Part shown: positions 1-35,927 of the stretch, piece after piece
Layout: every line of letters begins with the position of its first letter
Position numbering within the stretch: position 1 is the first letter of the stretch
From: Bacteroidota bacterium
Lineage (GTDB): Bacteria > Bacteroidota > Ignavibacteria > UBA10030 > UBA8401
Assembly: GCA_030679145.1 (NCBI GenBank)
Contig: JAUXTU010000050.1
Coordinates: 1 to 35,927, forward strand
Length of the DNA: 35,927 nt
Direction of reading: 5' to 3'
Position numbers and translations under genes: made by a program
The notes under the pieces: generated by a model
What the model saw: only the letters and a program-made list of their open reading frames with translations
The model's database searches: none
What the model was told of the DNA's origin: nothing

Positions 1-2847
1 GGTCAAGGTGCTATCATTGCAACAGGTGCAATCGGTTATGATGCAGCGCATCAGGGAATGTCTACACAAACGTTGTCTGCTCTTGGTGTCAGCAAGGTGA
101 TGAGTATTACGTGCACGTACGATCATCGTGTCATCCAAGGAGCAGAGTCAGGACAATTCTTGCAATATATTCACACGTTGATCAATGGAGAAGAAAAATT
201 CTATGACGATCTTTTTTCTGATCTTCATATTCCATTCACATCTGTCAAATGGTCAAGCGATGTAACATCGATTGGTTTAGGTAATGCTGATCAGGAAATT
301 GTGGAAAAACAAGCACGTGTGCAGCAGCTTGTCAATGCTTATCGCGTTCGTGGGCATTTGATCGCTCATCTTGATCCGCTTGTTGACGAACCAAAGAATC
401 ATCCTGAACTTGATCCAAATTATTATGGATTGACAGTGTGGGATCTTGACAGAGAATTTTTATTCTCGAACAAAGAAGGATACTCAAAACTTCCGCTTCG
501 CGATATTCTCGACATCCTTTACGCGACATATTGCGGATCCATCGGTGTTGAATTCATGAATATTCAGGATCCGGAGCAGAAGAAGTGGCTCATTCAAAAA
601 ATGGAACCGTCGCGGAATCGTCCGCCGCTTCCTCGTGAACGAAAATTGCAATTATTGAAGGTATTGATCCATGCCGAAGGATTTGAGCGATACCTTCATA
701 CAAAATTTGTCGGACATAAGCGTTTTTCTCTTGAAGGCGCAGAATCGTTCATGACAATTCTTGATGTTGTTCTTGATGAACTTGCGGATACCGGCGGTGA
801 ACGTGTTGTTATTGGTATGGCGCATCGCGGACGATTGAATGTTCTTGCGAACACCATCGGGAAATCATTGGCAAGAATTTTCTCTGAGTTCGAAGGAAGC
901 GTCGATCCGAAAACGATTCAAGGTTCCGGCGATGTGAAGTATCACCTTGGCGCGCACGGAATTCATCGAACATTAAATGGAAAAGAAATTACCGTTGAAG
1001 TTGCACCAAATCCAAGTCATTTAGAAGCGATCAATCCTGTTGTTGAAGGAATGGTTCGTGCTATGCAAGATAGAGTTGTGGACAGCGAACGGAAAAAAGC
1101 CATTCCGATTCTTGTTCATGGAGATGCGGCTTTTGCGGGACAGGGAATTAATGCCGAAATACTTAATCTTTCTCAGCTCAAAGGATATCGAACAGGCGGA
1201 ACGATCCACATTATCATTAATAATCAAATTGGTTTTACAACATCGCCCGATGATGCGCGTTCAACCCCATATTGCACGGATGTTGCAAAGATGGTTCAAG
1301 CTCCAATTTTCCATGTGAACGGTGATAATCCTGAAGCGTGCGCACGTGTAGCTTCATTGGCAGTTATATATCGTAATACATTCAAAAAAGATGTCGTGAT
1401 CGATATGTTCTGCTATCGTAAATACGGACATAATGAAGGTGACGAACCAAGTTATACACAACCGTTGTTGTATAAAAAAATCAAGAATCAGCCATCAACA
1501 CGTGAAATTTACGGCGACCGTTTGATCTTAGACAAAGAATTGACTCGTGAAGAACTTGAACAGATGCAGCAAGACGCAAAATCACGATTTGAACGTGCAC
1601 ACGAAGCATCGCACAAACGTGAAATGCATTTAAAGGCGGAGATTGCACTCGCAGTCACACAAGAGCAAATTGAAGCGATGCAGCCATTCAGAGAAACTAA
1701 AGTTTCGTTCGATGTGCTGCGGGAAGTTGCAGAAAAACTCGGAACAGTTCCACCAAGTTTCGCAGTCAATTCAAAATTGGTAAAAATGTTGGAGTTAAGA
1801 CATAAATTTTCTTCTGAAACAAAGATCGATTGGGGATTTGCAGAAGCATTGGCGTTCGGTACGCTGATGTATGAAGGAAACGATGTCCGGTTAAGCGGCG
1901 AAGATGTCGGTCGCGGAACGTTCAGCCATCGCCACGCAATTTTGTATGATGCAAATACCGGTGATGAGTTCATTCCGTTGGAACATGTGCGTGACGGGCA
2001 GGGAAAATTCCATGCGTTTGACAGTCTGCTTTCTGAATATGCAATTCTCGGATATGAATTCGGTTACAGCGTTTCCGATCCGCTCTCGTTGGTTCTGTGG
2101 GAAGCACAGTTCGGAGATTTTGCAAATGGTGCGCAAGTGATCATCGATCAGTTCATCGCCGCCTCAGAAGCAAAATGGCAGCAGCCGTGCGATCTTGTGC
2201 TTCTGCTCCCGCACGGATATGAAGGACAGGGACCGGAACATTCCAGTGCGCGGCTTGAACGATATTTGCAATTGTGCGGAGAAGATAATATGCAGGTCTG
2301 CAATCTCTCAACCCCGGCGCAATATTTCCATGTGCTTCGCAGGCAGATGCGCGATGCAAAACGGAAACCGTTGATCATGATGACGCCGAAAAGTCTCCTT
2401 CGTCACCCGTTAGTGATATCGACTCCCGAAGATTTCACTGAAGGGAAATTCAATCTTGTTATTGATGATGCGAATGCAGTTCCGGCAAAGGTAAATCGCG
2501 TTGTGTTATGTTCTGCAAAAGTTTATTACGATGCATTGCAGATGCATCGCGAACAAAAACTGGACAATGTTGCAGTAGTTCGTGTAGAACAATTCTATCC
2601 ATATCCGGAAAAAGAATTGAGAGCAATCGCAGAAAAATATTCCAATGCGCCGGATGTAGTTTGGCTGCAGGAAGAACCGAAGAACATGGGAGCGTGGCAT
2701 TTCCTTGCCGACAGGATTCGCGAAACAATCCTTCCATCGCAAAAATTACGATATGCGGGGCGCTCAGCTTCGGCAAGTACCGCTACCGGTTCACTGAAAC
2801 GTCATCAAATGGAACAGGAAGAAATGCTGAAAGATGCGTTGTTGTAG
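1..2847 (+). CDS. kgd: Multifunctional 2-oxoglutarate decarboxylase/dehydrogenase, E2-E1 fusion (5' partial)
   Basis: The reading frame is open from base 1, so the gene starts before the window; 948 codons are visible. The first 60 or so codons are the end of a dihydrolipoyl succinyltransferase-type (E2) catalytic domain, with the TYDHRVIQGAESG motif and its catalytic His at window codon 42. The rest is a complete-looking E1o part: AHRGRLNVLANT, HLGAHG, the thiamine diphosphate motif starting GDAAFAGQG near codon 374 and ending in NN about 27 residues later, then SGEDVGRGTFSHRH and LLPHGYEGQGPEHSSAR in the pyrimidine-binding domain. This E2-to-E1 order is that of mycobacterial Kgd. The enzyme decarboxylates 2-oxoglutarate with thiamine diphosphate and feeds succinyl groups to CoA in the TCA cycle. 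The N-terminal part and any lipoyl domain cannot be judged. Confidence 0.95.
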   Translation, partial: GQGAIIATGAIGYDAAHQGMSTQTLSALGVSKVMSITCTYDHRVIQGAESGQFLQYIHTLINGEEKFYDDLFSDLHIPFTSVKWSSDVTSIGLGNADQEIVEKQARVQQLVNAYRVRGHLIAHLDPLVDEPKNHPELDPNYYGLTVWDLDREFLFSNKEGYSKLPLRDILDILYATYCGSIGVEFMNIQDPEQKKWLIQKMEPSRNRPPLPRERKLQLLKVLIHAEGFERYLHTKFVGHKRFSLEGAESFMTILDVVLDELADTGGERVVIGMAHRGRLNVLANTIGKSLARIFSEFEGSVDPKTIQGSGDVKYHLGAHGIHRTLNGKEITVEVAPNPSHLEAINPVVEGMVRAMQDRVVDSERKKAIPILVHGDAAFAGQGINAEILNLSQLKGYRTGGTIHIIINNQIGFTTSPDDARSTPYCTDVAKMVQAPIFHVNGDNPEACARVASLAVIYRNTFKKDVVIDMFCYRKYGHNEGDEPSYTQPLLYKKIKNQPSTREIYGDRLILDKELTREELEQMQQDAKSRFERAHEASHKREMHLKAEIALAVTQEQIEAMQPFRETKVSFDVLREVAEKLGTVPPSFAVNSKLVKMLELRHKFSSETKIDWGFAEALAFGTLMYEGNDVRLSGEDVGRGTFSHRHAILYDANTGDEFIPLEHVRDGQGKFHAFDSLLSEYAILGYEFGYSVSDPLSLVLWEAQFGDFANGAQVIIDQFIAASEAKWQQPCDLVLLLPHGYEGQGPEHSSARLERYLQLCGEDNMQVCNLSTPAQYFHVLRRQMRDAKRKPLIMMTPKSLLRHPLVISTPEDFTEGKFNLVIDDANAVPAKVNRVVLCSAKVYYDALQMHREQKLDNVAVVRVEQFYPYPEKELRAIAEKYSNAPDVVWLQEEPKNMGAWHFLADRIRETILPSQKLRYAGRSASASTATGSLKRHQMEQEEMLKDALL

Positions 2848-2887
2848 CGTTTGCAATTCATGAAATAAATTCTGACCTTTAATAAAA

Positions 2888-3094
2888 ATGGATTCATTGA
2901 ACCACATAGACAAGTCAAAAGTATCGACTGTTTCTCTTCATGATGAATCAGATGAGAAAGAATATTGGTTGAAACGAACACCCGAAGAACGGTTATTCAT
3001 GGTCGAAACACTTCGCCGAAGGAATTTTGGCAATGCAGCAACTTCCAAACGACTTCAAAGAATTCTTACGTTTGCTGAATTTCCACAAGGTTGA
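2888..3094 (+). CDS. Small hypothetical protein, resembles partners of nucleotidyltransferases
   Basis: This is a 68-residue, charged, soluble protein 40 bp after kgd. Its core, EYWLKRTPEERLFMVETLRR followed by an RLQRIL segment, resembles short proteins that usually sit directly upstream of AbiEii/MNT-type nucleotidyltransferase genes and are thought to be their antitoxins. That likeness is from memory of the family, not a search. No nucleotidyltransferase follows: the frame ends at a palindromic repeat and a terminator. It may be an orphan antitoxin or the remnant of a pair. The start is the first ATG; no good Shine-Dalgarno sequence is visible. Confidence 0.55.
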   Translation: MDSLNHIDKSKVSTVSLHDESDEKEYWLKRTPEERLFMVETLRRRNFGNAATSKRLQRILTFAEFPQG

Positions 3095-3118
3095 ATATCT
3101 CCTTCTATCTAAATACTG

Positions 3119-3162
3119 TCATTCCCGCGTTACGAAGTGATCCCTTTGGGAAAAGCGGGAAT
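3119..3162. repeat. Nested palindromic intergenic repeat
   Basis: Arms ATTCCCGC (3121-3128) and GCGGGAAT (3155-3162) enclose a smaller hairpin TCCC-TTT-GGGA (3141-3151). It begins with TGTCATTCC, like the longer elements at 5920-6017 and 6592-6693, so it is probably a degenerate or short member of that dispersed family. Confidence 0.6.
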
Positions 3163-3170
3163 CCAGAAAC

Positions 3171-3199
3171 AAAAACGCTCCCATTTGGGAGCGTTTTTG
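3171..3199. terminator. Bidirectional rho-independent terminator
   Basis: This is a perfect 13-bp stem: AAAAACGCTCCCA (3171-3183) pairs with TGGGAGCGTTTTT (3186-3198). It has a tract of T on each strand. It lies between the convergent kgd/2888-3094 unit on the plus strand and the 3319-4224 gene on the minus strand, where it can end both transcripts. Confidence 0.9.
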
Positions 3200-3269
3200 T
3201 TATGGGAACATTGTGTTTTAGATACTCTGGTTCTTATTTGCTACGCGAAGTGAAGTTTCGTTTAATGGG

Positions 3270-3295
3270 CGTTCCCAACGGGGGCGTTGGGAACG
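3270..3295. repeat. Inverted repeat CGTTCCCAACG
   Basis: CGTTCCCAACG (3270-3280) and CGTTGGGAACG (3285-3295) form a perfect 11-bp stem with a 4-nt loop. No T tract follows, so it is more like a repetitive extragenic palindrome than a terminator. It is the second hairpin in this convergent gap. Confidence 0.65.
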
Positions 3296-3318
3296 AGATG
3301 AATGGTTGGGTGTGCTGT

Positions 3319-4224
3319 TTATTTTTTTGGAATGGCATTTAGCATTTCAAAAATCCGTTTAAGAGCATCAGAATAACTTACTAGAATTGTTTGCCAAGAC
3401 TTATCATAATTTTTGATAGGATATGCCAGCCCAAAAAATCGATGGGCATCTTGAACTCCATCTGCTGTATCGGTATGTATAGGATAAGCTTGACGTAATC
3501 TGTTTATGGATCTAAGAACTTTAATTGAAGTATCATCATAATCTGGAGATTGTTTAAGATAGGCTTCCAACAAATTAATCGAACCCGTTTTATCTGTTTG
3601 GACAGAATTATTAAGCAATTCTTCATTCATGTTTATTGCTATATTTTTAAGAGCACTCATTCGATACACAAATTCTTCTTCTGTTTTTGCCTCTCTAAAT
3701 AACTGAAGCAGGTCTCTCTCACTCAATAATGAAAGTATCTTTCCTCCAAGTTTTTCTTTTGCAACTCCATTAATATAATCTCTCGTTTCGATAATATTTG
3801 TTGCTAATTGCATATATGAAAGATTTTCCATAATTGGAGTTCCTAATATCTCGATTTCAAAAGAATCTCCAGTTTTCATATTTATCTTACTGGATTCAAA
3901 AGGAGACGCCTGAGGTTGCGAAGATGTACTCAGCCATAGTTCTTCTTTCTGGAGAATAGTACCTTCCCTGATTTTTTCCGAGATATGACGTTTTGAAAAT
4001 TCATAGAGCACTTTCATAACATCAAGAAAAGCGTCGTGATAAGCCCACATAACATGAAGTGTTCCCGTAATAGACGCTTTAATTGTGACATATTCAATTG
4101 ATGATTTCTCTTCAGGCATTCCGATGAGATTAGAATCAGTAATACTAAAATCAAATACACACTCTATGGCATCGCGTTGTTTTGGTAAATAAATTCCTCC
4201 GAGAAATTTGACAGTTTTTTTCAT
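3319..4224 (-). CDS. Hypothetical cytosolic protein with a HEPN-like R-x5-H motif
   Basis: This 301-residue protein has no signal peptide or membrane segment. I do not recognise the family. The N-terminal half (about 1-135) looks beta-rich, with a conserved-looking YVTIKASITGTLHVMWAYHD stretch. The C-terminal half is helical and contains NRLRQAYPIH (241-250), an R-x5-H arrangement fitting the Rx4-6H signature of HEPN ribonucleases, followed by HRFFGLAYPI and a final amphipathic helix. The gene is isolated, flanked by repeats on both sides, and looks richer in A and T than its neighbours, which suggests an accessory gene. The motif is short and the HEPN idea is an inference. ATG start at 4224. 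Confidence 0.7.
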   Translation of the reverse strand: MKKTVKFLGGIYLPKQRDAIECVFDFSITDSNLIGMPEEKSSIEYVTIKASITGTLHVMWAYHDAFLDVMKVLYEFSKRHISEKIREGTILQKEELWLSTSSQPQASPFESSKINMKTGDSFEIEILGTPIMENLSYMQLATNIIETRDYINGVAKEKLGGKILSLLSERDLLQLFREAKTEEEFVYRMSALKNIAINMNEELLNNSVQTDKTGSINLLEAYLKQSPDYDDTSIKVLRSINRLRQAYPIHTDTADGVQDAHRFFGLAYPIKNYDKSWQTILVSYSDALKRIFEMLNAIPKK

Positions 4225-4408
4225 TTATTTTGAGATTTATTGATGCGCACCTAACTAGTAATTATATGAGCTCACTCCGTATTTTTGTCGAAACTGCAAG
4301 ATCAGATATTCGGAATGATATCAATTTTCTTTTATGTGCCGAAATGTATCTTCTTTTTGTGAGAGTAGCAATTGGTTGTCTTTCGCGGTGATTACGACAA
4401 TACGATAG

Positions 4409-4455
4409 AACCTTGTCAAGGTTTTGCGAAAGATACGGCAAACCTTGACAGGGTT
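4409..4455. repeat. Imperfect inverted repeat AACCTTGTCAAGG
   Basis: AACCTTGTCAAGGTTTTGC (4409-4427) is an imperfect reverse complement of GCAAACCTTGACAGGGTT (4438-4455), with one substitution and one extra base. Each arm also contains a short palindrome of its own, CCTTG-T-CAAGG (4411-4421). It has the form of a dispersed intergenic palindrome. Confidence 0.65.
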
Positions 4456-4470
4456 GATTTATATTTACAC

Positions 4471-4636
4471 ACCACCCCTGACGCTGCGCCTGCCTTCGCC
4501 GAAACGAAGCATCGGCTTCGTGTTTACGCGCCGAAACGTTTCAACACGCAGGCGTGCAGGCAGGCGTCTGTCCCCTCCTTAATAAGGAGGGGACTTACTG
4601 ACTCAAGATCATTTGGAAATAGTAATCAGGGGTGGT
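4471..4636. repeat. Nested palindromic (MITE-like) element
   Basis: The outer arms are ACCACCCCTGA (4471-4481) and TCAGGGGTGGT (4626-4636), perfect over 11 bp. Inside are CGAAGC/GGCTTCG-type and GCCTGC/GCAGGC-type hairpins, and a perfect 12-bp stem GTCCCCTCCTTA (4570-4581) with TAAGGAGGGGAC (4583-4594). No transposase frame is present. The design matches the element at 35565-35727. Confidence 0.7.
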
Positions 4637-4652
4637 TGAGAAGAATACGTTG

Positions 4653-4683
4653 TTTGACTTTATTCCAAAAATCTGTATCTTTG
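4653..4683 (+). promoter_or_regulatory. Bacteroidota-type promoter for the PorV-like gene
   Basis: TTTG (4653-4656), a 19-nt spacer and TATCTTTG (4676-4683) match the Bacteroidota housekeeping consensus TTTG / TAnnTTTG. The predicted transcript start near 4688-4690 gives a leader of about 140 nt before the ATG at 4829. This is the best promoter match in the window. Confidence 0.7.
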
Positions 4684-4712
4684 AAAAGAACAAAGGAGAT
4701 ACACAGCAGAAC

Positions 4713-4769
4713 AATTGTTAGAGATTTTCAAAAATAATGATTTCAGTTTCAATTATTTCTCTAACAATT
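4713..4769 (+). promoter_or_regulatory. Leader hairpin, possible part of an attenuator
   Basis: AATTGTTAGAGA (4713-4724) and TCTCTAACAATT (4758-4769) form a perfect 12-bp stem. Its 3' arm contains TCTCTAAC (4758-4765), which could instead pair, with one G-U pair, with GTTGGAGA (4791-4798) inside the following terminator loop. Confidence 0.5.
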
Positions 4770-4771
4770 TC

Positions 4772-4813
4772 AACCGAATTTCACTCAAGCGTTGGAGAGA
4801 GATTCGGTTTTTT
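4772..4813 (+). terminator. Terminator-like hairpin immediately before the PorV-like start codon
   Basis: AACCGAAT (4772-4779) pairs with ATTCGGTT (4802-4809), followed by a T run to 4813. It lies between a good promoter and the ATG 15 nt downstream, with no gene upstream on this strand to terminate. An attenuator, or the end of a short leader RNA, is the natural reading. Confidence 0.55.
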
Positions 4814-4828
4814 CATTTTTGAGGCGTT

Positions 4829-5890
4829 ATGAAATTAAGAAGTGCAGCTTTTCTGTTGATGATTATATCATCGTTGTCGTATTCCCAAACATTTGGGAAA
4901 TATGCCGGTGAGTTTATGTCAATTGGTATCGGCGGGCGTGCATTGGGCGTAGGAAGTGCTTACGCGGCGATTGCAAATGATGTCACTGCATCATACTGGA
5001 ATCCTGCCGGACTTGCACGTATAGAATATCCGCAAATTGCAATTTCGCACGACGAACGCTATGGCAATCTCATCAATTATGATTATGCAGCATTTGCCTT
5101 TCCTTCAGGAACGAACACGATCAATCTTGAAACGCAGGAAAATGAATATAATGCCGCTTCGTTTGGTATCAGTATCATCAGACTTGGTATAGATGGAATT
5201 CCGGATACGCGTAAAGCATGGGCAGACAGCAACGGCAACGGATTGTTTGATGATGGGATAAATCTTCGCCCGGATTATAATGCTATCACATTCTTTAATG
5301 CCAGCGATTGGGTTGCGTATCTTACCTATGCAAAACAATCTTCTGAAAATTTATTTTACGGAGCGAATGTAAAACTTATCCGTCGTAATATCGGAGAATT
5401 TCACGGAACAGGAATTGGATTTGATGTTGGTGTTCAATATCTGGCAACGGAAAGTCTTGTGCTTGGTGCAAATCTGCAGGATGCGACAACTACATTAGTC
5501 TCATGGAATACAGGAACGAATGAACTTATTTCGCCGACGCTCAAACTTGGAGCAGCATATTTTCTTGAAATCTTTAACGGAAAATTGACTCCCGCTGTCG
5601 GCACTGACGTTCGCTTTGAAAATAGAAGATTTTCCGCTGTTGCAAATGTCGGTCCAATCAGTTTTGATCCGCAGGTGGGAGTTGAATTCGATTACAAAAA
5701 TATTGTTGCTGTTCGCGCAGGATACAATGATATCGGAAACATTACTCTTGGAGCCGGTATACATTTACGCAAATTGGATATTGATTATTCCTTCGCAAAA
5801 TTCGATGCAGCCGATCAGCTTGGCAACACTCACCGAATCTCACTCCGACTTACATTAGAAGAAGAAAAGTATCGCCGTGGCGCGGAATAA
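4829..5890 (+). CDS. PorV/PorQ (UPF0164)-family outer-membrane beta-barrel protein
   Basis: This 353-residue protein starts with a signal peptide (MKLRSAAFLLMIISSLSYSQ). The segment that follows, FMSIGIGGRALGVGSAYAAI and then WNPAGLA, is the hallmark beginning of PorV/UPF0164 proteins. The remainder is alternating beta-strand sequence ending in a typical terminal strand (RISLRLTLEEEK). Family members are FadL-like barrels; PorV works with the type 9 secretion system as an outer-membrane shuttle, while others have no known role. No other type 9 genes are in the window, so a secretion role is not claimed. GAGG at 4821-4824 serves as ribosome-binding site. Its transcription probably passes through the leader structures at 4713-4813. 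Confidence 0.85.
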   Translation: MKLRSAAFLLMIISSLSYSQTFGKYAGEFMSIGIGGRALGVGSAYAAIANDVTASYWNPAGLARIEYPQIAISHDERYGNLINYDYAAFAFPSGTNTINLETQENEYNAASFGISIIRLGIDGIPDTRKAWADSNGNGLFDDGINLRPDYNAITFFNASDWVAYLTYAKQSSENLFYGANVKLIRRNIGEFHGTGIGFDVGVQYLATESLVLGANLQDATTTLVSWNTGTNELISPTLKLGAAYFLEIFNGKLTPAVGTDVRFENRRFSAVANVGPISFDPQVGVEFDYKNIVAVRAGYNDIGNITLGAGIHLRKLDIDYSFAKFDAADQLGNTHRISLRLTLEEEKYRRGAE

Positions 5891-5919
5891 GTTTGTGTGG
5901 GTGATGAATGGTGGTTTAC

Positions 5920-6017
5920 TGTCATTTCGAGGCGTGGTGCGAAAAGCACCACGACGAGAAATCTCAATGATAGAACGAAATAATACGATGAGATTCCTCG
6001 CTGTGCTCGGAATGACA
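5920..6017. repeat. Dispersed TGTCATT...AATGACA palindromic repeat, copy A
   Basis: Terminal arms TGTCATTTCGAG (5920-5931) and CTCGGAATGACA (6006-6017) match at 11 of 12 positions. Inside are the hairpin GTGGTGC-gaaaa-GCACCAC and the blocks GAGAAATCT and GAGATTCCTC. The same blocks in the same order occur in the element at 6592-6693. The right end overlaps the beginning of the following lipoprotein gene. Confidence 0.8.
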
Positions 6018-6542
6018 ACAATAAGTTTATTTCTTTCTTCCTGTTCTTCATCGATACCGGCATCAAAACCAATTGCGCCATCAATAAAAAAAACTGCACC
6101 CACAATAACTGTTGCAAAACAATTTGTGCCTGAAGGCTGGGCAGATATAACTTCAAAATCGAGCCGACCGGAGATAAAATATTGGCTCTTGAATCATGCC
6201 AATTCAGCAACAATGGTTCTGCGTGAATTTCAAACTGATTCTTCATCTCAAAAATCTTTGATGAAAGAAGAATTGAATGTTATAACGAACATTTCACTCC
6301 TGTCTAAACTTCCTGAAAATAATTCTGATTATCGTGTTACACGCATTCCGGCAGTTATTGATGTGAAGAGAAATTTCTTTTCGTATGCGTATTCCGAGAA
6401 AGGATTATTGCGCCGCGTAGTTGTCTTTAAGAAACAACAGAAATATTTCGAATTGGAATTGATGCAGGAACGGTCGTCTGCGGAATTTGATGAACTGACA
6501 AACGATCTACTGACTTTTGCGGTAACATTATACGAACGATAA
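5988..6542 (+). CDS. Putative lipoprotein with repeat-derived signal peptide
   Basis: This 184-residue protein of unknown function begins MRFLAVLGMTTISLFLSSC: an Arg, a hydrophobic stretch and the lipobox LSSC with Cys19, as in lipoproteins. A Ser/Pro/Lys-rich linker follows, then a compact mixed alpha/beta domain. Start choice: the frame runs upstream in phase to 5877, but the extra 37 codons are dispersed-repeat sequence and would bury the signal peptide, so ATG 5988 is preferred. No Shine-Dalgarno sequence is visible. The start codon and first ten residues lie inside the repeat at 5920-6017. It follows the PorV-like gene by 97 bp and may be co-transcribed with it. Confidence 0.7.
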   Translation: MRFLAVLGMTTISLFLSSCSSSIPASKPIAPSIKKTAPTITVAKQFVPEGWADITSKSSRPEIKYWLLNHANSATMVLREFQTDSSSQKSLMKEELNVITNISLLSKLPENNSDYRVTRIPAVIDVKRNFFSYAYSEKGLLRRVVVFKKQQKYFELELMQERSSAEFDELTNDLLTFAVTLYER

Positions 6543-6591
6543 GAAAGATGTCTGACATCTTCTAGAAAAGGTCTCAAAAATACCCAATCAT

Positions 6592-6693
6592 TGTCATTTC
6601 GATCCCGCTTTAGCGGGAGAGAAATCTTGTTTTATGCTAAAAATAAAAACGAGATTCCTCACTTGTCCCTTCGGGACTTCGTTCGGAATGACA
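6592..6693. repeat. Dispersed TGTCATT...AATGACA palindromic repeat, copy B
   Basis: TGTCATTTCGA (6592-6602) and TTCGGAATGACA (6682-6693) are the ends. Inside are the hairpin CCCGCT-tt-AGCGGG, GAGAAATCT, GAGATTCCTC and the hairpin GTCCC-ttc-GGGAC. It lies between the convergent lipoprotein and cyclase genes. A further small palindrome, AAGATGTC-t-GACATCTT (6545-6561), precedes it. No strong terminator is seen in this gap. Confidence 0.8.
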
Positions 6694-6725
6694 ATAAAAT
6701 CCATTTTTGAGAACATTTCTAATAA

Positions 6726-8951
6726 TTATTTTGTCTTCAATTCAAACACGCCATTCCAATCCTTTGGCGGCGGTTTTTTACTGTATGCCTGCGAGCGAAG
6801 AAGATAAAGCTTCGATGGTCCATCGTTCGGATTGATCTTGAGTGCAAATTGGAACTCTTCGACTGCTTTTTTGAAAAGCCGCTTTCGATATAACAAGATC
6901 CCGAGATTATAAATTTCTATCAGTTCTTTCATCTCATCACTTATGGGATTCTTCAAATCAGCCACAAGTTCAAATATTCGGATCGGCTCCGTTTTCCCTT
7001 TTACGATCAGATAATCAAGCTCGCGGCACAAAAATTCTTCCTTGACCAAAATCCACGTTCGTTCACTGATCATAATTCGAGTACCGTACGTTTTGTTGGC
7101 ACCTTCCATGCGTGAACCGAGATTGACTGCGTCACCGATAACCGTATAATCGAATCTTGCCGATCCGCCCACATTGCCGACAACCATATAATCAGTATTC
7201 AATCCCATACGAACGACAAGTGTAGGTTTTCCTTCTTTTTCCCAACGGAGAGCGATCTCCTGAACTTTTTCCTGCATTTGCACAGCTGCTCTGCATGCAT
7301 GTAACGCATTATTTGGTAATTCCATCGGAGCACCCCACACTGCCATAACAGCGTCACCAACATACTTGTCAAGTGTACCGTTGTTCTTAAGAATAATATC
7401 TGTCATCGAACTCAGATATTCATTCAGGATGTGGACGAGATCAACAGCATCAAGTTTCTCTGCGAACGTTGTGAACGATGCAATATCAGAAAAGAAGACG
7501 GTCAATTCTTTTTTCTCTCCGCCCAAACGAAGTTTTTCAGGATGAGCGATCAATTCATTGACAACAGAAGGATTCAGGTACTGACTGAACATTCCTTTGA
7601 TCATCGTTTTTTGTTTTCGCTCGGTCAAATATTGATAGACTGCGCTTCCGATATAATTGAGAATGATCGCGGCGATCGGAGTAACAACCGGAAAAACAAG
7701 ATTGTGTTGTGCAAACGTGTAGTATGAAACGCTTAGAACTCCATCGATCATTCCGGCTACGATAATAATGGCAACGATCTCTACCATGAATGCATATTGT
7801 GTTTTAAACAGTTTTAACCAGGTAACAAGACTGAACGTAACCATGGAAAGAAGTATAATCAGCAGTGATTCCTTCCACACGGAAAGTTTAACGAGATAAT
7901 TTTGATGAATAAGGGTTTGAAGTGCATTGGCGTGCAGTTCAACGCCGTACATCAGATTGCGATCACTTAATCCTTTTTCTGATATGGAAACATTGAACAG
8001 ATCTTTTGATTCGGAAAAATACGGTCCAATAAGAACGATCTTGTTCTTAAATATTCCATCATTCATCAATCCGATATCTGGATCATCAAACATATTGATG
8101 GATGTGTTCAGTTCACGTTCTTCATTGGTCTGGAAAGTTGAATCATCGAGAATATTAACAATATCAAACACCTTGAACGTTTTTCCTGCTTGCCCGTGAT
8201 AATTGATAAGCATGGAGACGTCATCATATTTTGGGATATGATTGTCGCCAACGATAAATTCATTGTCCGTGATCGTTGCATACGTTGCTGAAGGAAGACC
8301 AAGTGCTTTATTAAGCAAACTAAAAGCAAAGGAAGGAATATACCGTTCTTGATTTGGTACCTTTGCAAAAGGCATATACCGGCGATAGATTCCGTCAGCA
8401 TCATTGGGCACAAACACGCTTCCAACGGAACTGTCGGCGGCATAGAATATCGAATGAAAATTCTCATCCTCACGGTTTGTCACTGCATCATCATTCCGAA
8501 AATCAGTTTTCCCTGCAACAACTACGTTCCTGTACTGCTGGATTGTTTTGAACAATTCATCATCGTGATGCGGTCCATTTTGATCAGGCTGTTCAAACGT
8601 GAGATCGATTCCAATTGCCTTCGCTCCGGCGTGATTTAGATTACGGACTGCTCTTGCATAGTAACTTCTGGGGAAGGGAAATCTGTCCGGGACAGTCGTT
8701 TCCGAAAGCTCTGATATTGAAACGATAATCACTTCAAGTGAATCTTTAGAATAGGGGAGCGGACCGCGATTTTCAAACGAACGGTCGATAAATGAAAGTG
8801 CAGTTCGGTCAAAAAAACCAAAATGAAAAAATGGATCTTGCACGAAAAGAATAACGATACAGGCGATACCGATACTTGCTGCGATTCGCGGCAACCAAGT
8901 TCGGAAACGACGATCTGCTTGAGGTTTTGCAGTGGGGTCAGATTGGATCAT
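6726..8951 (-). CDS. CHASE2-domain adenylate cyclase with C-terminal TPR
   Basis: This 741-residue membrane sensor cyclase has a first membrane helix at about 20-38, an extracytoplasmic CHASE2 domain (about 45-355), and two or three membrane helices (about 360-440). A class III nucleotide cyclase domain follows (about 480-660), then a TPR-like segment (about 675-725). Catalytic residues are in place: metal-binding Asp489 (FFSDI) and Asp533 (YVGDAVMA), Lys529, Thr603 in the adenine-specifying position (DYTVIGDAVN), Asn610 and Arg614. The Lys/Thr pair is typical of class IIIb adenylate cyclases, which favour ATP and are often bicarbonate-responsive. It should make cAMP in the cytoplasm in response to a periplasmic signal. 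It starts 1 nt after the stop of the preceding outer-membrane gene, so the two are translationally coupled. Confidence 0.92.
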   Translation of the reverse strand: MIQSDPTAKPQADRRFRTWLPRIAASIGIACIVILFVQDPFFHFGFFDRTALSFIDRSFENRGPLPYSKDSLEVIIVSISELSETTVPDRFPFPRSYYARAVRNLNHAGAKAIGIDLTFEQPDQNGPHHDDELFKTIQQYRNVVVAGKTDFRNDDAVTNREDENFHSIFYAADSSVGSVFVPNDADGIYRRYMPFAKVPNQERYIPSFAFSLLNKALGLPSATYATITDNEFIVGDNHIPKYDDVSMLINYHGQAGKTFKVFDIVNILDDSTFQTNEERELNTSINMFDDPDIGLMNDGIFKNKIVLIGPYFSESKDLFNVSISEKGLSDRNLMYGVELHANALQTLIHQNYLVKLSVWKESLLIILLSMVTFSLVTWLKLFKTQYAFMVEIVAIIIVAGMIDGVLSVSYYTFAQHNLVFPVVTPIAAIILNYIGSAVYQYLTERKQKTMIKGMFSQYLNPSVVNELIAHPEKLRLGGEKKELTVFFSDIASFTTFAEKLDAVDLVHILNEYLSSMTDIILKNNGTLDKYVGDAVMAVWGAPMELPNNALHACRAAVQMQEKVQEIALRWEKEGKPTLVVRMGLNTDYMVVGNVGGSARFDYTVIGDAVNLGSRMEGANKTYGTRIMISERTWILVKEEFLCRELDYLIVKGKTEPIRIFELVADLKNPISDEMKELIEIYNLGILLYRKRLFKKAVEEFQFALKINPNDGPSKLYLLRSQAYSKKPPPKDWNGVFELKTK

Positions 8952-8952
8952 T

Positions 8953-11322
8953 TTAGAAATCTATTCGATACATCAGACTTACATAAGAATCGTTTTTGCT
9001 TGTAACAGTAGAAGATAGAGCGGTCGACGAATTTGCAATGAATTGGAATTGCAATACCGCTGATTGATGCTCAGTAATTGAATATGCCAAACTTGATTCG
9101 AGCATCGTTCGTGCAAAATCTCCAAACGTGGGAGCAAACGTTGCGTTCAACCGCAGAATATCTTCGATAATTTTATAACGGCCGCTTAGTGATAGTGTTT
9201 GATATGCCAACGACGATTGTTCCGTAATTTGACTCACCGGATTGAATTGAGGGAATTTTAAACTGCTGATTCCAAACCCTACAGTGCTTTCCAATCGTGG
9301 ACCGTGCACAGTGCTTACAAGAATCGAAGTATTGAACGTTGATATTCCTTGCTGTTTAATGGTATTGTCCGTTTTATCAGAAACGTCAAGATTGAACGCC
9401 GCGTTATGCCTTCCCCAATAAATAAAATCGTATGAGGTCTGCAGGAAATATCTATTTGTTTTATCATCAAGGGCGCGAAGGGCAGTTTGTTTCTCTACGG
9501 AACTTTTATTTGTCGTGTCTGAAGGGAGGGGATTTGAATTTTTATTCAATCCATATCCAACGGTGATATTTGGTAAACTACTCGATGGATAATAGGAAAC
9601 CGACGCATTTATTGCATTATATGTTGTTGTTGTAATTTCGTTCCGTGCAGTATTGTTCTGCAATTGCTCATAACTTCCGGTAACGAATAATCTGTTCTCA
9701 AGAAGCCGAATACGATCGGTGATATTGAATCCTTTGATGTCTTTTCGCAGCGAGGATGCCCCTGCTGATGAATAATGTTTTCCATGGAACAAATAGGAAG
9801 CCTTCAAATAATTACCAAAGTAATTGAATGACAATGCGGTTTCATAAACCACGGATGTTCCGCCGATCGGATTTTGCGGTTCAAATGATCCATTAACGGT
9901 GATGATCTTTTCAAGATACGGAAGGAACCGTTTTAGATTTTCGAGGTCACTTTTTTTGCTTGGATCCCGAACGATCGCCGAATCAATACTATCTCTGTTA
10001 AATGGTCCGGTTGAGATATCGAGATTATTCAAACTAAAAGCACTTTGAGCAGTGAATTCAATTCTTCGGTCGTCGAGTGCAACAAAAAAATCGGTACCAA
10101 ACACAACATTCTCCTGGGGGTTAACAGGCATTATTTTTGAAGAGTCAAATGTATCTTTTGCTTTCAAATACGTAAAGCCCCATTGGAATTTTTCGCCCTT
10201 TCCAAAACTTGGCCGAACAACGGTCATTTTTCTTTGCAATGTTTGCTGAGTCGAGTTTATTTCCACACCGCGGGTCAGTTCGCCGTTTGCAATGTTCACA
10301 TTAAACGCACCTAGCAACAGATCGAATGTGAATCCTCGAAGTCTTCTTCCATCCATTATAGTATACGGAAAGCGGGGATATGCATCTCCAAGACCTAATT
10401 TTGCATATCGTGCATCAAGACCAAGATAATAACGGTTCTGAGGTTGGTTCTCCGGTTTTTCTTCCGAAGAAAGAGTTAATTGAGCATTTGCTCTTAAAAA
10501 TTTTGCATACGTTCCGAATGCGCGAGCGTCAAGACGGTTGTATGTCTTTTTTGAGCCTTTAATATTTTCATTGCGTGATTCTGCCTGGGCATTTCCGTAT
10601 CCTTGAAATGCACTTTCAACCTCTTCAGCCTGTTGAGTGGTGAGAACAGTGAACCCTCGTTGTAATGTCGCATACGGAGTTCCATCAGCAGTGAATGTTT
10701 GCACAGAGAGATTTGCTCCGCCCGTCATTGCAGTTGAAGGAATTGCTTCCGGTGGAACGATCAGAAGATCATCAAAGAAAACAATCTTGTCAGAAAGATC
10801 AACTCCGTTTAATTGAATTGTTGTTTTTGATTTGTCAACAATAGTATCGGCATACACGAATGAAAGTGAAATATATGTTTCACCTTCTTTGATGTTTTCT
10901 CCCTCTTCAGGGCTTAAGATGATTATTTCCGATTCGTATTTCGGTTTGAGGTCGATGTTTATTCGTGCAGGATTGATCTGCGGATTTTCCATCGGAAATG
11001 TTTCTGATGTTCCGTTGTGGGTTGTAGCAACAATATATACTTCAATGAATGGAGGAAGTATTTCATGTGCAGAGATTTCCGTGACCGCTGAATCTCGTAA
11101 CAGTTGCATTTCAAGTGATCGGAAATCGGTCTGTCCGAATTGACGATAGAAAAGCTCAACACGCGAAAGCTCAGAAGAAGATTGAAGTCCAACCGAAACC
11201 ATCAACGGCTGTTGTTCGATGGTATTTTTTGGATTGATCCCTTTGATGTATGTATTCAGTTGTGCAGAAACTTGAATGAAACATACTAGACTGAATGTAA
11301 AAAGAAGAGAAGTAAATTTCAT
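8953..11322 (-). CDS. Large secreted outer-membrane-type beta-barrel protein of unknown function
   Basis: The chosen start gives 789 residues beginning with the signal peptide MKFTSLLFTFSLVCFIQVSA and Gln21. An in-frame upstream start at 11418 would add 32 residues that cross the terminator hairpin at 11341-11394 and hide the signal peptide, so it is rejected. The N-terminal third carries Ig/fibronectin-like beta sequence (TIQLNGVDLSDKIVFFDD and neighbours). From about residue 285 the protein is a long series of amphipathic strands (RYYLGLDARYAKLGLGDAYP and onward), ending in a Phe-terminated strand (YVSLMYRIDF) as expected for an outer-membrane barrel. No TonB plug is seen. Placed between the FecR-domain gene and the CHASE2 cyclase, it may be the surface component of the signalling unit (inference). 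Confidence 0.75.
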   Translation of the reverse strand: MKFTSLLFTFSLVCFIQVSAQLNTYIKGINPKNTIEQQPLMVSVGLQSSSELSRVELFYRQFGQTDFRSLEMQLLRDSAVTEISAHEILPPFIEVYIVATTHNGTSETFPMENPQINPARINIDLKPKYESEIIILSPEEGENIKEGETYISLSFVYADTIVDKSKTTIQLNGVDLSDKIVFFDDLLIVPPEAIPSTAMTGGANLSVQTFTADGTPYATLQRGFTVLTTQQAEEVESAFQGYGNAQAESRNENIKGSKKTYNRLDARAFGTYAKFLRANAQLTLSSEEKPENQPQNRYYLGLDARYAKLGLGDAYPRFPYTIMDGRRLRGFTFDLLLGAFNVNIANGELTRGVEINSTQQTLQRKMTVVRPSFGKGEKFQWGFTYLKAKDTFDSSKIMPVNPQENVVFGTDFFVALDDRRIEFTAQSAFSLNNLDISTGPFNRDSIDSAIVRDPSKKSDLENLKRFLPYLEKIITVNGSFEPQNPIGGTSVVYETALSFNYFGNYLKASYLFHGKHYSSAGASSLRKDIKGFNITDRIRLLENRLFVTGSYEQLQNNTARNEITTTTYNAINASVSYYPSSSLPNITVGYGLNKNSNPLPSDTTNKSSVEKQTALRALDDKTNRYFLQTSYDFIYWGRHNAAFNLDVSDKTDNTIKQQGISTFNTSILVSTVHGPRLESTVGFGISSLKFPQFNPVSQITEQSSLAYQTLSLSGRYKIIEDILRLNATFAPTFGDFARTMLESSLAYSITEHQSAVLQFQFIANSSTALSSTVTSKNDSYVSLMYRIDF

Positions 11323-11340
11323 TCGAAATAACGTTTGTGA

Positions 11341-11394
11341 GAAAAAAGAAATCGCTTGCAATCTATTAAAAGGAGTAAAGAGTTGCAAGCGATT
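11341..11394 (-). terminator. Intercistronic terminator-like hairpin in the FecR/cyclase cluster
   Basis: AATCGCTTGCAA (11383-11394, read on the minus strand) and its perfect 12-bp complement (11350-11361) enclose a 21-nt loop. They are followed on the minus strand by TTCTTTTTTC. It lies after the FecR gene and before the outer-membrane gene, so it could end or reduce transcription into the cyclase pair. The long loop makes its strength uncertain. Confidence 0.65.
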
Positions 11395-11434
11395 GATGGA
11401 AGTGATCGAAAAATCCATTCACCAATATGGGAGA

Positions 11435-12529
11435 TTATTTATATTCTATTATCATTGTCTTTCGTTTTCCGCTCGGATCGGTAAATGGTACACGAAGCTC
11501 GTTCTTTTGACCTGTTTGTACCGCAAAACTGATCGGATTCGATTCAGGTGAGGGAGTCGGAGAACTAAATTGAGAACCATCCAGTAATGTTATGACGGCG
11601 TAAACCTGAATACTTGGCGCAGAAACATCAGACCCGGGGATTGAAAATTTTGCGGTGCGTTCTGACAATTTTTCTTTGAGCATTTTGTAAGGCTGATCTG
11701 CTTTTGTACGATAGTACAATGTAAAATCAGAGACAGAATTCTTTAGTGAATCGGTTGTAACTGAGGATTGATTGACCTCAACCGTTATTACAAGATTTTG
11801 CCCTTCTTTGCCGATTGGCGCATTTACGGTCAATCCAAGAGTAATTCCGCTGGTTGAAGTAGATGTCGAAGTATCGGATTTTGAACCGCCTTGATTGTTC
11901 CCTTCAGATTTTGTGCTGTCTGCAGATCCTTGGTTCAACAATCGCTTTTCCTCGGGTGTTGAATCTTCAACTTTTACTGTTCCATCAGGCATTGAAAATG
12001 CCGTCTGCCCGCCTCTGACATTCAATATTATGTTTGAAATGAGATTCTTAAAATCAACATTTCCGCTTCCAAGAATCAACACATCGTTGCTGTCTTGTCC
12101 CGCAATCAATAATCCGCCGGTGCCGCGAATGGAAGCCACTGATGTTGGAGTTGAGAACTCGAATTTTTCATTCGCTCTCTTTTTCACTTGAAATCCAACT
12201 TCACCGCGCTGCAAATATACATTCTTTGAAAATTCACCCTTTGCAATTTCGCCGCTGATTGTTACTTCCGATTTTTCTTGAACACGGATAACGGAGTTTT
12301 CTAAAAATTTTATGATTGCAAATGAATTTTCCTGTGTTCGTACAATGTCCCCGGGAATGAGCGGCGTGGCTGCTTTGGCTTTGCTCCACTCTTTTTCTCC
12401 TGTCTTATACTCTACACCGCCGACAGGTTTGAATATTGTTGCAACCGGTTTTTTCTTTTGAGCGATTGAAAAATCTGTTATGCTCAATGAAAGAATTAAC
12501 ACGAAAATAATTTTTAATAGAAAGTTCAT
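11435..12529 (-). CDS. Secreted FecR-domain protein
   Basis: This 364-residue protein has a signal peptide (MNFLLKIIFVLILSLSITDFSIAQ). A FecR domain at about 30-165 is recognisable from WSKAKAATPLIPGDIVRT, YLQRGEVGFQV and the TPTSVASIRGTGGLL stretch. A Ser/Thr/Gly/Asn-rich linker (about 195-225) leads to an Ig-like C-terminal domain. Unlike anti-sigma FecR proteins it has no cytoplasmic anti-sigma part or internal membrane helix, and no sigma factor gene is near; it is probably periplasmic or surface-attached. AGAGGA upstream of the ATG serves as ribosome-binding site. Only 11 nt separate it from the preceding gene, and the CHASE2 cyclase lies downstream. Confidence 0.85.
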   Translation of the reverse strand: MNFLLKIIFVLILSLSITDFSIAQKKKPVATIFKPVGGVEYKTGEKEWSKAKAATPLIPGDIVRTQENSFAIIKFLENSVIRVQEKSEVTISGEIAKGEFSKNVYLQRGEVGFQVKKRANEKFEFSTPTSVASIRGTGGLLIAGQDSNDVLILGSGNVDFKNLISNIILNVRGGQTAFSMPDGTVKVEDSTPEEKRLLNQGSADSTKSEGNNQGGSKSDTSTSTSTSGITLGLTVNAPIGKEGQNLVITVEVNQSSVTTDSLKNSVSDFTLYYRTKADQPYKMLKEKLSERTAKFSIPGSDVSAPSIQVYAVITLLDGSQFSSPTPSPESNPISFAVQTGQKNELRVPFTDPSGKRKTMIIEYK

Positions 12530-12540
12530 GGTCGTTCCTC

Positions 12541-13713
12541 TTAATCTTCAAATCGTACAGAAATAATGCTATTCTTCTTTTCCAATAATAATTTTTGAAG
12601 GTCCTGTGGGCTTAAAATAACACCGTTCAATGTTATTCCATTTGCATTCAGTTGAAGATTTTGATCTTGAATAAGATTGAATATATCTTGGAATTCGCCG
12701 CTGCTGAAAGTTGTCTGCAAAATATTCACAACAACTTGCCCCTGAGGATCGGAAATAATGAACGATCGTATCGTGCGGATCGGGTCAACCTCAAAGCCAA
12801 ATGCTGTGGAAATTCCATCAAGAACAACTACATACATTTTTCCGCGCTCAAGTTGACGAACTCCGCCGGTAAATTCAACAATACCTGGTTGACTGACCGC
12901 AGTTTGAGGATAAGTAAATGAGGAGATATTTGTGGGAATTTTTCTTTCTCCAGGACGGCCGATCAATCTAAAAATTTGAACTTGAAGGTATGGTGCCGAT
13001 GAACCGATCGCATCTTCCAATGATTGGTGTTCCGGTCGCAATTCATAGACCGATAATTTTACCGACCGTGTATCATATGTCCATTGAAATTGCGGGAATG
13101 GAGTTGGATAGACATATCCATTCGAGAACGGAACGTCAAGGACTGCTGTGGTTGGATTGGTTACATTGATTGATCGTTCTATTACGATCGGTGTTTCTTG
13201 TTTTGGAACTCCTCCAACAGAATCTACGGTGATTGTAATTTTTATTTCATATAAACCGGACGGGACTCTGCCGCCGCTTGTTGTTTCTAAAATTTTATCT
13301 TTTAATTTCTTTTTCAAATCTTCGTTGACGGTATGGTCAATGTCAATATCTGAGGAAGGATTATCAGCATCCCTGCTGGTAAATGTTCTACCATCTTTTG
13401 GAATTAAGAATGGTTTTTTTGTTTTTGCTTTTCCGCTTCCACCAAAAATTGATTCCTTAGAACGATCTTCTTCAAGTGTCACATATGCTTCAATCGTCAT
13501 ACTTGCTTTGATAGGAAGTTGTGGGTTGTTGATAAATCTCAAAGAAAAACTTGTCGGGGCAATATCCATGATCTTTTCCGCAAGCGGATCGACAAGAACT
13601 GATGCGTTAATGATATCTGCATCCGTTATCGTTGGAGTCACGACAAGTGATTGTCCGAAACCGAACGACCAAATTGAAATGACAAATGCGATTGGTAGAA
13701 ATAGTTTTTTCAT
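12541..13713 (-). CDS. Secreted hypothetical protein with Ig-like region
   Basis: This 390-residue protein has a signal peptide (MKKLFLPIAFVISIWSFGFGQ). The chosen ATG at 13713 has a strong GGAG ribosome-binding site (13721-13724 on the opposite strand). The frame extends to 13779, but that would put 22 polar residues before the signal peptide. The body is beta-rich; around residues 210-235, PYPTPFPQFQW-type sequence (seen as YPTPFPQFQWTYD) resembles Ig/fibronectin modules of secreted FCB proteins. The final 40 residues are Gln/Leu/Asn-rich. No catalytic motif was recognised. First gene of the minus-strand cluster that leads through FecR to the cyclase, so probably an envelope partner. Confidence 0.75.
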   Translation of the reverse strand: MKKLFLPIAFVISIWSFGFGQSLVVTPTITDADIINASVLVDPLAEKIMDIAPTSFSLRFINNPQLPIKASMTIEAYVTLEEDRSKESIFGGSGKAKTKKPFLIPKDGRTFTSRDADNPSSDIDIDHTVNEDLKKKLKDKILETTSGGRVPSGLYEIKITITVDSVGGVPKQETPIVIERSINVTNPTTAVLDVPFSNGYVYPTPFPQFQWTYDTRSVKLSVYELRPEHQSLEDAIGSSAPYLQVQIFRLIGRPGERKIPTNISSFTYPQTAVSQPGIVEFTGGVRQLERGKMYVVVLDGISTAFGFEVDPIRTIRSFIISDPQGQVVVNILQTTFSSGEFQDIFNLIQDQNLQLNANGITLNGVILSPQDLQKLLLEKKNSIISVRFED

Positions 13714-13785
13714 AGCTCTTCTCCTTTTTTCTCCATTCAAAATAGACAATTTTATCTTTTGCACTGTGTTAATCATCACTCACTA

Positions 13786-13834
13786 TTTGACCGTCACCTT
13801 TAAGATCTACGACCTCGTAAAGGTGACGGTCAAA
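13786..13834. repeat. Perfect 17-bp inverted repeat TTTGACCGTCACCTTTA
   Basis: TTTGACCGTCACCTTTA (13786-13802) and TAAAGGTGACGGTCAAA (13818-13834) are perfect complements around a 15-nt loop. It lies between rseP and the next minus-strand gene. There is no T tract on the minus strand, so it is a weak candidate for a terminator. The GTTGACCGTCACCTT core recurs at 35737-35769, showing a dispersed family. Confidence 0.75.
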
Positions 13835-13842
13835 TTAAATTC

Positions 13843-15210
13843 TTATCCAAATATATCATTGAACAAGACAAATACCATAAATGCTAGTAGTATTGCCATG
13901 CCTGTTTGTTGGATCCTTATCTGAACGATATTTGGCAATGGTTTACGAACGATCGCTTCATAGATCAATACGATCAAATGTCCGCCGTCAAGTGCCGGGA
14001 AGGGAAGGATATTCATCACTGCAAGACTAATGCTAAGCAATGCAGTGAACGCAAGAAAACTTGTGATGCCGGATTCTGCACTGCGGTTTGCCATTTGAGC
14101 GATCTTTACAGGCCCGCCAACTGATTTTGCAAAATCTGCTTTTCCAACAATTAGCTGCCAGATTGAATGAGCATATAACGTTGTAACGCTAACTGTTTGT
14201 TTTACTCCGCGTGGAAATGATTCAAACAAACCATACTGTTTGGAAATGATTGGTCCATTGTATCTGCGACCGACAACGATGCCAATCCTTCCTTCAGATG
14301 ATGGCGTAACGTTAAATGTTTTTGTTTCGCTATTTCTTCGAATAAGAATTGTAATTTCTTTTTCAGAATTCGCTCTGACAATTTTAATGACATGTTCTTG
14401 ATTAAAAACTTTGAAGCCATTGATCGAAAGAATAACATCGCCGGATTGAATTCCCACTTTCTCAGCAGGTTTGCCGGAAACAACTTCACTGATGATCGCT
14501 TCCGTATTTGCCGCATCAATTCCGAACAAAGTTTCTGATGAGCTTGGGTCCGGAATATTTTTTCGTGGAATAGAAATTATTTGTTGTACACCACCGCGCT
14601 CAATTTCAAGCGCGATATCGCTCCCGAGGAAATCAACATAAATTGACGCTTGAATTGCTTCCCAATAATCCATTTTTTTCCCATTCACGGAAACGATCTT
14701 ATCACCCACACGAAGTCCGGATTTTTCTGCCGGGGAATTGGCAACAACAATTCCAATTTCCGTTGTTTGCATATATGATTCACCCTGGGAATAATTGATT
14801 CCCCAGAAAATTCCTATAGCGAGAAAAATGTTCATGATAACGCCTGCTGAAATAACGATCATTCTTTGCCACACAGGTTTTGCACGGTACTCCCAAGGCT
14901 GGATATCATTTTTATCGAGTGCTGTATCTAAACTTTCATCGATCATACCGGCAATTTTAACATAACCGCCGATCGGGAATGCGGCGACTCGATAATCGGT
15001 GTTTCCTTGAAGATCAAGATCTGGCTTTAATTTTCCAAAATTAAATCCGGAAACTTTATTCCATCCGAAAACTCTATTTCCCATTCCAAGTGCAAATACT
15101 TCCGCACGCATTCCGCAGGAGATAGCGGCGAGGAAATGTCCCAGTTCGTGAACGAATACCAGGATACCAATTGTGATTAAAAAGTATATGATCGTGCTTA
15201 CTGTTTCCAT
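13843..15210 (-). CDS. rseP: RseP-like site-2 zinc metalloprotease (M50B)
   Basis: This 455-residue inner-membrane protease has the zinc motif HELGH at 21-25 within the first membrane helix. A further membrane helix lies at about 130-150, with two PDZ domains (about 155-225 and 230-290: VVANSPAEKSGLRVGDKIVS and GKPAEKVGIQSGDVILSING). C-terminal membrane helices carry the NILPFPALDGGHL motif, whose Asp completes the zinc site. The family cleaves membrane-embedded anti-sigma factors and leftover signal peptides in envelope stress responses. The order dxr-rseP is common across bacteria. The PDZ duplication matches E. coli RseP. Confidence 0.93.
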   Translation of the reverse strand: METVSTIIYFLITIGILVFVHELGHFLAAISCGMRAEVFALGMGNRVFGWNKVSGFNFGKLKPDLDLQGNTDYRVAAFPIGGYVKIAGMIDESLDTALDKNDIQPWEYRAKPVWQRMIVISAGVIMNIFLAIGIFWGINYSQGESYMQTTEIGIVVANSPAEKSGLRVGDKIVSVNGKKMDYWEAIQASIYVDFLGSDIALEIERGGVQQIISIPRKNIPDPSSSETLFGIDAANTEAIISEVVSGKPAEKVGIQSGDVILSINGFKVFNQEHVIKIVRANSEKEITILIRRNSETKTFNVTPSSEGRIGIVVGRRYNGPIISKQYGLFESFPRGVKQTVSVTTLYAHSIWQLIVGKADFAKSVGGPVKIAQMANRSAESGITSFLAFTALLSISLAVMNILPFPALDGGHLIVLIYEAIVRKPLPNIVQIRIQQTGMAILLAFMVFVLFNDIFG

Positions 15211-15260
15211 TGATCGGTCGTCCTTCTATATATGTATTGCAAATAGCCTGTTTCTAAAAA

Positions 15261-16400
15261 TTAATTTGAAAGTAATGCTCTTGTTTCTCTATCTGCTTCA
15301 ACAATTTCTTCGAGCGAAGGGTTCGCTTTATTGGAATGTTTTTTCATTGCATTTCCGATAATATTTGGAATATCCATAAATGATATTTCGTTCTTCAAAA
15401 ATTTTGCTACTGCCACTTCGTTTGCAGCGTTCATCACTGCGGGGATTGTGCCCCCTTCTTTAAGTGCATCAAACGCCAATTGCAAGCATGGAAATCGATC
15501 TCTATCCGGTTCAAAAAATGTCATTTCACCTAAAGTGGGGAAATGAACGCGCGGGAATTTAGATGCCGAACGTGATGGATAGGTGAGTGCATATTGAATC
15601 GGGATTTTCATGTCCGGAATTCCCAATTGTGCTTTCACAGAGCCGTCAACAAATTCCACCATCGAATGGATGATCGATTGGGGATGAATGACAACTTCGA
15701 TTTTATCCGCTGGAATACCGAAAAGCCAATGCGCTTCAATGACTTCAAGTCCTTTGTTCATCATTGTTGCTGAATCGATGGTGATCTTGTTTCCCATTTT
15801 CCAATTGGGATGTTGTAATGCTTGTTCAAGCGTGACTGTGCGTAATTCTTCTTTGCTTTTTGTCCTAAACGGTCCGCCCGATGCGGTAAGAATGATCTTC
15901 TCTACTTTATTCGGAAGTTCACCGACAAGACATTGAAAGATTGCCGAATGTTCGCTGTCCACAGGAAGAAGGTCAACTTTATATCTATCCACTAACGGCA
16001 TTATGATCTCGCCGGCGACTACCAATGTTTCTTTGTTGGCAAGAGCAATTTTTTTCTTTGCTTCGATAGCTTTTATTGTCGGTTTCAATCCGGCAAATCC
16101 AACCAAAGAACTTATAACGATATCGACATCATTTCGTTGAACGATATCAATTAAACTTTCTTCTCCAAACAGTATTTCAGTCTTTCCACCAACTTGTTTT
16201 TTTAATTCCTTAGCTGAGTTCTCATTGTTAACTACAATTCCCTTTGGTTTGAATCGTTGTATTTGCTGCAGTAACAGTTGAATATTATTATTGCCGGTAA
16301 GATAATTTACTTTGAATTCTTTAGGGAAATAGGTAATCACTTCCAGTGTTTGTGTACCAATGGAACCTGTGGAACCTAGAATAGCTATATTTTTTATCAA
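15261..16400 (-). CDS. dxr: 1-deoxy-D-xylulose 5-phosphate reductoisomerase
   Basis: This 379-residue cytosolic enzyme is of normal length. The NADPH-binding GSTGSIG is at 9-15, with metal ligands Asp148 and Glu150 in PVDSEHSAIFQ and Glu219 and Glu222 in MNKGLEVIEAHWLFG. It converts DXP to MEP, the committed step of the non-mevalonate isoprenoid pathway; ispE lies 5 kb away. The start is a TTG codon at 16400: the upstream frame closes within 30 nt without an ATG, and this start gives the usual N-terminus. It precedes rseP by 50 nt on the same strand. Confidence 0.96.
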   Translation of the reverse strand: MIKNIAILGSTGSIGTQTLEVITYFPKEFKVNYLTGNNNIQLLLQQIQRFKPKGIVVNNENSAKELKKQVGGKTEILFGEESLIDIVQRNDVDIVISSLVGFAGLKPTIKAIEAKKKIALANKETLVVAGEIIMPLVDRYKVDLLPVDSEHSAIFQCLVGELPNKVEKIILTASGGPFRTKSKEELRTVTLEQALQHPNWKMGNKITIDSATMMNKGLEVIEAHWLFGIPADKIEVVIHPQSIIHSMVEFVDGSVKAQLGIPDMKIPIQYALTYPSRSASKFPRVHFPTLGEMTFFEPDRDRFPCLQLAFDALKEGGTIPAVMNAANEVAVAKFLKNEISFMDIPNIIGNAMKKHSNKANPSLEEIVEADRETRALLSN

Positions 16401-16430
16401 ACGAATACTCTGATTAATTGGTTCTATTTA

Positions 16431-16460
16431 CAAAATACCTAAATAGTGTCTTGGATGCAA
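16431..16460 (-). promoter_or_regulatory. Candidate promoter for dxr-rseP
   Basis: Read on the minus strand: TTG (16460-16458), a 20-nt spacer and TATTTTG (16437-16431), close to the TTG/TAnnTTTG type. The predicted start near 16424 leaves about 24 nt before the TTG start codon. Confidence 0.45.
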
Positions 16461-16499
16461 TGAAAGTAAAGTTGACCTATTATAAAATCTATGAGATTC

Positions 16500-16532
16500 T
16501 TTGCTATTCAAATAGCCAAATTCTTATATTTA
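16500..16532 (+). promoter_or_regulatory. Candidate promoter for the TPR gene, near-leaderless
   Basis: TTTG (16500-16503), a 21-nt spacer and TATATTTA (16525-16532). The ATG at 16538 lies only 5 nt after the -7 box, so the transcript would start at or beside the start codon. It is divergent from the dxr promoter. Confidence 0.35.
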
Positions 16533-16537
16533 TATAG

Positions 16538-18382
16538 ATGAAAATAACTTCTTCCATACTATACTTAATGCTCCTTTGTAGTGGGCTGTTTTCGCAGCAG
16601 GAACAAAATCAAAATATTTTACGCCTTGCACAGGCATTTGAACAACAGCAGGAATACGAAAGAGCACTGCAGTTGTACAGTGACCTGTTTGTAAAAGACA
16701 CTACGAATTACGTCTATTTTGACGCATTACGTAGAATGTTTGTTCAATTAAAACGATATGATGATGCGATCGCTCTCAGTGTGCGACGGCTTCGTTCTAC
16801 ACCGTTTGATTTTACACTTCAATCGAACATTGGTAGTCTATTTTCAATGGCAGGAAAAGAACAAAAAGCAGACTCTGTTTGGAATTTGGTTCTTCAATCC
16901 TCAAATAAAAATCAGATGTTTTTTCGCGCTGTCGCAAATGAACAAGTAAATCAACGATTGTTCTATAAAGCAATTGCATCGTACATCAGAGGGAGGAATG
17001 AGATCGGGGATCAATTTGTTTTTGCAAATGAGCTTGGATATCTCTATTCCTTTACAATGGATTTCTCAAACACCACCCGAGAATATTTGCGGATGCTCCG
17101 ACAGAATGAACAACAATTTGATTTTGTTCAATCGCGCCTTGCGGCAATCATTTCTCGTCCGGATGGATTAACTTCATGCACTGCTGTGGTTGAAGAGGAA
17201 TTACATAAGCTGCAAACGATTCCGTTAATGCGTATTCAAATGTGGCTCTATATGGAAGCGAATCGTTATAGCGATGCATTTGTCGTTACTCAAAAAATTG
17301 AACAATTGGTCAACTCGAATGGGCAAGAACTGTTTGCATTCGCAGAACGTGTTTTTCGTGAGAATGAATTTTCGGTTGCGGCTATTGCCTATCAACAAGC
17401 GTTGCAAACCGGCAGCAGAATGGCATTTATTCCTGCGGCAAAGTTCGGGTATGCACGGTGTGTTGAAGAATTGAGTCTGCACGGAGAACGAATCGAAGAA
17501 ATAAAAAAAGAAAATAATTCGCTTCTTGAAACTCAACCGAGTTTTTCTGGAGCCATTAATCTTTATTCAGCAATTGCAAAGGAGTATTCTTTTTCAGCGA
17601 TCAGTGCCAATGCGTTGTATCGAATCGGCTGGATCCGATACAAACAAATGTTCGACCTTGACGGTGCGCTGCAGATGTTTGATTCTGTGATGCTCAGTTC
17701 TCCTGCCGGACCGATGGTCCCGACGGTTCTTGCTGCAACCGGAGATATTTATATTGCACAAAATAAATTGGATGCCGCATCGAAGAAATACAATTTAATG
17801 GCTTCATCTCCGTTTTCAAATCAGGAACAACGAACCGCGGCACAATTTCGTTTGGCAGAGATCCAATTCTTTAAGAATAATTTTGACAGTGTTCTGGTCC
17901 TGCTTGCTCCGCTTACAGAAAACTTAAAGGTGGATGAATCAAATGATGCCTTGATCCTTCAATATTTTGTTACTGAGAATCAGTTTCAATTTTTGGAAGC
18001 CCTTAAACAATATTCTCGCTCTGAATTATTGGCGCGTCAATACAAACTTAGTGAAGCAATTCAAGAACTTTCTTCTATTATAGATATTTATCCCGCCGCA
18101 CCATTAGCGGATGATGTATTGTTGAAAAAAGCAGAATATTCTATTCAACTGAAGAAATATGCCGATGCGCTGGCTGATTATCAAAAATTGCTTGTGGATT
18201 ACCAAGAAAGCATCGAAAAAGATAGAACGCAGTTTAGAATTGGTGAATTGTATGAATTGTATCTGGGCGATAAACAAAAAGCCATTGCTGCATATGAAGT
18301 AATATTGGAAAAATACCCATTTTCACTATTTGTTGAACAGGCTAGGAAAAAGATCCGTCAACTCCGCGGAGATTCAATTTGA
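16538..18382 (+). CDS. Secreted TPR-repeat protein
   Basis: This 614-residue protein has a signal peptide (MKITSSILYLMLLCSGLFSQ) followed by many helix-turn-helix pairs of TPR type along its whole length, for example QQEYERALQLYSDLF (about 36-50), YADALADYQKLLVDYQE and KQKAIAAYEVILEKYPFS near the C-terminus. Such proteins act as periplasmic or outer-membrane scaffolds, sometimes in cell-envelope assembly (BamD/YbgF-like). The exact partner is unknown. Its TGA stop overlaps the start of the next gene, and the third gene overlaps again, so 16538-19463 is one operon. Confidence 0.85.
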   Translation: MKITSSILYLMLLCSGLFSQQEQNQNILRLAQAFEQQQEYERALQLYSDLFVKDTTNYVYFDALRRMFVQLKRYDDAIALSVRRLRSTPFDFTLQSNIGSLFSMAGKEQKADSVWNLVLQSSNKNQMFFRAVANEQVNQRLFYKAIASYIRGRNEIGDQFVFANELGYLYSFTMDFSNTTREYLRMLRQNEQQFDFVQSRLAAIISRPDGLTSCTAVVEEELHKLQTIPLMRIQMWLYMEANRYSDAFVVTQKIEQLVNSNGQELFAFAERVFRENEFSVAAIAYQQALQTGSRMAFIPAAKFGYARCVEELSLHGERIEEIKKENNSLLETQPSFSGAINLYSAIAKEYSFSAISANALYRIGWIRYKQMFDLDGALQMFDSVMLSSPAGPMVPTVLAATGDIYIAQNKLDAASKKYNLMASSPFSNQEQRTAAQFRLAEIQFFKNNFDSVLVLLAPLTENLKVDESNDALILQYFVTENQFQFLEALKQYSRSELLARQYKLSEAIQELSSIIDIYPAAPLADDVLLKKAEYSIQLKKYADALADYQKLLVDYQESIEKDRTQFRIGELYELYLGDKQKAIAAYEVILEKYPFSLFVEQARKKIRQLRGDSI

Positions 18383-18738
18383 TCGATCTTGAATCGGTTC
18401 GAAATTATTGTTTGAAAAAAAAAGGGAAAATTACCGAGGAATTTCCGTTTGACGAAGATGTGTTGGTCTTCAAAATGCATGGTAAAATCTTCTTACTGAC
18501 CAATATCAACGAAATACCATTTTCTATAAATCTAAAATGCGATGCCGAACGTGCCATAGAGTTGCGTGAACGATTTGCTTCAATAACAGCTGCTTGGCAT
18601 ATGAATAAGAAAATGTGGAATACAGTAGTGGTCAATGGAACAGTGTCGGAAAGACTTATTTATGAACTTATCGATCATTCCTACGACGAGGTAGTAAAAA
18701 AACTTCCTAAAAAAGTAAGAGACATTATTAAGAAATGA
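18379..18738 (+). CDS. MmcQ/YjbR family protein
   Basis: This 119-residue protein shows the family features: an N-terminal LESVRNYCLKKKGKITEEFPF stretch (seen as YCLKKKGKITEEFPFD), KMHGKIFLL, the NLKCD segment and AAWHMNKKMWNTV. Members are small soluble double-wing-fold proteins that may bind DNA; the biological role is unsettled. The start is TTG at 18379, overlapping the TGA stop of the preceding gene, and its own TGA overlaps the ATG of the deacetylase gene, so translation of all three is probably coupled. Confidence 0.88.
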   Translation: MIDLESVRNYCLKKKGKITEEFPFDEDVLVFKMHGKIFLLTNINEIPFSINLKCDAERAIELRERFASITAAWHMNKKMWNTVVVNGTVSERLIYELIDHSYDEVVKKLPKKVRDIIKK

Positions 18739-19463
18739 CCCGATTATTTTTCTACTGCTTCATTTTTCCATTCCTGCTGTTTAGTCAAGAATTATCAAAA
18801 TATATTCCCAAGCAATTTACTATTGTAAGTGCACCTATTGATTCAATTGTTCCGCGAATTTTTACCAGTGGCTCGCGAAGTGAGAAACGAATCGCACTTA
18901 CATTCGATGCGTGTGCAAATACATATAGAAGCAAATATGACAGCGCAGTTATTGGAATATTAATCAGGACACGAACCCCTGCTACCTTGTTCATTTCAGG
19001 GAAGTGGGCAGTTGAACATTTAAAAGAAACAAAATTTCTTGGGCAGCAGCATCTTTTTGAAATTGGAAATCATTCGTTCATTCATCCTCATTTTCCACAA
19101 ATCTCAAAGAGCCGGATGAATGAAGAGCTTCAGTTGACGCAAAACGTACTTTTTACCTTGACCAAAAAAATACCAAAGATCTTTCGCTCTCCCTATGGTG
19201 AAATTAACGATACGATTGTTCGGTCTGCTGCATTGTTTGGAATGACAACTGTTGCATATGATCTTCCGTCCGGTGATCCGGATACATTGGTAACAAAGCA
19301 GAAATTGATCGATTATGTTTCTGCAAAAACAAAGAATGGTTCAGTGATTGTGATGCATATGAATAAACGAGGGTGGCATACTGCAGAAGCATTACCTGAG
19401 ATCATCGAACGGCTACGAAAACGCGGGTTTGTATTTGTTACAATCAGTGAGTTGATGCAATAA
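18735..19463 (+). CDS. Polysaccharide deacetylase (NodB homology domain), secreted
   Basis: This 242-residue protein has a signal peptide (MTRLFFYCFIFPFLLFSQ). The NodB motifs appear in order: TFDAC (56-60) with catalytic-base Asp58, HSFIH (113-117) with metal-binding His113 and His117, RSPYG (151-155), DLPSGDPD (about 176-183) and IVMHMN with His208. The usual TFDD has become TFDA, so the first metal-binding Asp is absent, as in a known subgroup with TFDAC. It likely removes acetyl groups from an envelope glycan such as peptidoglycan or exopolysaccharide. Its 3' end is 3 bp from that of the convergent TonB-dependent receptor gene. Confidence 0.88.
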   Translation: MTRLFFYCFIFPFLLFSQELSKYIPKQFTIVSAPIDSIVPRIFTSGSRSEKRIALTFDACANTYRSKYDSAVIGILIRTRTPATLFISGKWAVEHLKETKFLGQQHLFEIGNHSFIHPHFPQISKSRMNEELQLTQNVLFTLTKKIPKIFRSPYGEINDTIVRSAALFGMTTVAYDLPSGDPDTLVTKQKLIDYVSAKTKNGSVIVMHMNKRGWHTAEALPEIIERLRKRGFVFVTISELMQ

Positions 19464-19466
19464 ATA

Positions 19467-21452
19467 TCAATCTAAAAATTCCCACGACACGCCAAAACGA
19501 ATATTTCGATCATACATTGGATACACTGGTACCAATAAATATTGTGTGCCGGTTAAATTTTCCCAGATCAAGTGGACATACGCGTCACCGATCTTTCCAA
19601 CAGCAAAAAAATCTACAGTGCCGCTAGGACCATACGAAATTAAATCTGATGGAATCCAAACTCCAAACTCATCATACGGTTTCATGCCATTCTGCTTTGA
19701 ATAAAAGTTTCCACGGAAGCCGAATTTAATATCCAAATGTCCGCTTGCAAGCAATCCTTGATAATAGATCGATCCATTCATCGTCAGTTCAGGAGAGAGA
19801 GTTAACGTGACATTGTCTCGTGTGATCGTCGGTCGTTTTAAATAGTTTGCGGTCCCTTGCAGATGAAAATCATTCCATATCAAATGACTGGAAGCTGTGA
19901 TTGCATCAAACGTATATTGACCCGGGTAAAAATAATTGTAATCAAAAAATGAGCTAAAGATGGAATTTGTATCCGATATAATAGGATTCTTTTGGATTAT
20001 CCTTTTATAGATCATTTGAAAAGAAAAAAACTGAGGTGTTGAAAATCGCACCCCAGCTTCCATTAACGAAAATGTTTCATCACTTTTTTGTGTGGCAATC
20101 AATTGTGTGGCATTTGAGAATTCTGTGGACATTACACCGGATGTGGGCCTATCATTAATGATATTTTGAGTAAGACCGCCGAATAGTTCAAATGATGATA
20201 TCCGCAATTTCCCTTCAACTCCTCCGTTGATCATAAATTGATTTTGAAGGTCTTTGATCGTTGCAAATGGCGAAATTACAAAGAATGATGATTTGAATAT
20301 TTCGCTTTTTAATCCTGCAGTAATGATATCTTTATTTTGAATACTGGCAAGATCGGCATAACCCAAAAAACGGATATCAGAATATTGGGAGACAAAGTTC
20401 AGTTTCACACCTTTTGTTGCCGTTGAAAAATCCCTTTTTTGAAAAATACTATCGGTAAAGAAATAGGTTCGATTCTCTTCATTTCTGTATTCGCGTAATT
20501 TGTCAGATGCATAGATGGACATCGTTGCAAGGAACGTCGAATCTTCAAAAGGATAAAATGCAGCCGTAAGATTATAATTGTTTGAATATAACTTCTCGTA
20601 TGTCTCAAAATTTTCAACAGAGGCTTCTAATCCATCATAGATGTTTGTCGTAGTAAATACATTCACGCCGCCATGTAATCCTGTCCACGTTTTATTATAA
20701 AAATAAGTGAATGAAAGATTAAACCAATTAGTCAGATTGTATCGCAGTTTGGATCGGATATTCCAAGCATCATCATTGGAATTGATATACCGTCCGCGGT
20801 ATTTTTGGTTTCCTTTGTTCGATCCAAAACCGTAATGAGCAAGTGCAAATGAAAGATTCATTCCATTTGCGATATTCTGAGCAAACATTGCATCGGTATG
20901 AGTATAACCCGAAACTCCCTGACTATATCGAAGGTGTGTTATTGCTCTATTATTGTTAAAATTTTTTGTAATAATGTTGATAACACCCCCTGCAGATTTT
21001 CCGTCATAGAACATGGCGTTCGTTCCGGAGATAAATTCAATGCGTTCAATTGCATCGACGGGAATGTTCCACAGATTGTAACTGCCGGTGTAATAATCGT
21101 TATAGGGAATACCATCTACCATTACAGCTACATTCTTGTCATCAAGACCGCTAGATACTATTTGGTTCTGCTGTCCCGGGCTTGCAAGATCACGCACAAA
21201 TATTCCTGGTTGTGCACCAATAATATCATACAACGAGCGATATTCTTGAAATGTTATTTCCTTGTGTGAAATGATGAATGAGGAATCTCCAAATGGTTCA
21301 ATTGAGCCGAGTTCCGGGATTGGATTTACTTTTATGACCGAGTCTTTTACAATTGTTGTAATGGAATCTTTCTTCACAGAAAGAGAATCACCATTTTGTG
21401 CAAAGAGCAGAAAATGTATTGACGCGAAGAAAAGAAAGGAAATTTTTTTCAT
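19467..21452 (-). CDS. TonB-dependent outer-membrane receptor
   Basis: This 661-residue protein has a signal peptide (MKKISFLFFASIHFLLFAQ). The plug domain at about 65-165 shows LYDIIGAQPGIFVRDLA, NVAVMVDGIPYNDYYTGSYN, IPVDAIERIEFISG and the end motif GGVINIITKNF. A barrel of about 490 residues finishes in FGVSWEF plus two residues. At this length it resembles BtuB/siderophore-type receptors; the substrate cannot be told. The ATG overlaps the ispE stop by one base (TAATG), so it is translated after ispE. No terminator separates it from the convergent deacetylase gene 3 bp away. Confidence 0.9.
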   Translation of the reverse strand: MKKISFLFFASIHFLLFAQNGDSLSVKKDSITTIVKDSVIKVNPIPELGSIEPFGDSSFIISHKEITFQEYRSLYDIIGAQPGIFVRDLASPGQQNQIVSSGLDDKNVAVMVDGIPYNDYYTGSYNLWNIPVDAIERIEFISGTNAMFYDGKSAGGVINIITKNFNNNRAITHLRYSQGVSGYTHTDAMFAQNIANGMNLSFALAHYGFGSNKGNQKYRGRYINSNDDAWNIRSKLRYNLTNWFNLSFTYFYNKTWTGLHGGVNVFTTTNIYDGLEASVENFETYEKLYSNNYNLTAAFYPFEDSTFLATMSIYASDKLREYRNEENRTYFFTDSIFQKRDFSTATKGVKLNFVSQYSDIRFLGYADLASIQNKDIITAGLKSEIFKSSFFVISPFATIKDLQNQFMINGGVEGKLRISSFELFGGLTQNIINDRPTSGVMSTEFSNATQLIATQKSDETFSLMEAGVRFSTPQFFSFQMIYKRIIQKNPIISDTNSIFSSFFDYNYFYPGQYTFDAITASSHLIWNDFHLQGTANYLKRPTITRDNVTLTLSPELTMNGSIYYQGLLASGHLDIKFGFRGNFYSKQNGMKPYDEFGVWIPSDLISYGPSGTVDFFAVGKIGDAYVHLIWENLTGTQYLLVPVYPMYDRNIRFGVSWEFLD

Positions 21453-22300
21453 TAAGGCAAAGGACTAAAATATGGTTCTGTGAGATGAATAAAATATTCT
21501 TTCTTGAAAAATTCAATTGCCGCTTGGGCTGAGTGTTCATTCTCAAACAATCCAAATACTGATGATCCGCTTCCGGACATTAGTGACAATACCGCTCCTA
21601 ATTCAGCCAACTGAAGCTTGATTTTTTTTATCTGGGGAAATTCATTAAGCACAACACCTTCAAAATCGTTTTTAGAGTCTATGATTGTTTGAATTGGAGC
21701 ATACAAGAATTTGTCAAATAATCGTTGGCGAACAGGGAAGACGTTATTTCTCTGTTCAGACAATATCTTATATGCCCATGGTGTTGAAACATGAATATTT
21801 GGATTGATCAAAACGATCCAATACGGAAGAGTAAGAGTAATTTCTTGAAGTAATTCACCGCGCCCTTCGGCATACGCCGATGAGTCCGAAAGAAAGAACG
21901 GTACATCGGAACCAAGCTGTAATGCCAATTTTTCTAATTGTGAAGGCTCTGTTTTCATATTCCACAACTTTGGCAAATGCCGTAAGATAGCTGCAGCATC
22001 GCTGCTTCCACCGCCTAAACCAGCACCTATCGGGATATTTTTTTTTATGAAAATTTTCGCTCCGTTGGTAACTCCGAGTTCTTTTTGAAGCAATTCAACT
22101 GCTTTCCAGCATAAATTATTGTTATCGGTCGGTATTTTGGGATTCGAACATGAAATGATGATATTGTTTCCAGTGGACAGCTGAACTTCATCAAAAAGGT
22201 TAATGTGGTAGAAAATGGTCTCTATGTTGTGAAAACCATCGGCTCTTTTCCCAATAACATATAATCCTAGATTGATTTTGGCGTACGCTTTAATATCCAT
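21452..22300 (-). CDS. ispE: 4-diphosphocytidyl-2-C-methyl-D-erythritol kinase
   Basis: This 282-residue GHMP kinase of the MEP pathway phosphorylates CDP-ME with ATP. Seen: the N-terminal KAYAKINLGLYVIGKRADGF motif (residues 4-23) with its catalytic Lys, the ATP-binding PIGAGLGGGSSDAAA loop near residue 95, SDVPFF, and the C-terminal LMSGSGSSVFGLF glycine-rich motif. The upstream in-frame ATG at 22339 would add 13 residues not found in the family, so ATG 22300 is chosen. It pairs with dxr elsewhere in the window for isoprenoid synthesis. The stop overlaps the receptor gene's start. Confidence 0.95.
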   Translation of the reverse strand: MDIKAYAKINLGLYVIGKRADGFHNIETIFYHINLFDEVQLSTGNNIIISCSNPKIPTDNNNLCWKAVELLQKELGVTNGAKIFIKKNIPIGAGLGGGSSDAAAILRHLPKLWNMKTEPSQLEKLALQLGSDVPFFLSDSSAYAEGRGELLQEITLTLPYWIVLINPNIHVSTPWAYKILSEQRNNVFPVRQRLFDKFLYAPIQTIIDSKNDFEGVVLNEFPQIKKIKLQLAELGAVLSLMSGSGSSVFGLFENEHSAQAAIEFFKKEYFIHLTEPYFSPLP

Positions 22301-22309
22301 AATATAACG

Positions 22310-22340
22310 CAAGATACGAGAAGATTGCAGCATGAGCAAG
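22310..22340 (-). promoter_or_regulatory. Candidate promoter for ispE and the TonB receptor
   Basis: On the minus strand: CTTG (22340-22337), a 20-nt spacer, then TATCTTG (22316-22310). The predicted start is about 4 nt before the ispE ATG, giving a nearly leaderless message, similar to the TPR gene at 16538. Confidence 0.4.
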
Positions 22341-22402
22341 ATTTTGAACCTTTTAATAACTTTGTTGTTGATTTTTTAACTGCGTTTGGCTATTATTTCA
22401 AT

Positions 22403-22427
22403 GTTATTGTTTGGTGAAAACAATAAC
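22403..22427. promoter_or_regulatory. Inverted repeat upstream of the response regulator, possible operator
   Basis: GTTATTGTTT (22403-22412) and AAACAATAAC (22418-22427) are perfect 10-bp arms with a 5-nt centre, 22 bp before the ATG at 22449. There is no T tract, so a protein-binding site or a 5' leader hairpin is more likely than a terminator. The centre includes TTTGGTGAAA, repeated upstream of 24403. Confidence 0.4.
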
Positions 22428-22448
22428 TAAACTTTATCTGGGGAATTT

Positions 22449-22820
22449 ATGGCACAACCTTTTAACATACTTGTTGTAGATGATGAAGATGCACTTCGTA
22501 ATGTACTCAGCAGTGAACTGCAAGGTGAAGGGTATTCAGTTGTTTCTGCGGCAGATGGAGATGAAGCGATCACTATTCTCGGTCAAAAATCTTTTCATCT
22601 TGTTCTTCTGGATATTAAAATGCCTCGTGTTGACGGGTTTGAAGTATTGAAATTCATTAAAGAAAAAAAACCTGACACCAAAGTGATCATGCTGACAGGT
22701 TTTGCTGATTTGAAAAATGCCATCGAATCAAAGAAGCTTGGCGCCGAAGATTTTGTCAGCAAACCGTATGACTTGGTTGATCTGCTTACAACAATTGAGC
22801 GCGTGCTTTCCGCAGAGTAA
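22449..22820 (+). CDS. Single-domain response regulator (CheY-like receiver)
   Basis: This 123-residue protein is only a receiver domain. It has the acidic pocket Asp11-Asp12, phospho-acceptor Asp55 (LLDIKMP), Thr83 (MLTGF) and Lys105 (SKPYD), all intact, so it should be phosphorylated. It has no output domain and must act by protein contact or as a phosphate relay. GGGGAA before the ATG is a fair ribosome-binding site. It is closely similar to the receiver of the next gene (MPRVDG-EVLKFI shared), which suggests a tandem duplication. No histidine kinase is in the window. Confidence 0.93.
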   Translation: MAQPFNILVVDDEDALRNVLSSELQGEGYSVVSAADGDEAITILGQKSFHLVLLDIKMPRVDGFEVLKFIKEKKPDTKVIMLTGFADLKNAIESKKLGAEDFVSKPYDLVDLLTTIERVLSAE

Positions 22821-22859
22821 TCATTCCTGATATAATTTTCCGAAGTAAAGGCACAACCA

Positions 22860-24233
22860 ATGGTTCGCAATAGTACCATTCTTATTGTTGATGATGAACC
22901 AAGCGTGTGTTTCCTCCTTAAAGAAGAACTCTCTGAACAAAAAAAATTCGAAATCTATACAGCCGAAGATGGCATTACTGCGATCAATGCATTGCAGCAG
23001 CGTCCATTCGATGTTGTACTTCTAGATGTAAGAATGCCCCGTGTTGATGGAATGGAAGTTTTGAAATTCATCAACGAACATCATCCCACAACGCATGTTA
23101 TCATGCTCTCCAACTATGCCGATGTTAAGACCGCCATTGAAGCGACAAAACTCGGTGCATATGATTTTGTAGGAAAGCCGTACAACAGAGATGAACTTCT
23201 TGCAACAATACAACGTGCATTAGAACATCGACGTTTGGCAATTGATAATGAGTTGATGAAGTATGAACTTTCCCGCAAAGCAGGCGAGAAAGAAATTATT
23301 GCGACGAGTTCCGCAATGAAATTATTGATTGCCACCGCAAAAAAAATTGCTTCAAGTGACTCTATCGTTCACATTCATGGCGCAAGCGGTTCCGGAAAAG
23401 AACTCATTGCACATCTTGTTCATTCCGAAAGTCTGCGAAAAGAACGTCCGTTCGTTATTGTAAACTGTGCATCGCTTCCCGATAATTTATTGGAGAGCGA
23501 ATTATTCGGTCATGAAAAGGGAGCATTTACCAATGCTCATCAGATGAAACAAGGACTTGTAGAGGTTGCAAATGGTGGATCCTTGTTCTTAGATGAAGTA
23601 GGGGATATCAGTCCTATTGTACAGCCAAAGTTGCTGCGGTTTTTGGAGACCGGAGAATTCCGGCGAGTGGGTGGAACGACCGCAATGCGGGTTGATGTCC
23701 GCATAATTTCTGCAACAAATAAAGACCTTCAAGCAGAAGTGACCGCCGGGCGTTTTCGTGAAGACCTGCTGTATCGATTGAATGTTGTAACATTAAGGAT
23801 TCCACCCTTAAAAGAACGCAAAGAGGATATTCCCTTACTTGTTGAATATTTTTTGAAAAGAAAATTGAAAGGGAAGAGTGTTAAAAAAATTGGCGATGAT
23901 GCAATGCAAGCGTTGCTTGCGTATGATTGGCCAGGAAATATTCGTGAATTGGAACATGCAATTGAAGGAGCAATGCTTCTCTCTCACGACGATGTGATCA
24001 CTGCTGATGATTTTCTGCTGACGCAAAACAAAATAACATTCGGTGCAGAATTATTGAAGCGTAATGATTCATCGGTACTGACTATTGATGAGTTAGAACG
24101 GATCCATATTGAACAGATTCTTAAAAAATTTAAATTCTCAAGAAGTAAAACCGCCGAAGCGCTCGGCATCACTCAAAAAACACTGTACCTCAAGATTAAA
24201 CGCTATAAAATCCCTACCGGCGATAACGATTAG
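22860..24233 (+). CDS. NtrC-family sigma-54-dependent response regulator
   Basis: This 457-residue protein has a receiver domain (1-120; Asp11-Asp12, phospho-acceptor Asp56, Ser84, Lys106). An AAA+ sigma-54 activator domain follows (about 145-375), with Walker A GASGSGK (174-180), the loop GAFTNA (221-226), Walker B SLFLDE (241-246), an arginine-finger region with FREDLLYRLNV, and WPGNIREL. The Fis-type helix-turn-helix is at about 410-450 (SRSKTAEALGITQKTLYLKI). It should activate sigma-54 promoters when phosphorylated. The loop has Asn in place of the second Gly of GAFTGA; this variant occurs in the family, but the Gly is normally important for sigma-54 contact. The gene lies 39 nt after its paralogue; no kinase gene is adjacent. 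Confidence 0.95.
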   Translation: MVRNSTILIVDDEPSVCFLLKEELSEQKKFEIYTAEDGITAINALQQRPFDVVLLDVRMPRVDGMEVLKFINEHHPTTHVIMLSNYADVKTAIEATKLGAYDFVGKPYNRDELLATIQRALEHRRLAIDNELMKYELSRKAGEKEIIATSSAMKLLIATAKKIASSDSIVHIHGASGSGKELIAHLVHSESLRKERPFVIVNCASLPDNLLESELFGHEKGAFTNAHQMKQGLVEVANGGSLFLDEVGDISPIVQPKLLRFLETGEFRRVGGTTAMRVDVRIISATNKDLQAEVTAGRFREDLLYRLNVVTLRIPPLKERKEDIPLLVEYFLKRKLKGKSVKKIGDDAMQALLAYDWPGNIRELEHAIEGAMLLSHDDVITADDFLLTQNKITFGAELLKRNDSSVLTIDELERIHIEQILKKFKFSRSKTAEALGITQKTLYLKIKRYKIPTGDND

Positions 24234-24402
24234 TTCTTCGTTTCATGATATTCAATTCTCTTGTTGTTTTCTATTCATTTGATCCCATCATTTCTTGTTG
24301 ATGATTGTTACGATTATTATTTGGGATCCCTATTTTGGTGAAACTTTTTTCCTACCAATACGAATACTACCGTAAATAATTTGGTGAAAGAAGGATGGCG
24401 AT

Positions 24403-24816
24403 ATGAAAAACTCAATAAAGAAACTTTTTAGAATTACGACCTTAACAATGATCGTTGTTTTGTCAGCATTTGCGACAAATCCTAAAACAACACAATCTTC
24501 CAAAGTGAACTGGAATGCAGCTGAGAAAAACTATATCGCTGCATTGTGTTCAGAAAACATCGGACTTCGGAACAGTGCCGCTAATTTTATTGCTGAATAT
24601 CGATTGACCGGTGCTGTTCAGCCGTTGATCGAGCGATTACGCGAAGATAAAGTAGAACAAGTGCGGATGGCATCGGCCTTGGCTCTTGTGCAACTTGGTG
24701 TTTCAGACGGAATTGTTGCTGTAAAAGAAGCCGCAATTTATGATGGCAGTGAAAAAGTTGCAAAATTCTGCGAGCAGTTAATCAACTCAACATCAGAAGT
24801 ATTAAGTCTCAAATAG
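24403..24816 (+). CDS. Small exported HEAT-repeat-like protein
   Basis: This 137-residue protein has an N-terminal hydrophobic signal (MKNSIKKLFRITTLTMIVVL, then SAFAT) with a likely cleavage after AFA. The mature part is helical with HEAT-like units: GLRNSAANFIAEYRLTGAVQ, and EQVRMASALALVQLG, which is the classic repeat core. Similar short exported HEAT proteins are common in this bacterial group; no function is assigned. AAGGAT precedes the ATG. Two copies of TTTGGTGAAA (24334-24343, 24380-24389) lie in its upstream region and the preceding gene is a sigma-54 activator, but no clear -24/-12 element was found. Confidence 0.75.
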   Translation: MKNSIKKLFRITTLTMIVVLSAFATNPKTTQSSKVNWNAAEKNYIAALCSENIGLRNSAANFIAEYRLTGAVQPLIERLREDKVEQVRMASALALVQLGVSDGIVAVKEAAIYDGSEKVAKFCEQLINSTSEVLSLK

Positions 24817-24961
24817 AATTCAAAAAAGAGAGAACTTTTCTCTCACACGAAAAGTCAGACTGTAGCGTTCGGTGGGGTCCGCTGCATCTGGCTTTCGTAT
24901 TTTAAAGTGTTCAATTCCGTAAATTTTCTGCCATCTCTTTCTCACCTAATAAATTCTTATC

Positions 24962-24992
24962 TTGAAAATAGAGCCAAGTTTTGGTATTTTTA
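24962..24992 (+). promoter_or_regulatory. Candidate promoter for the glutaryl-CoA dehydrogenase gene
   Basis: TTG (24962-24964), a 20-nt spacer and TATTTTTA (24985-24992) give seven of eight matches to TAnnTTTG. The predicted start near 25000 leaves a leader of about 40 nt. Confidence 0.4.
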
Positions 24993-25037
24993 CGTATAGA
25001 ATTTTCCGCCCAGATTTTCAATCCTAAAGGTTTTACA

Positions 25038-26207
25038 ATGGCAAAATTTCAAGGTGTTGACTATTATAATTTAGATTCATTGTTATCCGAGGAAGAAATA
25101 CTTGTCCGCAATACCGTTCGTGAGTTTGTAGAAGAACAAGTTATCCCAATCATTGAAAAGCATAATCGTGCAGGAACATTTCCGGCCCACTTAATTAAAG
25201 GAATGGCTGACCTCGGTTTGTTTGGTGCTACACTTCCGGCAAAATATGGCTGTGCTGAATTGAACAATGTTGCCTATGGATTGATGATGCAGGAATTAGA
25301 ACGCGGTGACAGCGGTGTTCGAAGTTTCGCTTCTGTTCAAAGCGGATTAGTCATGTATCCTATTTTTACTTTTGGCAGTGAAGAACAAAAAGATTTTTGG
25401 CTTCCGAAATTAGCTAAAGGAGAAAAGATCGGATGTTTTGGTTTGACAGAACCGGATGCGGGATCAAATCCCGGTGGAATGATTACCCGCGCCGAGAAAA
25501 AAGATGGCGGCTATGTGTTGAATGGTGCAAAAATGTGGATCACAAACGGAACCATTGCTGATGTTGCGGTGGTGTGGGCAAAACTTGACGGTGAAATAAA
25601 AGGGTTTTTAGTTGAAAAGGGAACGAAAGGATTTTCCGCTCCCGAAATGCATGGTAAGCATTCGCTTCGCGCTTCCGTAACTTCTGAACTTGTCTTTCAA
25701 GATTGTTTTATTCCCGAGGCAAATCTTCTTCCAAAATCAGGCGGATTAAAATCTCCATTGATGTGTTTAAGCCAAGCAAGATATGGAATTGCCTGGGGAG
25801 TGATCGGTTCGGCAATGGCGTGCTATGATTCATCGCTGCAATATTCAAAATCCAGGATCCAATTCGGGAAGCCGATCGCAGCATTTCAGATGACGCAGGA
25901 AAAGCTTGTGCATATGGTGACTGAAATTACCAAAGCGCAATTGATGTGTCTGCAGCTTGGACGATTGAAAGATCAAGGAAAAGTAAAGTTCACACAAATT
26001 TCGATGGCGAAACGGAATAATGTCTATCACGCACTGGAAATTGCGCGAATGGCCCGCGAGATCCATGGAGCAAATGGAATTCTTGACGAATATCCGATCA
26101 TGCGGCATGCGGCAAATTTGGAATCAGTGAAGACATACGAAGGGACACACGAGATGCATACATTGATCATTGGTGAGGATATTACCGGTATCGGTGCGTT
26201 CGAATAA
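25038..26207 (+). CDS. gcdH: Glutaryl-CoA dehydrogenase-like acyl-CoA dehydrogenase
   Basis: This 389-residue FAD flavoenzyme has the fold motifs CFGLTEPDAGSNP (about 133-145), MWITNG (166-171) and RIQFGKPIAAFQ (about 273-284). It carries the catalytic base Glu368 in TYEGTHE and Arg95 in GVRSFASVQS, the residue pair characteristic of glutaryl-CoA dehydrogenase. The C-terminal ARYGIAWGVIG and GANGILDEYPIMRH segments also follow that subfamily. The reaction is oxidation and decarboxylation of glutaryl-CoA to crotonyl-CoA in lysine/tryptophan degradation, with electrons passed to ETF. Start: ATG 25038 with AAAGG upstream; an in-frame extension to 24981 adds 19 untypical residues and overlaps the predicted promoter. 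A related acyl-CoA substrate is possible. Confidence 0.9.
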   Translation: MAKFQGVDYYNLDSLLSEEEILVRNTVREFVEEQVIPIIEKHNRAGTFPAHLIKGMADLGLFGATLPAKYGCAELNNVAYGLMMQELERGDSGVRSFASVQSGLVMYPIFTFGSEEQKDFWLPKLAKGEKIGCFGLTEPDAGSNPGGMITRAEKKDGGYVLNGAKMWITNGTIADVAVVWAKLDGEIKGFLVEKGTKGFSAPEMHGKHSLRASVTSELVFQDCFIPEANLLPKSGGLKSPLMCLSQARYGIAWGVIGSAMACYDSSLQYSKSRIQFGKPIAAFQMTQEKLVHMVTEITKAQLMCLQLGRLKDQGKVKFTQISMAKRNNVYHALEIARMAREIHGANGILDEYPIMRHAANLESVKTYEGTHEMHTLIIGEDITGIGAFE

Positions 26208-26226
26208 CCAGAACAAATATTTTTCC

Positions 26227-26427
26227 ATGAATTTACTCGAGCAAATACAATCTAAGATCTACGAACTTTCAAAAGAAGAACGTTCCCGTTTACGCGAATG
26301 GTTCGATGAATTTGAAGGCGATTCATGGGACCAGGAATTTGACGGGAATATGGAAGAGAGAAAACTTGACTCTAAAACTTCAAAAGCGAAACAGGATTTT
26401 TCTGACGGAAAATTTAAGGAAATATGA
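26227..26427 (+). CDS. Putative antitoxin of a ParE/RelE-type pair
   Basis: This 66-residue, highly charged protein begins with a helix-rich MNLLEQIQSKIYELSKEERS segment followed by an acidic stretch and a Lys-rich tail (DSKTSKAKQDFSDGKFKEI), a form common to antitoxins preceding RelE/ParE toxins. ATG 26227 is preferred over the in-frame upstream start at 26170, which would overlap the end of gcdH. Its TGA overlaps the ATG of the toxin-like gene (ATGA), the usual coupled arrangement. Confidence 0.75.
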   Translation: MNLLEQIQSKIYELSKEERSRLREWFDEFEGDSWDQEFDGNMEERKLDSKTSKAKQDFSDGKFKEI

Positions 26428-26678
26428 AGCACGTTGCGGTCGATGAATATTGGTTGCTCTTTGACACTCTTTCAACTGCAACACGAAAACTGGTTGAGCA
26501 TAATTTTTCAGTCATTAAACAATATCCAAATCATCCGTTACTGCGATTGAAAAAAACAGACGGGATCTGGTCAATGCGGATTGGAAGTAGGCATAGAGCA
26601 TTGGCAATTGAAAACGGCGACACAATAATCTGGTTTTGGATTGGATCATACAAACAATACATCAAATATTTTCATTGA
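26424..26678 (+). CDS. ParE/RelE-superfamily toxin-like protein
   Basis: This 84-residue small basic protein has a RelE/ParE fold signature: an N-terminal helix pair, then HPLLRLKKTDGIWSMRIGSR, and HRALAIENGDTIIWFWIGSY, then KQYIKYF. Central Arg residues (MRIGSRHRAL) and the aromatic WFWIGS strand followed by Tyr are as in HigB/RelE-like toxins of this subgroup. Members cleave mRNA at the ribosome or act on gyrase; which applies here is not clear. It is coupled to the antitoxin by a 4-nt overlap and followed by a terminator. Confidence 0.8.
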   Translation: MKHVAVDEYWLLFDTLSTATRKLVEHNFSVIKQYPNHPLLRLKKTDGIWSMRIGSRHRALAIENGDTIIWFWIGSYKQYIKYFH

Positions 26679-26706
26679 ATTGTCATACACGAATCTACCA
26701 TAAATT

Positions 26707-26741
26707 CGAAGGATGCACTCTGCATCCTTCGTTTGTTTTAT
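26707..26741 (+). terminator. Rho-independent terminator after the toxin-antitoxin pair
   Basis: CGAAGGATGCA (26707-26717) and TGCATCCTTCG (26721-26731) form a perfect 11-bp stem with loop CTC, followed by TTTGTTTTA. It isolates the pair from guaB, which starts at 26768. Confidence 0.8.
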
Positions 26742-26758
26742 ATCTAAAGTTCACGTAA

Positions 26759-28228
<1,470 letters not shown>

Positions 28229-28240
28229 CCACGGATAACG

Positions 28241-29326
28241 ATGCCTTTGAAGTATAATTTCCAACGCCGAATTGTTTACCTGCGAAATGAAATGCAACGA
28301 CAAAAGATCGATGCATTCATTTCTTCATTCCTGCCGACTACTCAATACTTGTGCGGATATCAAGGCTCCAATGGTTTATTGGTCGTTACGAATTTGAAAT
28401 CATACTTTCTGACGGATTTTCGGTATGAAGAGATCATCCAAACAGAAGTTACTGCTGACGTAAAGATCGTTGCCCAGGGCAGCTTATCCAAAGCTGCTTC
28501 AAAAAAAAAGATATTCTCCTCCTTAAAGAAAGTTGCATTCGAGAAAGACCGTCTGACTGTTGCAGAGTTTGAAAATCTAAAAAAAAACCTAGCGAATAAA
28601 AAACTTGTTCCTGTTTCAGGGATCGTAGAAAATCTTCGTGCGGTAAAAGACGACTTTGAAATTCGAACGTTGAAGCGGGCATTTGATACATCCGATAAGG
28701 TATTTCAAGCGATCATCGGGATGATCAAACCGGGAATGACCGAACTACAAATTTCAGCCGAGATTTCTTATCTGCACAAAAAGTACGGTGCACAGAATGA
28801 TGCGTTTGATGTGATCGTTGCAAGCGGAGTGCGGGGCTCGTTACCTCACGGGACGGCATCATCGAAGAAGATTGGAAACGGTGAATTTATTACGCTTGAT
28901 TTCGGCTGTGTTGTGGACGGATATCATTCGGATATGACGCGCACGATCTGTGTTGGTAAACCGACAGCCGATATGAAAAAGGTATACCGAATTGTGCTCG
29001 ATGCTCAGCAAAAAGCATGCGATGCCGTTCGTGCAGGAATTGCCGCAAGGAAGATCGATACGATCGCACGAAAGCATATTCAATCACGAGGGTATGGAAA
29101 GTATTTTGGTCACTCGCTCGGTCACGGCGTAGGCTTAGAAATTCATGAACTACCCAGAATTGCTCCGAAAAGTAAAGAAAAATTGAACGTGGGACATGTG
29201 ATCACGATAGAACCCGGAATTTATATACCAAAACAATTTGGTGTCCGCATAGAGGATACTGTTGTTGTGCGTGAACGAGGTTGTGAAGTGTTGACCGGTT
29301 CACCAAAAGAATTGATAATTATCTAA
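28241..29326 (+). CDS. M24-family aminopeptidase (Xaa-Pro peptidase type)
   Basis: This 361-residue protein has an N-terminal creatinase-like domain (about 1-130) and a C-terminal pita-bread catalytic domain. Metal ligands are Asp220 and Asp231 (LDFGCVVDGYHSD), His295 (GHSLGHGVG), Glu324 (TIEPGIY) and Glu338 (VRIEDT). His203 (LPHG) is the likely substrate-binding His. It releases N-terminal residues, probably before proline, from peptides in the cytoplasm. It lies 12 nt after guaB, and its stop overlaps the next start (TAATG), so it is co-transcribed with purine and sugar genes without an obvious functional link. Confidence 0.92.
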   Translation: MPLKYNFQRRIVYLRNEMQRQKIDAFISSFLPTTQYLCGYQGSNGLLVVTNLKSYFLTDFRYEEIIQTEVTADVKIVAQGSLSKAASKKKIFSSLKKVAFEKDRLTVAEFENLKKNLANKKLVPVSGIVENLRAVKDDFEIRTLKRAFDTSDKVFQAIIGMIKPGMTELQISAEISYLHKKYGAQNDAFDVIVASGVRGSLPHGTASSKKIGNGEFITLDFGCVVDGYHSDMTRTICVGKPTADMKKVYRIVLDAQQKACDAVRAGIAARKIDTIARKHIQSRGYGKYFGHSLGHGVGLEIHELPRIAPKSKEKLNVGHVITIEPGIYIPKQFGVRIEDTVVVRERGCEVLTGSPKELIII

Positions 29327-30594
29327 TGAAAAAAGTCTTAATCATCGCATATTATTTTCCGCCGCTCGGCGGCAGCGGCGTTCAGCGTACGTTGAAGTTT
29401 GCAAAATATCTTCCGCAATTCGGATGGCAGCCGACGATCCTGACCGTTGGTCCTACAGCATACTACGCCAAAGATGAATCACTTCTTAAAGAGATCGAAC
29501 ATTTGAACATCCAGATCATCCGAACACAATCAAACGATCCGAATGCGCTGCTGCGGAAGAACAAAGATGTTGTGAAAATGCCAAAAGAGAGAATGAGACG
29601 GATATTGAATTTTATCAGCGATACAATATTCATCCCGGACAATAAGATAGGATGGAAACGGCATGCATTAAAAGCGGCATCAGAAATTCTTTCAAAACAT
29701 AAATATGACGTTATCTTTGCCACGGCTCCCCCCGTCACTGATTTTTTGATCGGCGTTGAATTGAAAAAACGATTTAAAATCCCGTTGGTTTTGGATTACA
29801 GAGATTCATGGTTGAACTACCCATTCAAATTTTTCCCTACACCGCTCCATCGCTACATTCATTTTAGAAAAGAACGCTCTGTTGTCCACAAGTCGGATAT
29901 GATCACTGTAACGCATCGTCGCGTGAAAGAAGAACTTTTAACTCGTCATAAGTTCTTGCGGCACGACGATGTTACCATTCTTCCTCACGGTTTCGATCCG
30001 GAAGATGTGAATTTCAGCAGCCCTGATATGATTCCCCACATTGATAAAATGCGTATTACCTACGCTGGAATGTTCTATGGTAATATCACACCGGTCTATT
30101 TTCTTCAGGCACTTGCAAAAGTCTTGAAAGAAAATCCGGCGTTGCGCGGTCGTATCGAAGCATGTTTCGTTGGACTGTTCCGGCCAGAACATATCAATCT
30201 AATCAATCAGTTAGGATTACAAAATTCAGTGAATCTTGTAGGGTATGTTGAGCATAAAGAATCGGTAAAATATCTGCTGGGATCGGATGTATTATGGGTG
30301 ATGATGCAGGATGATTGGACAACACCCGGGAAAATATTCGAATACATCGGTACGCATAAAAAAATTCTTGGCTGTGTGCCGAAAGGATATATCCGCAACA
30401 TCATCGAAGAAGCCGGCGGAACATGTGTGGATCCGACCAACATCAATGCCATTGCTGATATGATCGTGAAATTCTATCTGCAATACGAACGAAAAGAATT
30501 ACTCGGAGCACGTCCGGAAGTAGCTGACAAGTACAATCGCATGAAATTGACCGGTGAACTCACAAAAATCTTCACAAAATTCCTTGAGGGCTGA
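29326..30594 (+). CDS. Glycosyltransferase, GT4-like (GT-B fold)
   Basis: This 422-residue protein has no membrane helix. The N-terminal nucleotide-fold motif YYFPPLGGSGVQRTLKFAKY (9-28) is typical of GT4 acceptor-binding domains. The middle part holds TATAPPVTDFLIG-type sequence (seen as ATAPPVTDFLIGVELKKR) and VLDYRDSW, and the C-terminal donor domain has ITYAGMFYG, LVGYVEHKES and TPGKIFEYIGTHKKILG with the Glu of the EX7E-like region. It transfers an unknown sugar to an envelope polysaccharide or lipid. It is coupled by a one-base overlap to the peptidase gene, with purD 3 nt behind and a nucleotide-sugar epimerase further on. Confidence 0.88.
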   Translation: MKKVLIIAYYFPPLGGSGVQRTLKFAKYLPQFGWQPTILTVGPTAYYAKDESLLKEIEHLNIQIIRTQSNDPNALLRKNKDVVKMPKERMRRILNFISDTIFIPDNKIGWKRHALKAASEILSKHKYDVIFATAPPVTDFLIGVELKKRFKIPLVLDYRDSWLNYPFKFFPTPLHRYIHFRKERSVVHKSDMITVTHRRVKEELLTRHKFLRHDDVTILPHGFDPEDVNFSSPDMIPHIDKMRITYAGMFYGNITPVYFLQALAKVLKENPALRGRIEACFVGLFRPEHINLINQLGLQNSVNLVGYVEHKESVKYLLGSDVLWVMMQDDWTTPGKIFEYIGTHKKILGCVPKGYIRNIIEEAGGTCVDPTNINAIADMIVKFYLQYERKELLGARPEVADKYNRMKLTGELTKIFTKFLEG

Positions 30595-30597
30595 CGG

Positions 30598-31875
30598 ATG
30601 AAAGTATTAGTTGTCGGTTCAGGAGGACGTGAACATGCGATCGTGTGGCGCTTGAAACAAAGTGCAAATGTTACGGAGCTATTTTGTGCACCCGGAAATG
30701 CAGGATTAGCGGAGATCGTAAAATGTATCCCGATCAAGATAGATGATATCTACGCACTGGTTCAGTTTGCGCAAACCAATTCGATTGATCTGACCGTTGT
30801 TGGAAGTGAATCACCATTAGTGAAGGGAATCGTCGATCTTTTCAACGCGCGCGGATTAAAAATATTTGGTCCTTCAAAAGCAGCTGCTCAAGTTGAAGGA
30901 AGCAAAATGTTTTTGAAGCATTTTTTGAAACGTCACAATATTCCGACAGCAAAATATAAAACGTTCAATCAATCTGAATTTGAAAATGCAATAGAATACA
31001 TCCGAACAAATCCTGCGCCGTATGTTATCAAGACGGACGGACTTGCTGCAGGGAAAGGTGTTGCAATTTGTCAAACTGCAGAAGAAGCGATCAAAGCCGT
31101 AAAAGAGTATTTTCAAGACGGAATATTCGGTGATGCGGGAAGCAATATTGTTATCGAAGAATTCATGGTTGGTGAAGAGGCATCGGTCTTTGCGATCTGT
31201 GACGGCGAGAATTATGTGCTGCTCTCTTCTGCCCAAGATCATAAACAAATTCTGGACGGAGATAAAGGTAAGAACACAGGCGGAATGGGAGCATATGCGC
31301 CTGCGCCGGTTGTAACTCATTCAATTCTTGCGCAAGTTGAGAAGGAAATCATTCGACCTACGCTTGCCGGAATGAAATCAGAAGGATATCCGTATAAAGG
31401 ATGTCTTTATGTTGGATTGATGATCACGAACGAGGGACCAAAAGTTGTTGAATATAATTGCCGTCTCGGAGATCCTGAAACGCAAGTGTTGATGCCGCTG
31501 ATCGAGAGCGATCCGTATGAACTATTTCACGCCTCTGCAACAGAGACAATTTCTTCATATATATTAAAACTGAAAACTGAATCTGCGGTCTGTGTTGTAA
31601 TGGCTTCACAAGGATATCCCGATGAATATGAAACTGGAAAAGAAGTTTCGGGAATATCTGATGCTGAAAAGAGCGGAGCAATTGTCTTTCATGCAGGAAC
31701 AAAGAATGTTAATGGAAAAATTCTATCTTCCGGTGGAAGAGTATTGGGTGTAACAGCTATTGGTGATGGATTGAGGAATACGATTGAAAAAACATATAAT
31801 GCTGTAAAGAAGATTTCTTTTGACGGCGCATATTTTAGAACTGATATAGGATTGAAAGGACTTGCAAAACAATGA
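30598..31875 (+). CDS. purD: Phosphoribosylamine-glycine ligase (GARS)
   Basis: This 425-residue ATP-grasp enzyme is of standard length. GSGGREHA is at 7-14, GPSKAAAQVEGSK at 91-103, and the ATP-grasp KTDGLAAGKGV at 145-155; GGMGAYAP and NCRLGDPETQ form the catalytic and metal-binding region. It joins glycine to phosphoribosylamine in the second step of purine synthesis. It starts 3 nt after the glycosyltransferase stop and its TGA overlaps the ATG of the epimerase gene. Sharing a transcript with guaB is consistent with purine demand controlling the whole run. Confidence 0.97.
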   Translation: MKVLVVGSGGREHAIVWRLKQSANVTELFCAPGNAGLAEIVKCIPIKIDDIYALVQFAQTNSIDLTVVGSESPLVKGIVDLFNARGLKIFGPSKAAAQVEGSKMFLKHFLKRHNIPTAKYKTFNQSEFENAIEYIRTNPAPYVIKTDGLAAGKGVAICQTAEEAIKAVKEYFQDGIFGDAGSNIVIEEFMVGEEASVFAICDGENYVLLSSAQDHKQILDGDKGKNTGGMGAYAPAPVVTHSILAQVEKEIIRPTLAGMKSEGYPYKGCLYVGLMITNEGPKVVEYNCRLGDPETQVLMPLIESDPYELFHASATETISSYILKLKTESAVCVVMASQGYPDEYETGKEVSGISDAEKSGAIVFHAGTKNVNGKILSSGGRVLGVTAIGDGLRNTIEKTYNAVKKISFDGAYFRTDIGLKGLAKQ

Positions 31876-32792
31876 ACATACTAGTTACCGGCGGTGCAGG
31901 TTTCATCGGATCAAATGTTGCTGATGCGTTTATCAACGAGGGTCACAATGTTATCATTTTGGATAACTTCTCCAGCGGTAAAGATGAGAATGTGAATCCA
32001 AAAGCAAAAGTGTACCGGATGGACATTCAGGATGCAGCCGTTGAGAATATTTTCCGAGATGAAAAGATCGAAGTAATGTGCCATCACGCCGCGCAGATGG
32101 ATGTGCGTAAATCGGTTGCAGATCCAAAATTCGATGCGTCGGTGAATGTTCTCGGATTCCTTAATCTGATGGAAGCTGGAAAAAAACATGGATTGAAGAA
32201 AGTTATATTCTCATCTACCGGCGGCGCGATCTATGGAGAGCAAGATTATTTTCCTGCTGATGAGGAACATCCTATGCGGCCCCTTTCGCCATACGGAATT
32301 ACGAAACTGACGACAGAGAAATATCTTTTCTTCTATAAAGAAATCTATGGAATAGATCACGTTATTCTCCGTTATGCAAATATCTATGGTCCGCGGCAGA
32401 ATCCGCATGGCGATGCGGGAGTTGTTGCAATCTTTACGCTGAAAATGCTGAAAGGTGAACAGCCGATCATCAATGGCGACGGAAAACAGACGCGTGATTA
32501 TGTTTTTGTCGGTGATGTGGTAAAAGCAAATATTCTGGCTTTAAATTATAAAGGGTCAAATATTTTTAACATCGGGACAGAGATTGAAACTGATGTAAAC
32601 CAATTGTTCCATCATATCAAAAAACTGATCGGATCGAACGCGGAAGAGAAACATATCCCGGCAAAAGCGGGAGAGCAGATGCGAAGTGTGATCACTTCCA
32701 AAAAGATCAATGAGATGCTTGGATGGAAACCGACGGTCAGTGTTGAAGAAGGATTGAAGAGGACGGTGGAGTTTTTTAAGTTAAAAGTTTGA
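31872..32792 (+). CDS. NAD-dependent nucleotide-sugar epimerase (extended SDR, GalE-like)
   Basis: This 306-residue protein has the NAD motif GGAGFIGSN (7-15), HHAAQ (71-75), SSTGGAIYG (114-122) and the catalytic YGITK (Tyr141, Lys145), with DNFSSG after the second strand fixing NAD over NADP. The substrate region RYANIYGPRQNPHGDAGVVA fits the UDP-glucose/UDP-GlcNAc 4-epimerase group. It probably makes a sugar donor for the glycosyltransferase two genes upstream (inference). It is coupled to purD by an ATGA overlap. Confidence 0.92.
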   Translation: MNILVTGGAGFIGSNVADAFINEGHNVIILDNFSSGKDENVNPKAKVYRMDIQDAAVENIFRDEKIEVMCHHAAQMDVRKSVADPKFDASVNVLGFLNLMEAGKKHGLKKVIFSSTGGAIYGEQDYFPADEEHPMRPLSPYGITKLTTEKYLFFYKEIYGIDHVILRYANIYGPRQNPHGDAGVVAIFTLKMLKGEQPIINGDGKQTRDYVFVGDVVKANILALNYKGSNIFNIGTEIETDVNQLFHHIKKLIGSNAEEKHIPAKAGEQMRSVITSKKINEMLGWKPTVSVEEGLKRTVEFFKLKV

Positions 32793-32804
32793 CCCCACCC
32801 TTAA

Positions 32805-32827
32805 TCCCTCCCCTAAAAGGGGAGGGA
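32805..32827 (+). promoter_or_regulatory. Repeat-type hairpin covering the meaB ribosome-binding site
   Basis: TCCCTCCCCT (32805-32814) and AGGGGAGGGA (32818-32827) form a perfect 10-bp stem with a 3-nt loop. The 3' arm contains the only Shine-Dalgarno-like purine run before the meaB ATG at 32837. It resembles the palindromes at 4570-4594 and 35824-35846 in composition. Confidence 0.5.
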
Positions 32828-32836
32828 AATAGACTA

Positions 32837-33775
32837 ATGAGCAAAACAATCGACATACAGAAACTTCTTTCGGGTGACAGGCGGAGTATTGCGCGCGCGA
32901 TCTCGTTTGTAGAGAATGAGAATGAGGGTGCGGAACAATTCCTTTCCGAGATCTATCAGCATACTGGAAAAGCATATAGAGTAGGAATTACAGGTCCGCC
33001 GGGTGCAGGAAAAAGTACACTGACGAACAAGCTTGCAAAATTTTACCGCTCGCAAAATATAAAAGTTGGGATCATTGCTGTTGATCCGACGAGTCCGTTC
33101 ACCGGCGGCGCATTACTTGGTGACCGAGTGCGGATGAACGAAGTTGAGATGGATGAAGGTGTCTTCATTCGCTCGATGGCATCGCGCGGTTCGCTCGGCG
33201 GACTGAGTAAAAAGACCCGTGAAGCAGCAGATATTCTCGACGCTGCTGGGTTTGATATCATTCTTTTTGAAACGGTCGGTGTTGGTCAATCGGAGTTGGA
33301 TATTGCAGGTGCTGCGGATACGACGGTGGTTGTGCTCGTTCCCGAATCTGGTGATGGCATTCAGGCGATGAAAGCGGGATTGATGGAGATCGCAGATTTC
33401 TTTGTGATGAACAAATCAGATCGCCCTGGTGCGGATCAAGCGGTGATGTCAATAAAGATGATCCTTGGTTTCCGTCCGCACGATGAACATTCATGGATGG
33501 CCGATGTGGTGAAGACGACTGCGAGCGAAGGAGTTGGGATTGACACGATCGCTTCCGAAATTTCACGTCATCAAGAATATCTGAAGAAATCCGGTGGGTT
33601 TGAAAAACGTCGTGCGAAGCAATTGCGTTCCCGCATTGAAGAGATCATCAACGATAAATTCAAGATCACTTTCTGGAATTCCGACCGAAAGAAACTGCTC
33701 GACAATGAACTTTCCAAAATCCTTTCACGCAGCCGCACGCCGTATGATGTGGCGGAAGAGCTATTGAAGAAATAG
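32837..33775 (+). CDS. meaB: MeaB/ArgK-type G3E GTPase (methylmalonyl-CoA mutase chaperone)
   Basis: This 312-residue protein has Walker A GPPGAGKS (53-60), the switch region VDPTSPFTGGALLGDRVRM (about 82-100), the Walker B/Glu motif ILFETVGVGQSE and the guanine-specificity motif NKSD. The C-terminal part (about 260-312) is the helical dimerisation arm. MeaB loads and protects adenosylcobalamin in methylmalonyl-CoA mutase using GTP; no mutase gene is in the window. Start: ATG 32837 with GGAGGG at 32821-32826; an in-frame start at 32789 would translate the palindromic repeat and is rejected. It is the last gene of the guaB run. Confidence 0.93.
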   Translation: MSKTIDIQKLLSGDRRSIARAISFVENENEGAEQFLSEIYQHTGKAYRVGITGPPGAGKSTLTNKLAKFYRSQNIKVGIIAVDPTSPFTGGALLGDRVRMNEVEMDEGVFIRSMASRGSLGGLSKKTREAADILDAAGFDIILFETVGVGQSELDIAGAADTTVVVLVPESGDGIQAMKAGLMEIADFFVMNKSDRPGADQAVMSIKMILGFRPHDEHSWMADVVKTTASEGVGIDTIASEISRHQEYLKKSGGFEKRRAKQLRSRIEEIINDKFKITFWNSDRKKLLDNELSKILSRSRTPYDVAEELLKK

Positions 33776-33814
33776 GTTTGCGAGTTATCAGATAAATAGG
33801 TAGTTTAACAGCAT

Positions 33815-34030
33815 ATGATAACCAATCACAAAGAAATTGAGAAATTTGAAAAAGAATTCAATGCAAAGGATACTTTAACATTGGATCAGAAATTCGCAAT
33901 TTTGAATTCACTCTACGAACAAGCGCGTCATCTTGGTCATTTTACGGACAATGATCTACTTGACGGTCTTGATGGCGATATTGAGCTTGCACGAAAGTTG
34001 AACCTCAATGTTCCAAACCCTTCTCATTAA
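33815..34030 (+). CDS. Small protein overlapping the nucleotidyltransferase gene, probable antitoxin
   Basis: This 71-residue helical, acidic protein contains LTLDQKFAILNSLYEQARHL, then a DNDLLDGLDGDIELARKLN tail. It has no recognised domain. It overlaps the following nucleotidyltransferase gene by 23 bp, the arrangement seen for small partners of AbiEii/MNT-type toxins, so an antitoxin or regulatory subunit role is inferred. It is not obviously similar to the small protein at 2888-3094. Confidence 0.65.
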   Translation: MITNHKEIEKFEKEFNAKDTLTLDQKFAILNSLYEQARHLGHFTDNDLLDGLDGDIELARKLNLNVPNPSH

Positions 34031-34562
34031 ACTTGCAAAAGCATTCGATTCACAGCAGATCCCCTATATCGTTATTGGAGGTCAAGCGGTATTGTTGTAC
34101 GGTGAACCGCGATTGACAAGAGATATTGATATAACTCTTGGGATCGATAATTCAACAGCGGCGCAAATAGTAGATCTTGCTAAAACAATTCAGCTATATC
34201 CCGCCGTAGATGATGTGGACCGATTCGTGAAAAAATCAAACGTGCTTCCACTGTATGATCACGTCACAAAAATCCGCGTCGATCTCATTTTCTCTTTCTT
34301 AGATTACGAACAACAAGCGATGGGAAGGGCAAATCCTGTTTTGATAGAAGACTATCCGGTGAAATATGCTTCCTTAGAGGATGTTATCATCCACAAGGTC
34401 TTTGCGGGCAGACCAAGAGATGTTGAAGATGTAAAAAGCATTCTTCAACGAAATCCAAGTTTTGATCGCAGCTTCATTGAGTTGTGGCTGCATGAGTTAT
34501 CAAAATCAGTTGATAAAAATTTGGTTAAAGATTTTCATTCTATTCTTCCGTCAGGAAAATAA
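34008..34562 (+). CDS. AbiEii-like nucleotidyltransferase, probable toxin
   Basis: This 184-residue protein is of the DNA polymerase-beta nucleotidyltransferase superfamily. It has Gly24-Gly25 (VIGGQAVLLYG), the paired Asp39 and Asp41 (LTRDIDITLG), a third likely metal ligand Asp92 (KIRVDLIFSF), and the C-terminal LEDVIIHKVFAGRPRDVEDV segment with Lys and Asp typical of AbiEii/MenT-like enzymes. Relatives transfer nucleotides to RNA or proteins and act as toxins or in phage abortive infection; others have unknown roles. It overlaps its small partner by 23 bp. All three carboxylates are present, so it is probably active. Confidence 0.85.
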   Translation: MFQTLLIKLAKAFDSQQIPYIVIGGQAVLLYGEPRLTRDIDITLGIDNSTAAQIVDLAKTIQLYPAVDDVDRFVKKSNVLPLYDHVTKIRVDLIFSFLDYEQQAMGRANPVLIEDYPVKYASLEDVIIHKVFAGRPRDVEDVKSILQRNPSFDRSFIELWLHELSKSVDKNLVKDFHSILPSGK

Positions 34563-34650
34563 AAATTCAAACTTGTGCTCTGGAGAATATCTGATGACTT
34601 GCCCGCCTTCTTTCTGACGGGCGCTGTTCATTTGTTCGCCGTACTGCTTA

Positions 34651-34684
34651 CCCGCGCAAAACATCAGACGTTATTCTGCGCGGG
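34651..34684. repeat. Short inverted repeat CCCGCGCA
   Basis: CCCGCGCA (34651-34658) and TGCGCGGG (34677-34684) are perfect 8-bp arms around an 18-nt loop. They lie in the 262-bp gap between the nucleotidyltransferase and lipoprotein genes, which holds no gene. No T tract follows; the role is unknown. Confidence 0.4.
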
Positions 34685-34824
34685 AATTTATTTTGCAATT
34701 GCAGTAGATAAATTTCCCGCAGCAATGTGATGAGAGCCATAGCATCAATGAAGTTTAAATGGTATCTAATTGCAGCAATAATTGATTGCATTATTTAAGA
34801 AAATCAAAAAAAAGGAGATTCATT

Positions 34825-35511
34825 ATGTACAAAAAAACACTTTATGTTTTTGTTTTAATTTCTGGGATTCTATTTATGTCGTGCAAAGAGGACAGCACCG
34901 CACCCACATTAACGGGAGGATCGTTAGCCCTTAAATCTGAATACACAACGGTTGTGCTTGCAAAAACATCCGGCACATCAGCAGTGGATTCTATTAAGAT
35001 TACGCGGGCACGATTCTGTATTAGAGATATCAAATTCAAGAACGCATCAGAAGACAGTATGAACTTCAAAACTGCACCATTTGTTCTCGACTTGAATCTT
35101 ACAGGAACCGCACAGACCGTGGGAATTGCAGAAGTTAAATTTGGGACGTATAAACGGATCGAATTTGACGTACATAGACTGGAACGACCCTCAATTGCGG
35201 GATTGACCGATACACTTCAATTTGTAGATTTTCTGAAAGACGAACGATACAGTGTGATCATCAGCGGAACAATATACATCAACGGAAAAGACAGTGCATT
35301 TACATATCGCTCAAAGGTTGATGCAAAACAGAAAATTGATCTTGTCCCGAATCTGGCGGTAAGTGAGCAGGCAAACAGTGTCAGCACAACATTGCAGATC
35401 AGTTCTGCCAACTGGTTCAAGTTCAACAATCAATTGCTCGATCCTGCTGATAAGAATAATGAAGGGAAGATTGATGAGAATATCAAAGCATCGATCAAAT
35501 TGAAGAAATAA
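34825..35511 (+). CDS. Lipoprotein of unknown function
   Basis: This 228-residue protein begins MYKKTLYVFVLISGILFMSC: Lys residues, a hydrophobic stretch and lipobox FMSC with Cys20, then a Thr/Ser/Gly-rich linker. ATG 34825 with AAGGAG just upstream is chosen; the in-frame 34786 start adds 13 basic residues and covers the ribosome-binding site. The mature part is a beta-rich domain (ITRARFCIRDIKF, YKRIEFDVHRLER, ERYSVIISGTIYINGKDSAF) that resembles the DUF4382-like beta-sandwich proteins; that likeness is from memory and unsure. It is probably anchored in the outer membrane. It has its own terminator at 35534. Confidence 0.8.
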   Translation: MYKKTLYVFVLISGILFMSCKEDSTAPTLTGGSLALKSEYTTVVLAKTSGTSAVDSIKITRARFCIRDIKFKNASEDSMNFKTAPFVLDLNLTGTAQTVGIAEVKFGTYKRIEFDVHRLERPSIAGLTDTLQFVDFLKDERYSVIISGTIYINGKDSAFTYRSKVDAKQKIDLVPNLAVSEQANSVSTTLQISSANWFKFNNQLLDPADKNNEGKIDENIKASIKLKK

Positions 35512-35533
35512 CAATAGATCAAATTAGAGCAAG

Positions 35534-35558
35534 AGCCGTCCTTTGTGACGGCTTTTTT
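35534..35558 (+). terminator. Rho-independent terminator of the lipoprotein gene
   Basis: AGCCGTC (35534-35540) and GACGGCT (35547-35553) with a 6-nt loop, followed by five more T. It is 22 bp after the stop codon. Confidence 0.88.
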
Positions 35559-35564
35559 GTTTTA

Positions 35565-35727
35565 ACACACCCCGTCCCGATTGCATCGGGACACCTCCGC
35601 CAAAAAGACGGCGGATAAACCTCTCGCTATCGCTTCAGTCCAACACACAGAGGGGATTTTTAAATCAAAATCAAAATCCCCTCTGCAGCGATGGGTTGTG
35701 TGTTGGCGAGAGGGGCAAGGGGTGTGT
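35565..35727. repeat. Four-level nested palindromic (MITE-like) element
   Basis: Successive perfect arm pairs nest inside one another: ACACACCCC (35565-35573) with 35719-35727; CCTCTCGC (35620-35627) with 35706-35713; CCAACACACA (35640-35649) with 35697-35706; and AGAGGGGATTTT (35649-35660) with 35673-35684. A side hairpin GTCCCGAT-tgc-ATCGGGAC lies at 35574-35592. No coding frame or transposase is present. From here to the window end (about 370 bp) there is no gene. Confidence 0.8.
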
Positions 35728-35736
35728 CGTTTTAAG

Positions 35737-35773
35737 AGTTGACCGTCACCTTTAAGGTGACAGTCAACTTTTT
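35737..35773 (+). repeat. Inverted repeat AGTTGACCGTCACCTT with T tract
   Basis: AGTTGACCGTCACCTT (35737-35752) and AAGGTGACAGTCAACT (35754-35769) pair at 15 of 16 positions with a 1-nt centre; TTTTT follows. This is the second member of the family seen at 13786-13834. The T tract would allow it to act as a terminator here. Confidence 0.7.
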
Positions 35774-35823
35774 AGAAACAGAGTCACAGTGGCACAAAGA
35801 AATTAAACTGACCCCCTCTACGG

Positions 35824-35846
35824 TTCTCCCCCTTTCAGGGGGAGAA
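35824..35846. repeat. Inverted repeat TTCTCCCCCT
   Basis: TTCTCCCCCT (35824-35833) and AGGGGGAGAA (35837-35846) form a perfect 10-bp stem. It lies in the gene-free tail of the window, together with a small TGCAATT-ca-AATTGCA palindrome at 35904-35919. Composition is like the hairpin before meaB. Confidence 0.6.
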
Positions 35847-35927
35847 TTTAAATTTCCTGATCTTGCCCCGATAACTCGGACAGTGAGTTAAGTAAAAGAC
35901 GCTTGCAATTCAAATTGCACCGGAGAA

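Follow-up and report, generated by a model that had tools for sequence, protein, structure and literature searches.

Do three exported proteins and a CHASE2 adenylate cyclase that are encoded side by side form one route from the cell envelope to cAMP? The question is raised by four genes, here called IG, FECR, BAR and the CHASE2 cyclase gene, which follow each other in this order on the minus strand of the window, i.e., the whole stretch of 35,927 nucleotides that was analysed. An earlier note on this DNA had proposed, as the simplest reading, that the envelope proteins report to CHASE2, which in turn sets cAMP, and had derived this shared function from gene order and spacing.

The four genes and their products

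The description of the locus given in the earlier note has held. The ORF list contains the four minus-strand frames with the same ends, and the gaps, previously put at 11, about 110 and 1 nt, measure 11, 112 and 1 nt, the last of them being the distance from the end of BAR to the start of the cyclase gene. The features are as follows:

12541-13713, minus strand: IG, 390 aa (ORF list, Pfam, AlphaFold2 model)
11435-12529, minus strand: FECR, 364 aa (Pfam, orthologue alignment)
12104-12346, minus strand: FecR domain PF04773, FECR residues 62-142 (E 1.5e-10)
11465-11830, minus strand: Ig-like domain of FECR (BAR profile match, E 2.8e-13)
11350-11394, minus strand: terminator-like hairpin in the 112-nt FECR-BAR gap, with a T-rich tail to about 11342
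8953-11322, minus strand: BAR, 789 aa from the ATG (AlphaFold2, fold comparison)
8956-10608, minus strand: barrel region of BAR, residues 271-821 of the long frame (predicted model)
6726-8951, minus strand: CHASE2 adenylate cyclase, 741 aa (Pfam, motif alignment, cyclase tree)
7836-8834, minus strand: CHASE2 domain, residues 40-372 (Pfam E 8e-45), predicted periplasmic
6984-7514, minus strand: class III cyclase domain, residues 480-656 (Guanylate_cyc 1.1e-24; CyaB 3r5g E 5e-42)
6822-6911, minus strand: TPR-like repeat at the cyclase C terminus, residues 681-710 (E 9.5e-5, below the Pfam cut-off)

The cyclase was correctly recognized before as a CHASE2 sensor cyclase with a complete set of catalytic residues. 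It has a single N-terminal hydrophobic segment (residues 18-47) and a further cluster of such segments at residues 353-438, with CHASE2 in between; this predicted arrangement, CHASE2 flanked by membrane segments, is that of a CHASE2 receptor. The motifs FFSDI (486-490), LDKYVGD (527-533) and DYTVIGDAVNLGSR (601-614) align with those of Pseudomonas CyaB. K529 and D533 are invariant (82 of 82 sequences), position 601 is D in 73 of the 82, and the window cyclase has N610 and R614. As judged from these residues, the enzyme has what a class III cyclase needs to use ATP, and cAMP production is predicted. The genome also encodes nine cNMP-binding domains, which are possible cAMP readers.

The other three proteins are exported, as had been claimed: IG, FECR and BAR each have an N-terminal Sec-type signal peptide and no other membrane helix. 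In FECR this signal peptide stands where an anti-sigma part would be, in agreement with the former description of its FecR domain as free of such a part. This FecR domain, the only one in the genome, was found in 20 of 20 aligned FECR orthologues, and a domain search of the protein returned FecR, a weak DUF7354 match and nothing else. What the orthologues have in common is the FecR domain and a short C-terminal tail; the Ig part is optional. Judged by the profile match listed above, the Ig-like domain of FECR and the N-terminal Ig domain of BAR are homologous.

Neither IG nor BAR gave a Pfam match above the cut-off. The model of IG (AlphaFold2 pLDDT 87.9) shows two domains of the Ig/FN3 type, at about residues 21-186 and 187-322, and a helical tail. 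An assignment of IG to DUF928 was considered, as one member matched at E 0.0045, and was rejected with 0 matches over the cut-off in 41 genomes.

The open frame of BAR reaches 11418, and the ATG that gives 789 aa is followed by a good signal peptide. The model (AlphaFold2 pLDDT 86.1) comprises N-terminal Ig-like domains and a barrel whose predicted strand count, taken from the secondary structure of the model, is about 26 (from residue 271 onward, 23 long strands and 3 short ones). Among solved structures, the best match to it is MtrB from the Mtr complex (6r2q_B, Z 20.1, rmsd 4.5, 453 residues), followed by TonB receptors and porins with Z near 17; the usher FimD is also among the matches. 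Resting as it does on a predicted model, this similarity to MtrB, usher and TonB receptor folds marks BAR as a big barrel and says nothing of its function. By sequence, BAR matched solved structures with its Ig part only, the match being the Ig domain of a peptidylarginine deiminase. The possibility that BAR is an MtrB by sequence was also rejected, since 0 of 26 BAR members match Pfam MtrB_PioB.

Three elements had escaped the earlier note, namely the hairpin in the FECR-BAR gap, the Ig-like domain common to FECR and BAR, and the TPR-like repeat at the C terminus of the cyclase. As for the surroundings, the immediate conserved neighbours of the cluster are genes for a PorV-like protein, RseP and DXR. 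On the plus strand (4829-6542), two genes converge on the cluster, one of the PorV/PorQ family and one for a small exported protein; both are conserved there in many relatives. Between rseP and IG, at about 13780-13835, lies a long near-perfect inverted repeat (TTTGACCGTCACCTTTA ... TAAAGGTGACGGTCAAA).

Conservation of the cluster

In a first search, 55 of 60 relatives were positive for BAR, and the order IG-FECR-BAR-cyclase appears around these genes. Among named genomes, 80 BAR loci were found; most come from Ignavibacteria or Bacteroidetes MAGs, others from Stygiobacter electus and a Melioribacter roseus MAG. For a stricter count we have taken the 50 Ignavibacteria loci with enough flank on both sides and run the profiles on all their frames: the four genes lie on one strand and in the same order in 47 of them, FECR and the cyclase are present in all 50, and IG was missed by the profile in three. 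Homologues of the exported proteins are therefore not found mostly away from CHASE2 or FecR genes, which is the outcome that the note's reading called for. Across the order, BAR proteins are about 32-35% identical to that of the window. In the wider phylum the BAR profile matches 86 of 247 genomes, some of them partially, and the full cluster in the same order was found in 13 of 20 sampled distant loci from other families.

One sister lineage (two families, six genomes) has the genes dispersed. IG and FECR are still paired there, and BAR and CHASE2 genes are retained elsewhere. The cyclase tree places two of the dispersed cyclases (L215, L217) beside clustered copies, inside the clade of the cluster cyclases and apart from the paralogues; this suggests an original cluster that was dissolved there, with its parts retained. 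Within the class, 19 genomes lack BAR, and neither FecR over the cut-off (0/19) nor full-length IG (0/19) was found in them, while CHASE2 is present in 12 of the 19; the losses in these genomes are not all independent. Two contigs of one assembly (L111 and L124) carry a BAR each, with a second IG just after BAR in L111; this is perhaps a duplicated cluster.

The genome of the window has four CHASE2 genes, i.e., that of the cluster and three further ones. The exported neighbours of these three are quite different, and neither FecR nor BAR stands beside any of them. One of these cyclases (L035, G000:C114), like a paralogous CHASE2 cyclase at L216 (G142:C36), lies near an exported SH3-M48 peptidase-like gene (Pfam for L035 only), and this is perhaps a second conserved pairing of CHASE2 with the envelope. 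At a second locus (L037, G000:C23, positions 1654-6863), the cyclase adjoins a DUF4384 protein and a WD40-caspase protein on one strand. The third cyclase (L036, G000:C43, positions 4290-11053) comes after an outer-membrane-like, a CsgG-like and a weakly transglutaminase-like TPR protein. On the Sphingobium plasmid pMSHV (L208), a CHASE2 cyclase has a CHAT-domain protein on one side and, one gene further, an FhaC-type transporter on the other, which is possibly another envelope partner.

A hairpin between FECR and BAR

The hairpin in the FECR-BAR gap has a stem of at least 12 pairs and folds better than shuffled sequences (z -3.9), and, having a long loop, it is not listed by a standard terminator scan (loop of up to 8). 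Members of its own family conserve the stem and show compensatory changes at its base. A terminator score that only 1% of shuffles reach is attained in the FECR-BAR gap of 34 of 83 distinct loci (about 40%).

The presence of a conserved hairpin in this gap speaks against a plain four-gene transcript. The hairpin ends about 20 nt ahead of the BAR start codon, leaving little room for a downstream promoter; a sigma-70 promoter scan was uninformative (18 sites observed versus 18.1 expected). The hairpin argues for unequal expression and against one uniform operon, and we read it as a putative conserved partial terminator that would lower BAR and the cyclase relative to IG and FECR. The shared function that had been drawn from order and spacing is upheld in part: the 47 intact loci among the 50 flanked ones and a published precedent (below) speak for it, and one lineage has the genes unlinked.

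Two close relatives (L038 and L041) retain only a decayed form of the family hairpin, and their gap carries another, perfect terminator further upstream. This looks like turnover of a conserved terminator function.

A proposed receptor pathway and its relation to known systems

A precedent for such a cluster exists in Sinorhizobium meliloti, where the nsrA gene overlaps cyaK. According to a domain search, NsrA combines a FecR domain (E 2.3e-15) with TPRs, and CyaK is a CHASE2 cyclase; the barrel is located at NsrA residues 600-1200 (PMC7529298). Two reports describe NsrA as an outer-membrane receptor required for the response of CyaK and CyaD1/D2 to plant signals (PMC7529298, PMC13001267), and a candidate for its signal is the ribosomal protein uL2 (PMC7529298). 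NsrA-CyaK is the one worked case of CHASE2 sensing, and it points to an outer-membrane receptor that addresses CHASE2 via the periplasm.

We propose, with a probability of roughly 0.66, that the cluster of the window encodes a single trans-envelope receptor pathway operating in the manner of NsrA-CyaK, with the receptor split. BAR would be an outer-membrane barrel of about 26 strands and provide the surface-exposed or pore part. FECR would be a periplasmic adaptor, probably docked on BAR, whose FecR domain would engage the periplasmic CHASE2; the docking is probable because both proteins carry the same Ig-like domain and because FecR and barrel form one chain in NsrA. IG, as the neighbour of FECR, would probably be a scaffold or a second periplasmic subunit. 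On a change of state in the outer-membrane part, CHASE2 would pass the signal across the membrane segments, and the cyclase would then make cAMP for the CRP-like proteins of the cell. The gap hairpin would allow a surplus of IG and FECR over BAR and the cyclase. The envelope-to-cAMP pathway of the earlier note has in this way gained a conserved unit and a precedent, and its contacts, direction, ligand and cAMP change are still what we infer. A broader claim is more tentative and, in our opinion, has somewhat less than an even chance of being right: that Bacteroidota possess a widely conserved, undescribed three-part envelope receptor acting on a CHASE2 cyclase, with an unusually large barrel as its surface part, separable FecR and Ig adaptors and a transcription brake by which the adaptors would outnumber the rest. 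A literature search on Ignavibacteria and adenylate cyclase found nothing relevant.

The same proteins could be arranged differently. BAR, FECR and IG might form a large-pore machine for the transport or export of a polymer, a protein or a metal, and the cyclase would then merely report on it or regulate its expression. We consider this unlikely. The solved matches of BAR, with MtrB as the best, then TonB receptors and the usher FimD, are transport or conduit barrels, and in some families BAR relatives occur away from CHASE2 genes; however, the cluster has no transport partner and no multihaem cytochrome (no CXXCH in any of the four proteins), known FecR domains belong to signalling proteins, and only 1 nt separates the cyclase gene from BAR. 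It is quite improbable that BAR is a porin admitting a small ligand that CHASE2 binds directly in the periplasm, with FECR and IG as modulators. The wide predicted barrel and the view of CHASE2 as a sensory domain would suit a porin, but the fusion of FecR and barrel in NsrA, together with the Ig domain common to FECR and BAR, favours a relay between proteins, and a reported signal of NsrA, uL2, is a whole protein (PMC7529298).

The slimmest chance is left to the idea that the four genes are adjacent by inherited synteny only and act separately. Part of the gene order may indeed be plain synteny, since the housekeeping genes rseP and dxr, and the PorV-like gene, are also conserved beside the cluster in many loci, and the dispersed lineage could be cited for the same idea. 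Nevertheless, at three loci (L046, L069 and L070) the four genes have other surroundings, the cluster is also found in other families of the phylum, and the paralogous cyclases of the window genome are flanked by quite different genes. The altered surroundings at these three loci, the loss of FecR together with BAR within the class and the retention of the dispersed parts all speak for a functional unit, in line with the receptor pathway that we prefer.

Compared with known systems, the receptor pathway proposed here comes closest to NsrA-CyaK. In both, the gene for an outer-membrane barrel (in the window, by prediction) lies directly upstream of a CHASE2 cyclase gene, FECR aligns with the FecR region of NsrA (E 3.5e-8), and the window cyclase is 29% identical to CyaK over most of its length. 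NsrA is, however, a single chain of 1200 aa with TPRs between FecR and barrel, whereas FecR and barrel are separate proteins in the window, where Pfam matches no TPR in BAR or FECR. Unlike NsrA-CyaK, the window has an Ig domain common to FECR and BAR, an additional protein with two Ig domains and a TPR-like repeat on the cyclase. Profile comparison detected no relation between BAR and the NsrA barrel (probability 0.1), bearing in mind that NsrA entered as a single sequence and that barrels diverge fast, and no homology of IG to NsrA. The likeness of the two systems is thus one of layout. We do not class the cluster as a member of the NsrA-CyaK type because its receptor is not one chain and barrel homology was not detected.

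In the FecA-FecR-FecI system, a periplasmic FecR domain works with an outer-membrane barrel as the receptor. The window differs from it in that FECR has no anti-sigma part and the output is a cyclase instead of a sigma factor. MtrB/PioB proteins share the large barrel fold of about 26 strands with the predicted model of BAR, but BAR has no MtrB_PioB Pfam match and the four proteins of the cluster have no CXXCH motif. In Campylobacterota, a CHASE2 cyclase cluster includes a FecR-domain outer-membrane protein; unlike the cluster described here, it has genes for a TPR protein and a cAMP phosphodiesterase as well, and its FecR domain is reported to reside in the outer-membrane protein itself (PMC9239204). 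In the BiofilmReg operon of Burkholderia, the neighbour of the CHASE2 sensor is likewise an exported FecR protein, but one with LysM; the sensor there is a histidine kinase accompanied by a response regulator, and no barrel is described (PMC5192318). In magnetotactic bacteria, mtxA lies ahead of a CHASE2 cyclase gene (PMC4439547); in a search of solved structures with the FECR profile, MtxA was a weak, non-significant match (E 0.078).

What is new here is most likely the split version of an NsrA-like layout, which has a barrel of no detected relation to that of NsrA and an Ig protein in addition. If the pathway is true, a large unnamed barrel family that is present in most of the sampled Ignavibacteria would gain a function. 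Moreover, as the logic of NsrA-CyaK would be laid out here in separate genes, in a branch that includes cultured species, each link could be removed or tagged singly.
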